A stretch of DNA of 64,000 nucleotides. It comes from Ihuprevotella massiliensis (GTDB lineage: Bacteria > Bacteroidota > Bacteroidia > Bacteroidales > Bacteroidaceae). Below, one piece after another: positions 1 through 64,000 of the stretch. The notes beneath the pieces were generated by a model, which searched no databases, was not told the origin of the DNA, and saw only the letters and a program-made list of their open reading frames with translations. Each line of letters begins with the position of its first letter. Position 1 is the stretch's first letter. The translations under genes were made by a program, and so were the position numbers. Location: positions 1,144,673 through 1,208,672 of the forward strand of contig LT608321.1 of the NCBI GenBank assembly GCA_900095835.1. Reading direction: 5' to 3'.

Positions 1-1
1 T

Positions 2-133
2 CAAGGAGCACCTTATGGATACCAACAACCCAATAACGGAGGATATCAACAACCCTATAATGGTGGATATCAACAACCCAATAATGGTGGATACCAACAA
101 CCCAATAATGGTGGATACACCCATCAACAATAA
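2..133 (+). CDS. C-terminal end of a Gly/Tyr/Gln/Pro/Asn repeat protein (partial)
   Basis: The frame is open from base 2 to a TAA at 131-133; the gene begins outside the window. The visible 43 residues are almost entirely a tandem octapeptide of the type GGYQQPNN, encoded by 24-bp DNA repeats, and end in THQQ. Such low-complexity tails are usually disordered and occur on membrane or surface proteins of many Bacteroidota, but no folded domain is visible, so no function is assigned. A strong hairpin follows at 173-211 and probably ends the transcript. Confidence 0.7.
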
Positions 134-172
134 GCTCCTTTAGGAGACATTTCCTCTCAACTCTCTCATACA

Positions 173-215
173 TCGAGCGATTCCGCCACAATTCGTGGCA
201 GAATCGCTCGATTTT
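173..215 (+). terminator. Hairpin terminator after the partial gene
   Basis: Arms 173-189 and 195-211 form a 17-bp stem with one G-U type mismatch and a 5-nt loop, followed by TTTT. It lies 40 bp after the TAA at 133 and just upstream of the alaS promoter, so it insulates alaS from the preceding gene. Confidence 0.75.
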
Positions 216-229
216 CGCTCAAAAAATCG

Positions 230-237
230 TACCTTTG
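230..237 (+). promoter_or_regulatory. alaS promoter -7 box (TACCTTTG)
   Basis: TACCTTTG matches the Bacteroidota -7 consensus TAnnTTTG, 25 bp upstream of the alaS ATG at 262. A TTG at 235 that would extend the reading frame lies inside this box, so it cannot be the translation start. No clear -33 TTTG is seen at the usual spacing. Confidence 0.65.
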
Positions 238-261
238 CACCCAAATAGTTTAGAAAACAGT

Positions 262-2889
262 ATGATGACTGCAAACGAAATACGCGAATCTTATAAGCGT
301 TTCTTTGAGGAGCATGGACACCTCATCGTGCCTTCCGCTCCTATGGTGATTAAAGATGACCCCACCCTCATGTTTACCAATGCGGGTATGAACCAGTTCA
401 AGGACATTATCCTTGGACACACAGAACCCAAATGCCGCCGCATGACCGACTCTCAGAAGTGTCTGCGCGTGAGTGGTAAGCACAACGACCTCGAAGAGGT
501 GGGACACGACACCTACCACCACACGATGTTTGAAATGCTCGGTAACTGGTCATTTGGCGACTACTTCAAGGAAGACGCCATCACTTTCGCCTACAAATTC
601 TTGGTGGAAGTGCTCAAGATTGATCCCAAAAATCTCTACGTCACTGTCTTTGAAGGTGACAAGGAAGCTGGGCTCGAGCGCGACGACGAAGCTGCGGCTA
701 TCTGGGAACGCTACTTCCCCAAAGATCATATCATCAACGGTAATAAGCACGACAACTTCTGGGAAATGGGTGACACCGGTCCCTGTGGTCCTTGCTCAGA
801 AATCCACATCGATGGACGTTCCGAAGAAGAAAAAGCCAAAGTTTCTGGAGCTTCTCTCGTCAATCAAGACAACCCCGAGGTAATCGAGATTTGGAACCTC
901 GTATTCATGCAATACAATCGCAAAGCCGATGGTTCTCTCGAAGGTCTTCCCCACAAGGTTATCGACACCGGTATGGGATTTGAGCGTTTGGTGCGTGTGC
1001 TTCAAGGTAAAAACTCCAACTACGACACCGACATTTTCCAACCCATCATCCGCAAAATCGCAGAGTTTTCTGGTTTTGCTTATGGAAAAGAAGAAGCTAC
1101 CGACGTGGCAATGCGTGTTATTGCTGACCACTTGCGCGCCATCGCGTTCTCCATCGCAGACGGACAACTTCCCTCCAACGCGAAAGCAGGTTATGTGATT
1201 CGTCGCATCTTGCGTCGTGCAGTGCGCTACGCTTACACCTTCCTCAACCAGCGCGAAGCCTTCATTTGCCGCCTCGTTCCCACCCTCGTACAAGAGATGG
1301 GAGGTGCATATCCCGAACTTCCTGCACAACAAGAACTCATCACCAAGGTGATTCGCGAAGAAGAAGAATCATTCCTCCGCACCCTTGCCACTGGTATCAA
1401 CCGTTTGGAAAATATCATTGAAGCCACGAAGGCAGCAGGCAACAAAGTGGTGGAAGGAAAAGAAGCCTTCACCCTCTTCGACACCTATGGTTTCCCCCTC
1501 GACCTCACCGAACTCATCTGTTCTGAAGCCGGTCTCACCGTGGACGAAGCTGGTTTTGATGCAGAAATGCAACAACAAAAAGAGCGCGCGCGCAATGCCG
1601 CAGCCACAGAAACAGGCGACTGGGTGGTTTTGGCAGAAGGCAACACCACTTTCCACGGTTGGGATTACACCGAATATGGTTGCCGTATCTTGAAATATCG
1701 TCAAGTGCAACAAAAGAAGCAAACCTACTTCGAACTCGTACTGGACAACACGCCATTCTATGCTGAAATGGGTGGACAAGTGGGAGACACTGGTGTGCTC
1801 ATCAATGAGGAAGAAACAGTGGAAATCTTCGACACCAAGCGCGAAAACAACCTTCCCATCCACCTCACCAAGGCACTTCCCAAGCACCCCGAAGCAGAAT
1901 TCATGGCATGTGTTGACGTGGATCGTCGTCACAAGATTGAAGCCAACCACACCGCTACTCACTTGCTCGACCAAGCACTCCGCGAAGTCCTCGGCACTCA
2001 CGTAGAACAAAAGGGTTCGCTCAATAACGATCGTAGCCTTCGCTTTGACTTCTCTCACTTCCAAAAGGTGACTCCCGAAGAAATTCGTCAAATCGAGCGC
2101 ATCATCAATGGTCGTATCCGCGAAAACATCCCCTTCCAAGACCACCGCGATGTGCCCGTTGAGGAAGCGAAGAACATGGGTGCTATCGCACTCTTCGGAG
2201 AAAAGTATGGTGACACTGTGCGTGTCGTACAATTTGGTGATAGCGTAGAGTTCTGTGGTGGTACACACGTTAGTGCAACTGGTAAGATCGGTCTCTTCCG
2301 CATCGTGAGCGAAAGCAGTGTTGCGGCAGGTATCCGCCGCATCGAAGCCATCACCGGTGAAGCAGCAGAAGAAAGCATGTATCTCCAACAAGACATTCTC
2401 AGCGATGTCAGCGCATTCTTCAACAATGCTAAGGATGTGAAAGCCGCTGTGCAAAAAGCCATCGACGAAAACGCCGACTTGAAGAAGCAAGTGGAAGCTG
2501 CCGTTCGCGAACGCGTGGGACAACTCAAAGGTCGCCTCATCGAAGCCGCCAAAGAAGTTGATGGTGTCAAAGTCATTGCACAAGTTCTCCCCATGGACGT
2601 AGAAGCAGGCGCAGTGAAAGACCTCGCCTTCCAAGTGTCAGGACAGCTGCCCGAAAACACCTTCCTCGTTCTCGGTTCGAAACACGATGACAAACCTCTA
2701 CTCACTGTCATGGTGAGCAAAGACCTCATTGCAAGTCGTCAGCTCCATGCTGGCAATCTCGTCAAAGAAGCCGCACGCCTCATCCAAGGTGGTGGCGGTG
2801 GTGCTCCCCACTTCGCCACTGCAGGTGGTAAGAACACCGCAGGTCTTGACGAAGCCGTTGCCAAAGTGCTTGAACTCGCAGGTTTCTAA
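262..2889 (+). CDS. alaS: Alanine--tRNA ligase
   Basis: Charges tRNA-Ala in the cytoplasm. The 875 residues match the usual bacterial length and contain the class II catalytic core in the N-terminal half (motif 2 around [13 protein letters not shown]...[11 protein letters not shown], motif 3 [13 protein letters not shown]). The editing domain has HTATH at about residue 562 and CGGTH at about 664, the zinc/editing residues that remove mischarged Ser and Gly. The C-terminal C-Ala domain ends in a Gly-rich stretch ([10 protein letters not shown]), also typical. Start: ATG at 262 (or the next ATG at 265); a longer frame beginning with TTG at 235 would start inside the promoter. Monocistronic, with its own promoter and a strong terminator at 2909-2944. 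Confidence 0.97.
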
Positions 2890-2907
2890 TCCGAAATACC
2901 ACACACA

Positions 2908-2944
2908 AAAATCCCCATTTGCGTCATGCAAATGGGGATTTTTC
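2908..2944 (+). terminator. Bidirectional terminator of alaS
   Basis: Perfect 13-bp inverted repeat 2909-2921/2929-2941 (ATCCCCATTTG and complement) with a T-run on the plus strand and an A-run before it, so it can end transcripts from either side: alaS (+) and the convergent transporter operon (-). Confidence 0.85.
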
Positions 2945-2993
2945 GTTATAACCCTGATTTTCGGAAGAGATGAAGCAAACATTGCGCATCACA

Positions 2994-3052
2994 TTCATCA
3001 AAACAAACAAAGCAACTACACAATACATTATTCGTTCATCAAAACAAACAAA
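2994..3052. repeat. Direct repeat pair TTCATCAAAACAAACAAA
   Basis: Two perfect 18-bp copies at 2994-3011 and 3035-3052 (period 41) in the AT-rich gap between alaS and the convergent transporter gene. A partial third-unit motif (CAAACATTGC) occurs before the first copy and after the second. No ORF or structure explains it. Confidence 0.6.
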
Positions 3053-3111
3053 ACAAACATTGCCTATTTCGCTTCACATTCTTCCAATCTGCCTAAACTA
3101 CGCCAAACTTG

Positions 3112-4443
3112 CTAGTTTTTCGCCTTCATAAATCGATGATAGAAAAACGCAAAGAGAAGCGCAGCCACCATCAGCGAGATAGCAAATGAATAAAAGATAC
3201 CTTCCACACCGCCCTTCAGCGTAAAGCCCATCAAATACGCCGCAGGCATGCCTACCACAAGGTAAGCCACCGCAGAACTCCACGTCATCGGCAACACATG
3301 TTGCGTAGCGCGCAGCGCATTAGCGTAACAAATCTGCAGCGCATCAGCATATTGGTATACCACCAGCGGCACTAGCAGGGCAAGTGCAGCTGAAATCACA
3401 GCCATATCTCGCGTAAAGAGATGAACAATCACATTACCGGCAAAATAAAACAGCATCGAAGACAAAGTAGCATTGAGCAAAAGCAAATTTCTTCCCGCTT
3501 TTCCAGCCAACAAAGCCTCAGCCTTATCATTTTGTCCCAGGAAGTAAGAGATACGAATGCTCATGCTAGCCCCCAAACTATAGTAAAGGGTGAATCCCAG
3601 CGTGCCTAAAGTCATGAGAATCTGATAAGCCGCGAGCGGAATTTCTCCCAACCATCCTGTCATCACAGCCGAACCAGCAAAACAGAAAGTTTCCAAACCA
3701 ATCTGCAAACTCACGGGCCACGACTTGCGATGAATATCGCGTAACGAGGGCAACTGCGAGAGGCTATCAGCCGAGAGTGGAAGGCGGAAATCAGCAAAAC
3801 GCTTACCCCAAAAGATAATTGCCAACAAAACCACTGCCACCAATATGCGGCTCACCATAGTAGCGAACCCCGCACCAAAGAGCCCCCATTCGGGAAATGG
3901 ACCTATGCCAAAGATGAGCAGATAGTTCAGCACGATATTGATCACATTTCCTGCCAAGATGAGCCACATCGCTAAACTGGTATAGGTGATACCGTCGGTG
4001 AACTGGCGCGCTGCTGTGAAGAGCACCACAAACCAGAGCGACACCCAAAGCGTAATGTAATACGACTGCATGAGTGGGAGCAACGCCTCTGGCTGTCTGA
4101 GATAGGGAAGAAGGAAATACAGGACACCAAAGAAAAAGAGCACTCCTGCCCCAAAGAAGAGATTCATCATGAGCCCTCGGCGCATAATCGCACCCACTCC
4201 AGCCTTGTCTCCCTGACTATACTTTGCCGAAACGAAGGGCGTCAATCCGTAGCTATAGCCTAAAATAATCATGGTAGCCAGATTAAACAAGCTATTGACA
4301 AACGATGCTGCCGAGAGCGCAGGTGTGCTATAATGCCCCACCATGATGGTGTCGGCAAAAGCTAAGATAATCGTGCCAAGTTGCGCAATGGCAATGGGAA
4401 GTCCTAGGCGGAGTGTTGCTGAATAATGCGAGGAAAATTTCAT
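3112..4443 (-). CDS. MATE family efflux transporter
   Basis: A 443-residue inner-membrane protein of about 12 hydrophobic helices, the usual length for the MATE/NorM family, which exports drugs or metabolites in exchange for Na+ or H+. The N-terminus (LPIAIAQLGTIILAFADTIM-VGH) is the typical MATE first helix with its short loop, repeated in degenerate form in the second half. The substrate cannot be told from sequence. Its ATG overlaps the TGA of the upstream lipoprotein gene in an ATGA overlap (4440-4443), so the two are translationally coupled. It is convergent with alaS, and the shared terminator lies at 2908-2944. Confidence 0.88.
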   Translation of the reverse strand: MKFSSHYSATLRLGLPIAIAQLGTIILAFADTIMVGHYSTPALSAASFVNSLFNLATMIILGYSYGLTPFVSAKYSQGDKAGVGAIMRRGLMMNLFFGAGVLFFFGVLYFLLPYLRQPEALLPLMQSYYITLWVSLWFVVLFTAARQFTDGITYTSLAMWLILAGNVINIVLNYLLIFGIGPFPEWGLFGAGFATMVSRILVAVVLLAIIFWGKRFADFRLPLSADSLSQLPSLRDIHRKSWPVSLQIGLETFCFAGSAVMTGWLGEIPLAAYQILMTLGTLGFTLYYSLGASMSIRISYFLGQNDKAEALLAGKAGRNLLLLNATLSSMLFYFAGNVIVHLFTRDMAVISAALALLVPLVVYQYADALQICYANALRATQHVLPMTWSSAVAYLVVGMPAAYLMGFTLKGGVEGIFYSFAISLMVAALLFAFFYHRFMKAKN

Positions 4444-5180
4444 CTACGTTTAAAAAGTTCGATACTAAAAGTTTTGACAGGGTAAAGACGCCCTTGAGGA
4501 TCAGGGAGTGCGATTTGGAACACTAGTTCACGATCGCGCGCATTGTTGCGAGCCACGACCTCAGCTTGGTAGCGCATGGCACGTCCTGCAGGAAGCTCGC
4601 CAATGATAGCCGTAGGAGACACGTTCACACGCTTATAGTCGCAAGATACCACTGGCGCAATGTTATAGAGTGTGCGACCAGAATTATTGTAAAGATCAAA
4701 AGAAATCTGTGCACGTTCACCGGGTTGAAGGGCACGATCTCCATTGTAGTCAGAGAAAGTGAGGTTAGAAATCTCTATGCCGTTGAACGAAGCATACACA
4801 TCACTGCCATTATTGTAGCGACCATAGCCCACTTGCTCATTGCCATATCTGCCATCTTGTGTGCGATAGCCATCATAGCGTTGACTACCATAGCGTTGAT
4901 CGTACACCTGTTCGCGCTGCTGCGCGTTCTTTTCTGCCGTAGCCGCACCAATAGCAGCCCCAGCCGCACCACCTACGAGTGTACCGATGTCCGAACCTCG
5001 ATAACCTCCGAGGATCCCTCCCACGGTAGAACCAAAGAAAGCACCAAGGCTCATGCCAGTCGTTGTACGGTTCCAACTATCATAGCTCACACAACTGCTC
5101 ATCAGGAAAGGAATCATCAACGCTAATGCGAGATTTTTCACCACATGCTGGAAAGAAAAAATCAGAGAATATCTTTTCAT
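4440..5180 (-). CDS. Glycine-zipper lipoprotein
   Basis: 246 residues. Start placed at ATG 5180 (MKRYSLIFSF...): a frame opening at 5264 would begin within a hairpin (5239-5278) and has no signal sequence of its own. From 5180 there is a lipoprotein signal with lipobox MSSC (Cys30), so the product is membrane-anchored. Residues ~45-85 are a glycine-zipper segment (GAFFGSTVGGILGGYRG, GTLVGGAAGAAIGAA), a membrane-inserting motif of outer-membrane lipoproteins. A Tyr/Arg/Gln-rich linker follows, then a beta-rich C-terminal domain (~130-246) resembling an Ig-like fold. Coupled by ATGA to the MATE gene, so it may act in the same envelope process. Function unknown. Confidence 0.8.
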   Translation of the reverse strand: MKRYSLIFSFQHVVKNLALALMIPFLMSSCVSYDSWNRTTTGMSLGAFFGSTVGGILGGYRGSDIGTLVGGAAGAAIGAATAEKNAQQREQVYDQRYGSQRYDGYRTQDGRYGNEQVGYGRYNNGSDVYASFNGIEISNLTFSDYNGDRALQPGERAQISFDLYNNSGRTLYNIAPVVSCDYKRVNVSPTAIIGELPAGRAMRYQAEVVARNNARDRELVFQIALPDPQGRLYPVKTFSIELFKRR

Positions 5181-5238
5181 TGTCATATTCATATTATAAG
5201 TGAGACAATACCTTTGCCTAGTTCGCAAAGGTGCAAAT

Positions 5239-5278
5239 ATGCCTATCCCTACGTAGAACCCCACGTGGGAATAGGCAT
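5239..5278 (-). terminator. Hairpin between the two lipoprotein genes
   Basis: Inverted repeat of about 16 bp (14 paired; ATGCCTAT...ATAGGCAT) just downstream of the stop at 5320 and upstream of the start at 5180. It has only a weak T-run (ATATTTG) on the minus strand, so it is a terminator or a processing hairpin between the genes. Confidence 0.5.
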
Positions 5279-5319
5279 AAACTATCTTTTAATGTCGAAA
5301 GAAGCTTTGCTAGAAAGCC

Positions 5320-6189
5320 TTATTTCACGGTGATCACAAGATATTTGCTCACACTCCAGAAACGAGTAGGATCTGTGATGCGGAGCGTATATTGACCTTG
5401 CGCGTCTTTATCGAGCGAATAACTACCTTCGGGGTGAGTAGTCATCAAGCGAGCACTCTTAGAGTAAAGGCGAATCACCTTATCCACACGGATATCAATC
5501 TTGGTAAAATAATCCTTGTTGAAGTTGTTGTTGCGCAACACTTCACCACCCTTGAGGATGTTTTGTTCCTTCAGTTCGCTCTTTGTACCAAACACATAGT
5601 AAGCACTATTGAGTTCGCGGTCTTGTGATGCCACAGTGCGTGCTTTTGTTTCATTTTGCACGCTGAGTTCGTTCACATTGCTTTGGAGATTAGCGTTTTG
5701 TTCGCCAAGTTCCGCGATTTGGATATCCTTTTTAGAGAGTTCCGCACGGAGTTCCTCCATTTGCTTGGTCAAATCAGCGATTTGAGCAGTGAAAGCAGCC
5801 ACGGTAGCCTCCATCTTCTTGCGAAGGTCCGCATTGTTTGACTTAGAAGCCTTCACTTGTTGGCGGAGATTGCTGATCAAATCGTTGTTAAGACGAATCG
5901 TGTTCTCGATAAGTTTCACATCTTCCACGATTTGAGCACGGTTGTTGCGCTCGCCTTGGCGACGTTCTGTGGTGATACGACCTTGGGCTTCATTGATTTT
6001 TCGGAAGCCGTCCTGAATGTCATTCATGGTCGTCATCATGTCCGTCAGCTCCTTATCTTTCTGCGCAACAATCTGTTGCAAAGAGTCAGCAGCAGAGAGT
6101 TCAGCTACCGTTTCCTTATCCTTCTTCGTGTTGCACGAAATGAAAGTCATACCGAATACGGCGATCAGGAGAAATGCTATTTTCTTCAT
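5320..6189 (-). CDS. Coiled-coil lipoprotein, unknown function
   Basis: 289 residues with a lipoprotein signal (MKKIAFLLIAVFGMTFISC, Cys19). Residues ~30-195 are a long, charged coiled coil with heptads of Leu/Ile/Asn (for example QIADLTKQMEELRAELSKK). The C-terminal ~95 residues, from AYYVFGTKSELKEQNIL, form a small domain rich in beta residues with aromatic positions. Proteins of this layout are common and unnamed in Bacteroidales; a periplasmic tether or scaffold is plausible but not shown. It starts 47 bp after rsmI on the same strand with no terminator between, so probably in one operon with rsmI. Confidence 0.8.
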   Translation of the reverse strand: MKKIAFLLIAVFGMTFISCNTKKDKETVAELSAADSLQQIVAQKDKELTDMMTTMNDIQDGFRKINEAQGRITTERRQGERNNRAQIVEDVKLIENTIRLNNDLISNLRQQVKASKSNNADLRKKMEATVAAFTAQIADLTKQMEELRAELSKKDIQIAELGEQNANLQSNVNELSVQNETKARTVASQDRELNSAYYVFGTKSELKEQNILKGGEVLRNNNFNKDYFTKIDIRVDKVIRLYSKSARLMTTHPEGSYSLDKDAQGQYTLRITDPTRFWSVSKYLVITVK

Positions 6190-6236
6190 ACGCTTAGGTG
6201 TTAGTTGATGTCAATAATAAAAGGAATGATCAGTGC

Positions 6237-7052
6237 TCATCGATGTCGCTTGCTGCGACGCAATTCAGCTTTATCGGTGGGCGCTGTAGGAGAAGTCTGG
6301 AGTGGTTGCCCTGTGATGGGGTCGCGCTCCACAACCGCTCGTTTGGTGCGGTGTGACGTTGTCGTTTCTGCGTCACCCACCTCCGAGTCGGGAGCCCCTG
6401 CCACGACGAGCACAAACTCGCCTCTGGGCTCAGTGGTTTGGAAATGCTCCAACACCTCTTGCAAAGTGCCGCGTACGCTCTCTTCATGGAGCTTTGAAAT
6501 CTCGCGGCACGCACTGCAAAGACGCGTTGCGCCAAACACTTCCACCATTTGTTCGAGAGTTTTCACCACCCGATAAGGACTTTCGTAGAAAATCATCGTG
6601 CGTTCCTCGCGCTGCAAAGCTTGGAGCTTTGACTGCCGCCCTTTCTTTTGGGGCAAGAATCCTTCAAAACAGAAGCGCTCGCAAGGCAGTCCGCTCGCCA
6701 CTAAGGCAGGCACGAAAGCTGTAGCACCGGGCAAGCATTGCACCTCGCCACCTTGTTTCACCACTTCACGCACCAGCATAAACCCAGGGTCAGAGATAGC
6801 AGGCGTGCCGGCATCGCTGATGAGTGCCATGGTCTCCCCCGCCACAATGCGCGCCGCTAGCGTCGCAGCCGTCTGGTGTTCATTAAACTTGTGGTGGCTC
6901 ACCAGTGGAGTGGAAATGTCGTAGTGCTTGAGTAAGATTCCGCTGGTGCGCGTGTCTTCAGCCAAGACCACATCCACCTCTTTAAGGATGCGCAGCGCAC
7001 GAAGCGTGATGTCTTCCAAATTGCCAACTGGCGTAGGAACAAGATACAACAT
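6237..7052 (-). CDS. rsmI: 16S rRNA (cytidine-1402 2'-O) methyltransferase RsmI
   Basis: 271 residues of the tetrapyrrole-methylase fold; with RsmH it modifies C1402 in the decoding centre of the 30S subunit. Diagnostic segments: YLVPTPVGNLEDITLRAL at the N-terminus, VVLAEDTRTS, ALISDAGTPAISDPG (SAM site), CLPGATAFVPALVASGLP, and FYESPYRV. A short Lys/Arg-rich tail (ELRRSKRHR) extends beyond the conserved core and is variable in the family. Upstream lies a good -33/-7 promoter at 7267-7298; downstream it runs into the coiled-coil lipoprotein gene. Confidence 0.95.
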   Translation of the reverse strand: MLYLVPTPVGNLEDITLRALRILKEVDVVLAEDTRTSGILLKHYDISTPLVSHHKFNEHQTAATLAARIVAGETMALISDAGTPAISDPGFMLVREVVKQGGEVQCLPGATAFVPALVASGLPCERFCFEGFLPQKKGRQSKLQALQREERTMIFYESPYRVVKTLEQMVEVFGATRLCSACREISKLHEESVRGTLQEVLEHFQTTEPRGEFVLVVAGAPDSEVGDAETTTSHRTKRAVVERDPITGQPLQTSPTAPTDKAELRRSKRHR

Positions 7053-7266
7053 GATGGTGGGGGAATAGAATCGTTTTCTTCAGACAGACCAGCAGAGCTT
7101 GTAAGTGATGCAATATAAGTCTTTGCTCTGCCCAAGAGAAGAGGAGCCACGGGCTAATGCTGAGGTAGAGAAGCACCACAACCATAGAATCCCAGGGTGG
7201 ATGCTCCATTCATTTTCAACTACTTCAGGCTCATTTTATAGGTTTACTTCTAGGAGTTGCTAGTTG

Positions 7267-7298
7267 CAAAAATAGTACTTTCACCTCATTGCAACAAA
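7267..7298 (-). promoter_or_regulatory. Promoter for rsmI (minus strand)
   Basis: On the minus strand, TTTG (7295-7298) and TATTTTTG (7267-7274) are separated by exactly 20 bp, matching the Bacteroidota -33/-7 pattern. It is back to back with the plus-strand promoter at 7314-7345 for the AI-2E family gene. Confidence 0.6.
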
Positions 7299-7313
7299 TT
7301 ATTTGCCAAAAAC

Positions 7314-7345
7314 TTGACCAACGAACTCGAAAAGTGTTATCTTTG
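7314..7345 (+). promoter_or_regulatory. Promoter for the AI-2E family gene
   Basis: TTG at 7314 and TATCTTTG at 7338-7345 fit the -33/-7 pattern. The start codon at 7451 lies about 105 bp downstream. The rest of the 7053-7450 gap shows no gene. Confidence 0.6.
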
Positions 7346-7450
7346 CAGCATCCTTTTCTTTTCATGATATGAGACTTTGTCAAAGATGCACCCTTCCTTT
7401 CTGACGTATGCTGAGGTCGTCGTTGTCGTCTCATCAATCCCCCTTTTTTT

Positions 7451-8581
7451 ATGCAATTATTTCGCCAAGAAATCACATTTGATCGTTTCATTCGCGGAGT
7501 ACTTTTTGTGGCTCTACTTGCCCTCTTTGTCGCTGGCCTCAACTGGCTCAGCGCAGTTCTCCTTCCCTTCTTTGCAGCGTGGGCCATCGCGTGGGTATTA
7601 GCCCCCGTGGTCAAATTTCTCCACGATCGTTGCTACATTCGTCCGCGTTCTGTAGCCGTAGTGCTCACCCTCATCCTAGCCATTGCCATTGCGGTGGGAG
7701 CCTTGTGGCTCATCATACCTCCCTTCATCGAGGGTGTGCTCCACATCAAAGATGCCCTCTTGCGCTATCTCCAAAGCGGCGGACAAAACACTCAGCTGCC
7801 GGAGTGGTTACAGCATTTGTTACAACAGTGGATTGGGTCACTGCAACTTGAGGAGATGCTGCAACAAGATAATCTGCTGCAAATGGTGCGCACCTCCCTA
7901 CCCCATGTTTGGAATGTGGTGCAATCCACTGCCAACGTGGTGGTGAGCCTGGCTAGTTCTGCTTTCGCCCTGCTCTATCTGGTGTTGCTGCTCACCGACT
8001 ACGACCACTACTCCACCGTATGGCTCAAATATGTGCCACGCTCACAACGCGCGTTCCTCGAGCAATTATCCAACGACGTGGCGCACAATATGCGAGGCTA
8101 TTTCCGCGGACAAGTGCTAGTGGCTATCAGCAATGGCGTCATGTTTAGCATTGGTTTCTGGCTCATCGGCCTCCCCATGCCAGTGGGCATGGGCATCTTC
8201 GTGGGTGTCCTTAGTTTCATTCCCTACATTCAGGTGCTCGGCATCTTGCCAGCCGCTCTCTTGGCTTTACTGCAAATGGCAGACACCGGCCATTCGTTTT
8301 GGGGCATGATGGCTCTCGTCATTGTGGTTTACATCGTCGTGCAAGTGTTGCAAGACACTATCTTCACCCCTCGCATCATGGGACGAATCATGGGCTTATC
8401 ACCTGCCGTAGTCTTGCTTTCCCTCTCAGTTTGGGGATATATCGCTGGCATCATCGGCTTGATGGTCGCTCTTCCGCTCACCACGCTCATGCTCGCCTAC
8501 TATCAGCGCTACATTTTGGAAGAAGCTGTGGAAGACGAATGCTTTGCAGAAGAAACACTCGAGTCAGAGCAGGGGGAATAA
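7451..8581 (+). CDS. AI-2E family transporter (PerM/YhhT-like membrane protein)
   Basis: 376 residues with about eight membrane helices in the family pattern: an N-terminal helix pair (FVALLALFVAGLNWL..., VAVVLTLILAIAIAVGALW), a long amphipathic stretch (~100-160), then the hallmark C-terminal helices (VGVLSFIPYIQVLGILPAALLAL; GLSPAVVLLSLSVWGYIAGIIGLMVALPL). Members of PF01594 include TqsA (autoinducer-2 export), but most are uncharacterised exporters, so the ligand is open. Its stop codon sits inside the loop of its own terminator hairpin (8567-8596), and the first composite repeat element begins 5 bp after that. Confidence 0.88.
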   Translation: MQLFRQEITFDRFIRGVLFVALLALFVAGLNWLSAVLLPFFAAWAIAWVLAPVVKFLHDRCYIRPRSVAVVLTLILAIAIAVGALWLIIPPFIEGVLHIKDALLRYLQSGGQNTQLPEWLQHLLQQWIGSLQLEEMLQQDNLLQMVRTSLPHVWNVVQSTANVVVSLASSAFALLYLVLLLTDYDHYSTVWLKYVPRSQRAFLEQLSNDVAHNMRGYFRGQVLVAISNGVMFSIGFWLIGLPMPVGMGIFVGVLSFIPYIQVLGILPAALLALLQMADTGHSFWGMMALVIVVYIVVQVLQDTIFTPRIMGRIMGLSPAVVLLSLSVWGYIAGIIGLMVALPLTTLMLAYYQRYILEEAVEDECFAEETLESEQGE

Positions 8582-8596
8582 TCCCTCTGCTTTTTC
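8567..8596 (+). terminator. Terminator overlapping the stop codon of the AI-2E gene
   Basis: Stem 8569-8577/8582-8590 (GCAGGGGGA with TCCCTCTGC, one G-U pair) followed by TTTTT. The TAA at 8579-8581 lies in the loop. Confidence 0.7.
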
Positions 8597-8600
8597 TTGC

Positions 8601-8668
8601 CCCCCCTAAATATATATGGGAAGAATTGGCGCGAATGGACAAAAAACAGGGTAAAAAGTGAAGATTTT
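8601..8668 (+). repeat. Composite element A, TATATGGG module
   Basis: About 70 bp starting CCCCCCTAAATATATATGGG and continuing through an A-rich segment to AAGTGAAGATTTTCTTC. It aligns along its length with 59404-59475 (same strand) and with the complements of 29530-29602 and 47989-48059. Shared backbone: CCCCTATA, TATATGGGAGG, AAAGTGAGAAAAAATC, then a short dyad and T-run. It begins 5 bp after the terminator of the upstream + strand gene. This is the most diverged copy of the four. Confidence 0.65.
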
Positions 8669-8796
8669 CTTCAGACTCCCCTCATTTTGCCAGATTAACA
8701 TTACAAAACAAACCTATTTATTGTTCTATTCGCGCAATCGACTTATAGTTCCCCCAAAAAGAGCTCCACAAGGGTGGTCGTTTCGCATCAGTTTTC

Positions 8797-9093
8797 CTCG
8801 CGTACGCGCGCGCATCCCTAGCAATTTCGTTTTTTTGCTTTCACAACCTTCACCGATAGCCCCAATTTCGTACGATTTTGGGGCTTTTTCTTGCCCCTCT
8901 CTTTTGTCTCTCTTCGGGCTCTCTTTTTCCACTTTTGGGGTCCTTCAAAGGCATTTCATCGCTCCAGTGTTAAATTTTGTCCGAAAAACCATTCTTATTC
9001 ACTGTGTATCAATTTATTATAGAGATTTCTGTGAAGGTTGTGAAAGCAAAAAGTACAAAACTCTTGTAATGCGCGTGCGCGCGTGCGCGCGAG
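8797..9093. repeat. Composite element A, inverted arm pair
   Basis: Left arm 8797-8853: GC tract CTCGCGTACGCGCGCGC, ~20 variable bases, then core GCTTTCACAACCTTCAC (8837-8853). Right arm 9031-9093 is its inverse: core GTGAAGGTTGTGAAAGC (9031-9047), then an alternating purine-pyrimidine GC tract (9071-9093). The spacer between cores is 177 bp, about one helical turn more than in the other three copies, with a sequence unlike theirs. The spacer holds a perfect-looking hairpin (AGCCCC...GGGGCT, T-run) at 8857-8892. Confidence 0.85.
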
Positions 9094-9208
9094 AAGCACC
9101 TCAACACACATTTTTCACAAACGAAAATATTTCATCTTTCATCTGCCATTTCTTCCCTCTCGAAGCCTTCGACAAAAGGTTCGAGAAAAGGTCCGACAAA
9201 AAAGAAAT

Positions 9209-9311
9209 TATCTCGGACGTTTCTCCAAAAACGTGGGAGATTTTCTAAAAAACGTCGGACGTTTTCCAAAAATTCTCCGACATTATTTCAACGTTCTCCT
9301 ACATTTTCAAG
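9209..9311. repeat. Composite element A, 21-bp tandem array
   Basis: Degenerate 21-bp units aligned at 9209, 9230 and 9251 (type AACGTGGGAGATTTTC), followed by two shorter, more diverged units to ~9311. The same unit occurs in the other three composite elements. One frame reads as a heptapeptide repeat (xNVGxFxK), but no gene-like ORF with a start signal surrounds it. Confidence 0.75.
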
Positions 9312-9461
9312 AAACAATCCGACCTTGCACTATCGCAGTGGGGCACTACAGCTGTCGCCCGCTTCAGCCCCTTCGTGATTGGGCTTGTTTGCAGCTTCGG
9401 AAAATAACTTTTGCTCTGCAGAACTGGCGCATTCATAATCGCACCTCGTGCCTGAAGGCAC

Positions 9462-9498
9462 AAAAAAAGCGGGTGTGTCAAAATTTGACACACCCGCT
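9462..9498 (-). terminator. Terminator of the GH31 gene
   Basis: Near-perfect 15-bp inverted repeat (AGCGGGTGTGTCAAA and complement) 12 bp after the stop at 9511, followed on the minus strand by TTTTTTT. Confidence 0.88.
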
Positions 9499-9510
9499 GT
9501 CTTAGCGTTT

Positions 9511-12500
9511 TTAGAAAGAAACGGTGCCGAGGTTGCGGTCGATGAGCAGACCGTCCACAGCTTTCAAGTTGAACTTACCAGCTTTCTTAGCCACAAACTT
9601 GATGGTGAAGAGTTCGGGATTGCCCTCTTCGAGCAAGAAGTTGTTACCGCGGTTGACGAAGGTGGGATAGAGCGCCTTCTGTCCCGAAGTGTGCAGGCGA
9701 TCGTAGGTGAGATTCACCATATCCTTCATGCCTTTGAGCGTGATGCCTTTGTATTCGAGCTCATCCGCTTTATAGGGGAGCCCGAAGGAGAGCGCGTTCA
9801 CATAGTGGAGGTCTTTACCCGAAACCTTGATTTCCACCACGTCGCCAGCCTTGTAGGTCTTCACGTTGGGAGTCAGCACAAGTTGTCCGCGCACCTTGTC
9901 GGAAGAATTGCGCACACCACCATCGAGTTCCACACCCACGCAGGAGATATCGTAGGCATCGATCAAACCATTATTGTTGATGTCACCAATCGCCACATAG
10001 TCGAAGTCACCATCACCACGACGCAAACCGGTGTAGTTCATGTAGGAAGTCAAGTCATTTTCGTCCACGCGCTTGTCGCGGTTGATGTCGCCTTGCATCA
10101 CACCTTCCGTTCCAGGACGACGATACACATACATTTCACGACCAGAACCGAAGTTGCCTACAGCATTCTCTATGTTCAGTTTGATGTAGCGAGCTGCAGC
10201 ACCCTCGCCGAACTTCACAGTCTTGGTTTCACCATCCTTCTCCCAGTTGAATGCCACGGGAGCAGACCAGTTTTGGCGGTCTGTAGAGAGCGAATACGCA
10301 CCCGAGAGAATCGTTCCATTGCCTGCATCTTCACGAGGAATGTATTCAAATCGCTCTAGTTGATTGACACCTCTCAAGTCCACAATCATTTCAAAGGGTG
10401 TGGCTTGTTTGTTGCTCCATGAAGTGTGCCAAATCGTCTTCAAATCACGGTCGAAGAGTTTGTCCGTGCCTTGTCCACCTTGGTTTTGCACCGAAGTGGT
10501 AGCTTTCACACCCTTCACAGCCCATTCGAGAGGATCTTTCACCGTAGAGAGTTGGAAATCTGTCCACTCACTTGCGCCATCGGCATTGACAGCGCGCACA
10601 CGGAACGAGTAGTTCGTGACAGGTGCCAAATCGTCGAAGAGATGATTCAGAGCGCGGATAGTGGAATAGATTTGACCATCGTGTTCCACTTCGTAGTAGT
10701 CGGCATTTTCTACCGCATCCCACGCAGGTTGGAGCGTGTAGGCCTGAGCCTTACTTTGTTGCTTGTTGAATCGAGGCGCAGCAAGTTTGCCGTGGTGCAC
10801 GAGAAGGCGATTGGGGGTCTTAAACTCAAAACCTTTCACCGTAACACTCACCGCGTTTTCTGTGACATCAGTAGCTGCAAGTTTCACGAGCACTTGAGGA
10901 TTCTTGATGACTTCGCCCACACTCTCTTCACCAGTGCGCACCCAGCGGTTGAGATTAGGCTTCGCATCGTAGAACCACACGTTGGTGCCTTGTTCAAACT
11001 CCTCGCGTGTGTTCACTTGCACCAATTTCACCTTAGCACCTCCCACGGTGGCAGTGAGTTTCTTAGGCGCCTTAGACACATTGATACGCAATTCCGTTTG
11101 TTGCATCTTGACAAATTCGGGGAAACGTGCCATAGTGCAATCAATGTCGAAAGTCAACACTTGTTTCTTCACCGTTGTCTTGAGTGGGGTGTTGGCGTGC
11201 TTGCCTTCGAGATAGGCTTGAGTCTTGCCATCGTCGTCATACAAACCAGCGGTGGTGCCTTTTTCTGCGTAAATCTCAAAGATGCGAAGGTCTTTCTTGA
11301 TTTCGGCAGGTGTATTGCTAGGATTTGCCATGGGGATGATGGCATCAGCCTTCACCAAGACGGGGAGCTTCCAGAGCGGAGCATCGAAGTGGTTGATGAT
11401 GCGTCCGCCAGCATAGAGGTCGCCCGTGAAATAGTCCACCCAATTTCCCTTGGGGAGGTAGATACCGTCGCGGCGGTCATTACCTTGTTCGTCAGCTGCC
11501 GTGTTTTGGTAAACGGGTGCCACGAGGAAGGCGTCACCATACATGAATTGATATTGTGTGCGCTTACCCAGTGTGTAGGCATTGCTTTCTTCCATGAACA
11601 TGGGGCGAATCATGGGCTTACCATTCACCGCTTCAGCGGCTGCAGTGTAGGTATAAGGCAGAAGCTCGCTCTTGAGTTTGAGATACCAGCGATTGAGCGC
11701 GATGCTCTTGCCACCGAGTGCGTGAGGATATTTGGGATTGCTACCCCATCCGTCCATGTTCAACTCCATGGGGGTGAAGGTTTTCCATTGGAATTCGCGC
11801 ACATTCACGGGAATGTTCTTACCCCCGAAGATACCATCTACGTCAGAAGTGATGTTGGGTTGTCCAGAAAGTCCAGATCCGATGAAAGTAGGGATGTGGA
11901 AACGGATATATTCCCAGTCACCACCGGTTTGGTCACCACTCCAGATTCCCGCATAGCGTTGAGTGCCTGCCCATCCATCGAGAGAGATGATGAAGGGGCG
12001 CGCATTGTTGCCATATTTAGGCATGATGCGACCCACATCGGCTACACCATTGAGTCCGAAGCTATAGCCCCAACCTACCCAGGCTACATCTGTCTTGAGC
12101 ACACGCACACCAGCTGTGCCGACTTCCTTCACGATGTCGCGCTGCAGGAGAGCTTCGATGCTGTCTTTGGGGTGAAGGTCGCTTTGTGTCCACAGACCGA
12201 TTTCCACACCCTTGCTGCGAGCATAGTCGCCAAATTGGCGGAGATTCTCAATGTTGCCATCGAGGGTTGAGGTTTGTCCGTAGCCCGCACCATATCCATC
12301 GTTGGGGAGGAACCAGCCCAAGGGCATATCATTGTTGAGATAGCGGTCGATCGCAGCGCGAGCCGAGAACTGGTAGTTGTTGAGTTCGCCATTCAAGCTC
12401 TCCTTGATGCCACCATTGTCCTTTTGACTTTCGTTGTAAGTCTTGCCATCTTCCATCTTCATGAAGCCACGGCCATCCTTCGCTTCTGTCCAATAGTCGC

Positions 12501-13413
12501 GGTTATAGGCATTGAGGTGACCTTGATAGAAACCGAATTTGGGGAGCAGCACAGGATTACCGGTTAGTTGGTAGAAACTGCTCAACAAGGCTTCGGGGCG
12601 ATCTGCCACCATGAAGAACACATCGAGATATTGCTCTGCATGGCGCAATTTCACCACATTGCCTTGGGTGTTGCCAAAGTCATAAAGACCAGGTTTGAAA
12701 GTGTGCCACATCATGCCGTAGCCCTTCGTGCTCCAATAGAAAGGCGTGGGAGAAGCTACGCCACCATCCACCCAGTTGTTGGTGTTTTCAATGGCAATCA
12801 CTTGTCCACGATGCGAGAAACGACCATTTTGCACACCACCTCCATAGAAGTATTCGCCTTCATGATTGGCAAGTGTGAGGTGCGTGCCATCATTGTCGAA
12901 GCTAGGAGCGGTGAGCGATTGGAACACGACTTCACCACTGGCTTTCTTCACCACAAAACCACCCGTGGCACGGTCGAACACGAGGGTCACTTGGGGAGTC
13001 GTCACTGTAAAGTTATTGGCATCGCCTTTCAAATCAAGCGATTTTACACCACGGCGCGGATTTTCCACGAGAATGTCTGCAGCAGGAGTTGCTTCAGGGT
13101 TGTGAGGAGCGCGACCAGCAGGGTCTAGATATAGACGGAAAATGCCATTGCCGTAGAAGTCGAGCGTGATGCGCTGCTGCTGATTGTTGACAAACTCAAT
13201 GGTGGTATCGTTGACTTTACGAGCCGAAACCAAATTTTTGCCTGAACGATCAGGGGTCGCGGTAGTCTGCTGGCTGTTTTGCGCCGTTGCGGTCACAGTG
13301 TTTGCACCTGCATCTGAGGCGGCAGCTTGCGCCATGGCAGGTGCTGCCGTCATGCCACCCACCAAGGTGACCAACCCCAGAGCCTGAGGCAGTAGAGAAG
13401 ATTTTTGCTTCAT
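9511..13413 (-). CDS. Secreted GH31 glycoside hydrolase with FN3, F5/8C, dockerin and cohesin-like modules
   Basis: 1300 residues with a signal peptide (cleavage near AMAQA). Order: GH31 N-terminal beta domain (~60-235); catalytic (beta/alpha)8 barrel (~265-640) with nucleophile Asp442 in LKTDVAWVGWGYSFG and candidate acid/base Asp494 in WSGDQTGGDW; C-terminal beta domains; FN3-like (~875-957); F5/8 type C/CBM32-like (~966-1105); type I dockerin-like pair of Ca loops (GDINRDKRVDENDL, GDINNNGLIDAYDI; ~1106-1157); cohesin-like C-terminal domain (~1173-1300). GH31 enzymes retain configuration on alpha-glycosides. The TDVAWVG-GYSFGLNG motif and CBM32/dockerin layout recall gut GH31 alpha-N-acetylgalactosaminidases acting on mucin, so that specificity is my inference; alpha-glucosidase or xylosidase remain possible. 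Monocistronic, divergent from the metalloprotease gene. Confidence 0.9.
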   Translation of the reverse strand: MKQKSSLLPQALGLVTLVGGMTAAPAMAQAAASDAGANTVTATAQNSQQTTATPDRSGKNLVSARKVNDTTIEFVNNQQQRITLDFYGNGIFRLYLDPAGRAPHNPEATPAADILVENPRRGVKSLDLKGDANNFTVTTPQVTLVFDRATGGFVVKKASGEVVFQSLTAPSFDNDGTHLTLANHEGEYFYGGGVQNGRFSHRGQVIAIENTNNWVDGGVASPTPFYWSTKGYGMMWHTFKPGLYDFGNTQGNVVKLRHAEQYLDVFFMVADRPEALLSSFYQLTGNPVLLPKFGFYQGHLNAYNRDYWTEAKDGRGFMKMEDGKTYNESQKDNGGIKESLNGELNNYQFSARAAIDRYLNNDMPLGWFLPNDGYGAGYGQTSTLDGNIENLRQFGDYARSKGVEIGLWTQSDLHPKDSIEALLQRDIVKEVGTAGVRVLKTDVAWVGWGYSFGLNGVADVGRIMPKYGNNARPFIISLDGWAGTQRYAGIWSGDQTGGDWEYIRFHIPTFIGSGLSGQPNITSDVDGIFGGKNIPVNVREFQWKTFTPMELNMDGWGSNPKYPHALGGKSIALNRWYLKLKSELLPYTYTAAAEAVNGKPMIRPMFMEESNAYTLGKRTQYQFMYGDAFLVAPVYQNTAADEQGNDRRDGIYLPKGNWVDYFTGDLYAGGRIINHFDAPLWKLPVLVKADAIIPMANPSNTPAEIKKDLRIFEIYAEKGTTAGLYDDDGKTQAYLEGKHANTPLKTTVKKQVLTFDIDCTMARFPEFVKMQQTELRINVSKAPKKLTATVGGAKVKLVQVNTREEFEQGTNVWFYDAKPNLNRWVRTGEESVGEVIKNPQVLVKLAATDVTENAVSVTVKGFEFKTPNRLLVHHGKLAAPRFNKQQSKAQAYTLQPAWDAVENADYYEVEHDGQIYSTIRALNHLFDDLAPVTNYSFRVRAVNADGASEWTDFQLSTVKDPLEWAVKGVKATTSVQNQGGQGTDKLFDRDLKTIWHTSWSNKQATPFEMIVDLRGVNQLERFEYIPREDAGNGTILSGAYSLSTDRQNWSAPVAFNWEKDGETKTVKFGEGAAARYIKLNIENAVGNFGSGREMYVYRRPGTEGVMQGDINRDKRVDENDLTSYMNYTGLRRGDGDFDYVAIGDINNNGLIDAYDISCVGVELDGGVRNSSDKVRGQLVLTPNVKTYKAGDVVEIKVSGKDLHYVNALSFGLPYKADELEYKGITLKGMKDMVNLTYDRLHTSGQKALYPTFVNRGNNFLLEEGNPELFTIKFVAKKAGKFNLKAVDGLLIDRNLGTVSF

Positions 13414-13645
13414 GTGGAAGTATGAGATAGTCTGAGATTTTCCTGAAAATCGTCATTTTGCACAGCACTTTCTCCGTCTGCGGAAAGAGAACTTTGCAGA
13501 CCATTCAAGCGCAACAAGAGATGAAGTTGGTTTTCTCTCAGAGATTATTTTGATTCTGACTGCTAAATTACGAATTTATACGGAATTATGCTCCTATTCT
13601 TTGCATATATATCTTGCTTTTCGCCCTTTCTTCGTGATAATTCCC

Positions 13646-13653
13646 TAACTTTG
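13646..13653 (+). promoter_or_regulatory. Promoter -7 box (TAACTTTG) for the metalloprotease gene
   Basis: TAACTTTG matches TAnnTTTG, 22 bp before the ATG at 13676, so the leader is very short. No convincing -33 element. Confidence 0.6.
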
Positions 13654-13675
13654 TATCTAATAAACTCTCTCTTCT

Positions 13676-16600
13676 ATGAACACGTTCTTCAGATTCTCAC
13701 GGTTTTGTGTCGGAGTGGCTTTTACTACCCTCGGATTTTCTTCCCCGGCAACGGCACAGAAGCGCGCAATTACTCTCCCTTCGCAGCAACCTCGTTGCTT
13801 TTGTGGGGTGAATGTTTCAACTCCCAACGATGATTCAGCGGAGCAACGCTCCTCTACTTCACATTCCGTCTTTGCCGTGCGTGGGGTGAACAATGCCACC
13901 ACCGCCCCCACGATTAGTGATGGTGTTTTTCGCGAATATCGCTTGGCAGTCTACATGGCCAATGAAGGCTTTCGATCGGAGCAACTCAATCAAGATGTTT
14001 CTAAAGTCAAAGCCTTCTGGAAAGAACTCGAGACTTTTCTCAATAATATCTACGTGCGCGATTTGGGGGTGCGCTTCACCATCGTGCAAGACGAGCGACT
14101 GATTGAGAAGTCTTATAAGGGCTCGTATGCTTATGACGCGGGCACAAAACTCATCAATGCAGCCATCGGATCTGATGCCTACGACATCGGCATTGTAGTG
14201 AATTATATAGAAGGTGGTGCTTTGCAAGGATTAGCCAGTCCTGGTGGAGTGAATTTTCAAGATCGCAAAGGATGGGCGATTGTCAATTCACAAGAAATGA
14301 TTACCATCGGTCACGAACTCGGCCACCTTTTCGGGGCAGACCATCCCTTTGTCGGCGGCGCAGGCTTAGTGGGTCGTTGCACCGAGCCCAAATCAGGACA
14401 ATCCATGATGAGTTATGGATATCCTTACAAAGAAGACTTCATCAGTTTGGAGAGTCTGCGTATGATGCACCCAGTCACCAAGGCTAGTGACTTCAAACTT
14501 CCAGCCGCTGCTAAGCACACCTCTCCCACCAACACGGCGCCGCGCATAGATCGCTCGAAGATGCGCGCGGAATATCGTGTCCCCAAAGGCACCTTTTTCA
14601 CCATTCCCGTCTATGCCACCGATGCCGAACAGTCTTCATTGCTCTATGCTTTCAACCAATTTGGCTGCCATTCCGGAAACCCTGCCACATTCCCCGTTTT
14701 TCCTCCGCAGCACGATGCCAAACTCTCCTTCGGTCGTCGCTATGGTGGAGCAAGTATGATTGCCAATTCTGACGAAATCCCCGTAGGCAACTATCAGTTT
14801 TGGCTCAGTGTGAGCGATGCGCTCCCTGTGGAAGAGGCGATAGCAAAGAAACAAGCACCGCTCTATGATGGCTACATCGCGAAGGTCAAAGTGGTCAACG
14901 CCACTCCTTTCAAGATTACTTCCAACATTGCGTCGCAATATGCCATGGGGCAGAAGCTCACGCTGAAATGGTCGGTGGATAAGACCTTCTTCAAGGGAGG
15001 TAGCAAGGTGCGTGTCGTGATGTCCGATGATTTTGGCGAGACATTCTCTCACGTTCTGGTGCCTAGCACTGCCAACGATGGGGAGTGCGAGGTGTACCTT
15101 CCTCAAAAGTTGATGGAGAAGTTCTCCACCTATTTCAACATCTGGTTTGCGGGTAAGGGTTTGATTCGCCTAGAAACCATCGACGACGATTTCCAGTATT
15201 ATGACCTCAGCAACAATGCGCTAGTGGATGGAGGTATAGAGGTGGTGAAATCTCCAGTTACTTTTGAAGGTCTTCCCACGAACAACTACCTCAAACTTGC
15301 TGCCGATGCTCCACTTCCTCCAGCTCCACAAGTCACAGCGAAGGTGAATAATGCTGCTGTTGAACCCACTTTTTCTGAGACGACAGAAGGCAACATGACC
15401 ATTCGCACGTGGAGGGTGCAACAAGGCGGAGAAGTATATGGCGGACAGCAGTTCATTGAGCGTGAAGTGGCAGAAACTCCTGAAACTCCTGAAACTCCAA
15501 AGGAAGTGAAGGTGCAACAAATCACACTCAATCCTTCTGCCTCTTCGGTTGTTGTGGGAGAATCGTTGCAAATCGCGGCTAAGGTATTGCCCGAGAACGC
15601 AACTAATGCTACGCTGAAGTGGAAAATCACGCCTGAGAATATCTTGAAACCAACTGCTGCACCTGGACAATTCACGGCTCAGCAAGTGGGAGAAGCCCTC
15701 GTTCGTGCGGAAGCAGCGGACGGCAGCGGCATCACAGCAGTGTGCAAAGTGGTGGTGAAACCTCGTTTGGTGCAGACGATTTCGCTCAATGCCACGCAGA
15801 AAGAGCTCATCATTGGCGATGCCTTCTCGCTCACGGCAACTGCAATGCCTGAGAATGCCACCAATCGCAATATAGTTTGGAAACTGGTGAGCGGTGATGC
15901 GATTTCTCTCTCCAACACTGGAGTTATTCAAGCGAAGAAAGTGGGGGAAGCCCTCGTTCGTGCGGAAGCTGTGGATGGTAGCGGAGTGTCAGCAGAGTGC
16001 AAAGTAGTGGTGAAACCTCGTTTGGTGCAGGCGATTTCTCTCAATGCCACGCAGAAAGAGCTCATCATTGGCGATGCCTTCTCGCTCACGGCAACTGCAA
16101 TGCCCGAGAATGCCACCAACCGCAATATAGTTTGGAAACTCGTGAGCGGTGATGCGATTTCTCTCTCCAACACTGGAGTCATCCAAGCGAAGAAAGTGGG
16201 AGAAGCCCTCGTTCGTGCGGAAGCAGCGGACGGCAGCGGCATCACAGCGGAGTGTAAAGTGGTGGTGAAACCTCGTTTGGTACAGGCGATTTCGCTCAAT
16301 GCCACGCAGAAAGTCCTCATCATTGGGGATTCCTTCACGCTCACTGCTACACTCTCTCCCGAGAATGCCACCAACCGCAACGTGATTTGGAAACTCGTGA
16401 GCGGTAATGCGATTTCTCTTTCCAACACTGGAGTCATCCAAGCGAAGAAAGTGGGGGAAGCCCTCGTTCGTGCGGAAGCTGTGGACGGCAGCGGCATCAC
16501 AGCGGAGTGTAAAGTGGTGGTGAAACCTCGTTTGGTACAGGCGATTTCGCTCAATGCCACGCAGAAAGTCCTCGTCGTTGGGGATTCCTTTACGCTCACT

Positions 16601-17284
16601 GCTACTGCAATGCCCGAGAATGCCACCAATCGCAACGTGATTTGGAAACTTGTGAGCGGTGATGCGATTTCTCTCTCCAACACTGGAGTCATTCTAGCGA
16701 AGAAAGTGGGTGAAGCCCTCGTTCGTGCTGAAGCTGTGGACGGCAGCGGCATCACAGCGGAGTGTAAAGTGGTGGTGAAACCTCGTTTGGTTCAAGCGAT
16801 TTCGCTCAAACTCGAGAAAGATACCGTAGCTGTTGGCGAACATTTCACGGTGACCGCTGATGTTTTACCCAAGAATGCGACAAATAGAACTTTGCTATGG
16901 TCGGTTTCTGACCCACTGCTATTGAAACACTTGGAAGCAGGTAGTTTTGAAGCTCTAAAAACAGGTAGTGCTACGATAACGGCGCAAGCACGGGATGGCT
17001 CAAAACAAGAAGCAAGTTGTCGCATCGAAATTGTGCCTCCCACTGCTCTTAAAAAAGCGGTGGCGGCTGATGTCGCACCTCAGGTGAGGGTGGACGGCAA
17101 TACCTTAGTCGTCAAACAAGTGCCCAGTGGACAATGGTTGCGCATACTAGACGTGCAAGGTCGTCTGCTTCATCAAGTGAAAAGTTATGGCGAACCACTA
17201 CGAATAGTCTTCCCTCAGATGCCGCAAGTATTGCTGCTCAAAGTGGCACAACGCAGTTACAAAGTACTTCTCGCTCAACCTTAA
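13676..17284 (+). CDS. Secreted metzincin-type metalloprotease with six BIG2 Ig-like domains and sorting tail
   Basis: 1202 residues with signal peptide (...SSPATAQ). The catalytic zinc motif HELGHLFGADH at 213-223 is the metzincin consensus HExxHxxGxxH, as in reprolysin/M12B-like peptidases; N-terminal domain ~50-285. Residues ~290-600 hold beta-sandwich regions, then an ETPETPETPK linker. Six bacterial Ig-like (BIG2) domains start at 613, 699, 784, 869, 954 and 1039; the middle four are 85 residues each and nearly identical. The last ~70 residues (GQWLRILDVQGRLL...VLLLKVAQRSYKVLL) resemble a type IX secretion C-terminal tail, implying export to the cell surface or medium. Substrate unknown. 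Own promoter and terminator (17311-17360). Confidence 0.9.
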   Translation: MNTFFRFSRFCVGVAFTTLGFSSPATAQKRAITLPSQQPRCFCGVNVSTPNDDSAEQRSSTSHSVFAVRGVNNATTAPTISDGVFREYRLAVYMANEGFRSEQLNQDVSKVKAFWKELETFLNNIYVRDLGVRFTIVQDERLIEKSYKGSYAYDAGTKLINAAIGSDAYDIGIVVNYIEGGALQGLASPGGVNFQDRKGWAIVNSQEMITIGHELGHLFGADHPFVGGAGLVGRCTEPKSGQSMMSYGYPYKEDFISLESLRMMHPVTKASDFKLPAAAKHTSPTNTAPRIDRSKMRAEYRVPKGTFFTIPVYATDAEQSSLLYAFNQFGCHSGNPATFPVFPPQHDAKLSFGRRYGGASMIANSDEIPVGNYQFWLSVSDALPVEEAIAKKQAPLYDGYIAKVKVVNATPFKITSNIASQYAMGQKLTLKWSVDKTFFKGGSKVRVVMSDDFGETFSHVLVPSTANDGECEVYLPQKLMEKFSTYFNIWFAGKGLIRLETIDDDFQYYDLSNNALVDGGIEVVKSPVTFEGLPTNNYLKLAADAPLPPAPQVTAKVNNAAVEPTFSETTEGNMTIRTWRVQQGGEVYGGQQFIEREVAETPETPETPKEVKVQQITLNPSASSVVVGESLQIAAKVLPENATNATLKWKITPENILKPTAAPGQFTAQQVGEALVRAEAADGSGITAVCKVVVKPRLVQTISLNATQKELIIGDAFSLTATAMPENATNRNIVWKLVSGDAISLSNTGVIQAKKVGEALVRAEAVDGSGVSAECKVVVKPRLVQAISLNATQKELIIGDAFSLTATAMPENATNRNIVWKLVSGDAISLSNTGVIQAKKVGEALVRAEAADGSGITAECKVVVKPRLVQAISLNATQKVLIIGDSFTLTATLSPENATNRNVIWKLVSGNAISLSNTGVIQAKKVGEALVRAEAVDGSGITAECKVVVKPRLVQAISLNATQKVLVVGDSFTLTATAMPENATNRNVIWKLVSGDAISLSNTGVILAKKVGEALVRAEAVDGSGITAECKVVVKPRLVQAISLKLEKDTVAVGEHFTVTADVLPKNATNRTLLWSVSDPLLLKHLEAGSFEALKTGSATITAQARDGSKQEASCRIEIVPPTALKKAVAADVAPQVRVDGNTLVVKQVPSGQWLRILDVQGRLLHQVKSYGEPLRIVFPQMPQVLLLKVAQRSYKVLLAQP
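15767..16786 (+). repeat. Four near-identical 255-bp tandem repeats in the protease gene
   Basis: Units begin at 15767, 16022, 16277 and 16532, each exactly 255 bp (85 codons), with only scattered substitutions. The flanking Ig-like units (from 15512 and 16787) are clearly diverged, so the four internal copies arose by recent in-frame duplication or are kept alike by gene conversion. Confidence 0.93.
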
Positions 17285-17310
17285 TGACGGCTTTCTCTGA
17301 TGAAAACTCT

Positions 17311-17360
17311 CCCCTGCCACAATCACTCTAGGAAGTGACGTGGCAGGGGATTTCTTTTTC
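17311..17360 (+). terminator. Terminator of the metalloprotease gene
   Basis: 10-bp stem 17311-17320/17340-17349 (CCCCTGCCAC with GTGGCAGGGG) followed by ATTTCTTTTTC, 27 bp after the stop codon. Confidence 0.85.
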
Positions 17361-17407
17361 GGCAAATATCCTTGCCTCAATTAGGCACAGCCATACCCGA
17401 AAAGATA

Positions 17408-17448
17408 CAAAAAAGTCCGTGCCAAACCTGAGTTTGGACGCGGACTTT
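17408..17448 (-). terminator. Terminator downstream of rplS
   Basis: Inverted repeat AAGTCCG...CGGACTT with an inner CAAAC/GTTTG stem (17413-17446), followed on the minus strand by TTTTTT. It lies ~95 bp after the rplS stop. Confidence 0.82.
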
Positions 17449-17539
17449 GTGATTTTCTTCACTCGATAGCTTTGCTTTTAATGCTAGCGCAAGGTAGCTG
17501 AAAGCGCGGCGGAGTGAAAGTCGCTTAGGACGAGACGTC

Positions 17540-17902
17540 TTACGCCTTAGTAGCGGTACGCTTTTCCTTAATACGAGCCTTCTTACCAGTGAGGGCACGG
17601 AGGTAGTAGAGCTTAGCGCGACGAACCTTACCCACCTTGTTCACTTCGATGCTCTCGATAGCGGGAGACTCGAGGGGGAAGATACGTTCTACACCGATAG
17701 TACCAGACATCTTGCGCACAGTGAAACGCTTCTTTTCGCCGTGACCTGCGATTTTGATGACAACACCGCGGTAGAGCTGTACGCGTTCCTTGTTACCTTC
17801 GACGATTTTGTAAGCTACAGTTACAGTGTCACCAGCCTTGAATGAGGGGTGTTGCTTGCCAGTAGCAAATGCTTCTTCAGCAATTTTAATGAGATCAGCC
17901 AT
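17540..17902 (-). CDS. rplS: 50S ribosomal protein L19 (bL19)
   Basis: 120 residues. L19 sits at the 30S-50S interface near bridge B6. The family signature is complete: [55 protein letters not shown], and the basic [23 protein letters not shown] tail. Monocistronic here (terminator 17408-17448, promoter 18072-18079) with a ~165-nt leader that may be structured. Not next to rpsP, rimM or trmD as in many other bacteria. Confidence 0.97.
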
Positions 17903-18065
17903 TGTGTAATGCTTGATTTTGAAATTGTTAATCGCCCCAGCCCAACATGTTCGGATTCTACTGCGCCGAAGCCGTTCATCCTATGAGCTGACTTTGCTCT
18001 CAAAAGAGCGCAACTCGTACGGATTAGGGTGCTTTCGGTGCGCCTTGCAGCGGTTGAGCGGAAAA
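17903..18065 (-). promoter_or_regulatory. Long 5' leader of rplS, possible autoregulatory RNA
   Basis: About 165 nt lie between the predicted transcription start and the ATG at 17902. They contain at least two local hairpins: GCTCT/AGAGC near 17995-18009, and CGGATTC/GAAGCCG at 17952-17974 with one mismatch. Leaders that bind L19 are known in other bacterial groups, but I cannot match this one to a described family. Confidence 0.3.
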
Positions 18066-18071
18066 GCACGG

Positions 18072-18103
18072 CAAAGTTACGGCTTTTCTCTGGAGTGTAC
18101 AAG
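18072..18103 (-). promoter_or_regulatory. rplS promoter (minus strand)
   Basis: TAACTTTG (18072-18079) with a CTTG (18100-18103) 20 bp upstream on the minus strand. Confidence 0.65.
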
Positions 18104-18179
18104 TTTTCTCGACGAAAATCAGCAGGTTACGTTCTTTTTCTCTCACTTTGCGCGCTGCATACGACATAACACGGGTAAA

Positions 18180-18290
18180 GAGACATCAGATGAGGCGGGA
18201 AAATGAAACATCAGATGAGACAGCAAAGGAGACAACAAATGAGATGACAAAATGAGAGAACAAATGGGACAACGAATGGGACAGGCATTT
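18180..18290. repeat. Purine-rich degenerate ~12-bp repeats
   Basis: Runs of units such as CAAATGGGACAA, CGAATGGGACAG and CAAATGAGATGA fill the stretch between the rplS promoter and the rpsJ terminator. A second purine-rich stretch (GAAGCTGGGGAAGCTG type) follows at 18340-18425. No gene is visible in 18104-18460; the repeats look like slippage products. Confidence 0.5.
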
Positions 18291-18460
18291 ATACGCACGA
18301 GCTACTTGTTGTGAAGCATCAATGCTTCACACCAAGAACGATAAAACGAAGTTGAAGCTGGGGAAGCTGAAAAGAAGTTGGAGAGGAAGCTGGTGAGGAA
18401 GCCAAGAACATCGAACCAGAGGATGAAGTATTCAAGAAGAATAGGAGGTGTAGAAAGACA

Positions 18461-18495
18461 AAAAAATCCGCAGCTCCTGGAGAGGAACTGCGGAT
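18461..18495 (-). terminator. Terminator of the str operon, after rpsJ
   Basis: Stem ATCCGCAG...CTGCGGAT (18467-18495) with an internal TCC/GGA pair; the minus strand continues as TTTTTTTG. It follows the rpsJ stop by 35 bp, so rpsJ is the last gene of this operon. Confidence 0.88.
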
Positions 18496-18529
18496 AAGCT
18501 TCATTGTTCAAGCTGATTCAAGCGTAAGA

Positions 18530-18835
18530 CTACACCTTGATTTCAACTTCAACACCACAAGGAAGTTCGAGCTTCATGAGAGCATCGATAGTCTTGGGGT
18601 TAGAGCTGTAGATGTCGATGAGACGCTTGTAAGTGGAAACCTCAAATTGCTCGCGGCTCTTCTTGTTAACGAAGGTAGAGCGGTTCACAGTGATGATACG
18701 CTTGCGAGTGGGGAGAGGAATTGGACCGCTAACGATAGCGCCAGTAGCTTTTACGTTGCTAACAATCTTCTCAGCAGACTTTTCTACGAGAGTGTGATCG
18801 TAGCTCTTGAGCTTGATACGAATTTTTTGACTCAT
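18530..18835 (-). CDS. rpsJ: 30S ribosomal protein S10
   Basis: 101 residues, complete ([11 protein letters not shown]...[24 protein letters not shown]...HFR-type loop replaced by [18 protein letters not shown]). Assembles in the 30S head and, as NusE, binds NusB and NusG in antitermination. It is the fourth gene after rpsL-rpsG-fusA and is directly followed by a terminator instead of rplC. Confidence 0.97.
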
Positions 18836-18942
18836 TGTTGTATTGAATTTGCTCCGTATCGGCGGAGGTGGGATAAGAGTCGTTCGCTATCCCACCTGCC
18901 GAGTGCGGAAAGTTGTTTTTAGGATTAAAATCTCAATCAGGA

Positions 18943-21063
18943 TTATTTGATGAGATCTACACGACCCTTCATTTCTTCGAGTACAGCCTTAGCGATACCG
19001 CTAGAAACAGGAGCGTGGTGGTCATACTGCATAGAAGAAGTTGCACGACCAGAAGTGATGGTACGGAGCGCAGTCACATAACCAAACATTTCTGCGAGAG
19101 GTACAGTAGCCTTCACGATGCGAGCACCAGAACGGCTGTTTTCCATACCTTCCACTTGACCACGGCGCTTGTTCAAGTCACCGATCACATCACCCATGTT
19201 TTCTTCAGGAGTGATAACGTCGAGCTTCATCATGGGCTCCATGAGTACAGGACCTGCTTGTGCGCAAGCATTCTTGTAAGCTTGGAGAGCAGCGATTTCG
19301 AAGGAGAGTTGGTCAGAGTCAACGGGGTGGAAAGAACCGTCGAGGAGTTCAACCTTGAGGCTATCGAGGGGGAAGCCACCGAGGACACCGCTCTTCATAG
19401 CGTTCTCAAAGCCCTTCTGTACAGAGGGGATGAATTCCTTAGGAATGTTACCACCAGTCACCTTGTTCACGAACTGGAGACCACCTTCCTTGAAGTCCTC
19501 ATCTACTGGACCAACGTTCACGATGATGTCAGCGAACTTACCGCGACCACCAGATTGCTTCTTGTAGACTTCGCGGAGGTTTACAGTCTTCGTGATAGCT
19601 TCCTTGTAGTTTACTTGGGGCTTACCTTGGTTGATTTCCACCTTAAACTCACGACGGAGACGGTCGATGATGATATCGAGGTGGAGCTCACCCATACCAG
19701 AAATCACAGTTTGACCGCTTTGTTCGTCAGTCTTCACAGTGAAGGTGGGGTCTTCTTCAGCGAGCTTAGAAAGACCAGTAGAGAGCTTATCGAGATCCTT
19801 TTGAGTCTTAGGTTCAACTGCGATACCGATAACGGGATCGGGGAAATCCATAGATTCGAGTACGATAGGAGCACCTTCTTCAGCGAGGGTATCACCAGTG
19901 CGGATATCTTTGAAACCTACACCTGCACCGATATCACCAGCACCAATCTTTTCAACAGGATTCTGCTTGTTAGAGTGCATTTGGAAGAGGCGAGAAACGC
20001 GTTCCTTCTTACCAGAACGTACGTTGTAAACGTAAGAACCAGCTTCTACCTTACCCGAGTAAACGCGGAAGAAGGTGAGACGACCAACGTAGGGGTCAGT
20101 AGCAATCTTAAACGCGAGCGCAGAAGTCTTTTCATCTTCAGAAGGCTCACGAGTTTCAGTTTCACCAGTGTCAGGGTTTACACCTTCGATAGCAGGAGTA
20201 TCAAGTGGAGAAGGGAGGAACATTACGACATAGTCGAGGAGAGTTTGTACACCCTTATTCTTGAACGAAGAACCGCAGGTCATAGGAACGATGTCGAGTG
20301 CGAGCGTACCCTTACGGATAGCAGCAACCACTTCTTCCTCAGTGAGGCTATCGGGATCATCGAAGAACTTCTCCATGAGAGTCTCGTCTTGCTCTGCAGC
20401 AAGTTCGATCATCTTTTGGCGCCATTCGTTGCATTCGTCAACGAGTTCAGCGGGGATATCTTCTACGTCATATTCAGCACCCATTGTCTCATCGTGCCAA
20501 AGGATAGCCTTCATGCGGATGAGGTCAACGATACCCTTGAACTTTTCTTCAGCACCGATGGGCACAGAGATAACGCAAGGAGTTGCACCGAGGACGTCCT
20601 TCATTTGGCGCACTACTTCGAAGAAGTTAGCACCAGAACGGTCCATCTTGTTCACATAACCGATACGAGGTACGTTGTACTTGTCAGCCTGACGCCAAAC
20701 AGTTTCAGACTGAGGTTCAACACCACCTACTGCGCAATAAGTAGCGACAGCACCATCGAGCACACGGAGTGAGCGTTCTACTTCAGCGGTGAAGTCAACG
20801 TGTCCCGGAGTGTCAATGAGGTTGAACTTGTATTGAGTGCCGCGGAAGTTCCAAAAAGCGGTGGTAGCAGCAGAAGTGATCGTGATACCACGTTCTTGCT
20901 CTTGTTCCATCCAGTCCATGGTTGCGCCGCCTTCGTGCACTTCACCAATCTTGTGCGTCTTACCAGTGTAGAAAAGGATACGCTCAGACGTGGTGGTCTT
21001 ACCGGCATCGATGTGCGCCATGATACCGATATTGCGCGTCAAATGGAGATCTTGCTTTGCCAT
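18943..21063 (-). CDS. fusA: Elongation factor G
   Basis: 706 residues, full length. Translocase GTPase that moves tRNAs and mRNA through the ribosome. G1 [20 protein letters not shown]2 around [12 protein letters not shown]3 [10 protein letters not shown]4 NKMDRSG; domains II-V follow, including the domain IV region (GGRGKFADI...). Located 32 bp after rpsG and 107 bp before rpsJ in the str operon. Confidence 0.97.
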
Positions 21064-21095
21064 TTTGTTTGTATGCTATTGTGCGATGTGCTAAA

Positions 21096-21572
21096 TTAGA
21101 AGCGGAAGTGTGCGAATGCGCGGTTAGCTTCTGCCATACGGTGCATTTCTTCCTTACGCTTGAAAGCACCACCTTGTTCGTTGTAAGCGTCCATGATTTC
21201 AGCAGCGAGCTTGTCTGCCATAGTCTTACCACCACGCTTGCGAGCGAAAGAGATAAGGTTCTTCATAGAAACGGATTCCTTACGATCAGGACGGATTTCT
21301 GTAGGAACTTGGAAAGTAGCACCACCGATACGACGGCTCTTTACTTCCACTTGGGGAGTTACCTTATCGAGAGCAGTCTTCCAGATTTCGAGTGCACTCT
21401 TTTCTTCGCCGCTCATCTTTTCGCCTACGAGTTTGAGAGCAGAGTAGAAAATTTCGTAGCTCACGTTCTTCTTACCATCATACATGAGGTGGTTTACGAA
21501 CTTAGATACTTTTTGGTCGCCAAACACGGGATCAGGAAGGATCAGGCGCTTCTTTGGTTTTGCTTTACGCAT
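21096..21572 (-). CDS. rpsG: 30S ribosomal protein S7
   Basis: 158 residues starting at [19 protein letters not shown]; the frame extends upstream to 21620 but those residues ([10 protein letters not shown]...) do not belong to the S7 family. S7 nucleates assembly of the 30S head and contacts the E-site t[22 protein letters not shown] and [22 protein letters not shown] are typical. A ~300-bp gap without a gene separates it from rpsL. Confidence 0.96.
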
Positions 21573-21870
21573 GAGTTTTGTTTTTTGGTTTTGTAAGAGG
21601 CTGCAATGTGTCTTCAGCACCTTCGGAGTGCACGCTTATCAAACTTAATGAGTGCACATCAATGAAGAGCTTACTCAACCTTTGCCAACCAATACTTAGT
21701 TGTAAAATAAATACGCTAAATGGTCACGAATTGAATGCTTAAGGCAAACACTGCGCATGAGTATCATCGAGTGTTGCACTTATTCAAAGCAGTCCTTCAT
21801 CGTTGTGGCATTGCTCAATTTAGTAGGAGCACCGCAACTGATTACTCTTCGCACCATCAATTAAGGCTGA
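21573..21870 (-). other. Gene-free 298-bp gap inside the str operon
   Basis: Lies between rpsL and rpsG, which are usually only tens of bases apart. I see no ORF, no TAnnTTTG promoter and no clear terminator on the minus strand; only short repeated words such as GAGTGCAC near 21630-21655. Confidence 0.5.
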
Positions 21871-22254
21871 TTATTTCTTAGCAGCCTTAGGACGCTTCGC
21901 ACCATACTTGGAGCGGCGTTGAGTACGGTTTGCTACACCAGCAGTATCGAGAGTACCGCGAACGATGTGATAGCGCACACCAGGAAGGTCCTTTACACGA
22001 CCACCGCGAACGAGAACGATGCTGTGCTCTTGGAGGTTGTGACCTTCACCTGGGATGTAAGAGTTGACTTCCTTACCGTTGGTCAAGCGCACACGTGCTA
22101 CCTTACGCATAGCAGAGTTTGGTTTCTTAGGCGTGGTTGTGTAAACGCGCACGCAAACACCACGACGCTGGGGGCAGTTTTCCAAAGCTGGAGACTTTGA
22201 TTGCTCGGCAGCTACTGAACGACCCTTGCGTACAAGTTGTTGAATAGTAGGCAT
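21871..22254 (-). CDS. rpsL: 30S ribosomal protein S12
   Basis: 127 residues; part of the decoding centre. The two loops that carry streptomycin-resistance changes are present with lysine ([20 protein letters not shown] and [14 protein letters not shown]), the ancestral, drug-sensitive state at those positions. First gene of the operon, with a promoter at 22362-22392. Confidence 0.97.
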
Positions 22255-22361
22255 TTTGTTTGTTTTTTAATTGTTTATATTGTTGATTTTGTTGCGAGTT
22301 TTAGGAGCAGATTGCACTGCTTTTTCACCAGGCTTTAGTGCATACTAAGCCCTTTGAGGTG

Positions 22362-22392
22362 CAAAGTTAGCGTTTTTTTCTGGCGTAGCCAA
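22362..22392 (-). promoter_or_regulatory. str operon promoter
   Basis: TAACTTTG (22362-22369, minus strand) with TTG (22390-22392) 20 bp upstream. Gives a leader of about 100 nt for rpsL. The rest of the 22255-22659 gap (T-rich leader, then 22400-22580) shows nothing else I can identify. Confidence 0.65.
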
Positions 22393-22586
22393 CTATTTAT
22401 AGTCTTTTATTACACGCGCTCTTGCATATTCCACATTTCCTTCGACAATCGCTCCATTTCCGCGGGTGGAGATTTCAAACCAGCCATTCCCTGAACACAC
22501 CACCACATCCATCACACTTGCATCAACACACACTATTCAAGACTTTGACCAACTAAGACATCTTCCCCAGCAGCAGACAACAAAAT

Positions 22587-22626
22587 AAAGCGTGAGTACT
22601 GAACGAGTCAGCACTCACGCTTTTTC
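22587..22626. terminator. Terminator between str promoter region and the LRR protein gene
   Basis: 11-bp stem AAAGCGTGAGT/ACTCACGCTTT with loop, T-run on the plus strand and a weaker one (TTTATTTTG) on the minus strand. It lies 34 bp after the stop of the minus-strand gene at 22660. Confidence 0.75.
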
Positions 22627-22659
22627 TATTGTAGCATTTGAACAATCATCTTTGTTCGA

Positions 22660-25600
22660 TTAAGGAACAAGTACAGATTGTGACAAACGACTTTGAGCAT
22701 TTTCAGCCTTTACGACATAAACACCAGGAATGTTCACTTGGACACTCTTGCGAGCACCAGCTGCGAGTGTGAAGCGAGCGATGGACTTACCAGCCGCATC
22801 AACCACGAGAACGTCACCGCTTTCGGTGGTTGCATTCACCACTTCGATATTGCGCTGAGCATCTGCTACCACAGTGAATCCTGCTTCAGCAGCGCTATCC
22901 ATAGAACTACCCTTGCGGAGGATGGCGAAGCGCTGTGGCTTATCGTTGACATCAGCCACGAAGCTATACTTATCACCATCGTTGATGGGGGTTTCTTCAC
23001 CTGTACGCTTGTCGAGAAGCACAAACTCATCGCTAGCCTTGAAGCCCTTGAGATGGAACTTGAGTTCGTAGCGTCCAGCCTTATCCGCGGGAACGAAGCT
23101 GAGATCCGTACGCTTCAAGCGATTGGTGGTCTTCACTTGCAGATTCTTGCTTTCTTCGGCATAAAGTTGTGCAGCACCTGCGCTGAGCATCTTTTCACCA
23201 TCGAAACCATTATCGAAGGCATCAGTAGCCTCTTCATGCTCCACGAGCCAGAGTCTGTCCATAGACTTCTCAGAAGCTACATCTACCATGAGCGAAGCCA
23301 GGTGTGAACCCTCAACATCTCTGCGACGAGCACGGTTTGCCGTCTCCGACTGCATAACATCCTTATAACGATAGGATATTGTTGTCTGAGCATTGGCCTT
23401 GACAGCGAATGAGCTGAGAGATGGAATCTCCGAGGGCATATCCTCTACATAGCCTGCCAATCCAGCAGGAATAGCCGCAGTGTACTGACCTGATCTATCG
23501 CCTGTAGTGTTAGCACCATCACGCGCAAGCCAATTCTCGCGTGAACCTGTATTAAACAGATAGAACGTTTTTACAAGTTTGTTATCATCCTCATATTTAA
23601 ACTTCGAAATATCCATTGCAGCGGTAAATGGATTGCCGAGGATGTTGATATCGTTGTAGTTTGTGCCAACAGGCGAACCATCGATTGGGAAGTTATAGAT
23701 TGCAGAACCATCAACATCAGTGTCATTTCCATAAATCAACTTACCCTTAAAGGTGTATCGACTGGGAGTTGCAGTGGTAATTTCATAACCTACGCCAGGT
23801 ATCAGCAATTCATTAGATGCTAGAGCTTCCCACTTTTCATCGCTATTAGGAACCTGTAGTGTGCGATTATATTTACGCACTATTTCATCGCCAAAGACAT
23901 TAGACTTCGTGTTATAGTCAGCATCATCGACTTCGTCTACAGGCACACCAAAGTATTGCCAGCCAGCGCGGAGCAAACCATTGCCTCTGCTATGACTTCT
24001 AGTTGCGAACTCAACATCTGCTTCCGCAGGCTTCTGCGATTCAACAATCAACGTACCATTACTTGACATAAAGTCATATCCTCCCTTTACACGGAGTATA
24101 GCTTGTCCAAAATCACCATCATAAAGCTCACGGCCTTTAACCTCATCCTTAATGATTAACTGTGTAGTAGGTTGCACAGCCAAAGCCTTAGGCGAATAGT
24201 TGATATAGTTCTGAACTACACGACCAACACCATCAGTCCAAAGATCACGAATGGCATTGGATCCATAATTATCTTCAGTAGCAAATTCTACGTTTGCCTC
24301 AGACTTATCGGTCAATGCTGCATACTCATCTTCTGTGGTTGGTGGCACATAGCGCATCGTCCAGTTTTTCTCGTTATTCCAAACATTGTCTTCAAAGCCA
24401 TACCAATAGTTACCCTTCAGCGTAATCACATTCGTGCGATAAAAGCGAGCTCTATCACCACCTTGAGTGGGTCTAGCATCTTCTACTACCGTTCTATAGA
24501 AAGGATATGGGGTAATATTAAAGAATATAGCACCAACCAATTCTGCTTCATAAGACGACACAAGCGGTGGGCCAACCTGACTTAATTCTTGAATAACATA
24601 CGGATTACCACTTGGCTGCTCGGTGGTGTACATGTAACCATTAGCATGATTACCTGCTGACGCATTAGGTTCAAAGCTAGACAAACCGACTTGAAAGACA
24701 TCAGTAGAAGTTTGTTCTGGCCTTCTGACGGAAGTATCAAATGCCTTATTATAAAGCATCGCAAAAATTTTAGCATCACGTCCAAAGCCACGCTTAAATT
24801 TCGTCACACCATTTACGACCTCATAGTCTGCAGGATCAACCTCTACATATGCGTCAGTTCCTGCATTCTTTTCGACATACCAAATGTACTGAGTTTTATG
24901 CTCAGTACCATCTTGAGCATAAGCTTTTAGCTCAGAGCTTAAATCAATCTCTTGCTGCAGTTTATACTCTGTCTGAGGAATAACAAAGCGACGCTGTGCT
25001 GCAACATTAAATCTAGGACGGTTTGTATATCCAATTTTACCATCCAGGGCCATATCTAACCCAACCGGCACTTTTGGCAAAGTGGAGATTTTCAAATTAT
25101 TCACTGAGAGATCTAATTCCGACTTCAAATTCTGGAAAAAGTCAGCATCATAATTATTAATATCAAGATTTGCTAAATCATTTTCATAATCCGTTCGCTG
25201 GCCCGGTTCTTCTCTCTGCCAACGAGATGCACTGAAAATTTGCTGCTGGGCAACAAATGTACTAGGTACTTTAATGTGTTCCAGTTTATTACCTTGAAGA
25301 CTCATAACGGTAAGACTGGTCAAATTACTATAATCTTCATTCACCAAGCCATTACCCAAGGCAATCACACGCTTCAAAGAAGATGCACTCCCATTCAAGT
25401 CCAACTTGGTCAAGTTATTGTGAGAGACATCTATGTTTTCGAGATTGGGAAGAGTAGGTAGAATGAATCGCCCTGCACCTTCTGTTGGTGTATGCAATTC
25501 ATTGTTTCTCATTGAGAGCAAACGCAAAGCAGGAGTCTCGAGTTCCAAGGCGTTAATTTTCGCTTTAAACGCTTCAACACCCCAGATTCCATCTTCACCA

Positions 25601-25968
25601 GCTACTTTTACTTCATTCTTTCCAGCAGGGATATCGACCTCCATATATGTATAGGAAGTCATATTCTCCATCACCTGCACCTCTTCACCCTCGTCATTAA
25701 GAGTGGTGTAGAAGATAATGGGCCAGTGTTCACGCTCCACACGCGAAGGCAATTCAGGAGCTAATTGAAAATATAGTTTACCACCATTCACGCTACGCAA
25801 AAGTTTCACGCGCTGATGGAGGTTACTTGTGACCTTTTCTGAAGCTACTCTAGTCTGCGCAGGAAGTTGCGCACCTACACCAAGAAGGCATATTGCGATA
25901 AAACTACGCAACACACCATTCGTGCATGGAGCAAGAAAAGAAGTGAGAAGAGTCAAAGATTTAGTCAT
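22660..25968 (-). CDS. Large secreted leucine-rich-repeat protein with C-terminal sorting tail
   Basis: 1102 residues. N-terminal signal region (SFIAICLLGVGAQLPAQ). Residues ~140-260 carry several leucine-rich repeats (LRLLSMRNNELHTP, LENIDVSHNNLTKLDLNG, SLTVMSLQGNKLEHI). The middle (~300-950) is a large beta-rich region with Trp/Tyr-rich segments and no recognised catalytic motif. The C-terminal ~80 residues (IEVVNATTESGDVLVVDAAGKSIARFTL...GVYVVKAENAQSRLSQSVLV) look like a type IX secretion C-terminal domain. Likely surface adhesin or binding protein. Codon and base composition turn more AT-rich from ~23.4 to 25.5 kb than in the housekeeping genes around it, hinting at a different history. 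Confidence 0.75.
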   Translation of the reverse strand: MTKSLTLLTSFLAPCTNGVLRSFIAICLLGVGAQLPAQTRVASEKVTSNLHQRVKLLRSVNGGKLYFQLAPELPSRVEREHWPIIFYTTLNDEGEEVQVMENMTSYTYMEVDIPAGKNEVKVAGEDGIWGVEAFKAKINALELETPALRLLSMRNNELHTPTEGAGRFILPTLPNLENIDVSHNNLTKLDLNGSASSLKRVIALGNGLVNEDYSNLTSLTVMSLQGNKLEHIKVPSTFVAQQQIFSASRWQREEPGQRTDYENDLANLDINNYDADFFQNLKSELDLSVNNLKISTLPKVPVGLDMALDGKIGYTNRPRFNVAAQRRFVIPQTEYKLQQEIDLSSELKAYAQDGTEHKTQYIWYVEKNAGTDAYVEVDPADYEVVNGVTKFKRGFGRDAKIFAMLYNKAFDTSVRRPEQTSTDVFQVGLSSFEPNASAGNHANGYMYTTEQPSGNPYVIQELSQVGPPLVSSYEAELVGAIFFNITPYPFYRTVVEDARPTQGGDRARFYRTNVITLKGNYWYGFEDNVWNNEKNWTMRYVPPTTEDEYAALTDKSEANVEFATEDNYGSNAIRDLWTDGVGRVVQNYINYSPKALAVQPTTQLIIKDEVKGRELYDGDFGQAILRVKGGYDFMSSNGTLIVESQKPAEADVEFATRSHSRGNGLLRAGWQYFGVPVDEVDDADYNTKSNVFGDEIVRKYNRTLQVPNSDEKWEALASNELLIPGVGYEITTATPSRYTFKGKLIYGNDTDVDGSAIYNFPIDGSPVGTNYNDINILGNPFTAAMDISKFKYEDDNKLVKTFYLFNTGSRENWLARDGANTTGDRSGQYTAAIPAGLAGYVEDMPSEIPSLSSFAVKANAQTTISYRYKDVMQSETANRARRRDVEGSHLASLMVDVASEKSMDRLWLVEHEEATDAFDNGFDGEKMLSAGAAQLYAEESKNLQVKTTNRLKRTDLSFVPADKAGRYELKFHLKGFKASDEFVLLDKRTGEETPINDGDKYSFVADVNDKPQRFAILRKGSSMDSAAEAGFTVVADAQRNIEVVNATTESGDVLVVDAAGKSIARFTLAAGARKSVQVNIPGVYVVKAENAQSRLSQSVLVP

Positions 25969-26059
25969 TGATTATTCGATAGATAAGCTTTTTCAATTTA
26001 CTCTACACGCTGTAGAATAAGAAAACTATAGCACCTTGCGTATAGTCTCTAATCGGGAG

Positions 26060-26091
26060 CAAAGTTACAAATAAAACAGAGAATGACCAAA
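26060..26091 (-). promoter_or_regulatory. Promoter of the LRR protein gene
   Basis: TAACTTTG (26060-26067) and TTTG (26088-26091) on the minus strand with exactly 20 bp between. The -33 element lies inside the upstream gene's terminator hairpin, so termination and initiation signals overlap. Confidence 0.7.
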
Positions 26092-26116
26092 ATATATGGT
26101 CATTCTCTGTTGTTTT
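26076..26116 (-). terminator. Terminator of the OmpA-family gene
   Basis: Perfect 14-bp inverted repeat 26076-26089/26097-26110 (ACAGAGAATGACCA and complement), 7-nt loop, with TTTTATTTG following on the minus strand. Confidence 0.8.
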
Positions 26117-26233
26117 ATGTTGATTTTTCTCTATTTTATCCCCTTTCTTGCCATTTCGAGCAACAAAAAAGACAAAACTTCAAGGATGAGTACAACACCA
26201 CGAATCGAAAGTTTTATAATAAAATCTCACCCT

Positions 26234-27670
26234 CTAATCTTCAAAGACGGTGCAAATTGCCACGCTGTTCCATTCGGATTCACGGAAAAGATGACCTACT
26301 CCGCCGCCATCTGCATCGATGCGATTTTTAGAAATGCCATATTGTGCAATCAACAGATTCTTAACGGCTTCCGCACGTTGCTTTGCAATGCGTATGTTGG
26401 TAGCAAGCGGACCTTCGGGAGAAGAATATCCGCGGACCTCCACACGCGCACGAGGGTGGGACTTCAAGTAAGCTGCCACACGCTCCACATTAGGAAACTG
26501 AGGTGCATCGACCACGACACGTCCCACACCAAAGCTGATGATAGTTTCTAATTTATGCACTACTTTAGCCGTAGTCTGTGCAGTCGCAGGAGCAGAAGTC
26601 ACAGCTGGTGATGTTGTCACGCCAGTGGCTGTGGTAGCTGGAGTGGTCTCAGCTATGGGAGCAATCAAGGGCATCGTCTGAGGATTGGCGACTATTTTTG
26701 CCAAAAGCAACTCGAGTTGCGCGATGCGCTGCTTCTGGGTAGCGAGGAGCACATCGCGATTCGCCATTTCTTTCAAGAAGAATTGCATCACTTTTTTATC
26801 ATCCGTCATGGGTACTCCTAAAGCTAACCCATCAAGCGTAGTGGGAGCAGCTGTTGCCGCCTCAAGCACGGGTTGTGTCTCAACTGGAACAACAGGGGCG
26901 TTGGAAACAGTAGTAGAAGTGGACACGACAGGGGTGGGAGTTTCCACTGGGGCATTCACCACAGCTGGAGCGTTAGCCACCTGTGCAGACACCACAGGCT
27001 CATTCACCAGAGCAACAGGCGCAATAGGTGCAGGCACTAGCTGACAGAGGGCAAGAGTCCGCTTTGCCCCCAAACGATAAGTGACTCCAAGAGAGAGGTC
27101 AAACTCTGCGCGATTAGCATTAAAACTCTCATAATTTACTGCCCCATCATTGCGTAAGTCGAAACGCACACCAGGGCGCACACCGATGCCCCAACGTCGA
27201 TGGGCACCAAAATTACAAGTAAAATCTATACCCCACTTGCTCACCAAATAGTTGGCATCAAAACTGTTGCGGCGCGATTTATTGAAAATATGTCCCCATC
27301 CGGCAGAACCCTTTACTTCGACTTCAAACAATCGGGGTCGTCCCACACTTCCAGCAAAGAGATTGCCCAAGTTCAGGCTACCCACCAGATGCACTTGCGA
27401 ACGCTCGTAACGTGTAAGAGAGAGCTTGTTGTTCCAAGACACATAATCCACGTCCACACCGAGAGAAAAAGCCGAGGTGAGCTGTTTCTTCATCCCTACT
27501 GTGAGAGTTGGTGTGAGGAGTTTGGGTTGAGGTTCGTAAATAAGGGGATGCACGACTCCCCCTGCTACAGTAACAGACCAGTTGTCCGAAAATTTAGGGA
27601 AAGCGGTGTATTGCGCACGTGCACCAACGAGTGTCGTGCCAGCCAACAGGGTAAAGAGCAGTCTTTTCAT
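26234..27670 (-). CDS. OmpA-family outer membrane protein
   Basis: 478 residues. Signal peptide (MKRLLFTLLAGTTLVGARA), N-terminal beta-barrel-like domain (~20-215, alternating aromatic/polar strands), a Pro/Val/Thr/Ala-rich linker (~215-275), a short coiled coil (~285-325: FLKEMANRDVLLATQKQRIAQLELLLAKI), a second Thr/Ala linker, and an OmpA C-terminal domain (~375-478: RVEVRGYSSPEGPLATNIRIAKQRAEAVKNLL with GISKNRI). That domain binds peptidoglycan in the periplasm and ties the outer membrane to the wall. The acidic residue usually found in the TDxxG stretch is Ser here (GYSSPEG), as in a Bacteroidales subgroup. Confidence 0.88.
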   Translation of the reverse strand: MKRLLFTLLAGTTLVGARAQYTAFPKFSDNWSVTVAGGVVHPLIYEPQPKLLTPTLTVGMKKQLTSAFSLGVDVDYVSWNNKLSLTRYERSQVHLVGSLNLGNLFAGSVGRPRLFEVEVKGSAGWGHIFNKSRRNSFDANYLVSKWGIDFTCNFGAHRRWGIGVRPGVRFDLRNDGAVNYESFNANRAEFDLSLGVTYRLGAKRTLALCQLVPAPIAPVALVNEPVVSAQVANAPAVVNAPVETPTPVVSTSTTVSNAPVVPVETQPVLEAATAAPTTLDGLALGVPMTDDKKVMQFFLKEMANRDVLLATQKQRIAQLELLLAKIVANPQTMPLIAPIAETTPATTATGVTTSPAVTSAPATAQTTAKVVHKLETIISFGVGRVVVDAPQFPNVERVAAYLKSHPRARVEVRGYSSPEGPLATNIRIAKQRAEAVKNLLIAQYGISKNRIDADGGGVGHLFRESEWNSVAICTVFED

Positions 27671-27897
27671 AAAACTATAATTCTATATATCGCCTTCTTT
27701 CAAGGCTTCTGTGAGGATATCATAGCGCATCGCCTGCACATAGCCTCACACCCTTCAAGCAAATGCGCTATGACGTCAAGGAGTTTACTACATCCATCAC
27801 GCATTTCTGGGTGAGAGGAAGAGCCAAAACAAGTACACTGTCGTCATATCTAAGCGCCATAGTTGCCACGGCACATAGGGACACAATTCCTCATTTG

Positions 27898-27929
27898 CAA
27901 AATTACGGGGTAATTAAGAGAAATCCAAA
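27898..27929 (-). promoter_or_regulatory. Promoter of the OmpA-family gene
   Basis: TAATTTTG (27898-27905) and TTTG (27926-27929) on the minus strand, spaced 20 bp. This implies a ~220-nt leader before the ATG at 27670. No other gene is visible in 27671-28156. Confidence 0.55.
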
Positions 27930-27955
27930 TTATTACAGAGATTTCTTGCACTTCG

Positions 27956-27987
27956 TTTGCTCAATTCGCTGTTTCGTGCTATATTTG
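27956..27987 (+). promoter_or_regulatory. Promoter of the DUF3467 gene
   Basis: TTTG (27956-27959) and TATATTTG (27980-27987) with exactly 20 bp between; leader of about 160 nt to the ATG at 28157. Divergent from the OmpA-gene promoter 27 bp away. Confidence 0.65.
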
Positions 27988-28156
27988 CTTATGATTGTTT
28001 GTCATGCAATGACAGTGTTTCGCTTTGGCACTGAAATTGCAAAATTACAATTCGACGACATCCAACGCGCAATGCACGCACTAGAGGCTGTGCCGTTCGG
28101 AAGTTTTGTCACCCTACTAGAATTCACATTTATCATCCTAATAACTTGACCACATC

Positions 28157-28495
28157 ATGGCACAAGAACAAGCTCCTCAACAGCTCCAAATCGAGCTGAC
28201 TCCCGAAGTAGCCAACGGCAACTACAGCAACTTGGCAATCATCAACCACAGCAACCAAGAATTTGTCATCGATTTCGTGGCAGCTCTTCCCGGTTTGCCC
28301 CAAGCTCGCGTGAACAACCGCCAAATCCTCTCTCCCGAAAGCGCTAAGCGTCTCCTTTTCGCGCTTCAAGAAAATGTAGTGAACTACGAGCAACAATTTG
28401 GCACGATTCAACTTGGTGGCGCTCCTGAAGCTGCTCAACCCGAAGGCATTGGCCGCACTGCTACTCCTTTCGGTTTGCCCGAAGGCAACGCTTAA
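28157..28495 (+). CDS. DUF3467 domain protein
   Basis: 112 residues; the conserved core (ELTPEVANGNYSNLAIINHSNQEFVIDFVAALPG, ARVNNRQILSPESAKRLLFALQENV) is the DUF3467 family, small proteins of unknown function widespread in Bacteroidota and some other bacteria. In many Bacteroidales the gene directly follows rpoC on the same strand; here it is ~2.2 kb beyond rpoC on the opposite strand, with its own promoter and terminator. A role near transcription is only suggested by that wider context. Confidence 0.9.
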   Translation: MAQEQAPQQLQIELTPEVANGNYSNLAIINHSNQEFVIDFVAALPGLPQARVNNRQILSPESAKRLLFALQENVVNYEQQFGTIQLGGAPEAAQPEGIGRTATPFGLPEGNA

Positions 28496-28541
28496 TTGCG
28501 TCCTTGATGCGGTAGTCAGCACTGCGCTGAACGATAAAAGT

Positions 28542-28576
28542 ATCCCATTCATCCTGCGATGAGTGGGATTTTTTTG
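28542..28576 (+). terminator. Terminator of the DUF3467 gene
   Basis: 12-bp stem ATCCCATTCATC/GATGAGTGGGAT (one G-U), 4-nt loop, followed by TTTTTTT; 46 bp after the stop. Confidence 0.88.
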
Positions 28577-28739
28577 GCTCCCAACGAATACTGCTGCGCT
28601 GAAGACGAATTAATTCTGAAGATGTCAATCATAAAGGGCTTCCTCGCTTCAACACATCGAATTTGAAACCTCAGAAATTCATGATTGCTCTCTCCCCTTC
28701 AGAAGAAGTGTAGCTCAATACGTAGGAGAGGACTAAAAA

Positions 28740-28865
28740 AATGATGGAGATTTTCTCAAAAACGTGGGAGATTTTCTCGAAAACGATGGAGATTTTTCAA
28801 AAAACGTGGGAGTTTTTTTTCTGAACAACGGAGCTTTATTTCTAAGCGACGGACGATTGAGCAAG
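28740..28865. repeat. Composite element B, 21-bp tandem array
   Basis: Six consecutive units of exactly 21 bp starting at 28740, 28761, 28782, 28803, 28824 and 28845 (AATGATGGAG, AACGTGGGAG, AACGATGGAG, AACGTGGGAG, AACAACGGAG, AGCGACGGAC). The clearest array of the four. The heptapeptide frame is open, but there is no start signal or recognised protein. Confidence 0.85.
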
Positions 28866-28976
28866 CGGCATGGAGCATTCCGCTGCAATACTTTACCTAG
28901 AAAATCTCTCCTCTGGAAAGCCTGGCAAGGAAGCGCGAAAACACAGCCTTAAAAAGTGTTGCAATCCTCTCCCCTT

Positions 28977-29266
28977 GCGCGGGCGCGCGCACGCGCACCC
29001 TGCAATTTATGCCTTTTTGCTTTCACAACCTTCACAGATTTCCGCGTAACCTTCTTTGTATCAAGTCGTAACAAGCACTTTTCGGACATATTTTAACAAA
29101 ACAACGAGTTCCTCCTTGAAAAGGGACATAGCCTCGAGATTTTCGGCACTGGTTTCCCGTGACTACAGCAACCCGATTTTTCGAGTTTGAAACAGGACAC
29201 GTGTGAAGGTTGTGAAAGCAAAAAAGTGGAAATCGCAGGGAAGGCGCGCATGTACGCGCGCGTGAG
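28977..29266. repeat. Composite element B, inverted arm pair
   Basis: Left arm 28977-29035 (GC tract, then core GCTTTCACAACCTTCAC at 29019-29035) and inverted right arm 29203-29266 (core 29203-29219, then GGCGCGCATGTACGCGCGCG). The spacer between cores is 167 bp and not alignable with those of the other copies. Confidence 0.88.
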
Positions 29267-29529
29267 AAACCGCATCAAAAAACGTGAGGGAAAAGCCCCT
29301 CAAACAATGAAAGCTAAGGGAGAAACAAAATTGATTGAGAAAACGCATGAAAAACACGTGGTGACGGGCAAATGTCCCCTTTTGACTTGGTGTCATGACA
29401 GAGGATGCAAGCGCAGAGGCAAGCGAGGGATGCTGCTCAGCTGATTTCGCAACTCACTCTCTATGCTGGCAATAAAACTCATTATCACTACATATTGCAA
29501 TCTCTACCTATCATTTTACACTATGGCTC

Positions 29530-29602
29530 AAGAAAAAAATGCAGTTTTCTGCGATTTTTTATCACTTTGCCCTCATATCCTCCCATATACTTATAGGGAG
29601 CC
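29530..29602 (-). repeat. Composite element B, TATATGGG module
   Basis: Read on the minus strand: GGCTCCCTATAAGTATATGG, then GAGGATATGAGGGCAAAGTG, an A-run, and a small GCAG/CTGC hairpin with TTTTTTT. It starts 113 bp after the stop of the minus-strand methyltransferase gene, in the same direction as that gene. Confidence 0.75.
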
Positions 29603-29714
29603 ACAGGCAGAAAAACACCGCTCACAAAAAAGTGAGGAAGCCGCGCTCCCCCACTCTATCTTCTTTCACGGCACTAAGCCAACACCATATACTTCCTCAC
29701 CAGAGGACTTGCCC

Positions 29715-30440
29715 TCAGTTCTTCGTGATGCGCGCCAAATAGGCAGTGCTATCAGCGTCTTCGCGAAGCACTTCGACGCTATAACCATGGCGCGCAGCTT
29801 CTGCCACCAGCGTCTCGCGGTCAATGTAGAGCCAATTAAAGGGTTCGCCTTCCATTGCTCCATAGCTCATGCGATAGTCCACCTCGCCATAGTAGCCTTC
29901 CACCCCAGTGAGGTCGAGAAAACCGTCTTCATCTTCGTAGATGTAGGACAAGTCGCAAGCATCGGTGATGACGCTACCACCAGGAGCCAGCAGTTCATCT
30001 AGGCGTGCAAAAAAGGCTGGGAGCTCGTTGAGACCTCCGCAGATGCCCAGACCGTTCATGAGCATGAAAATGGTATCATAGTCTTTGCCAAAATCATCGG
30101 TGAAGAAATCTGCCAGTTGCACTTGCTGCAATCCGCGTTGGCGCATGGCAGCCACACACCCCGGACTCACATCAATAGACACCACTTCGTGCCCTTGGGT
30201 TTGAAGGGCAAGAGCATGGCATCCGGCTCCGGCACCCACATCGAGCACTCTGCCGCAAGCATGGCTCAGCGCAGCACGCTCTAGGGGCGGCATCTCGGTG
30301 AAAGTTCTGAAGAGATGCGACACAGGAATCTCATCATCGTCAAATATCGTGGAATGCACCGCGATGGATTCTGCCTGTCCATTTTGCAAATAGTCGAGCA
30401 CGGCTTGTCCCATCGGATCATGTTGGGGAGAGAGGGTCAT
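29715..30440 (-). CDS. Class I SAM-dependent methyltransferase
   Basis: 241 residues with a Rossmann methyltransferase core: motif I RVLDVGAGAGCHALAL (~65-80), motif II acidic SIDVS, then TIFMLMNGLGICG and LDELLAPGGSVITD. The substrate is unknown; the short N-terminal cap and the acidic YIYEDEDGFLDL segment match unnamed family members in Bacteroidales. It lies ~220 bp after rpoC on the same strand, but the rpoC terminator separates them. No TAnnTTTG promoter is seen upstream. Confidence 0.85.
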   Translation of the reverse strand: MTLSPQHDPMGQAVLDYLQNGQAESIAVHSTIFDDDEIPVSHLFRTFTEMPPLERAALSHACGRVLDVGAGAGCHALALQTQGHEVVSIDVSPGCVAAMRQRGLQQVQLADFFTDDFGKDYDTIFMLMNGLGICGGLNELPAFFARLDELLAPGGSVITDACDLSYIYEDEDGFLDLTGVEGYYGEVDYRMSYGAMEGEPFNWLYIDRETLVAEAARHGYSVEVLREDADSTAYLARITKN

Positions 30441-30570
30441 AGTTGGAAAAGGATGAAGGGGCTACTCCGTGTCGGCGCGAGCTGTGATGCTCTTCCTGCA
30501 TTTCATTGCAGTGAAATGGAACAACGGCAGGCGTGACAAGACGCAGGAGCAGCGGTCGATGAAAGGGAGG

Positions 30571-30617
30571 AAAAACAAAAACACTCCCCACCAAGTGGAG
30601 GACTCAGTGGGGAGTGT
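30571..30617 (-). terminator. Terminator of the rpoBC operon
   Basis: 11-bp perfect stem 30581-30591/30607-30617 (ACACTCCCCAC and complement), then TTTTTGTTTTTCC on the minus strand, 40 bp after the rpoC stop. Confidence 0.9.
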
Positions 30618-30656
30618 CGGGAGGTTTAGCCCACAAGGGGCGAAATGTGAGAGAGA

Positions 30657-33600
30657 TTAGTCTTCAGACTTCTCTTCAGAGGTTTGGTAGTCGTCCATGT
30701 CACCCACAACGATGCGGTTGAACTCGCGGAGACCAGTACCGGCAGGAATGAGGTGACCGCAGATGACGTTTTCCTTCATACCTTCGAGGTAGTCCGTCTT
30801 ACCAGAGATAGCAGCTTCGTTGAGCACCTTAGTGGTTTCTTGGAAGGATGCTGCTGACATGAAGGACTTGGTCTGGAGGGCTGCACGAGTGATACCTTGC
30901 AGGATTTGGGTAGAGGTGGCAGGCACGGCATCGCGAACAACTACGGGCTTGAGGTCGCGGCGCTTGAGCTGTGAGTTTTCGTCACGGAGCTTACGAGCCG
31001 TTACAATCATACCCTTCTTCATTGTTTCAGAATCGCCTTGGTCCACAACGACTTTCTTACCCCAGATGCGATCGTTCTCTTCTGCAAAGTCGTTTTTGTC
31101 GACGATTTGAGATTCGAGGAAGCGGGTGTCACCAGCTTCGTTGATCTGCACCTTGCGCATCATCTGACGCACGATAACTTCAAAGTGCTTGTCGTTGATT
31201 TTTACACCTTGCAAACGATAAACGTCTTGCACCTCGTTGACGATGTATTCCTGAACGGCGGTAGGACCCTGGATGGCAAGGATGTCGCCAGGAGTGATGC
31301 TACCATCGGAGAGAGGCGTACCAGCGCGAACGTAGTCGTTCTCTTGTACCAAGATTTGCTTGGAGAGAGGCACGAGATACTTCTTGATTTCACCGAGCTT
31401 AGAAGTCACGATGATTTCACGATTACCGCGCTTGATGCTACCCATGGTGATTTCACCATCGATTTCAGAAACGACAGCGGGGTTGGATGGGTTGCGCGCC
31501 TCGAAGAGCTCAGTCACACGAGGCAGACCACCGGTGATGTCACCAGCAGAACCGACCACACGAGGAATCTTGACGATGACGTCACCCGCCTTGAGCACTT
31601 GTTGGTCTTCGACAGACAAGTGACCGTTGATGGGGAAGTTGTAAGTGCGGAGCGTTTCGCCACTTTCGTTGACGATGTGCGCAGTAGGCACTACACCACG
31701 TTCCTTAGATTCGATGATGATGCGTTCGCGGAGACCAGTAGCTTCGTCTTCTTCGACACGGTAGGTGACACCTTCGCGCACGTCTTCGAAGACAATGCGA
31801 CCAGCCACTTCGGTAACGATAACGGCGTTGAAGGGGTCCCACTTAGCCACCACAGTTCCCTTAGAGATGCTCTGCCCATCGTTGACGAAGAGTTGTGAGC
31901 CGTAAGGTACGTTTTGGGTAGAAAGGACGATGCCTGTATTCTCGTTGATGAAGCGAACTTCGGTGAGTCGAGAAACAACCACCTTGCCGGGAGTGCCGTC
32001 GTCACCCATCACGTCTACAGTGCGGAGTTCGTCGAATTCAGCACGGCAGTCGCTCTTAGCCACGATAGTTGCGTTGGCAGCAGCACCACCGGCGATACCA
32101 CCGGCGTGGAACGTACGGAGTGTGAGCTGTGTACCAGGTTCACCGATGGATTGTGCAGCGATGACACCCACAGCTTCACCCTTCTGTACCATCTTAGAGG
32201 TAGAGAGGTTGCGACCGTAGCACTTCATGCAGACACCATGACGGCTTTCGCAGGTGAGCACGGAACGGATTTCCACTTCTTCGATGCCTGCAGCCTCGAT
32301 AGCTGCTGCGATGGCTTCAGTGATTTCTTCACCACTGTGCACGAGGATGTGTCCATCTTCGGGGTGTGCGATGTCGTGAACAGAAACGCGACCGAGGATG
32401 CGCTCAGAGAGGGAAGAAACGATTTCTTCACCATTCTTCAATGCGGTGCAAACGAGTCCGCGGAGGGTGCCGCAGTCTTCTTCGTTGATGATGACATCGT
32501 GTGACACGTCTACAAGACGACGAGTGAGGTAACCTGCGTCGGCAGTCTTCAAAGCGGTATCCGCAAGACCCTTACGCGCACCGTGGGTAGAGATAAAGTA
32601 CTCCAACACGGACATACCTTCCTTAAAGTTAGAAAGGATGGGGTTTTCAATCGTAGAACGGGTGTCGGCACCTGCCTTTTGGGGCTTCGCCATCAAACCA
32701 CGCATACCAGCGAGCTGAGCAATCTGATCGGCGCTACCACGAGCACCAGAGTCGAGCATCATGAAGACTGCGTTGAAACCTTGGTCGGCTTCGGTCATTT
32801 GCTTCATGAGGGTGCTCTTGATGTCGCTGTTCACCTTGGTCCAAGTGTCGATAACTTGGTTGTAACGCTCGTTGTCGGTGATGAAACCCATACCATAGTC
32901 ACCCATGATTTGTTCGATGCGGTCGTTACCAGCCTTCACGATTTCAGCCTTTTCCTTAGGAATGATGATATCGTCGAGGTTGAACGAAAGACCACCTTCG
33001 TATGCCTTGCGATAACCGAGGTTTTTGATGCCATCGAGGAATTCGCAAGCGCGGGTCATACCAACGCACTTGATGACCTTGGTGATGATGTCGCGGAGAG
33101 ACTTCTTAGAGATGATGGTATTAACAAAACCTACTTCGCTAGGAATGACTTCGTTGACAATGACACGACCTACAGAAGTTTCCACCAAGTGACGGATGGG
33201 GAGACCATTCTCATTGATGTCGTCTACCAACACTTTGACAGGGGCGTGCATCGCAACCTTACCTTCGTTGTAGGCGATGATGGCTTCTTCAGGTCCGTAG
33301 AAGGTGAGACCAGTGCCCTTCGCACCAGGACGGAGCTTAGAGATGTAGTAGAGACCGAGCACCATGTCCTGCGAGGGCACTGTGATAGGTGCACCGTTGG
33401 CAGGGTTGAGGATGTTGTGGCTCTGGAGCATGAGCATTTGTGACTCCAAGATGGCTTCGTTGGAGAGGGGGAGGTGGACTGCCATTTGGTCACCGTCGAA
33501 GTCGGCGTTAAATGCAGTACATGCCAAGGGGTGGAGCTGGATAGCCTTACCTTCAATCATCTTGGGCTGGAACGCCTGGATGGAGAGACGGTGAAGCGAT

Positions 33601-34913
33601 GGAGCACGGTTGAGGAACACGGGGTGTCCCTTCATGACGAGTTCGAGGATGTCCCAGATGATGGGGTCGCGACGATCGACAATCTTCTTCGCGCTCTTCA
33701 CGGTCTTCACGATACCGCGCTCGATGAGCTTGCGGATGACAAAGGGCTTATAGAGCTCTGCTGCCATGAGCTTGGGAAGACCACATTCTCCCATCTTGAG
33801 TTCGGGACCTACAACGATAACGGAACGACCAGAATAGTCGACACGCTTACCAAGGAGGTTTTGACGGAAGCGACCTTGCTTACCCTTCAATGAGTCGGAG
33901 AGGGACTTGAGGGGGCGGTTGCTTTCGCTCTTCACTGCACTACTCTTGCGGCTGTTGTCGAAGAGGCTATCCACTGCTTCTTGAAGCATACGCTTTTCGT
34001 TGCGGAGGATGACTTCGGGAGCCTTGATTTCGAGCAAACGCTTGAGGCGATTGTTGCGAATGAGCACGCGGCGATAGAGGTCGTTCAAGTCGGAAGTGGC
34101 GAAACGGCCACCATCGAGGGGAACGAGGGGACGCAGCTCGGGAGGAGTGACGGGGATAATCTTCATGATCATCCACTCGGGCTTGTTGCGATCCTTAGAG
34201 GCACGGAAAGACTCTACGACTTGGAGACGCTTGAGGGCATCGTTCTTCTTAGCTACAGAACCATCGCTGTTGGCGCGGTCGCGGAGCTCATAGGAGAGGC
34301 TGTCGAGGTCGATGCGTTGCAAAAGGTCGAGGATCGCCTCTGCACCCATTTTTGCGATGAACTTATTGGGGTCGCTGTCCTCGAGATATTGATTATCACG
34401 GGGGAGCTTAGCCAAAGCATCGAGATATTCGTCTTCGGTCAACAAATCGTTGACTGCGAAATCATCTGCAAGAGCACCAGGTTGTACGACAACATAACGT
34501 TCGTAGTAGATGATTTGATCGAGCTTCTTGGTGGGGATACCGAGGAGATAGCCCATCTTGTTGGGAAGAGAGCGGAAATACCAGATGTGTGCTACAGGCA
34601 CGACCAACTGGATGTGTCCAGCACGCTCACGACGCACCTTTTTCTCGGTCACTTCCACACCACAACGGTCGCAGACGATGCCTTTGTAGCGGATGCGCTT
34701 ATACTTTCCGCAGTGGCACTCATAGTCCTTGGTAGGACCGAAGATGCGTTCGCAGAAAAGTCCATCGCGCTCGGGCTTGTAGGTGCGGTAGTTGATGGTT
34801 TCGGGTTTCAATACTTCACCATAGGAGTTCTCCTGAATTTCTTCAGGAGAAGCCAAGCCTATGGTAATCTTGGTGAAGTTAGTTTTTATCTTTCTGTCTG
34901 TCTTGAAAGCCAT
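30657..34913 (-). CDS. rpoC: DNA-directed RNA polymerase subunit beta'
   Basis: 1418 residues, complete. Contains the catalytic Mg2+ motif NADFDGDQM, the N-terminal zinc finger ([20 protein letters not shown]), the second zinc site ([13 protein letters not shown]), the bridge helix/trigger loop region ([19 protein letters not shown]), and the usual Bacteroidota C-terminus with acidic tail (EEKSED). 36 bp after rpoB, same transcript. Ended by the terminator at 30571-30617. Confidence 0.98.
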
Positions 34914-34949
34914 AACTGAAATATATGTGGGTGAGAAAGATGCTTGTGA

Positions 34950-37900
34950 TTAGTCGAGCGAGATGCTGAGACCGAGACCACGGAGCTCATGGAGCAACAC
35001 GTTGAGTGATTCGGGGATGCCAGGAGTTGGCATGGAATCACCCTTAACGATAGCTTCGTAAGCCTTGGAACGGCCGGTGACATCATCGGACTTGATGGTG
35101 AGGATTTCTTGAAGCACGTGGCTAGCACCGAAGGCTTCGATTGCCCAGACTTCCATCTCTCCGAAACGCTGACCACCAAACTGTGCTTTACCACCAAGAG
35201 GTTGCTGAGTGATGAGAGAGTAAGGTCCGATAGAACGTGCGTGCATCTTGTCTTCTACCATGTGACCGAGCTTAAGCATGTAGGTCACACCAACGGTTGC
35301 CTTTTGGTCGAATTCTTCACCGGTGGCACCGTCATAAAGCTGAGTTGCGCAGTAGCGGGGAAGACCGGCTTTGTCGGTCCATTCACAGAGGTCTTCGAGG
35401 TGTGCACCGTCAAAGATGGGGGTAGCAAACTTGAGACCGAGCTTCTTACCAGCGTAACCAAGTACGGCTTCAAACACCTGTCCGATGTTCATACGAGAAG
35501 GCACACCGAGGGGGTTGAGCACGATGTCGACGGGAGTACCATCTGCGAGGAATGGCATATCTTCTTGACGCACGATTTTAGAGACAATACCCTTGTTACC
35601 GTGACGACCTGCCATCTTATCACCGACACCAATCTTACGCTTCTTAGCGATGTAGACCTTAGCCATCTGGATGATACCACTGGGGAGTTCATCACCGATG
35701 GTGATGGCATACTTTTCGCGCATACGCTTGGCATCCATCTCGTTGAATTTGCGGAGATAGTTGATGACAAGTGCACGAATCATGCCGTCGATGCGAGCAT
35801 CACCCGTCCAGTTTTCCAACTCGAGCGCAGTGAAGTCGAGAGTCGCAAAGAGGCTCTTAGAGAACTTAGCACCCTTGGCGATAACTTCTGCACCGATGTT
35901 GTCCTTCACACCGAGAGAGGTGAAGTCCTTGGTGAGGGCAACGAGCTTATCGAGCATGATGCTCTTGAGTTCGTTGGTTTCGCTATCGAACTTATTGTCA
36001 ATTTTCTCAAGACGTTCTTTGTCTTTGAGCTTTTCTGCACGAGAGAGTTTGTGAACGCGGCTGAAGAGGCGTTTGTTGATAACAACACCAGAGAGAGAAG
36101 GATTGGCCTTCAAAGAAGCGTCCTTCACATCGCCTGCCTTCTCACCGAAGATGGCACGAAGCAACTTTTCTTCTGGAGTGGGGTCGCTTTCTCCCTTTGG
36201 AGTGATCTTACCGATGAGGATATCGCCAGGAACGATGCGAGCACCGACACGAACAATACCATTTTCGTCGAGATCCTTGGTAGCGTCTTCTGACACGTTG
36301 GGGATGTCGTTGGTGAGCTGCTCCATACCGCGCTTGGTTTCGCGCACTTCGAGGGAGTACTCATCGACGTGTACTGAGGTGAGGATATCTTCGCGCACCA
36401 TACGTTCGTTGAGCACGATAGCATCTTCATAGTTGTATCCCTTCCAAGGCATATAAGCAACGAGGAGGTTGCGACCCAATGCGAGTTCGCCATCTTCTGT
36501 AGCATAACCTTCGGTGAGGATGTCACCAGCCTTGACACGTTGTCCCTTGTCGCAAGTTGGACGAAGGTCGATGGTCATGTTCTGGTTGGTACGACGGAAC
36601 TTAGGAATGTTGTACTCTACAGTGGCAGGTTCGAAGGCTACAAACTCTTCGTCCTCGGTGCGATCGTAGGTGATAACAATCTTAGTGGCATCAACGTAAT
36701 CGATTACACCATCACGTTCTGCGGTGATCATCGTACGGCTGTTTTCGCAGACTTGCTTCTCAATACCTGTACCGACGATAGGTGCTTCGGAACGAATGAG
36801 AGGCACAGCCTGACGCATCATGTTAGATCCCATGAGTGCACGGTGAGCGTCATCGTGCTCCAAGAAGGGAATCAAAGCTGCTGCGATTGAGGCAATCTGC
36901 TGAGGAGCTACGTCCATGAGCTGCACTTCCGCAGGGGGAACCACGGGATAGTCAGCATCTTGACGGCTCTTAACCGTCTTACGGATGAAGCTGCCATCTT
37001 CGTTCAAGGGTGCGTTACCCTGACCGATGATTTTGCCTTCTTCTTCTTCAGCACTGAGATACACTGCAGTGCTGTTGTCAAGATTTACTTTATAAATATC
37101 GTTGCCTTCAGCATCCTTCTCACCACTGTTTTCGATGACACGATAAGGGGTTTCGATGAAGCCGAGGTCGTTGATCTTAGCATATACGCAGAGAGAAGAG
37201 ATCAAACCAATGTTTGGTCCTTCAGGGCTTTCAATAGGACAGAGACGACCATAGTGAGTGTAGTGTACGTCACGCACCTCGAAGCCGGCACGCTCACGAG
37301 ACAAACCACCAGGACCAAGTGCAGAAAGGCGGCGCTTGTGCGTTACTTCAGCCAAGGGGTTGGTTTGGTCCATGAATTGTGACAAAGCGTTCGTACCGAA
37401 GAACGAGTTGATCACACTGGAAATGGTCTTTGCGTTGATGAGCTCTACGGGAGTGAAGACTTCGTTGTCACGAACGTTCATGCGCTCACGGATAGTGCGG
37501 CTCATACGTGCCAAACCGATAGAGAATTGGTTGGAGAGTTGTTCGCCAACGGTGCGCACACGACGGTTAGACAAGTGGTCGATGTCGTCTACTTGTGCCT
37601 TAGAGTTGATGAGCTCAACGAGATACTTGATAATTTCGATGATGTCTTCACGAGTCAATACGCGAACATCGAAGTCTGTGTCGAGTCCCAACTTCTTGTT
37701 GATGCGGTAGCGACCTACTTCACCCAAGTCATAACGCTTTTCTGAGAAGAAAAGATTGTTGATAACTTCGCGAGCACTTGCTTCATCAGCAGGGTCTGAG
37801 TTACGGAGCTGACGGTAGATATACATCACAGCTTCGCGCTCAGAGTTAGTTGCGTCCTTTTGGAGCGTGTTAAAGATGATAGAGTAATCGCTGTTTGAAG

Positions 37901-38795
37901 CATCTTCGTGGTGGAGCAAAATTGTATCTACACCAGATTCGATGATGTCAACGATGTTGTCTTCATCCAATGTGGTTTCACGATCTACGATAATCTCAGA
38001 ACGTTCGATAGAAACAACTTCACCAGTGCCTTCGTCTACGAGGTCTTCTACCCAAGTGCGAACAACACGACCCGCAACCTTGCGGCCGATTACCTTCTTG
38101 AGGTTGGTCTTGTTGACCTTAACTTCTTCTGCAAGATTAAAGAGCAACAGGATGTCCTTGTCGTTAGCATAACCGATGGCACGAAGCAACGTAGTAACGG
38201 GCAACTTCTTCTTACGATCAATGTAAGCATACATCACGCTGTTGATATCCGTTGCAAACTCGATCCAGCTTCCCTTGAAAGGAATGATACGTGCACTATA
38301 GAGTTGAGAGCCGTTAGCGTGTACGCTCGATCCAAAGAATACACCAGGTGAACGGTGCAACTGTGACACAACAACGCGTTCAGCACCATTGATGATGAAC
38401 GTACCATTGTCGGTCATGTAGGGGATTGGACCGAGGAAGACGCTTTGTTCCACCGTCTCAAACTCTTCGTGATCGGGGTCAGTGCAGAACAACTTGAGTT
38501 TTGCACGGAGGGGCACGCTATAGGTGAGACCACGTTCCAAGCACTCTTCAATGCTGTAACGGGGAGCATCAATATAGTAGTCCAAAAACTCAAGGACGAA
38601 GTTGTTGCGAGTGTCTGCGATGGGGAAGTTTTCAGCAAACACTTTGTACAAGCCATCGTTCTTACGTTGTTCAAAAGGAGTATCCAATTGGAGGAATTCC
38701 TTGAATGATTTCAACTGGACGTCGAGGAAATCGGGATACGGCATCGGATTGTTTACCGACGCGAAGTTGACACGATTATTGATTACTTGCGACAT
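34950..38795 (-). CDS. rpoB: DNA-directed RNA polymerase subunit beta
   Basis: 1281 residues, complete. The rifampicin-binding region is intact ([34 protein letters not shown]), as are the active-site motifs ([34 protein letters not shown]) and the C-terminal clamp ([21 protein letters not shown]-like segment ending LSISLD). The rif cluster shows the wild-type residues. Follows rplL after a 301-bp gap that holds a terminator-like attenuator. Confidence 0.98.
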
Positions 38796-39027
38796 TCTAG
38801 AAGTCTTTATCTTAAATTATTATTGGTGACCTCAAGCAGGTATCAGCCGCTTGAGACCTTGTCTTACGAAAGAACGACACATCTGTGCTTCGTGAAAACT
38901 ACAACTGACAGGATGATAACAAACAAACTAACAAACAATCAAGACGTTGTAAGCTTCTTCCAAAGACAATCACAAGAAGCAGAAAGTCCTTGAAAGCACA
39001 TCAAAGTGACGTACTTCGCGATAAGAC
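38796..39027 (-). other. Leader region upstream of rpoB
   Basis: About 230 bp with no ORF and no TAnnTTTG promoter on the minus strand. AT-rich, with CAAACAAACTAACAAAC-like low-complexity runs near 38920-38940. rpoBC is therefore probably transcribed by read-through from the ribosomal-protein genes. Confidence 0.45.
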
Positions 39028-39067
39028 ACAAAAAGGTTAAGAACCCTCTACCAGAGGATCCTTAACC
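39028..39067 (-). terminator. Attenuator between rplL and rpoB
   Basis: Stem GGTTAAG...CTTAACC extended by CCTCT/AGAGG (39035-39067), followed on the minus strand by TTTTTG, 30 bp after the rplL stop. Enterobacteria have a partial terminator at the same place that lowers rpoBC transcription relative to rplJL; the same arrangement is inferred here. Confidence 0.75.
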
Positions 39068-39096
39068 GTATTCCCTATTGGGAGGGTAGACTTGAA

Positions 39097-39471
39097 TTAA
39101 GCAAGTTCTACTTCAGCACCAGCTTCTTCGAGAGCCTTCTTGAGTGCTTCAGCTTCTTCCTTACCTACACCTTCCTTGAGCTTGCTAGGAACACCGTCAA
39201 CGAGGTCCTTAGCTTCCTTCAAACCGAGACCGCAAGCTTCCTTCACAGCCTTAACGACTTGGAGCTTAGCAGCACCTGCGCTCTTGAGAACAACGTCGAA
39301 AGAGCTCTTCTCTTCAGCGGCAGCAGCACCAGCTGCACCAGGAGCAGCAACAGCAACAGCTGCAGCAGCGGGTTCAATACCGTACTCTTCCTTGAGGACA
39401 GTTGCAAGTTCGTTTACTTCTTTTACAGTAAGATTCACAAGTTCTTCTGCAAGGGCTTTGATATCTGCCAT
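39097..39471 (-). CDS. rplL: 50S ribosomal protein L7/L12
   Basis: 124 residues: N-terminal dimerisation domain ([31 protein letters not shown]), Ala/Gly hinge ([19 protein letters not shown]), and the factor-binding C-terminal domain ([38 protein letters not shown]). Forms the stalk that recruits EF-Tu and EF-G. Confidence 0.98.
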
Positions 39472-39603
39472 AATTGTATGTATTTATTGATTTGAGTTTT
39501 GTGTGAAATCTCAACTTCTTCCGTCTGCATTTGACATTTGTAGTGCAGCAGAAAAAGATTGAGGGCAATTTGAGCTATAGCTAATGTGAGCTATGCGCAA
39601 GAA

Positions 39604-40125
39604 TTAAGCGTTCTTCTTGCCGATGGTTTCAAGCACACCGTGAATAGTAGAACCTGCGCTGGTAAGAGCAGAAACAACATTCTTGGCAGGGCTTTGGAGG
39701 AGAGAGATAACTTCTGCGATAACCTCGTTCTTGCTCTTGATAGCGCAAAGGGCATCGAGTTGTTCTGCTCCTACATAGAAACCTTCTTCTGCGTAAGCAG
39801 CCTTGAGTGCGGGAATACCTGTAGCCTTACCAGCTTCCTTAATAAGCTTAGCAGGAACGTTAGCTGTGTTGCAGAACATTACAGCCGTTGTACCCTTGAG
39901 AACGGGAACGAGGGGACTGTAGTCTACTTCAGCCTTATCGAAAGTCTTTTCGAGAAGGGTATTCTTTACGACTACCATCTTGATGCCTTCAGCGAAGCAC
40001 TTGCGACGCAAGTTGCTAGTAGCTTCAGCATTCAAGCCCGTTACGTCAACGAGGTAGAAGTGTGCATATTCTTTAAGTTGTTCACCGAGACGCTCGATGA
40101 TAAGGGCTTTATCTTCTTTTCTCAT
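39604..40125 (-). CDS. rplJ: 50S ribosomal protein L10
   Basis: 173 residues; base of the L7/L12 stalk. RNA-binding N-terminal domain (KALIIERLGEQLKEYAHFYLVDVTGL...NLRRKCFAEGIKMVVVKNTLL) and a C-terminal L12-binding helix (VISLLQSPAKNVVSALTSAG). Only 14 bp separate it from rplA, so there is no room for a separate L10 leader. Confidence 0.97.
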   Translation of the reverse strand: MRKEDKALIIERLGEQLKEYAHFYLVDVTGLNAEATSNLRRKCFAEGIKMVVVKNTLLEKTFDKAEVDYSPLVPVLKGTTAVMFCNTANVPAKLIKEAGKATGIPALKAAYAEEGFYVGAEQLDALCAIKSKNEVIAEVISLLQSPAKNVVSALTSAGSTIHGVLETIGKKNA

Positions 40126-40139
40126 GATGCGATAACAAA

Positions 40140-40838
40140 TTAGGCTTCTTCAACTGACTTGGGGTCAATCTTGACACCCTTGCTCATGGTGGAAGAAAGA
40201 TAAATACTCTTTACATAGGTACCCTTAGCAGCAGCGGGCTTCAACTTCATGATAGCAGAGATAAATTCCTTGGCATTGCCAATCATCTTCTCAGTATCGA
40301 AAGAAACCTTACCTATAGACGCGTGGATGATACCAGCCTTGTCCACCTTGAAGTCGATCTTACCAGACTTAACTTCACGAACAGCCTTTGCAACGTCCAT
40401 GGTTACAGTACCACTCTTAGGGTTAGGCATGAGGCCACGAGGACCGAGAACACGGCCGAGTGCACCAATCTTACCCATGATGGCAGGCATCGTGATGATT
40501 ACATCGATGTCAGTCCAGCCACCTTTGATTTTGTCAATATACTCGTCGAGACCTACATAGTCAGCACCAGCTTCCTTTGCAGCAGCTTCCTGATCGGGAG
40601 TGCAAAGGCAGAGCACACGTACAGACTTACCAGTACCATGAGGAAGGGCTACAACGCCGCGAACCATTTGGTTAGCTTTACGAGGGTCTACACCGAGACG
40701 AACGTCGATATCGAGGGATGCGTCGAACTTGGTAGTGGTGATTTCCTTTACCAAGTTGCAAGCTTCAGCGAGTGAATACGCCTTACCTGCTTCAACCTTC
40801 CCTGCTACCAACTTTTGATTTTTAGTAAGTTTACTCAT
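40140..40838 (-). CDS. rplA: 50S ribosomal protein L1
   Basis: 232 residues; L1 stalk of the large subunit at the E site, and in many bacteria a repressor of its own mRNA. Typical [32 protein letters not shown] and [15 protein letters not shown] segments. 25 bp after rplK. Confidence 0.97.
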
Positions 40839-40863
40839 TGTTCAGAAATTGGATTGTTATGAA

Positions 40864-41301
40864 TTAAGCGGGGAAGTCACCCTTAACTGTGATACCCATG
40901 CTGCGTGCAGTACCTGCAACGAGGCGCATAGCAGACTCAACAGTGAAGCAGTTGAGGTCGGGCATTTTATCTTCTGCGATAGCCTTAACTTGATCCCAAG
41001 TAATTTCAGCGATCTTGTTACGGTTAGGCTGAGCGGAACCACTCTTCTTTTTGGCAGCTTCCAACAATTGAATTGCCACAGGAGGAGTCTTTACAATGAA
41101 AGTGAAGCTCTTGTCTGTGTAATAGGTGATTACAACAGGAAGAACCTTACCAGCCTTCTCCTGAGTACGGGCGTTGAACTGCTTGCAGAAGTCCATGATG
41201 TTGATACCCTTAGAACCGAGAGCAGGACCTACGGGAGGACTTGGATTAGCAGCACCACCTTTAATTTGGAGCTTGATTTGTCCAGCAATTTCTTTTGCCA
41301 T
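40864..41301 (-). CDS. rplK: 50S ribosomal protein L11
   Basis: 145 residues; GTPase-associated centre. Proline-rich [30 protein letters not shown] and C-terminal 23S-binding part ([31 protein letters not shown]...ARSMGI) are intact. Followed by rplA, preceded by nusG. Confidence 0.97.
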
Positions 41302-41361
41302 TGTGATTATACTTATTGATGATTGAGTTTGAGAGGATAGAGATTTGCGTAACCGAATCTA

Positions 41362-41904
41362 TTATTCCTTCTCGACTTGCATAAAACCAAGTGTCAGCGG
41401 TTGTGCACGGCCGAACACCATAACGGACACCGTAACAGTCTTCTTCTCTTTGTTGACTTCTTGGACAACACCAGAGAATCCACTGAAAGGACCGTCCTTC
41501 ACCTTCACGCTATCGTTTACTTCGTAAGGGATGACCATCTCAGCCGGTTCGGTTTCGAGTTCATCCGCTTTACCGAGGATACGATTTACTTCACTTGGAC
41601 GAAGAGGTTCGGGATTATCCGTTCCTCCTAGGAATCCAAGGCAGTTGGGAGTGCTTCTGAGGATATGAGCAATTTCGCCCACCAGGTGTGCTTCTACAAG
41701 CACATAACCCGGCAGATAGTTTCTTTCCTTCACAACGCGTTTAGAGCCTTGCATCTGGTAAACCTTCTCTGTCGGGATCATTACCTGCGCCACGAAACCA
41801 CCGAGCTGACCATTTTTAATTTCAGCATCGATGTACTCCTTCACCTTGGCTTCCTTTCCACTTACGGCACGCATAACGTACCATTTGAATTTTTCGTCAG
41901 CCAT
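41362..41904 (-). CDS. nusG: Transcription termination/antitermination protein NusG
   Basis: 180 residues: NGN domain (KWYVMRAVSGKEAKVKEYIDAEI...RNYLPGYVLVEA) and C-terminal KOW domain (VNDSVKVKDGPFSGFSGVVQEVNKEKKTVTVSVMVFGR). Binds RNA polymerase beta' and links it to Rho or S10. Starts 9 bp after secE. Confidence 0.97.
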   Translation of the reverse strand: MADEKFKWYVMRAVSGKEAKVKEYIDAEIKNGQLGGFVAQVMIPTEKVYQMQGSKRVVKERNYLPGYVLVEAHLVGEIAHILRSTPNCLGFLGGTDNPEPLRPSEVNRILGKADELETEPAEMVIPYEVNDSVKVKDGPFSGFSGVVQEVNKEKKTVTVSVMVFGRAQPLTLGFMQVEKE

Positions 41905-41913
41905 AAGATGAGT

Positions 41914-42105
41914 TTAATTTCGTTGGTAGACAAAGTTCATAATCGTCTCAAAAAGCGAATCTTCCGCAAAGACCACAATTGCAATGATTATGGAAGCAAC
42001 GAGCACTACAATTGCGCTGTGCGTCAACTCCCGGCGTGTGGGCCAAGTGGTATTATGCGCTAATTCTGAATACGAATCTTTGCAGTATTTGATAATCCGA
42101 TTCAT
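41914..42105 (-). CDS. secE: Protein translocase subunit SecE
   Basis: 63 residues from MNRIIKYCKDSYSELAHNTTWPTRRELTHS, with one C-terminal membrane helix (AIVVLVASIIIAIVVFA); the short single-helix form usual outside enterobacteria. A longer frame from 42150 would begin inside tRNA-Trp and is rejected. Essential clamp of the SecYEG channel. Confidence 0.93.
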   Translation of the reverse strand: MNRIIKYCKDSYSELAHNTTWPTRRELTHSAIVVLVASIIIAIVVFAEDSLFETIMNFVYQRN

Positions 42106-42120
42106 TTTTCTTTTTATTTG

Positions 42121-42193
42121 CACGGGAAGAGAGGCTCGAACTCCCGACACCTGGTTTTGGAGACCAGTGCTCTACCAACTGAGCTATTCCCGT
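42121..42193 (-). tRNA. tRNA-Trp (CCA)
   Basis: 73 nt, cloverleaf complete: acceptor ACGGGAA/TTCCCGT, D-arm GCTCAGTTGGTAGAGC, anticodon loop with CCA between CTGGT and ACCAG, T-arm GGGAG-TTCGAGC-CTCTC. The 3' CCA is not encoded. Sits between tuf and secE as in most Bacteroidales. Confidence 0.96.
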
Positions 42194-42196
42194 AGG

Positions 42197-42228
42197 AAGG
42201 TCTCCAGCTCCGAAGAACCGGAGACCTT
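42197..42228. other. Hairpin between tuf and tRNA-Trp
   Basis: 9-bp stem AAGGTCTCC/GGAGACCTT with a 14-nt loop and no T-run. Possibly a processing site that separates the tuf mRNA from the tRNA. Confidence 0.45.
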
Positions 42229-42265
42229 AGTATAGTGTGACTAAGTCAGCTATGCTAGACTTGGA

Positions 42266-43447
42266 TTAGTCAAGGATTTCGGTGATTTGACCAGAACCTA
42301 CTGTGCGGCCACCTTCGCGGATAGCGAAGCGGAGACCTACGTTGAGTGCTACAGCGTAGATGAGGTGTACAGTGATTTCCACGTTGTCACCAGGCATTAC
42401 CATTTCAACGCCTTCGGGGAGAATAATCTCACCGGTGCAGTCCATGGTACGGAGGTAGAACTGAGGACGGTACTTGTTACCGAATGGAGTGTGACGACCA
42501 CCTTCTTCCTTCTTGAGGACGTAGATAGAAGCCTTGAAAGTAGTGTGGGGCTTGATAACACCGGGGTGGGTGATAACCATACCACGCTTAATTTCTTGCT
42601 TGTCGATACCACGGAGGAGGAGACCAACGTTGTCACCAGCTTCACCTTGATCGAGGAGCTTGCGGAACATTTCCACACCAGTTACAACAGACTTCTTGTC
42701 TTCACCGAGACCGAGGATTTGAACTTCGTCACCAACCTTAACGATACCAGTTTCTACACGACCAGTAGCAACAGTACCACGACCAGTGATAGAGAACACG
42801 TCTTCAACAGGCATCAAGAAGGGCTTATCGCGATCGCGAGGAGGCTCTTGAATCCATTCGTCAACAGCGTTCATGAGGTTCATTACGCTTTCAACACCCT
42901 TAGGATCGCCATTGAGTGCACCGAGTGCAGTACCACGGATGATAGGAGTATCTTCCTCGAAATCGTATTGACTGAGAAGATCTTGCATATCCATTTCAAC
43001 GAGCTCGAGCATTTCTTCGTCTTCAACGAGGTCGCACTTGTTGAGGAATACAACGAGACGAGGAACGTTTACCTGACGAGCGAGAAGGATGTGCTCACGA
43101 GTCTGAGGCATAGGACCGTCAGTTGCAGCAACTACAATGATAGCACCGTCCATTTGCGCAGCACCAGTTACCATGTTCTTCACATAGTCGGCGTGACCTG
43201 GGCAGTCTACGTGTGCGTAGTGACGCTTCGCAGTTTCGTATTCAACGTGAGCAGTGTTAATAGTGATACCACGTTCCTTTTCTTCAGGAGCGTTGTCGAT
43301 TTGGTCGAAAGACTTAGCTTCAGAAAGACCAGCATCAGCAAGCACCTTAGTGATAGCAGCAGTAAGAGTAGTCTTACCGTGGTCAACGTGACCGATAGTA
43401 CCAATGTTCACGTGCGGCTTGGTACGCTCGAAATGTTCTTTTGCCAT
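42266..43447 (-). CDS. tuf: Elongation factor Tu
   Basis: 393 residues from [31 protein letters not shown]; the frame extends to 43525 but the added residues are not part of the family. GTPase that delivers aminoacyl-tRNA. G1 [10 protein letters not shown]3 DCPGHADY, G4 NKCD, and the domain II/III kirromycin and tRNA contact segments are intact. Downstream of three tRNA genes and upstream of tRNA-Trp. Confidence 0.98.
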
Positions 43448-43532
43448 TGTAGTTATTGTTAGATTGTTAGAAATCAGATACTGAAAAAGACTGGAGAAAA
43501 AGAGCAGAACCCTCCCCAATCTCACTCTAGAG

Positions 43533-43604
<72 letters not shown>

Positions 43605-43619
43605 ATACCCTTATATTAG

Positions 43620-43692
43620 AGCGGAAAACGGGGCTCAAACCCGCAACCCCCAGCTTGGAAGGCTAGTGCTCTATCAATTGAGCTATTTCCGC
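43620..43692 (-). tRNA. tRNA-Gly (TCC)
   Basis: 73 nt; acceptor GCGGAAA/TTTCCGC, D-arm GCTCAATTGATAGAGC, anticodon loop CTTCCAA (anticodon TCC), T-arm GCGGG-TTTGAGC-CCCGT. No encoded CCA. Confidence 0.95.
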
Positions 43693-43695
43693 AGA

Positions 43696-43729
43696 GCCCG
43701 ACTTTAGCGGGCAACCTGACTTTAGCAGG
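43696..43729. other. Two look-alike mini-hairpins in the tRNA spacer
   Basis: GCCCG-ACTTTAG-CGGGC (43696-43712) and CCTG-ACTTTAG-CAGG (43715-43729) carry the same loop and lie between tRNA-Tyr and tRNA-Gly. Probably processing or spacer structures that arose by local duplication. Confidence 0.5.
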
Positions 43730-43731
43730 CG

Positions 43732-43814
43732 TGGGTAGTGATGGATTCGAACCACCGAAGGCGTAAGCCAGCAGATTTACAGTCTGCCCCATTTGGCCAC
43801 TCTGGTAACTACCC
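43732..43814 (-). tRNA. tRNA-Tyr (GTA)
   Basis: 83 nt with a long variable arm as expected for bacterial tRNA-Tyr; acceptor GGGTAGT/ACTACCC, anticodon GTA within CAGACTGTAAATCTG, T-loop TTCGAAT. First gene of the tRNA-tuf transcript. Confidence 0.96.
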
Positions 43815-43817
43815 AGA

Positions 43818-43864
43818 CGAAATCGAGATTTACAAGTGCTCATCGGAGCGTCGTCTCGATTTCG
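43818..43864 (-). promoter_or_regulatory. Perfect 11-bp hairpin at the 5' end of the tRNA-tuf transcript
   Basis: CGAAATCGAGA (43818-43828) and its complement (43854-43864) flank a 25-nt loop. The predicted transcription start (~43862) coincides with the base of this stem, so the primary transcript would begin with the hairpin before tRNA-Tyr at 43814. Confidence 0.6.
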
Positions 43865-43868
43865 AGTG

Positions 43869-43899
43869 CAAAGGTAGGCATAATTTTGAAACCTACAAA
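43869..43899 (-). promoter_or_regulatory. Promoter of the tRNA-Tyr/Gly/Thr-tuf operon
   Basis: TACCTTTG (43869-43876) and TTTG (43896-43899) on the minus strand, 19 bp apart. No other promoter match is visible before secE-nusG-rplKAJL, so transcription may continue through the whole block. Confidence 0.7.
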
Positions 43900-43922
43900 C
43901 TTTTCTGCGCTTTTTTTTCGCG

Positions 43923-44213
43923 TCAACTATGATTTTCTTTATTTTCAGCAAGCTCGCGGCGAGCTACATCGATGCAAAGATCTACCGCTTCCTCAAAAGT
44001 ATCAGCCGTTTTTTCCGCATGAATGGTACGACCAGCAAGAACGACATTCAGACGAGCTTCCTTATTCTTTGCAGTCTCGGGCTTTACCACTTCAAGGGTA
44101 AACTCTACATGTTGCACATTTTCGTGCTTTTCGAGTTTAGCCACTTTCTTTTCCACGTATGCCATGAGCTTATCAGTGGCTGTGAATTTGTTTGTTTTAA
44201 GTTTGAATTCCAT
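43923..44213 (-). CDS. hpf: Ribosome hibernation promoting factor, short form
   Basis: 96 residues of the HPF/YfiA (S30AE) fold: KLKTNKFTATDKLMAYVEKKVAKLEKHENVQHVEFTLEVVK and RTIHAEKTADTFEEAVDLCIDVARRELA. The long C-terminal dimerisation domain is absent. Binds the 30S A/P site to inactivate ribosomes at rest. Unusual for this phylum, it has a strong Shine-Dalgarno AAGGAGGA (44218-44225) 4 bp before the ATG. Confidence 0.92.
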   Translation of the reverse strand: MEFKLKTNKFTATDKLMAYVEKKVAKLEKHENVQHVEFTLEVVKPETAKNKEARLNVVLAGRTIHAEKTADTFEEAVDLCIDVARRELAENKENHS

Positions 44214-44217
44214 GGTG

Positions 44218-44225
44218 TCCTCCTT
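44218..44225 (-). promoter_or_regulatory. Strong Shine-Dalgarno of hpf (AAGGAGGA)
   Basis: Near-perfect anti-SD match directly upstream of the hpf ATG (44211-44213). Most genes in the window, including tuf and the ribosomal-protein genes, have none. Confidence 0.7.
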
Positions 44226-44366
44226 TTCTTTATAGGTTAATGGACTAGATTATTGGTGCGAAGTTGGAAGCACCTTTCTTCATCAGCGAATATAAGAACT
44301 TCCACGCAAACCTCCAAACTTTTTCTTTATTTTTTCTGCAAATCTTTTCTTTGGCTAGCAGCTGCT

Positions 44367-45284
44367 TCATTTGCGCTGCCGCGGATGCGCTTGCGCATAT
44401 TGCTGCTGCAACTCTGACAATGTGGTGTGGGTATAGATAGCCGTCGTGGCAACACTCTCATGACCAAGCAATTGCTGTATTGCCTCCAGTCGTGCCCCAT
44501 TGGCGAGCATAGCTGTCGCAAAGCTATGCCGCAACACGTGCGGGGTTTTCTTGGTTTGAGTGGTGACTGCCGATAGTGTTTGATGTACCATTTTGCGCAA
44601 CGCTGCGTAAGTATAAGCACGTCCTTGTGGATTGAGAAACAATTGTGGCGCATGTGGAGTATCTGCAAAGTAAGCAGCTCGCTCTTCGATATACTGCTCA
44701 AGTGTTTCTCGCAGTTCTTCGCCAAAAGGCACAATGCGTTGTTTGTTTCCCTTACCAGTTACCCGAAGTTGCTTCTGCAACAAATCAACATCTGCGGGAC
44801 AAAGCGCCAACAACTCAGCTGCCCGCAGCCCGGTGTGATAAAGCAATAATAGCAATGTACGATCGCGATGTCCTATATAGTCATCTGAAAAGGGATAATA
44901 TTCAAACAAGCGATCCATTTCACTCTCGCGAATAAAAGTTGGCAGCCGCTTTCCTCTCTTCATATTACTCACCAAACGCGCTGGATCAACCTCTACGCGC
45001 TCTTCGCGCAACAGATACTTGAAAAAGGATCGCAAAGCAGAAAGCGACTTATTAATGGTATTAGTGGAGTATTTTCGCTCTGCCATATTTCCCACCCAAT
45101 GGCGCACATGCTCAGTCTTCACAGCCTGCCAACTCTCTACGGGCGCAAAAGCGCACAAAAAATGATAGGCATCGTTCAATGCTATCTCATAAGTGATAAG
45201 CGTGCGAGGCGAGCATCCTCGTTGCGCCTGCATATAATGGAGGAAATCGCTCATCCACTGTTGCATCTCGTTGTTTTCCGACAT
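44367..45284 (-). CDS. Tyrosine recombinase, XerC/XerD family
   Basis: About 305 residues from ATG 45284 (MSENNEMQQW); ATGs at 45296 and 45311 are alternatives. N-terminal SAM-like core-binding domain (~1-95) and C-terminal catalytic domain with Arg in HTGLRAAELLAL, Lys in TGKGNKQRIVPF, HVLRHSFATAM (His, Arg), GHES (His) and the nucleophile Tyr in TTAIYTH. The conserved place between rpsU and hpf in Bacteroidales marks it as a chromosomal Xer rather than a phage or transposon integrase; its likely role is resolving chromosome dimers. Confidence 0.92.
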   Translation of the reverse strand: MSENNEMQQWMSDFLHYMQAQRGCSPRTLITYEIALNDAYHFLCAFAPVESWQAVKTEHVRHWVGNMAERKYSTNTINKSLSALRSFFKYLLREERVEVDPARLVSNMKRGKRLPTFIRESEMDRLFEYYPFSDDYIGHRDRTLLLLLYHTGLRAAELLALCPADVDLLQKQLRVTGKGNKQRIVPFGEELRETLEQYIEERAAYFADTPHAPQLFLNPQGRAYTYAALRKMVHQTLSAVTTQTKKTPHVLRHSFATAMLANGARLEAIQQLLGHESVATTAIYTHTTLSELQQQYAQAHPRQRK

Positions 45285-45427
45285 AGCGTTTTGCATTTTA
45301 CAGACCATCACCTTCTCCCTACCCTACTCCATCTATCGTACCTACTCGATAAAAAGATTCGCTATTGTCTTAAAGACAAGCGTTGTGTAGACAAACTAAA
45401 CGAAGAGGGCGTAAAAGAGATCTTCAC

Positions 45428-45467
45428 AAAAGAAAAACGCGTCATCTCATCAACAGAGACAACGCGT
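45428..45467 (-). terminator. Terminator of rpsU
   Basis: 12-bp stem ACGCGT...ACGCGT with two G-U pairs (45437-45467); minus strand continues TTTTTCTTTTG, 23 bp after the rpsU stop. Confidence 0.85.
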
Positions 45468-45489
45468 ATATCAAAGGAGCAGGAGAGGA

Positions 45490-45681
45490 TTAGTCCTCGT
45501 TGCGGTGCAATTGTTGCACGTAAACTGCATGTTCCATAGCCAAACGCTTACGTACGCTGGGCTTGTCGAACTGCTGACGACGACGGAGTTCCTTGATTAC
45601 TCCAGTTCTTTCAAACTTTCTCTTGAACTTTTTGAGGGCGCGTTCAATGTTTTCGCCTTCCTTAACGGGTACTACAATCAT
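45490..45681 (-). CDS. rpsU: 30S ribosomal protein S21
   Basis: 63 residues (IVVPVKEGENIERALKKFKRKFERTGVIKELRRRQQFDKPSVRKR) of the bS21 family; sits near the anti-Shine-Dalgarno. In Bacteroidota bS21 takes part in hiding the anti-SD of 16S rRNA, fitting the scarcity of SD sequences here. Own promoter and terminator. Confidence 0.96.
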   Translation of the reverse strand: MIVVPVKEGENIERALKKFKRKFERTGVIKELRRRQQFDKPSVRKRLAMEHAVYVQQLHRNED

Positions 45682-45734
45682 TGTTGTGGTGTATTATTAT
45701 TATTGATTTTGTGATTCGCACAAGTTACGGGGTG

Positions 45735-45742
45735 CAAATGTA
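45735..45742 (-). promoter_or_regulatory. rpsU promoter -7 box (TACATTTG)
   Basis: TACATTTG on the minus strand with a TTG about 18 bp upstream (45761-45763). Leader ~45 nt. The remaining stretch to the NlpC stop (45770-46028) holds no visible gene. Confidence 0.55.
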
Positions 45743-46028
45743 CAGATAAATTCTGAGTTACAAGACTTTCTTGCAGTAGTTTTTTACGACTTTGACTCAG
45801 AATTGGCTGATTTTGCTCGTATCACACGGCAAAACTAACCGAAAAACGTAATATAATGTGGTGATTGTAATGATGGGAAGTATTCTCTCGTGCGATAGCA
45901 GTGCTAATGGACCTAACCTCCACTGCAACTACCCTTTAGGGGAGAAAAACTTCTATTAGGAACGAACCCTCCTTTCTATATCGCTAAGCTCGCAATGTGC
46001 GAAGACTCAGTTAGAAGTTTCTGATAAA

Positions 46029-46697
46029 TTATTGAACAATGCGACGAGCACCGACATAGCGGCGACTATAGTACGCATCTGTAGAAGAATCGACTTTGAT
46101 ACCCGACGAGATGCTGGCATGGATAAACTTAAAACTTCCAGCCTCACGGTTCACCTCAGTAACGATGCCTACGTGACCAACGCCACCACGGCCGCTACGA
46201 CCGCCGAAGAACACTAAATCGCCCTTGCGAAGATCGCTTACCATAGCGATGGGCTGGCCTTCGGTGAACTGGCTACGCGAAGAACGCGTAAGACTGAGGT
46301 TGTTTTGTTTGTAGACAAAGCTGGTAAATCCGCTGCAATCGAAGCCATCAGGGCCACTTTGTCCGCTTCGATAGCGCACACCGAGATAGCTATATGCTGT
46401 ATTGAGCAATCGATCCACAATACCTTGAGCGTCACCAGACACCACCTCTTTAATGGGGACTGCCTCTGCCAGATGTTCTTTACGGAAATGCTGGATTGCA
46501 TTGGAAAGATCGATAATGCTTTGACGAGGACTAGCTTTTTCCATGCGAGCTTGCAGGGGCAATGTGTCGCCTGCAACTACCGCTTGGTAATCCTCCACGT
46601 CTTGTTCATATTTTGCTTGTACACCATTGATTTGCGAAGATGCCAACCATCCGGTAAGCACCACTGCAATCGTGGCAATGATATGTTTTGACTTCAC
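46029..46697 (-). CDS. NlpC/P60 family cell-wall peptidase, secreted
   Basis: 222 residues from a GTG at 46697 (MKSKHIIATIAVVLTGWLASSQINGVQA: signal peptide). An upstream ATG at 46910 is rejected because the promoter (-7 box 46822-46829) lies inside that extension. C-terminal NlpC/P60 domain: Cys121 in DGFDCSGFTSFVY, His175 in GVGHVGIVTE, third polar residue in FIHASISSG. Such enzymes cut gamma-D-Glu to diamino acid bonds in peptidoglycan stem peptides. N-terminal ~90 residues are unassigned. Confidence 0.88.
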   Translation of the reverse strand: MKSKHIIATIAVVLTGWLASSQINGVQAKYEQDVEDYQAVVAGDTLPLQARMEKASPRQSIIDLSNAIQHFRKEHLAEAVPIKEVVSGDAQGIVDRLLNTAYSYLGVRYRSGQSGPDGFDCSGFTSFVYKQNNLSLTRSSRSQFTEGQPIAMVSDLRKGDLVFFGGRSGRGGVGHVGIVTEVNREAGSFKFIHASISSGIKVDSSTDAYYSRRYVGARRIVQ

Positions 46698-46821
46698 TGT
46701 GTTCCTTATTTTTTCAGGGGTTACACATACGTTCGCAATTCCTAACAACAAACACCCCACAACAGGTTTAATTATTGGGATGATTGAAGTTCGGGAAATG
46801 AAGTTTTCCACACGAACGGGG

Positions 46822-46853
46822 CAAAGATAGTCATTTTTGACGACTTGACCAAG
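46822..46853 (-). promoter_or_regulatory. Promoter of the NlpC/P60 gene
   Basis: TATCTTTG (46822-46829) with CTTG (46850-46853) 20 bp upstream on the minus strand; leader ~118 nt to the GTG start, which is preceded by AGGAA. Confidence 0.65.
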
Positions 46854-46910
46854 CAATTTACAAGTTATCTCCAACTTTTTCGAGGAAAGAAGTCCAAAAG
46901 CCAGTGTCAT

Positions 46911-47161
46911 TTTGCAATGTCTTTTCTCTCTGGTAGTGAGAGTGATTACGGAGGTTCACCATTAAACCTTAATCGATCATTAGACCGTTATCGTGCAGTT
47001 CGTCATGGAGAAGATAACATTCTGTCATCTTTCATATCCTTGTTGATCTCTTATTTCTCGTTCGTTCTCGCTGTAGCCCGCTACGCCTTCTAACAAACGA
47101 GAAACAATCTGCTCAACAATCTAAGGAAATTTGTTCAGAATCAAATGAGCGATTTGGATTA
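46911..47161. other. Gene-free stretch before composite element C
   Basis: About 250 bp of AT-rich DNA with no ORF, promoter or hairpin that I can support. Confidence 0.4.
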
Positions 47162-47245
47162 AACAAGGGACTTTTTTGAGAAAACGTGGGAGGAAATCAG
47201 AAAAATCTCCAACGTTTTTCCGAAAACGTGGGAGTTTTTTCAAAG
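47162..47245. repeat. Composite element C, 21-bp tandem array
   Basis: Four exact-period units at 47162, 47183, 47204 and 47225 (AACAAGGGAC, AACGTGGGAG, AATCTCCAAC, AACGTGGGAG); the third is partly inverted in sequence. Confidence 0.8.
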
Positions 47246-47396
47246 CAACTACCGCTCAACCTAGGCAGTAAACAAATTCAGTTTGACATTCCACACCTCA
47301 TTTCTATCGCAACAAATAAGACAAAAAGGGGACATAACTCATTATCTAGCATCTAGAACCAATACTTTCTAATTTCTAATCTCTAACAGTCATGCC

Positions 47397-47690
47397 CTCG
47401 CGCGTGCGCGTTACGCGCGCACTACAGCAATTTCATACTTTTTGCTTTCACAACCTTCACAAAATCACGCATAGAAAATTATTAATCAACAAGATACGAG
47501 GGTATTAGGAACATCGTTCGCAAATATTCCAAGAATAGAGAGAACAAATGGCAAAAAGAGATGAAAAACGACTTTCCGAAATTGGGAGGTTTTCCTTCCT
47601 TTTTTGGGGAAAGATTGTGGAGTCTGGTGAAGGTTGTGAAAGCAAAAAGATAAAAATCTCTGTAAGGCGCGTACGTGACACGCGCGCGCG
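47397..47690. repeat. Composite element C, inverted arm pair
   Basis: Left arm 47397-47460 (CTCGCGCGTGCGCGTTACGC tract, core 47444-47460) and inverted right arm 47627-47690 (core 47627-47643, then GGCGCGTACGTGACACGCGC). Spacer between cores 166 bp, of unrelated sequence. Confidence 0.88.
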
Positions 47691-47988
47691 AAAAACGCAT
47701 TCTCGAAAGTGAAGGCTCCATCGATTTCAGAGAACAGCAAAAGGATTCACGCAAAAGTTAAGTACCGACCTACCCTTCTGATAGGGTTCGCTACTAATTC
47801 TGGTTCTTCAACAACGAGTAAAAAACACCTCGGCTGCATTTACGAAGACCACGGCCTGCGCTTCGTAGGACTGAACTTTTGATTTCAACGTCAACACCAA
47901 GCACCCACAGCTGAGTTACAACTGACGCAGCACAAGTGGAGAATACCCACATTTTGGAAACCACACTTTGCAGAAATAACCGCATATC

Positions 47989-48059
47989 AAAAAATAATTG
48001 CAGATTTTCGCGATTTTTTCTCACTTTGGGGCTTTTGCCTCCCATATATTATAGGGGGA
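47989..48059 (-). repeat. Composite element C, TATATGGG module
   Basis: Minus-strand reading: CCCCCTATAATATATGGGAG, GCAAAAGCCCCAAAGTGAG, AAAAAATCGCG, then GCAATTATTTTTTG. Lies downstream of the sulfatase gene, in its direction, about 255 bp after its stop and beyond its terminator. Confidence 0.75.
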
Positions 48060-48251
48060 TGACAACGCACTGTCATCGTCTTTCCTCTCAAACTGGAAAT
48101 TTTAGAGGAAGGCGTAAAGAGTGGCAAGACGCTGGGACAACTTGTGCGGTTCAATTCTCTCTTTTGCTTTCCCTACCCTATTTTCTTCGTTCTCACTAAA
48201 TTACCTTATCCATGCACACTATGAAACAATCACAATTCTCTCACTCGGAAA

Positions 48252-48293
48252 ACAAAAAAGTGACACGAAACTCGGAAGTCTCGTGCCACTTTT
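48252..48293 (-). terminator. Terminator of the sulfatase gene
   Basis: Stem AAAGTG-CACGA/TCGTG-CACTTT with one internal mismatch; minus strand continues TTTTTTGTTTT, ~20 bp after the stop. Confidence 0.82.
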
Positions 48294-48313
48294 GGACTAT
48301 CTTCAAAACTCGA

Positions 48314-49846
48314 TTAGAGTTTTTGTTGGAAGCGAATACTATCGTCATACTGCTTTTGCAAACGAAGCAATTCCTTCTTCATTTCTTTGGTTACCCCCTT
48401 CATCTTGGGATCACCATAAAGATTGTGCATCTCCGTGGGATCATTTTTCAAGTCGTAGAGTTCCCAAGCATCATTGTCGTTGTAGAAATGTATGAGCTTG
48501 TAGCGCTCACCACGCACACCATAGTGACGACGCACACTGTGTTCAGCAGGGAATTCGTAGAAGTGGTAGTAGACACTCTTGCGCCAGTTCTTAGGATGCT
48601 GTCCTTTGAGCAGAGGCACGAGAGATACCCCCTGGATGTCAGCTGGGATGGGAGCACCAGCAAGTTCCAAGAAGGTGGGTGCATAGTCGATGTTTTGCAC
48701 CATTTCGTTGATGTCACCACGTGCTTGAAGTCCCTTAGGAAGGTGCATGAGGAGAGGGGTGTTCAATGATTCTTCATACATGAAGCGCTTGTCGAACCAT
48801 CCGTGTTCCCCCATATAGAAACCTTGGTCGGAGGTGTAAACCACTAGGGTGTTGTCGAGCAATCCCTTCTCTTTGAGGTGATCGAGCAGACGACCTACAT
48901 TGTCATCGAGCGACTTCACTACCTTAGCATAATCGCGCATGTAGCGTTGGAACTTATACTCAGCAAGTGCCTTGCCACTGAGATTGCGCTTGTGGAAGTC
49001 GACACTGATGCTGTCGTAAAAGTAATCGTACTTCGCACGATCCTGCGTGTTAAGACGTCCCAAGAAGCTCAAATAGGAGGGAAAGAGGTGTGAACCCTTG
49101 CCATCACGAGGCATGATCTTGCAGTCGTAGTCGAGCGTCATGTGGTCGTCGATCTCCATTTCTGTCTTGCCAGCTGCTTCGCGACCTGCATAGTCGTCGT
49201 AGAAATTGGCAGGAAGTGGGAAATTGACATCTTCATATTCGCGAAGATATTTGAGTTCGGGCAACCAATCGCGGTGGCAAGCCTTGTGGTGCACAAAGAG
49301 GGCGAAGGGCTTGTTGGGATCGCGTTCTTCATCGAGCCAATGAATCGCCTTGTCGGTGATGATATTGGTGAGATACCCCTTCACACGATAGGAGCTATCG
49401 GCATTGTAGAAGTCGGGATCGTAGTAGTTGCCTTGCGCAGGAAGGATGTCCCAGTGGTCAAAACCGGTGGGGCGGCTCACCAAGTGCCACTTTCCCACGA
49501 TGGAAGTTTGATAACCTGCCTTTTGCAAGAGTTTGGGCATTGTTTGTTGGGCACCATTGAAGATACCATGCTCATTGTTGGTGAAACCATTCTTGTGAGA
49601 GTGCTTACCTGTGAGCATGCAGGCACGAGAGGGACCACTGAGGGAGTTGGCAACAAACGAACGTGTAAACTTCACCCCATCTTGTGCGATGCGATCGAGA
49701 TTGGGAGTTTGAATGTTGCGACTATCATACGCAGAAAGCATCTGCGCGGTGTGGTCGTCCGTCATGATGTAGATGATGTTGTAGCGTTGCTGAGCCGCAG
49801 CACAGAGGGGCAGTAGCGCTGCAAGAGGAAGAAGGTTTTTCTTCAT
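48314..49846 (-). CDS. Ser-type S1 family sulfatase
   Basis: 510 residues, signal peptide (MKKNLLPLAALLPLCAAA). Type I sulfatase: YNIIYIMTDDHTAQ metal site, the formylglycine motif SGPSR with Ser70 as the residue oxidised to formylglycine, then ACMLTGKHSHKNG, GKWHL, and TSDQGFYMGEHGWFDKRFMYEES. The C-terminal region (KNWRKSVYYHFYEFPAEHSVRRHYGVR...DLKNDPTEMHNL) is the DUF4976-type tail, as in Bacteroides N-acetylglucosamine-6-sulfatases of host glycans; that substrate is inference. Ser-type enzymes need an anaerobic radical-SAM maturase (anSME), not seen in this window. Directly downstream of glmM (107 bp, with a hairpin between). Confidence 0.9.
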   Translation of the reverse strand: MKKNLLPLAALLPLCAAAQQRYNIIYIMTDDHTAQMLSAYDSRNIQTPNLDRIAQDGVKFTRSFVANSLSGPSRACMLTGKHSHKNGFTNNEHGIFNGAQQTMPKLLQKAGYQTSIVGKWHLVSRPTGFDHWDILPAQGNYYDPDFYNADSSYRVKGYLTNIITDKAIHWLDEERDPNKPFALFVHHKACHRDWLPELKYLREYEDVNFPLPANFYDDYAGREAAGKTEMEIDDHMTLDYDCKIMPRDGKGSHLFPSYLSFLGRLNTQDRAKYDYFYDSISVDFHKRNLSGKALAEYKFQRYMRDYAKVVKSLDDNVGRLLDHLKEKGLLDNTLVVYTSDQGFYMGEHGWFDKRFMYEESLNTPLLMHLPKGLQARGDINEMVQNIDYAPTFLELAGAPIPADIQGVSLVPLLKGQHPKNWRKSVYYHFYEFPAEHSVRRHYGVRGERYKLIHFYNDNDAWELYDLKNDPTEMHNLYGDPKMKGVTKEMKKELLRLQKQYDDSIRFQQKL

Positions 49847-49899
49847 AGATTCAATATGTTCCTTGGGAGTTGGAGGAATGTATCAGGCTTATAAGCAAT

Positions 49900-49928
49900 C
49901 CCCTCTCCCTCAATTTGAGGCAGAGGGG
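49900..49928. terminator. Hairpin between glmM and the sulfatase gene
   Basis: CCCCTCT/AGAGGGG plus inner CCTCAA/TTGAGG stem after the glmM stop; no T-run, so a weak terminator or mRNA stabiliser. Confidence 0.45.
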
Positions 49929-49953
49929 ACATAGCTATTGTGTTGTTGCCTTA

Positions 49954-51348
49954 TTATTGTTGGGTCATGGTGTAGACCATGTCCACAATCTGCTGTGCCA
50001 AAGCATCTGCTTCTTCACGACTGTGGGCTTCAGCATAAACACGGATGATGGGCTCCGTGTTGGACTTGCGGAGATGCACCCACTTGTCTGCGAAGTCGAT
50101 TTTCACACCATCAATATCTGTGATTTGCTCGTTCTTGTAGATTTCCTTAACCTTCTGGAGCAGTGCAAAGATGTCGGTGGTGGGAGAAAGGTCGATGCGA
50201 TTCTTAGAGATGTAGTATTGGGGAAGGCTATCGCGCAACTCTGAAGTTTTGCAACCGAGCTTCGCCAAATGAGTCAAGATAAGCGCAATACCGACCAAAG
50301 CATCGCGACCAGAGTGAGCAGCAGGATAGATAACACCTCCGTTACCTTCACCACCAATCACTGCACCGGTTTCCTTCATCTTGGTCACCACATTCACTTC
50401 ACCTACGGCAGCGGGAGTGTAGTTGCAACCATGCTTTTCGGTAACGTCGCGAAGACCGCGAGTAGAAGAGAGATTGCTCACAGTGTTACCAGGAGTGTGC
50501 TGTAGCACATAGTCGGCAACCGCCACGAGGGTATTTTCTTCACCAAACATGGTGCCGTCTTCACAAATAAGGGCGAGACGATCGGCATCGGGGTCTACTA
50601 CGAAACCGATATCGTGGCGTCCCTTACGCATGAGGTTGCGGATTTCGGTGAGGTGCTCCTTGAGGGGCTCGGGATTGTGTGCGAAATCACCAGTGGGTTC
50701 GCAGTTGAGTTGGGTGACTTGTGTCACACCGAGTTGTCCCAAGAGCTTGGGGATGATGACACCACCCACAGAGTTCACGGCATCAAGAGCTACGGTGAAG
50801 TGTGCGCGTCGGATTGCTTCAACGTCAACCAACTCGAGTTGCTTAACAAGCTCGATATGGCGTTGGTCGTAGCTGTAGTTTTGGATATCGCAACCAAGAT
50901 TGTCCACATCAGCGAACTCATAGCAGTCTGCATTGGCGCAACGCACTACTTCGCTAGCCTCAGCAGGAGGAAGGAATTCTCCATGTTCGTTGAGGAACTT
51001 GAGTGCATTCCACTGACGAGGGTTGTGAGATGCGGTGATGATGATACCACCACAAGCACTCTCGAGGGTGACTGCCAATTCGGTGGTGGGAGTAGATGCC
51101 AAACCAATGTTGACCACATCGAAACCCATGCTCATCAAAGTGCCACACACTACGTGAGTGACCATTTCGCCTGAGATGCGTGCGTCGCGACCCACCACAA
51201 TCTTGCGGCGATACTTGCGGCTTACTACTTTTTCACGCAAACTAGCGTAGGCAGCAACAGACTTAGCAATGTCAACGGGGTTGAGGGTATCTCCGACGCG
51301 ACCGCCGATGGTGCCACGGAATCCGGAGATGGATTTAATGAGAGTCAT
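49954..51348 (-). CDS. glmM: Phosphoglucosamine mutase
   Basis: 464 residues of the alpha-D-phosphohexomutase family. Catalytic Ser107 in TASHNPRQWNALKF, metal loop DPDADRLALI, sugar-binding GEGNGGVIYP, and phosphate site RKSNTEPIIRVYAEA. Converts GlcN-6-P to GlcN-1-P for UDP-GlcNAc and so for peptidoglycan and LPS. Phosphomannomutase/phosphoglucomutase activity cannot be excluded from sequence; Bacteroidota enzymes of this type are generally annotated glmM. Neighbour of the sulfatase, which would release GlcNAc if its inferred substrate is right. Confidence 0.9.
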   Translation of the reverse strand: MTLIKSISGFRGTIGGRVGDTLNPVDIAKSVAAYASLREKVVSRKYRRKIVVGRDARISGEMVTHVVCGTLMSMGFDVVNIGLASTPTTELAVTLESACGGIIITASHNPRQWNALKFLNEHGEFLPPAEASEVVRCANADCYEFADVDNLGCDIQNYSYDQRHIELVKQLELVDVEAIRRAHFTVALDAVNSVGGVIIPKLLGQLGVTQVTQLNCEPTGDFAHNPEPLKEHLTEIRNLMRKGRHDIGFVVDPDADRLALICEDGTMFGEENTLVAVADYVLQHTPGNTVSNLSSTRGLRDVTEKHGCNYTPAAVGEVNVVTKMKETGAVIGGEGNGGVIYPAAHSGRDALVGIALILTHLAKLGCKTSELRDSLPQYYISKNRIDLSPTTDIFALLQKVKEIYKNEQITDIDGVKIDFADKWVHLRKSNTEPIIRVYAEAHSREEADALAQQIVDMVYTMTQQ

Positions 51349-51415
51349 AGTATGAATAGTGCTTTGAAATAGCTGAGTGGGAGAGTGAGAAGAGTAAAAG
51401 CAACAAAAACATACA

Positions 51416-51445
51416 CCTTTTGCGCTGATGACTCAGCACAAAAGG
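51416..51445 (-). terminator. Hairpin after the small acidic-protein gene
   Basis: CCTTTTG...CAAAAGG stem with inner CTG/CAG, between the stop at 51562 and glmM; weak T-run. Low-confidence terminator. Confidence 0.35.
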
Positions 51446-51561
51446 ATGATATTTAAGAGGAGGTGAAGACGTCACCTGAGTTGCTTCGACACGATGGCTC
51501 ACCTTGTCGCCGATGATTTAGACATCGCTAGACGGAATGATGAACCCAAACTTAGGATGGA

Positions 51562-51990
51562 CTACTGAGCAGCCTTTTGAGCAGCTTCGATAGCAGCCTT
51601 GCCAGAAGGAGTTTGAGAGAAGTGGTGGTAGAATACGTCGCGATAGTAGATCATCATGTTGAGCGAACGTGGAACGATGTCACCAAGATCAAAGTTCTCA
51701 GAGAGAAGCATTTCAACACCTACCCAAACTGCGTTGCCGAAACGTACGCTTGCCTTCGCAACCTTGACTTCACTGTTTGCTTGATCGAGAGCAGCAAGAA
51801 CATCTTGACGATTTTCATCATTGACTTCAAAGATTTGGGGGAAGAAGAGGTTGAGGAAAAGCTCGTCTTGTTCGTCCTTGAAACTTACGAAGTCAAGTGT
51901 TTCATACTTGAACTGAAGACCGAATTCGGTGAGTTCGGGCAAGAAGCCTTCTTTTTTGAGATATTCTTGGAGTGTTTCGATAAAAGCCAT
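51562..51990 (-). CDS. Small acidic protein, YbjN-like
   Basis: 142 residues: acidic, alpha/beta, no signal peptide. Begins MAFIETLQEYLKKEGFLPEL, followed by beta strands (FGLQFKYETLDFVSFKDEQDELFLNLFFPQIFEV), a pattern like the YbjN/secretion-chaperone fold. Ends in an Ala/Lys helix (AAIEAAQKAAQ). Function not known. 213 bp upstream of glmM on the same strand. Confidence 0.72.
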   Translation of the reverse strand: MAFIETLQEYLKKEGFLPELTEFGLQFKYETLDFVSFKDEQDELFLNLFFPQIFEVNDENRQDVLAALDQANSEVKVAKASVRFGNAVWVGVEMLLSENFDLGDIVPRSLNMMIYYRDVFYHHFSQTPSGKAAIEAAQKAAQ

Positions 51991-52252
51991 AATAGTTGAT
52001 TATTATATAGATGATACATTTGACCGATGGCAAAGGAGATAACTTCTAGCATCTAAAGCGGTTGTGGCTCGATATTGGGAAGCCGCTACTATATTGCTCA
52101 GAATTCCGCTTCTAGATTTCTATGTTTCCACCTATTTTCTCAATCGTTGAGAACAAACTTCTCGTTATGGAGAGAGATTACTTGCCCAAGTCTTCGCAGA
52201 AATAAGAAGAAAAGCATTAAGCTGAAAGCAGAGATTCGGTCGTTTTCCACTG

Positions 52253-52284
52253 CAAAAGTAATATCTAGATAGCAATTTGCCAAA
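52253..52284 (-). promoter_or_regulatory. Promoter of the YbjN-like gene
   Basis: TACTTTTG (52253-52260) and TTTG (52281-52284), spaced exactly 20 bp, on the minus strand. Gives a ~260-nt leader that contains a 7-bp hairpin (52137-52153). Confidence 0.55.
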
Positions 52285-52546
52285 TAAAGTTTGAATTTTC
52301 GCGAGAATTTCTTGAGTATTTTATAATTACATTGCGAAGCATCACAAAAACACTCTGCAATTTTGTCATACAAAACTCTTAATATCAGGATATTACAGAC
52401 AAAACTGCAGATTATTCACGACAAAACGGCACTACAATCGAATTTTGCGACTATACCTACGCGGTTGGCAAAACTATTGCACTCTATGGGGCGTCGAGGA
52501 TTCTTCCAAAGCACGCCAATAAGAATAAGAACAATACTCTGCTGGA

Positions 52547-52720
52547 GTAAGAATGTAGCTCTACTATATTATATAGTATATAAAGAATGCAGCTTCGCTA
52601 CATCAAGCAAAATGCTCTTACATGAAGAATTCAGCTTCGCTACATCAAGCACATTGCTCTACTATGATAATGCAATAAAATAGAGCATGCAATCAAGCAA
52701 TAGAGCGGTGGAGTGATTTA
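52547..52720. repeat. 42-bp direct repeats and AT-rich hairpin upstream of clpB
   Basis: The phrase CAGCTTCGCTACATCAAGCA recurs with period 42 (near 52590 and 52632), each time followed by ...ATGCTCT or ...TTGCTCT. A degenerate unit precedes it (GAATGTAGCTCTACT), containing a perfect ACTATAT-T-ATATAGT hairpin. An AATCAAGCAATAGAGC remnant follows. No ORF. The rest of the 51991-52874 gap is AT-rich and featureless, and no -7 box was found for clpB. Confidence 0.55.
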
Positions 52721-52874
52721 CCAAAAGTTCTGCTCAGAGATAACGAAGTCATTTCAGACCTATTTATAAGGCTACGATGAAAATGACCAAGTTGACACTA
52801 GATACTAGCGTGCAGTCGCAGCGCAAGCGACAAATCTCCGATATTATTATTCACGATTAAAAACAATATAAGAT

Positions 52875-55565
52875 ATGACATTCGACAATTTTACCATCAG
52901 AGCACAAGAAGCCTTGCAACATGCAGTGCAACGTGCTTCGGAATTGCGCCAACAAAGTATCACACCTGCCCACTTGCTGCATGGCATTATGGAAGTGGGC
53001 GAAAATATCACCCAATTTCTCTTCGGAAAGACTGGAGTGAATGCCCAAACACTTGCTTCAACACTCGAACGCCACTTGCAAAGCCTGCCTCGCGTGGAGG
53101 GCGGCGAACCTTATCTTGACAGCGACAGCAACAAGGTGCTCAATACAGCACAAGACATTGCTCGCAAAGACGGAGACCAATTCACTGGACTTGAGCCCAT
53201 TCTTTTGGCTTTGCTCAACACACCTAGCGTGGTTGCCCAGATGCTAAAAGATGCGGGCATGACGACTGACACACTTACGGCTGCAATCAAGGAATTGCGT
53301 GGAGGTAAGAAGGTGGATTCTGCTTCAGCCGAAGACACTTATCAAGCACTCAGCAAGTATGCTCGCGATTTGGTGTCCGAAGCCCGCGATGGAAAACTCG
53401 ACCCTGTGATTGGTCGCGACGACGAAATCCGCCGTGTACTTCAGATTCTTTCACGCAGAACGAAGAATAACCCTATCCTCATCGGTGAACCTGGCACAGG
53501 TAAGACTGCGATTGTGGAAGGATTAGCACAACGCATCGTTCGCGGTGACGTTCCTGAAAACTTGCGCAACAAACGACTGTTCTCACTCGACATGGGTGCC
53601 CTCGTTGCTGGTGCGAAGTATAAGGGTGAATTTGAGGAACGCCTCAAGAGCGTTGTCAACGAAGTCACTGCTGCCAACGGAGATATCATTCTCTTCATCG
53701 ACGAAATCCACACACTTGTCGGAGCAGGCAAGGGTGAAGGTGCAATGGACGCTGCCAATATCCTAAAACCCGCGCTCGCCCGTGGTGAGCTCCGCAGCAT
53801 CGGTGCCACTACACTTGAGGAATATCAAAAGTATTTCGAGAAAGACAAGGCATTGGAGCGTCGCTTCCAAACTGTCCTTGTAGACGAACCCACTCCCGAA
53901 GATGCCATCTCCATTCTTCGTGGTTTGAAAGAGCGTTATGAGAATCACCACCACGTGCGCATCCAAGACGATGCTTTAATTGCTGCGGTGACCCTCTCTC
54001 ATCGTTACATCACCGACCGTTTCCTTCCCGACAAAGCCATCGACTTGATGGACGAAGCTGCTGCAAAACTCCGCATGGAGCGCGACTCTCAACCAGAACA
54101 GCTCGACGAAATCTCACGCCGTTTGCGACAACTCGAAATCGAACGTGAAGCCATTCGCCGCGAAGCCGAGGTGGCTGCTCAAAATGCTCCTGCTGCCAAC
54201 GGAGCTGGTGCGACTGCAGAACAAGCGCATCAAGCTAAACTCACCGCTCTCAACCAAGAGATTCAATCGCTCGAGGAAGAAGAACATGAGTTGAAAGGTA
54301 AGTGGGAAGGCGAACGCGAGTTGCTGGCAAAGATTCAAGCTCACAAGCAACAAATCGAAAGCCTCAAATACGAGGCAGAACGCGCAGAGCGTGAAGGAGA
54401 CTATGGCAAGGTAGCTGAGATTCGATATGGCAAGTTGCAACAACTTGAAACGGAGATTGCAGAAATTCACCAACAACTCCAACAACGTCAAGGTGCAGAA
54501 GCCATGGTCAAGGAGGAAGTCACCGCCGACGACATCGCAGATGTGGTAAGCCGTTGGACGGGCATCCCCGTGACGCGTATGCTTCAAAGCGAACGTGAGA
54601 AGTTGCTTCATCTCGAAGACGAACTTCACGCTCGTGTCATCGGACAAGACGAAGCCATCACCGCCGTAGCCGATGCTGTGCGTCGTAGTCGCGCTGGTTT
54701 GCAAGACCCCAAACGTCCCATTGGTTCGTTCATCTTCCTCGGTGCAACGGGTGTAGGTAAGACGGAGTTGGCAAAAGCACTCGCAGAATGTCTCTTCGAC
54801 GACGAAAACATGATGACGCGCATCGACATGAGCGAATACCAAGAGAAGTTTTCTGCAACGCGTTTGATTGGTGCTCCTCCGGGATACGTAGGTTACGACG
54901 AAGGTGGTCAACTCACCGAAGCTGTCCGCCGCAAACCCTACTCTGTCGTACTCTTCGATGAGATTGAGAAGGCACACCCCGACGTATTCAACATCCTCTT
55001 GCAAGTGCTCGATGATGGTCGCCTCACCGACAACAAAGGTCGCACGGTGAACTTCAAAAACACCATCATCATCATGACGTCCAACTTGCTCACGGGTAAG
55101 GAAACGGAAGTCTTCGGTACAAACGCTGAAGGCGAACACCATATTTCGGAAGCCACTCGAGAGAAATTGGTGAATCAGCTCACGCAACCTCGATTGTCTT
55201 CTAATGGCACGCCCATTCCTGGACTACGCCCCGAGTTTGTCAATCGCATCGACGACATCCTCATGTTCCACCCCCTCTCTCGCAACGAAATCGAGCAGAT
55301 TGTGCGCATCCACATCAAGACCATTGCTAGCCGTTTGGAAGAACAAGGCATCACCCTCCGTGTGAACAACGATGCGATAGCCTTCCTAGCCGAAGAGGGT
55401 TACGATCCCGATTTTGGCGCACGCCCTGTGAAGCGCGCACTCCAACAATATCTCCTCAACGATTTGTCCCGCGCCATCCTGGGTGGCACCGTTTCTTCCG
55501 CTCAGCCCATCTTGGTGGAAAAACAAGCCGAGGGTTTGGTATTCAAAAACGACTCCGAAGCCTAA
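52875..55565 (+). CDS. clpB: ATP-dependent chaperone/disaggregase ClpB
   Basis: 896 residues, about 30 longer than the usual ~860. N-domain; NBD1 with Walker A GEPGTGKT (204-211) and IDEIHT; coiled-coil M-domain (~410-535); NBD2 with Walker A GATGVGKT (623-630) and [13 protein letters not shown]-terminal domain ([13 protein letters not shown]). Works with DnaK to rescue aggregates. The extra length comes mainly from an Ala/Gly/Asn/Gln-rich insert in the M-domain ([20 protein letters not shown]) plus a short insert ([13 protein letters not shown]) before [11 protein letters not shown]. Own terminator at 55632-55666. Confidence 0.95.
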
Positions 55566-55631
55566 ACTTTAGAACCCCTCGCTATGTATATATATCATTC
55601 CATGATATTTCAACAGAGCGGCTACTTCTCA

Positions 55632-55666
55632 TCCCTTGCATCGTCACAGATGCAGGGGATTTTTTA
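55632..55666 (+). terminator. Terminator of clpB
   Basis: Stem CCCTTGCATC/GATGCAGGGG, 6-nt loop, then ATTTTTT. Confidence 0.88.
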
Positions 55667-55942
55667 TACCCCACTCCTAAAAGTAAAGTCTTTTTGACGC
55701 GCAGTTTTGAGAAACCCTATGTTTTTTCTCCACGCAATTGGCAAAAATCAAATTGTAATCATTACAATCCAAAAATTATTCACCCAAATTTTCCTTCAAT
55801 TTTGCAAAGTATAGATGTTACAATTTGGAGGTGAAAGAAATTTTGCGCGCCGTTTTTTGCGCACGCACCCCCTATTTTGCGCATCCATGAGTACAATCCA
55901 GCCTCTTAACACTATTTTTATTGCAGTTTCTCTACGAAATAC

Positions 55943-55974
55943 TTGCATGATATAGGGATAAAATCGTATTTTTG
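55943..55974 (+). promoter_or_regulatory. Promoter of pflBA
   Basis: TTG (55943-55945) and TATTTTTG (55967-55974) in the -33/-7 arrangement; leader ~210 nt to the pflB ATG. The rest of 55566-56190 shows no gene. Confidence 0.55.
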
Positions 55975-56190
55975 TGTCGTCTGAGATAAATAACCCGCGA
56001 TGGATCTCCATCAGCAGTGCAGAAACAGACCTAACAGCAGTGTAAAAATGCAGCACTTGTCTGCATATTCTTTCAGGTTAACCGCCTTCTTTTCTCAGAA
56101 AAACTGGCGTTTACTCTTCACTACTGTCCATCTCTTCCACTACTGAGGGAGGTCATCTCAACCAAACAATCACTCCAAACAACAACCATC

Positions 56191-58428
56191 ATGAAACTGA
56201 CCGATATTGCAGGTAGCTTCGAAGGTAACATCTGGAAGCGCGAAGTAAACGTACGCGACTTCATCCAGTACAACTACACTCCCTATGAAGGCGACGACAG
56301 CTTCCTCGCCCCCGCTACAGAGAACACGCTCGCCCTTTGGGACAAATTGAGCGAAATGTTCAAGGTAGAACGCGAGAAGGGTCTCTACGACGTAGAAACT
56401 CGTCTTCCCCAAAGCGTAACCACCTATGGTGCTGGCTACATCGACAAGGATAAGGAAGTCGTAGTAGGTCTCCAAACCGATGCTCCCCTCAAGCGCGGTA
56501 TCTTCCCCAAGGGCGGTGTGCGCATGGTAGAAAATGCACTCAACGCTTATGGCTACGAGTTGGATCCATGGACTAAGGAAATCTTCACCAAGTATCGCAA
56601 GACTCACAACGAAGGTGTGTTCTCGGCTTACACTTCCGACATCCGCCGTTGCCGCAACAGCCACGTCATCACTGGTTTGCCCGACGCTTATGGTCGTGGT
56701 CGTATCATCGGTGACTACCGTCGTGTTGCTCTCTATGGTGTAGACAACCTCATCGCTGACAAGCAAGCTTATCTCAATCGTCTCGAAATCCAAGAGATGA
56801 ACGACAAGACGATTCAGCTCCGCGAAGAAACTACTGAGCAAATCAATGCTTTGAAGGAACTCATCAAGCTCGGTGAAGCTTATGGTTTCGATCTCTCTCG
56901 TCCTGCTGAAAACGCTCGCGAAGCAGTACAATACGTATATCTCGCTTACCTCGCTGCCATCAAGGACCAAGATGGTGCTGCTATGTCTATCGGTCGTGTG
57001 TCTACTTTCTTGGACATCTTCATCGAACGCGACATCAAGGCTGGTAAGCTCTCTGAAGTAGAAGCTCAAGAACTCATCGACCAGTTCGTGATGAAGCTCC
57101 GCATCGTGCGCTTCCTCCGCACTCCTGAGTACAACGCTCTCTTCTCTGGTGACCCTGTATGGGTGACTGAATCTATCGGTGGTATGGGCATGGACGGCCG
57201 CACCATGGTTACCAAGACCAGCTTCCGTATCCTCCACACCCTCACCAACCTCGGACCTGCCCCCGAACCAAACCTCACTGTGCTTTGGTCTACTCGCCTT
57301 CCTGAAAACTGGAAGAAGTACTGCGCTAAGATGTCTATCGCTACCTCTGCTATCCAGTATGAAAACGACGACCTCATGCGTCCTGACTACGGTGATGACT
57401 ACGGTATCGCATGCTGCGTATCTCCTATGCGCATCGGTAAGCAAATGCAGTTCTTCGGTGCTCGCGCCAACCTTGCTAAGTGCCTTCTCTATGCCATCAA
57501 CGGTGGTGTCGATGAACTCAACGGCAAGCAAATCTCTCCCCTCTTCCCTGCTATCACTAGCGAATACCTCGATTTCGATGAGGTAATGGCTAAGTTCGAG
57601 CAAATGATGAGCTGGTTGGCTCGCGTTTACTGCAACGCCCTCCGCATCATCCACTACATGCACGACAAGTATAGCTACGAAGCACTCGAAATGGCTCTCC
57701 ACGATGGCGACATCATTCGCACTCGTGCCAGCGGTATCGCAGGTATCTCCATCGTTGCCGACTCACTCGCTGCCATCAAGTTTGGTAAGGTGCGCGTGAT
57801 CCGTGACGAACGCGGTCTTGCAGTAGGTTTCGAACAAGAAGGTTCTTACGTGCCTTTCGGTAACAACGACGAAGCTACTGACGAACTCGCTGTGATGATC
57901 ACCGAGAAGTTCATGAACTACATGCGTCAGCACGACACATACCGCGATTCTATCGCCACACAGTCATTGCTCACCATCACTTCTAATGTGGTTTATGGTA
58001 AGCACACTGGTGCTACTCCTTGCGGTCGTCCTTCTGGTGTGCCTTTCGCTCCTGGTGCTAACCCCATGAACGGTCGCGACACTAAGGGTGCTGTTGCTTC
58101 TCTCGCTTCTGTAGCGAAGTTGCCTTTCCAACACTCTCACGACGGTATCTCTTACACTTGGGCTATCTCTCCTGCCACTCTCGGTAAGGACGAAGCGAGC
58201 CGCGAAGCTAACCTCGTGAACCTCATGGACGGTTACTTCACTCCCGACGGTGGTCAACACCTCAATGTGAATGTATTTGACCGCGATCTTCTCTATGATG
58301 CAATGGAGCATCCCGAGAAGTATCCTCAGCTCACCATCCGCGTTTCTGGTTACGCTGTGAACTTCATCAAGCTCACTCGCGAACAACAACTCGACGTTAT
58401 CTCTCGTACCATTAGCGCTAGCTGCTAA
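56191..58428 (+). CDS. pflB: Formate C-acetyltransferase (pyruvate formate-lyase)
   Basis: 745 residues, full length. Cleaves pyruvate with CoA to acetyl-CoA and formate under anoxia. The catalytic Cys pair is Cys408-Cys409 in [10 protein letters not shown] and the glycyl-radical site is Gly720 in RVSGYAVNF; the usual pre-radical region ([17 protein letters not shown]) is intact. Directly followed by its activase gene (145 bp). The fusion of strongly codon-biased, repeated phrases (GGT, CGT, ATC) suggests high expression. Confidence 0.97.
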
Positions 58429-58573
58429 TCAACATTGCGCCCTCGTTGCGCAATCCCTACGAGAACTCTCTCAGCAAGACACTCATCGCTGCGGCTTGCC
58501 CCGGCATTGGGTGTCTTGCCCTTTTTGAGCATAGCCTCAATCCTTCCACACTTTTTCATCCTATTTCCTCATC

Positions 58574-59323
58574 ATGAGTACACCTTCTCCCATCATTGGA
58601 CGCATACACTCTCTCGAATCCATGGGCACTGTAGATGGTCCTGGCATCCGTTTTGTCACCTTCCTACAAGGGTGCCCCATGCGTTGCCAATTTTGCCACA
58701 ATCCCGACACTTGGGAAATTGCTGCCAAAACCAAATACGAGATGACCCCAGAAGAACTCATGAGAGAGGTGCGAAAATACAAAAACTTCATTCGCACCGG
58801 AGGAGTCACTTGCACAGGCGGAGAACCCTTGGTGCAAGCTGAGTTTGTGGAAGCTTATTTCAAACTTTGTCACGAAGAGGGAATCCACACCGCGCTCGAC
58901 ACAGCGGGTTCTGTATGGAACGAAGCAGCGCGCCGTGCAGCAGCCGAAGCCGACCTCATTCTCTTCGATGTTAAAACCGTGGACGACAGCATCCACAAAG
59001 AATACATCGGTGTGACGCGTCAAAACAATGCTCGCTTTTTGGACTATCTCCAAGAAATTGGCAAACCCATTTGGTTGCGTCACGTGGTGGTGCCAGGCAT
59101 CACCGATAGAGACGACCGTCTGCATGCCGTGGCAGAATATCTAGAGCCCTACACCGTGATTGAGCGTGTGGAAGTGCTGCCTTATCACGTGATGGGGTCG
59201 TACAAATATCAGGAGATGGGTCTGAAATATCCACTTGAAGGTGTAGACCCACTCTCTAAAGAGCGTAAGGAGAATGCTCAACGCATCTTTGCCGAACACC
59301 TCCCCAACATCACAATTCTCTAG
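58574..59323 (+). CDS. pflA: Pyruvate formate-lyase activating enzyme
   Basis: 249 residues; radical-SAM enzyme that abstracts H from the Gly radical site of PflB. Cys34, Cys38 and Cys41 of GCPMRCQFCHNPDTW bind the 4Fe-4S cluster; GVTCTGGEP and DVKTVDDSIHKEY follow. Ends with LPYHVMGSYKYQEMGLKYPLEG, standard in PflA. Same operon as pflB. Confidence 0.96.
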   Translation: MSTPSPIIGRIHSLESMGTVDGPGIRFVTFLQGCPMRCQFCHNPDTWEIAAKTKYEMTPEELMREVRKYKNFIRTGGVTCTGGEPLVQAEFVEAYFKLCHEEGIHTALDTAGSVWNEAARRAAAEADLILFDVKTVDDSIHKEYIGVTRQNNARFLDYLQEIGKPIWLRHVVVPGITDRDDRLHAVAEYLEPYTVIERVEVLPYHVMGSYKYQEMGLKYPLEGVDPLSKERKENAQRIFAEHLPNITIL

Positions 59324-59366
59324 TCAGCCTCCTTTCGATCTTTCTCTCTTTCTAGAATCAATGCTC

Positions 59367-59402
59367 ATCTGCGCAGTCCTTCAGGGCTACGCAGATTTTT
59401 TT
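59367..59402 (+). terminator. Terminator of the pfl operon
   Basis: Stem ATCTGCG/CGCAGAT with inner pairs, then TTTTTTT, 43 bp after pflA. Confidence 0.88.
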
Positions 59403-59403
59403 G

Positions 59404-59475
59404 CGCCCCTATTTTATATGGGAGGATAAGAGGCGAAAGTGAGAAAAAATCAAAGAAAAGTGCACTTTTTTCTTT
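59404..59475 (+). repeat. Composite element D, TATATGGG module
   Basis: CGCCCCTATTTTATATGGGA, GGATAAGAGGCGAAAGTGAG, AAAAAATC, AAAGTGCACTTTTTTC. It begins 1-2 bp after the pfl terminator, same strand as pflA. Confidence 0.78.
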
Positions 59476-59631
59476 AGAAGCACCAGATTATGCAAACTAA
59501 ACCTTACAATAAAGCACGATACACCTAAAAAAAAGCAGCATTCAAAGTGATGAAAATAATCAAGAAGGCGCTACTACCCTCTCCTGTACAAGCGACTCAC
59601 TTCAAATGAAGAAAAATAAAGGGTGAGTTTC

Positions 59632-59920
59632 CTCGCGTACGCGCGCGCATTACCAGCAAACATACACTTTTTGCTTTCACAACCTTCACCGATGGGCGTT
59701 GAGTTTTCATAAAAAAGACTTGCAAACCACACTATTTCGCCCCCAAATACGATACCTATCGTTGCCTCTACCAGACGGACTTTCATGCACTTTTGAAGAA
59801 CGCCGTTCCTAATACTCTCGCATGGCATTGTATTTCAGTAGACTACACCCATTTTTGTGAAGGTTGTGAAAGCAAAAAGTGCAAAAATGTAGGGTGTGCG
59901 CGCACGCGCACGCGCGAGAG
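59632..59920. repeat. Composite element D, inverted arm pair
   Basis: Left arm 59632-59689 (CTCGCGTACGCGCGCGC, core 59673-59689) and inverted right arm 59857-59920 (core 59857-59873, then alternating GTGTGCGCGCACGCGCACGC). Spacer between cores 167 bp, unrelated in sequence to the other spacers. Confidence 0.88.
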
Positions 59921-60000
59921 AGGTGGAAAAGACGAAAATCTGGAGCACGATAAAACACTCCTCTGAAGTGAGATTCATACTTCTCCAAGCATCCAATAAA

Positions 60001-60090
60001 AACATCGGACGTTTTCCAAAAAACGTTGGACTTTTTCCAAAAAACGTGGGAGATAATTTTAAGAACGTGGGAGATAAATTCTTGAATGTG
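60001..60090. repeat. Composite element D, 21-bp tandem array
   Basis: Exact-period units at 60001, 60022, 60043 and 60064 (AACATCGGAC, AACGTTGGAC, AACGTGGGAG, AACGTGGGAG) and a decayed fifth. Follows the right arm by ~80 bp. Confidence 0.85.
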
Positions 60091-60364
60091 CGACTATCGT
60101 TATGGGCACTTCTAGATAAGTAGAATTTTAGGTGGATAATAGAAGTTTGTATTTGAATGGCAAACTCATCAAAGAAGAAACGCAGAAAGCGACCTTTTGG
60201 ACTGCCAATAACAATATTTTTTCGCATTCTGAGTTTTGGATAGGTACCACCTATCCCGGAAGTCCTGCCACTGTATGGTAAAATGTGACGTGATACTTTC
60301 AAAGAGGTATCACGTCACATTAGTTTCAGTGTAGTTGTGTCTAAGATGATTGGGTGATGATTAC

Positions 60365-60401
60365 AAAAAAAACGCGCAACACTCTTTCGAATGTTGCGCG
60401 T
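60365..60401 (-). terminator. Terminator of the tRNA-Asn pair
   Basis: 10-bp perfect stem 60372-60381/60392-60401 (ACGCGCAACA and complement); minus strand continues TTTTTTTT, 3 bp after the downstream tRNA. Confidence 0.9.
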
Positions 60402-60403
60402 TG

Positions 60404-60477
60404 CGCTTCAGGATGGGCTTGAACCAACGACCCCCTGATTAACAGTCAGGTGCTCTAACCAACTGAGCTACTGAAGC
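60404..60477 (-). tRNA. tRNA-Asn (GTT), copy 2
   Basis: 74 nt; acceptor GCTTCAG/CTGAAGC, D-arm GCTCAGTTGGTTAGAGC, anticodon loop CTGTTAA (anticodon GTT), T-loop TTCAAGC. Identical to the copy at 60517-60590; no encoded CCA. Confidence 0.96.
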
Positions 60478-60516
60478 AGGTGTCTTTTTATTTTACTACC
60501 GCAGACTTGGTAGTGG

Positions 60517-60590
60517 CGCTTCAGGATGGGCTTGAACCAACGACCCCCTGATTAACAGTCAGGTGCTCTAACCAACTGAGCTACTGAAGC
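60517..60590 (-). tRNA. tRNA-Asn (GTT), copy 1
   Basis: 74 nt, sequence identical to the second copy; the two are 39 bp apart and share the terminator at 60365-60401, so probably one transcript. Confidence 0.96.
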
Positions 60591-60700
60591 AGGTCTTTTG
60601 CGAAGAGAAAACTGGAGTTTTATTGGCACGAAACCTTGAAAAGTGCGTCCTTATTTCTCGTTTGCAGTGCAAAAGTAGTACTTTATTTCGAATTAAGCAC

Positions 60701-60708
60701 TATCTTTG
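60701..60708 (+). promoter_or_regulatory. Promoter -7 box (TATCTTTG) of the PfkB-family gene
   Basis: Matches TAnnTTTG, 27 bp upstream of the ATG at 60735. An upstream in-frame ATG (60636) would lie before the promoter. Confidence 0.65.
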
Positions 60709-60734
60709 CAGAGAAAATTTCAAGAAAAAATTGC

Positions 60735-61706
60735 ATGAAGAAAATTTTAGGCGTAGGAAATGCTCTAGTTGACGCCCTCTATAAAATAGATAACGAAAAT
60801 ATAATCAAGCAATTAGGGGTATCGATAGATGGCATGACGCTGATAGATGCTGACCGTAGAAAAAAAATCGTGGAACAGCTCAAAAATGTGCCTTTTGAGT
60901 GTCGAACAGGTGGTTCGGCAAGCAATGCGGTGCATTGTGTCGCTGCTCTGGGAGGTGATGCTAGTTTCATCGGTCGCACGGGTAAGGACGACAATGGCAA
61001 GTTTTATGCAGAGTCGTGTGCCGAGGCTGGTGTGAAGCCCCTTACCACTATTTCAGAAGATATTCCCACCGGTGTTGCCACCACCTTCATTCTTCCCGAT
61101 GGACGTCGCACTTTTGCTACTTATCTTGGGGCAGCGGCAACCGTAAGTGCTGAGGATTTGCACGAAGACGACTTTGCGGCTGTCGACTACATGTTTATTG
61201 AAGGCTATTTGGTGCAAAATCATGGACTGATCTTGCGTGCTGTGGAATTGGCGCAGCGCAATGGCGTGAAGGTGTGTCTGGATTTGGCATCGTGGAACAT
61301 TGTGGAAGAAGAGCGTGCTTTCTTTGCTGAACTCTTGCCTAAGATTGACATCGTCTTTGCTAATGAAGAAGAAGCTCAAGCCATGACGGGGGCAACTGGG
61401 GCTGCTGCTGCCGAGTGGTTGGCACGCACTTGTGCCATTGCCGTGGTGAAATGCGGAGCCGATGGAGCCGTTGCGGTGGCAGGCGACAAAAAGGTAAGCG
61501 TCGCTGCTGAGCGCGTGGCAAAGGTGGAAGACACCACTGGTGCAGGTGATTTCTTTGCTGGTGGATTCCTCTATGAGCATGCGAAAGGTGCTTCGTTGGA
61601 GCACTGTTTGCAGATGGGTGCACGCTGTGCAGCTGCGGTGATCCAAGTGATGGGGACGCAGTTGTCCACTGAAACCTGGGCCGAATTGCGCCAAAACAGA
61701 GCATAG
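60735..61706 (+). CDS. PfkB-family carbohydrate/nucleoside kinase
   Basis: 323 residues from MKKILGVGNALVDALYKI. Ribokinase fold: GG-containing lid/substrate segment (CRTGGSASNAVHCVAALGGDASFIGRTGKDDNG), ATP site and anion hole with the catalytic Asp in DTTGAGDFFAGGFLYEHAKG, plus FANEEEAQAMTG. In Bacteroidales this group is usually annotated as adenosine kinase; ribokinase or fructokinase cannot be excluded. Stands alone between tRNA-Asn and the S41 protease. Confidence 0.88.
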   Translation: MKKILGVGNALVDALYKIDNENIIKQLGVSIDGMTLIDADRRKKIVEQLKNVPFECRTGGSASNAVHCVAALGGDASFIGRTGKDDNGKFYAESCAEAGVKPLTTISEDIPTGVATTFILPDGRRTFATYLGAAATVSAEDLHEDDFAAVDYMFIEGYLVQNHGLILRAVELAQRNGVKVCLDLASWNIVEEERAFFAELLPKIDIVFANEEEAQAMTGATGAAAAEWLARTCAIAVVKCGADGAVAVAGDKKVSVAAERVAKVEDTTGAGDFFAGGFLYEHAKGASLEHCLQMGARCAAAVIQVMGTQLSTETWAELRQNRA

Positions 61707-61785
61707 AAGTGGCAAGCGCAAGGGGAAGTGTCGAAAAAACTCTATTTTCAAAGCCTCACTGCACAGCTATTTCTCAAAAAGGCCG

Positions 61786-61793
61786 TAACTTTG
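61786..61793 (+). promoter_or_regulatory. Promoter -7 box (TAACTTTG) of the S41 protease gene
   Basis: TAACTTTG, 72 bp upstream of the ATG at 61865. A frame opening at 61709 includes this box and is rejected as the start. Confidence 0.6.
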
Positions 61794-61864
61794 TAGTCAC
61801 ACACGTGCGTGCGCGAAAGCAAATTCGCCAATGCCTCGTGACGTGGGTGCAGAACCGACACAAA

Positions 61865-63538
61865 ATGATCAAAAGAATTTTTCTCTTTATAACCCTCCTC
61901 TTCGGATTCGGGGCGCAGATTTCACTCCAAGCGCAGGAGTCTGACAATTTCAAAACCACAAAGGCTTTGGACATTTTCAATGCGCTCTACGAAGAATTGG
62001 AACTAAACTACGTAGATACGCTCGATGCGGAGCAGGTGACGGGTGATGCTATCCGCTATATGCTCAATTGCCTTGACCCCTACACCGAATTTTACAAAGC
62101 TTCTCGCACCGATGAACTGAAAACCCTCACCACCGGAAAGTATGCCGGCATAGGGTCGCCGATTCGCTACCACAAAGGGAGCGATCGCTGCGTCTTTGAC
62201 GGACCTTATGTGGGAATGCCTGCTCAGACAGCAGGTTTGCGCACTGGTGATATCATCATGAAAATCAATGATAAAGAGGTGGGGGTCTGTGGAAAACAAG
62301 CAAAATCGGACTATTCTAGCAAGATTTCCAACCAACTGCGTGGAGAAGCTGGCACGTCGCTGACCGTCACCGTGAAGCGTCCGATGCACGAGAAGTTGTT
62401 GCGCTTCCGATTGAAGCGACAGTTGATCAAACAACCTTCGGTGCCCTTTGCGCAACTTTTGCCCAACCATGTGGGATATGTGGTGATGACGGGCTATCGC
62501 GACGATACGACTCATGATTTGCGCCAAGCCATTGAACAACTAAAAACGCAGGGAGCACAACGTCTGGTGCTGGATTTGCGCGGCAATGGTGGCGGACTGA
62601 TGAATCAGGCTGTAGATGTGGTGAATCTTTTCATCCCCAAAGGCAAAAAGGTGCTAGAGATGCGCGGAAAGGATCCCGAACAGAATGCCATTCTCAAAAC
62701 CAAACAGGCTCCGCTCGATGCAGACATCCCCATGGTGGTGTTGGTGAATTACGGCACTGCCTCGGCTGCTGAAATCACTTCGGGTACGCTGCAAGATTAT
62801 GACCGCGCAGTGATTGTGGGACAGCGCACCTATGGTAAGGGACTTGTGCAGTCGCAACGAGAATTGCCTTACAACACGATGCTCAAACTCACCACGGCAA
62901 AGTATTACATCCCCTCTGGACGCTGTGTGCAGGCTTATGATTTCAAAAATCGTGGCGCTGATGGACAACCTAAGCACTTGCCCGATTCGCTCTGCAAAAC
63001 TTTCAAGACGAGCAACGGTCGCTTGGTGAAAGATGGTGGTGGCATCACCCCCGATGTGGCTGTGACCCCCGATTCGCTGCCTGACATGCTCGATGATCTT
63101 GCTCTCTCTGAGGAGTTTTTCGACTATGTGGTGAAATACCTCAACACCCATCGCGAATTGGCACCTGCAGCGTCATTCAATATCTCTGATGCAGATTTCC
63201 AAGATTTCCTATCTTTCATGGAAAAAAGTTCCTTCACCTACAACACGCAGACGAAGCGCATGCTGGATTATCTGAAGAAATGGGCAGACTATGAGGGATA
63301 TAGCGACAGCATTCAGACCGAGTTGAAAGCATTGTCCACGAAACTTGCTCCAAACGTGGCAGCCGACTTGCGTCGCTGGCAGAAGGAGGTGCGCGAATTG
63401 TTGGAATACGCGATCGTTTCCTCGCACTATGGGCTGCAAGGTGCTTATGCTTACAAACTGCGCAATGATAAAGAATTGACGCTCTCTACAGAGATTTTAC
63501 TCGATAAAGACCGATACCACAAGTTGTTGCGCAAATAA
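61865..63538 (+). CDS. S41 family C-terminal processing peptidase
   Basis: 557 residues with signal peptide (MIKRIFLFITLLFGFGAQISLQAQ). N-terminal helical region with LNCLDPYTEFY, a PDZ domain (~110-190: GLRTGDIIMKINDKEV), then the tail-specific protease core with Ser300 in VVLVNYGTASAAEITSGTLQD and Lys325 in GQRTYGKGLVQSQ: Ser-Lys spacing of 25, as in E. coli Tsp/Prc. C-terminal helical domain of ~170 residues. Periplasmic; such enzymes trim or degrade proteins by C-terminal recognition, including wall hydrolases. Confidence 0.9.
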   Translation: MIKRIFLFITLLFGFGAQISLQAQESDNFKTTKALDIFNALYEELELNYVDTLDAEQVTGDAIRYMLNCLDPYTEFYKASRTDELKTLTTGKYAGIGSPIRYHKGSDRCVFDGPYVGMPAQTAGLRTGDIIMKINDKEVGVCGKQAKSDYSSKISNQLRGEAGTSLTVTVKRPMHEKLLRFRLKRQLIKQPSVPFAQLLPNHVGYVVMTGYRDDTTHDLRQAIEQLKTQGAQRLVLDLRGNGGGLMNQAVDVVNLFIPKGKKVLEMRGKDPEQNAILKTKQAPLDADIPMVVLVNYGTASAAEITSGTLQDYDRAVIVGQRTYGKGLVQSQRELPYNTMLKLTTAKYYIPSGRCVQAYDFKNRGADGQPKHLPDSLCKTFKTSNGRLVKDGGGITPDVAVTPDSLPDMLDDLALSEEFFDYVVKYLNTHRELAPAASFNISDADFQDFLSFMEKSSFTYNTQTKRMLDYLKKWADYEGYSDSIQTELKALSTKLAPNVAADLRRWQKEVRELLEYAIVSSHYGLQGAYAYKLRNDKELTLSTEILLDKDRYHKLLRK

Positions 63539-63591
63539 ACGCAATCTCTCATTCCTCATTTATACATTCATCTCACAACACCCCTCCTCTC

Positions 63592-64000
63592 ATGAAGATC
63601 CTTCTCCTTGGTTCCGGTGGTCGCGAACACGCACTTGCCTGGAAAATCGCCCAAAGTCCTAAAGTTGAGCAACTTTTCATTGCACCAGGCAACGCTGGCA
63701 CGTCCAGTGTAGGCGAAAACGTGGACATCGCTGCCACAGATTTTGATGCCCTTGCAGACTTCGTCGTGAAGCAGCAAGTGGACATGGTGGTTGTCGGTCC
63801 GGAAGATCCATTGGTGAAGGGTATCTACGATGATTTCCTCTCTCGCTCGGCTACGGCACACATCCCTGTCATTGGTCCTTCAAAGGCAGGCGCAGTGCTC
63901 GAAGGTTCAAAGGACTTTGCCAAAGCCTTTATGCAACGTCACGGCATTCCCACCGCAGCTTATCAAACCTTCGATGGCACACAAGTGGAAGCTGGTTGCG
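63592..64000 (+). CDS. purD: Phosphoribosylamine--glycine ligase, N-terminal part
   Basis: The first 136 codons are visible and the gene runs off the window. MKILLLGSGGREHALAWKI is the PurD N-domain signature; APGNAGT, VVVGPEDPLVKGIYDDF, and IGPSKAGAVLEGSKDFAKAFM (start of the ATP-grasp fold) follow. Catalyses the second step of IMP synthesis. 53 bp after the S41 protease gene, so possibly the same transcript. Confidence 0.96.
   Translation, partial: MKILLLGSGGREHALAWKIAQSPKVEQLFIAPGNAGTSSVGENVDIAATDFDALADFVVKQQVDMVVVGPEDPLVKGIYDDFLSRSATAHIPVIGPSKAGAVLEGSKDFAKAFMQRHGIPTAAYQTFDGTQVEAGC

Follow-up and report, generated by a model that had tools for sequence, protein, structure and literature searches.

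The window, the whole 64,000-nucleotide stretch of contig LT608321.1 analyzed here, contains four elements in which two copies of a 17-bp core face each other in inverted orientation. All eight cores were recovered where a preliminary description had placed them (8837/9031, 29019/29203, 47444/47627 and 59673/59857), and the core-to-core distances of 177, 167, 166 and 167 bp given there follow from these coordinates. Scanning the window with up to three mismatches returned 11 core matches against 0.27 expected. The arms surrounding the cores fall into two types, A and B, and each element is accompanied by a 21-bp tandem array (T array) and a block of sequence resembling CCTCCCATATA (C block).

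Node 1 (L026; 8797..9093) has its cores at 8837-8853 on the plus strand and 9031-9047 on the minus strand, giving a span of 211 bp, with the B arm on the left, the A arm on the right and alternating GC tracts at ~8797-8814 and ~9071-9093. A P1 motif (TTTCGGACA..TTTAACA type) lies on the minus strand at 8967..8988, +61 from the A core, while the T array (9168..9272) and the C block (8600..8630, minus strand) are located outside the A and B arms, respectively. Node 2 (L027; 28975..29260), downstream of the rpoB-rpoC-methyltransferase genes, has cores at 29019-29035 (plus) and 29203-29219 (minus), a span of 201 bp, its A arm on the left with P1 at 29080-29099, a T array outside the A arm at 28737..28853 and a C block outside the B arm at 29550..29595 (plus strand). 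The cores of node 3 (L028; 47395..47685) occupy 47444-47460 (plus) and 47627-47643 (minus), with a span of 200 bp. Its A arm was taken as the left one from a P2 motif (GGTATTAGGAAC..GTTC type) near 47500-47522, an assignment to be read with the fact that the right side, too, has a match to the loose P1 pattern and that the script typed the arms the opposite way; the T array lies outside the A arm at 47170..47240 and the C block outside the right arm at 48010..48055 (plus strand). Node 4 (L029; 59630..59918) combines cores at 59673-59689 (plus) and 59857-59873 (minus), a span of 201 bp, a right-hand A arm with P2 near 59798-59819, a T array outside that arm at 59998..60051 and a C block outside the B arm at 59410..59450 (minus strand). 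Elsewhere in the window, a 255-bp tandem repeat at 15684-16809 encodes the repeated domains of a large protein, which look Ig-like in translation.

Read from the outside inward, an arm consists of a GC tract in which purines and pyrimidines alternate, 17-20 bp of A-type or B-type sequence, about five T residues and the 17-bp core GCTTTCACAACCTTCAC, itself a direct repeat with a 9-bp period. Many A arms additionally carry an inner block, AGATTTCTTTGTAAC, and, at 61 bp from the core, another motif that occurs in about three variants. The alternating tracts are real: in the 45 bp on the outer side of an arm, the longest strict run averages 17.4 (86 arms) against 5.8 after shuffling. The adjoining stretch of about 20 bp, initially regarded as variable, is not random and follows one of two consensus sequences, approximately TACAGCGATTTTGCAC for A and TTCCCTGGGATTTTG for B. 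Across the same 86 arms, conservation is 93-100% in the core and T-run and 0.36-0.65 at positions 20-30 bp from them. When the 17 bases beyond core and T-run are compared, an arm resembles its own partner less than it resembles arms of other pairs (0.502 vs 0.556; p of 0.9985 for partners being more alike). The pair is thus heterotypic (A/B) and corresponds neither to a hairpin nor to an ordinary inverted terminal repeat. The arms resemble separately selected protein sites, in line with the earlier interpretation.

Automatic typing assigned 14 elements as AB, seven as AA and none as BB, with one or no arm typed in 22 elements. The T array lies outside the pair in 26 of the 27 short elements (span of 230 bp or less) and inside it in L035; among the 16 long elements it lies between the arms in 15 and outside them in L018. 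In all 23 short elements whose A side was typed, the array is on the outside of that side, the exceptions to this rule being L036, L053 and L054, each with two A-like arms. A C block is often found outside the B arm. Short repeats of the TTAGACGTTAGA type stand beside several arrays (L068, L072 and the window near 47395). At L070:4230-4330 (G000 C6, ~2.304 Mb), a T array runs in frame within an HsdR-like open frame and reads as repeated KNVGDFP; arrays can thus occupy genes, 21 bp being equal to seven codons. With arms typed by eye at 37 of 43 loci (a typing that conflicts with the script at L028), the genes flanking the A side presented 19 five-prime and 17 three-prime ends and those flanking the B side 16 and 20. 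A terminator or promoter role with fixed orientation was rejected, since gene orientation is random on both sides. Relative to replication, the A/B orientation showed no clear bias when inspected by eye.

A genome-wide core search extended the four pairs to many more. In the whole of this Alloprevotella genome (G000; main contig 2.76 Mb), the exact core occurs 39 times forward and 39 times in reverse (78 in total; backward control 0 + 0), and with up to two mismatches allowed there are 43 pairs, every one inward-facing, plus one unpaired near-match. Pair spans range from 129 to 686 bp. The sister species of the same genus (G156) carries 44 complete pairs, a count that leaves out the sites C14:320679 and C17:653831, for which no partner was found. 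No open frame of at least 230 aa overlaps any of the 43 G000 elements; frames of 90-201 aa overlap 25 of them and are assumed to be spurious. The exact core was present in two of 301 family genomes, both Alloprevotella, and a 22-mer joining core and T-run had no further record in the genome collection searched, from which records very near the window may be omitted. A phage origin was considered and rejected, the 22-mer having no match in viral contigs. No description of these elements was found among the open-licence papers listed, which is a statement about those papers and not a claim of absence from print.

A relaxed core pattern matched in seven of 58 Alloprevotella genomes, G000 and G156 included, with forward and reverse counts of 31 + 28 in G114, 9 + 5 in G327, 0 + 1 in G142, 0 + 8 in G064 and 1 + 0 in G332. 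Allowing one mismatch raised these to 46 + 39 in G114, 33 + 24 in G327 and 36 + 42 in G142 (controls no more than 1), and to 9 + 16 in G064 (control 3 + 1). The same architecture recurs with changed cores in G114 (GCCTTCACTGCCTTCAC), in G142 (GCYTTCACTGCCTYCG, with further internal sites) and at one G327 locus read by eye (GCTTCCACTGCTTCCA); cores therefore vary between species and are uniform within one. Several G114 interiors look alike by eye. The G142 loci L207-L226 contain numerous internal sites whose orientation alternates and whose spacers vary in length, together with outer palindromic CTACCTC-GAGGTAG repeats, possibly the counterpart of T. A site downstream of the methyltransferase following rpoC is common to G000, G156, G327 and G114, the methyltransferase lying ~6 kb from rpoC in G114; in G142, arms were not visible in ~1.1 kb. 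Overall, positions are not clearly kept in the distant relatives: 4 of 20 G114 loci and 5 of 20 G142 loci match G000 arm loci, vs 3 and 3 that match sampled random stretches.

The distribution of spans was found to be clustered rather than evenly spread, with 18 of the 43 G000 pairs at 199-202 bp (p 5e-5); the long pairs (span above 230 bp) number 16 and extend from 246 to 686 bp. Counterpart sites sharing at least one flanking protein were located in G156 for 35 of the 43 G000 sites, only one flank agreeing at L026. The comparisons that follow cover 22 short and 11 long orthologous pairs, excluding L018/L179 and L039/L178, for which a complete pair was not found. Where both arms of a short pair were found, 20 of the 22 spans differ by no more than 2 bp, the exceptions being L026 (-21) and the doubtful pair L053 (+227). 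Flanks beside short pairs (n = 33) changed by a median of 9 bp and a maximum of 1402, exceeding the span changes (Mann-Whitney p 9e-6), although the comparison is not per base, flanks being longer (median 437 bp); seven of the 33 changed by 1 bp or less. Aligned orthologues retain a core identity of 0.88-1.00 in 28 of 30 cases (the exceptions, L053 and L056, are doubtful pairs), and their interiors range from 0.45 to 0.94. At seven loci (L022, L027, L029, L030, L031, L038 and L047), ungapped interior identity is 0.28-0.5, near random, and gapped alignment introduces 5-13 gaps with a net length change of only 0-2 bp. The original idea of a constrained spacing around a free sequence thus holds for the short class; it is not supported for the long pairs, whose lengths drift, 9 of 11 long orthologues differing by at least 20 bp.

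Interiors were compared all against all for 83 loci, six later-fetched G156 loci standing outside the set, and the best 90 matches were considered. None of the six pairings among the window interiors was among these 90, in agreement with the earlier impression that the window interiors cannot be aligned; two of them, however, have inverted near-copies elsewhere, that of 8837 (L026) with L019 and that of 59673 (L029) with the next node, L030. More generally, most interiors do not align, but related groups occur in both genomes: L019/L026, L029/L030 and L044/L045 in G000, and L088-L092 and L083/L084 in G156, further likeness being array or arm-proximal similarity. The interiors of L044 and L045 (C6, 1.631 and 1.652 Mb) are nearly identical, inverted and 21 kb apart. 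Cassette shuffling was examined as a cause of the equal spans and rejected, the diverged G156 interiors of L078, L086, L099, L108, L114 and L115 lying outside the best 90 matches.

Evidence for the proposed constant helical phase is no more than suggestive. With L026 left out of the off-mode and clustering tests as a copy of L019, the short G000 spans away from the mode are 178, 189, 211, 213 and 221, in steps of ~11 bp. A 10.5-bp phase test gave p 0.08 (n = 8) and 0.06 (n = 11) for off-mode G000 spans; for G156 it gave p 0.06 (n = 10), or 0.006 when four mutually related 283-285-bp pairs are among those counted (n = 18); all short pairs pooled reached p <1e-5, but this value is dominated by the 200-bp mode. 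The phasing idea is weakened by the long pairs, which do not support it, and by a period that varies among species: the best period was 11.6-11.8 for G000 off-mode spans (jitter p 0.0045) and 8.9 for G114 (jitter p 0.0005), where spans also cluster (p 0.002) in a test of 18 of 22 loci, some with related interiors, L166, L189, L197 and L205 having given no pair. For lac loops in vivo, ~11 bp per turn is reported (PMC8501960).

Six loci (L015, L025, L032, L054, L055 and L056) are counted neither as occupied nor as empty in G156. At two others, DNA search showed the arms to be absent from G156: at L051, the T array is kept and ~0.85 kb is absent, and at L028 (window node 3), ~1.1 kb comprising T, the arms, C and an R200 copy is absent. 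No clean insertion junctions were seen at these two empty counterparts. The earlier suggestion that the pairs are not a mobile element is left in doubt by the two G000 loci that lack arms in the sister species. The G156 locus L115 is bordered by the left flanks of both L029 and L030, one at either end, so that an inversion between these two elements (C6, 1.204 and 1.216 Mb) occurred in one of the two species. The R200 repeat itself is a MITE-like sequence of ~195 bp with inverted ends AATCGGTCATTAGA, found in the window at 46961-47166 and at L051:3616-3806, and offers an in-genome contrast, with many G156 matches at ~72-84% identity over most of its length.

The pairs are not scattered uniformly over the chromosome. 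GC skew, taken from sampled stretches and noisy, is mostly negative at 0.4-1.68 Mb and mostly positive at 1.7-2.3 Mb and below 0.2 Mb, and window genes identified by their translations as rpoB, rpoC, tuf, fusA and ribosomal genes are transcribed away from 1.7 Mb. From skew changes half a chromosome apart and the direction of these genes, we infer an origin near 1.7 Mb; dnaA, at 1.08 Mb, does not support this position. Within a quarter circle of 1.70 Mb lie 35 of the 43 pairs. Searching both strands for T arrays (144 of 147 matches used here and in the node figures below) identified at least 90 loci, 55 of them without arms. Between 0.955 and 2.06 Mb, an interval picked after the positions were seen, 37 arm pairs lie inside and 6 outside, compared with 11 and 44 lone arrays (Fisher p 5e-11), so that arm pairs make up 37 of 48 nodes there, against 6 of 50 in the rest of the chromosome.

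Arm pairs and lone arrays together form 98 nodes, among which no gap is below 7 kb against 21.4 expected (the lowest count in 20000 simulations was 9) and 7 gaps are below 10 kb against a mean of 29.1 expected, under a null of uniform placement that ignores where intergenic DNA is available. As matches within 1.5 kb were merged, exclusion is demonstrated for 1.5-7 kb. Arm sites avoid one another in all four species examined: gaps below 10 kb number 0 of 36 in the densely occupied stretch of G000 (9.9 expected), 1 of 38 in G156 (10.2), 10 of 50 in G114 (18.5) and, among the matches listed, 1 of 22 in G142 (7.1). These gap tests used hand-entered sites, taken in G114 from 11 contigs with at least three sites, the doubtful match C1:406853 being excluded, and in G142 from seven contigs, C57 and contigs with one or two sites being excluded. 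Such avoidance could alternatively arise from transposition immunity or from selection against recombination between near repeats.

Taken together, dozens of two-arm intergenic sites in the Alloprevotella group suggest an undescribed mode of bacterial chromosome organization. We consider it an evenly balanced proposition that the pairs are two-site platforms bound by a putative DNA-binding protein and serve to organize the chromosome in this clade. One putative protein, or protein complex, would recognize the T-run and 17-bp core in each arm, and the asymmetric flanks would distinguish an A from a B side. Arms of the short class would be joined over a fixed length into a small loop or wrapped complex, for which only the length of the interior would matter. 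Pairs and neighboring 21-bp arrays would then act as chromosome-organizing nodes at least 7 kb apart, those with two arms being mostly origin-proximal, in a distribution reminiscent of nucleoid-occlusion sites or of others that structure the chromosome. The conservation of arms and span, the heterotypy of the pair and the mutual avoidance of sites fit protein-bound organizing sites better than a decayed MITE, and from them we infer the binding protein, the loop and the organizing role. Intergenic repeats are commonly taken for decayed mobile elements, but in the present case arm spacing is conserved where sequence is not. To our knowledge, little is known of such site sets in Bacteroidales, and if the pairs do organize the chromosome, they would provide a directly testable set for this order as well as natural experiments on how a binding protein and its dozens of sites co-evolve.

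Other readings of the pairs were weighed against this one. We give a lesser but real chance to a MITE-like family with minisatellites of the BrickBuilt kind, whose arms would be terminal inverted repeats, whose interiors would have decayed and whose spacing would reflect target immunity of a transposase. Inverted ends, an intergenic location in tens of copies, the array between the arms of nearly all long pairs, the array within an open frame and the groups of related interiors all agree with such a family. The BrickBuilt elements themselves are a precedent (PMC4596501), and cis-immunity exists in phage Mu (PMC7350765). Gain and loss, seen in the two G156 loci without arms, and the long class keep this reading viable. 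Against it, R200 aligns to its G156 copies, whereas two-arm interiors mostly do not align; partner ends match less well than the ends of other copies; orthologous sites retain both core and span; the two empty counterparts have no clean insertion boundary; and all paired G000 cores lie within 700 bp, so none encloses a transposase gene. A neutral composite of old repeats, homogenized by gene conversion and spaced by counter-selection of recombination between near copies, appears improbable. It would account for cores that are homogeneous within a genome and change in a species-specific manner, and L115 indicates that rearrangement between copies happens; indeed, arm identity could come partly from gene conversion. 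Nevertheless, gene conversion of arms leaves span conservation around a free interior unexplained. Nor does it account for the way in which arm pairs and lone arrays, having no arms in common, avoid each other over distances reaching 7-9 kb.

Inverted repeats ~170-200 bp apart in Bacteroidales resemble known invertible promoters, which raises the question of an inverton, that is, a promoter flipped by a recombinase between the arms. We regard this as very unlikely, because the inverted interior alignment was better in none of 22 orthologous pairs (at L029, L030, L031 and L038, neither orientation was clearly above shuffle, making these loci uninformative), the arms differ systematically and their relation to gene starts is not fixed. 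Equally far-fetched in our judgment is a structured RNA or DNA hairpin in which the arms pair as a long stem. Cores and T-runs are complementary over ~22 bp in most pairs, but partner arms are less complementary in their variable bases than arms of different pairs are, no covariation was seen between or within arms, and pairing within arms was not clearly above permutation (p 0.07, 86 arms). Moreover, no Rfam family was found at the window sites, six tRNAs being the only matches in the window, and the elements have no preferred orientation to genes.

Extending the reading of the pairs as protein-bound organizing sites, we tentatively put forward a clade-specific folding lattice, an idea that we think has a minor chance of being right: ~100 array-marked nodes at least 7 kb apart, of which those near the origin would carry a two-arm site for a loop-closing, length-measuring protein. 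If true, this lattice would depend on a nucleoid organizer unlike SMC/ParB, MatP or Noc/SlmA, and the cores would change in concert between species as the protein coevolves.

Several known systems bear comparison. The BIME/REP elements of enterobacteria are intergenic pairs of inverted conserved motifs with a variable linker and have been proposed as protein platforms. From the Alloprevotella sites they differ in sequence and size, and also in the fixed span with free sequence and the even spacing seen here. BrickBuilt MITEs of Porphyromonas gingivalis (PMC4596501) comprise 19 copies, always intergenic, with a 23-nt tandem repeat between a leader and a tail with inverted ends; leader, bricks and tail are common to the copies, and the ends are like those of IS5-family elements. 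The likeness to the present elements lies in the Bacteroidales host, the tens of intergenic copies and the tandem repeat of ~21-23 bp with flanking inverted parts; the Alloprevotella elements differ in their mostly unrelated interiors and heterotypic arms and, in the short class, in the fixed span and an array outside the arms. The distribution of the pairs, tens of dispersed sites depleted toward the terminus, as the 35 of 43 within a quarter circle of the inferred origin indicate, resembles that of Noc and SlmA sites (PMC4331003, PMC4117426), a resemblance rather than membership. Noc sites are single palindromes, in contrast to paired asymmetric arms with a fixed span and a tandem array. Finally, lac-repressor loops, for which steps near 11 bp in vivo are reported (PMC8501960), share with the Alloprevotella pairs the use of two sites and a preferred spacing; those loops, however, regulate a promoter, whereas the 43 sites described here are unrelated to gene orientation.
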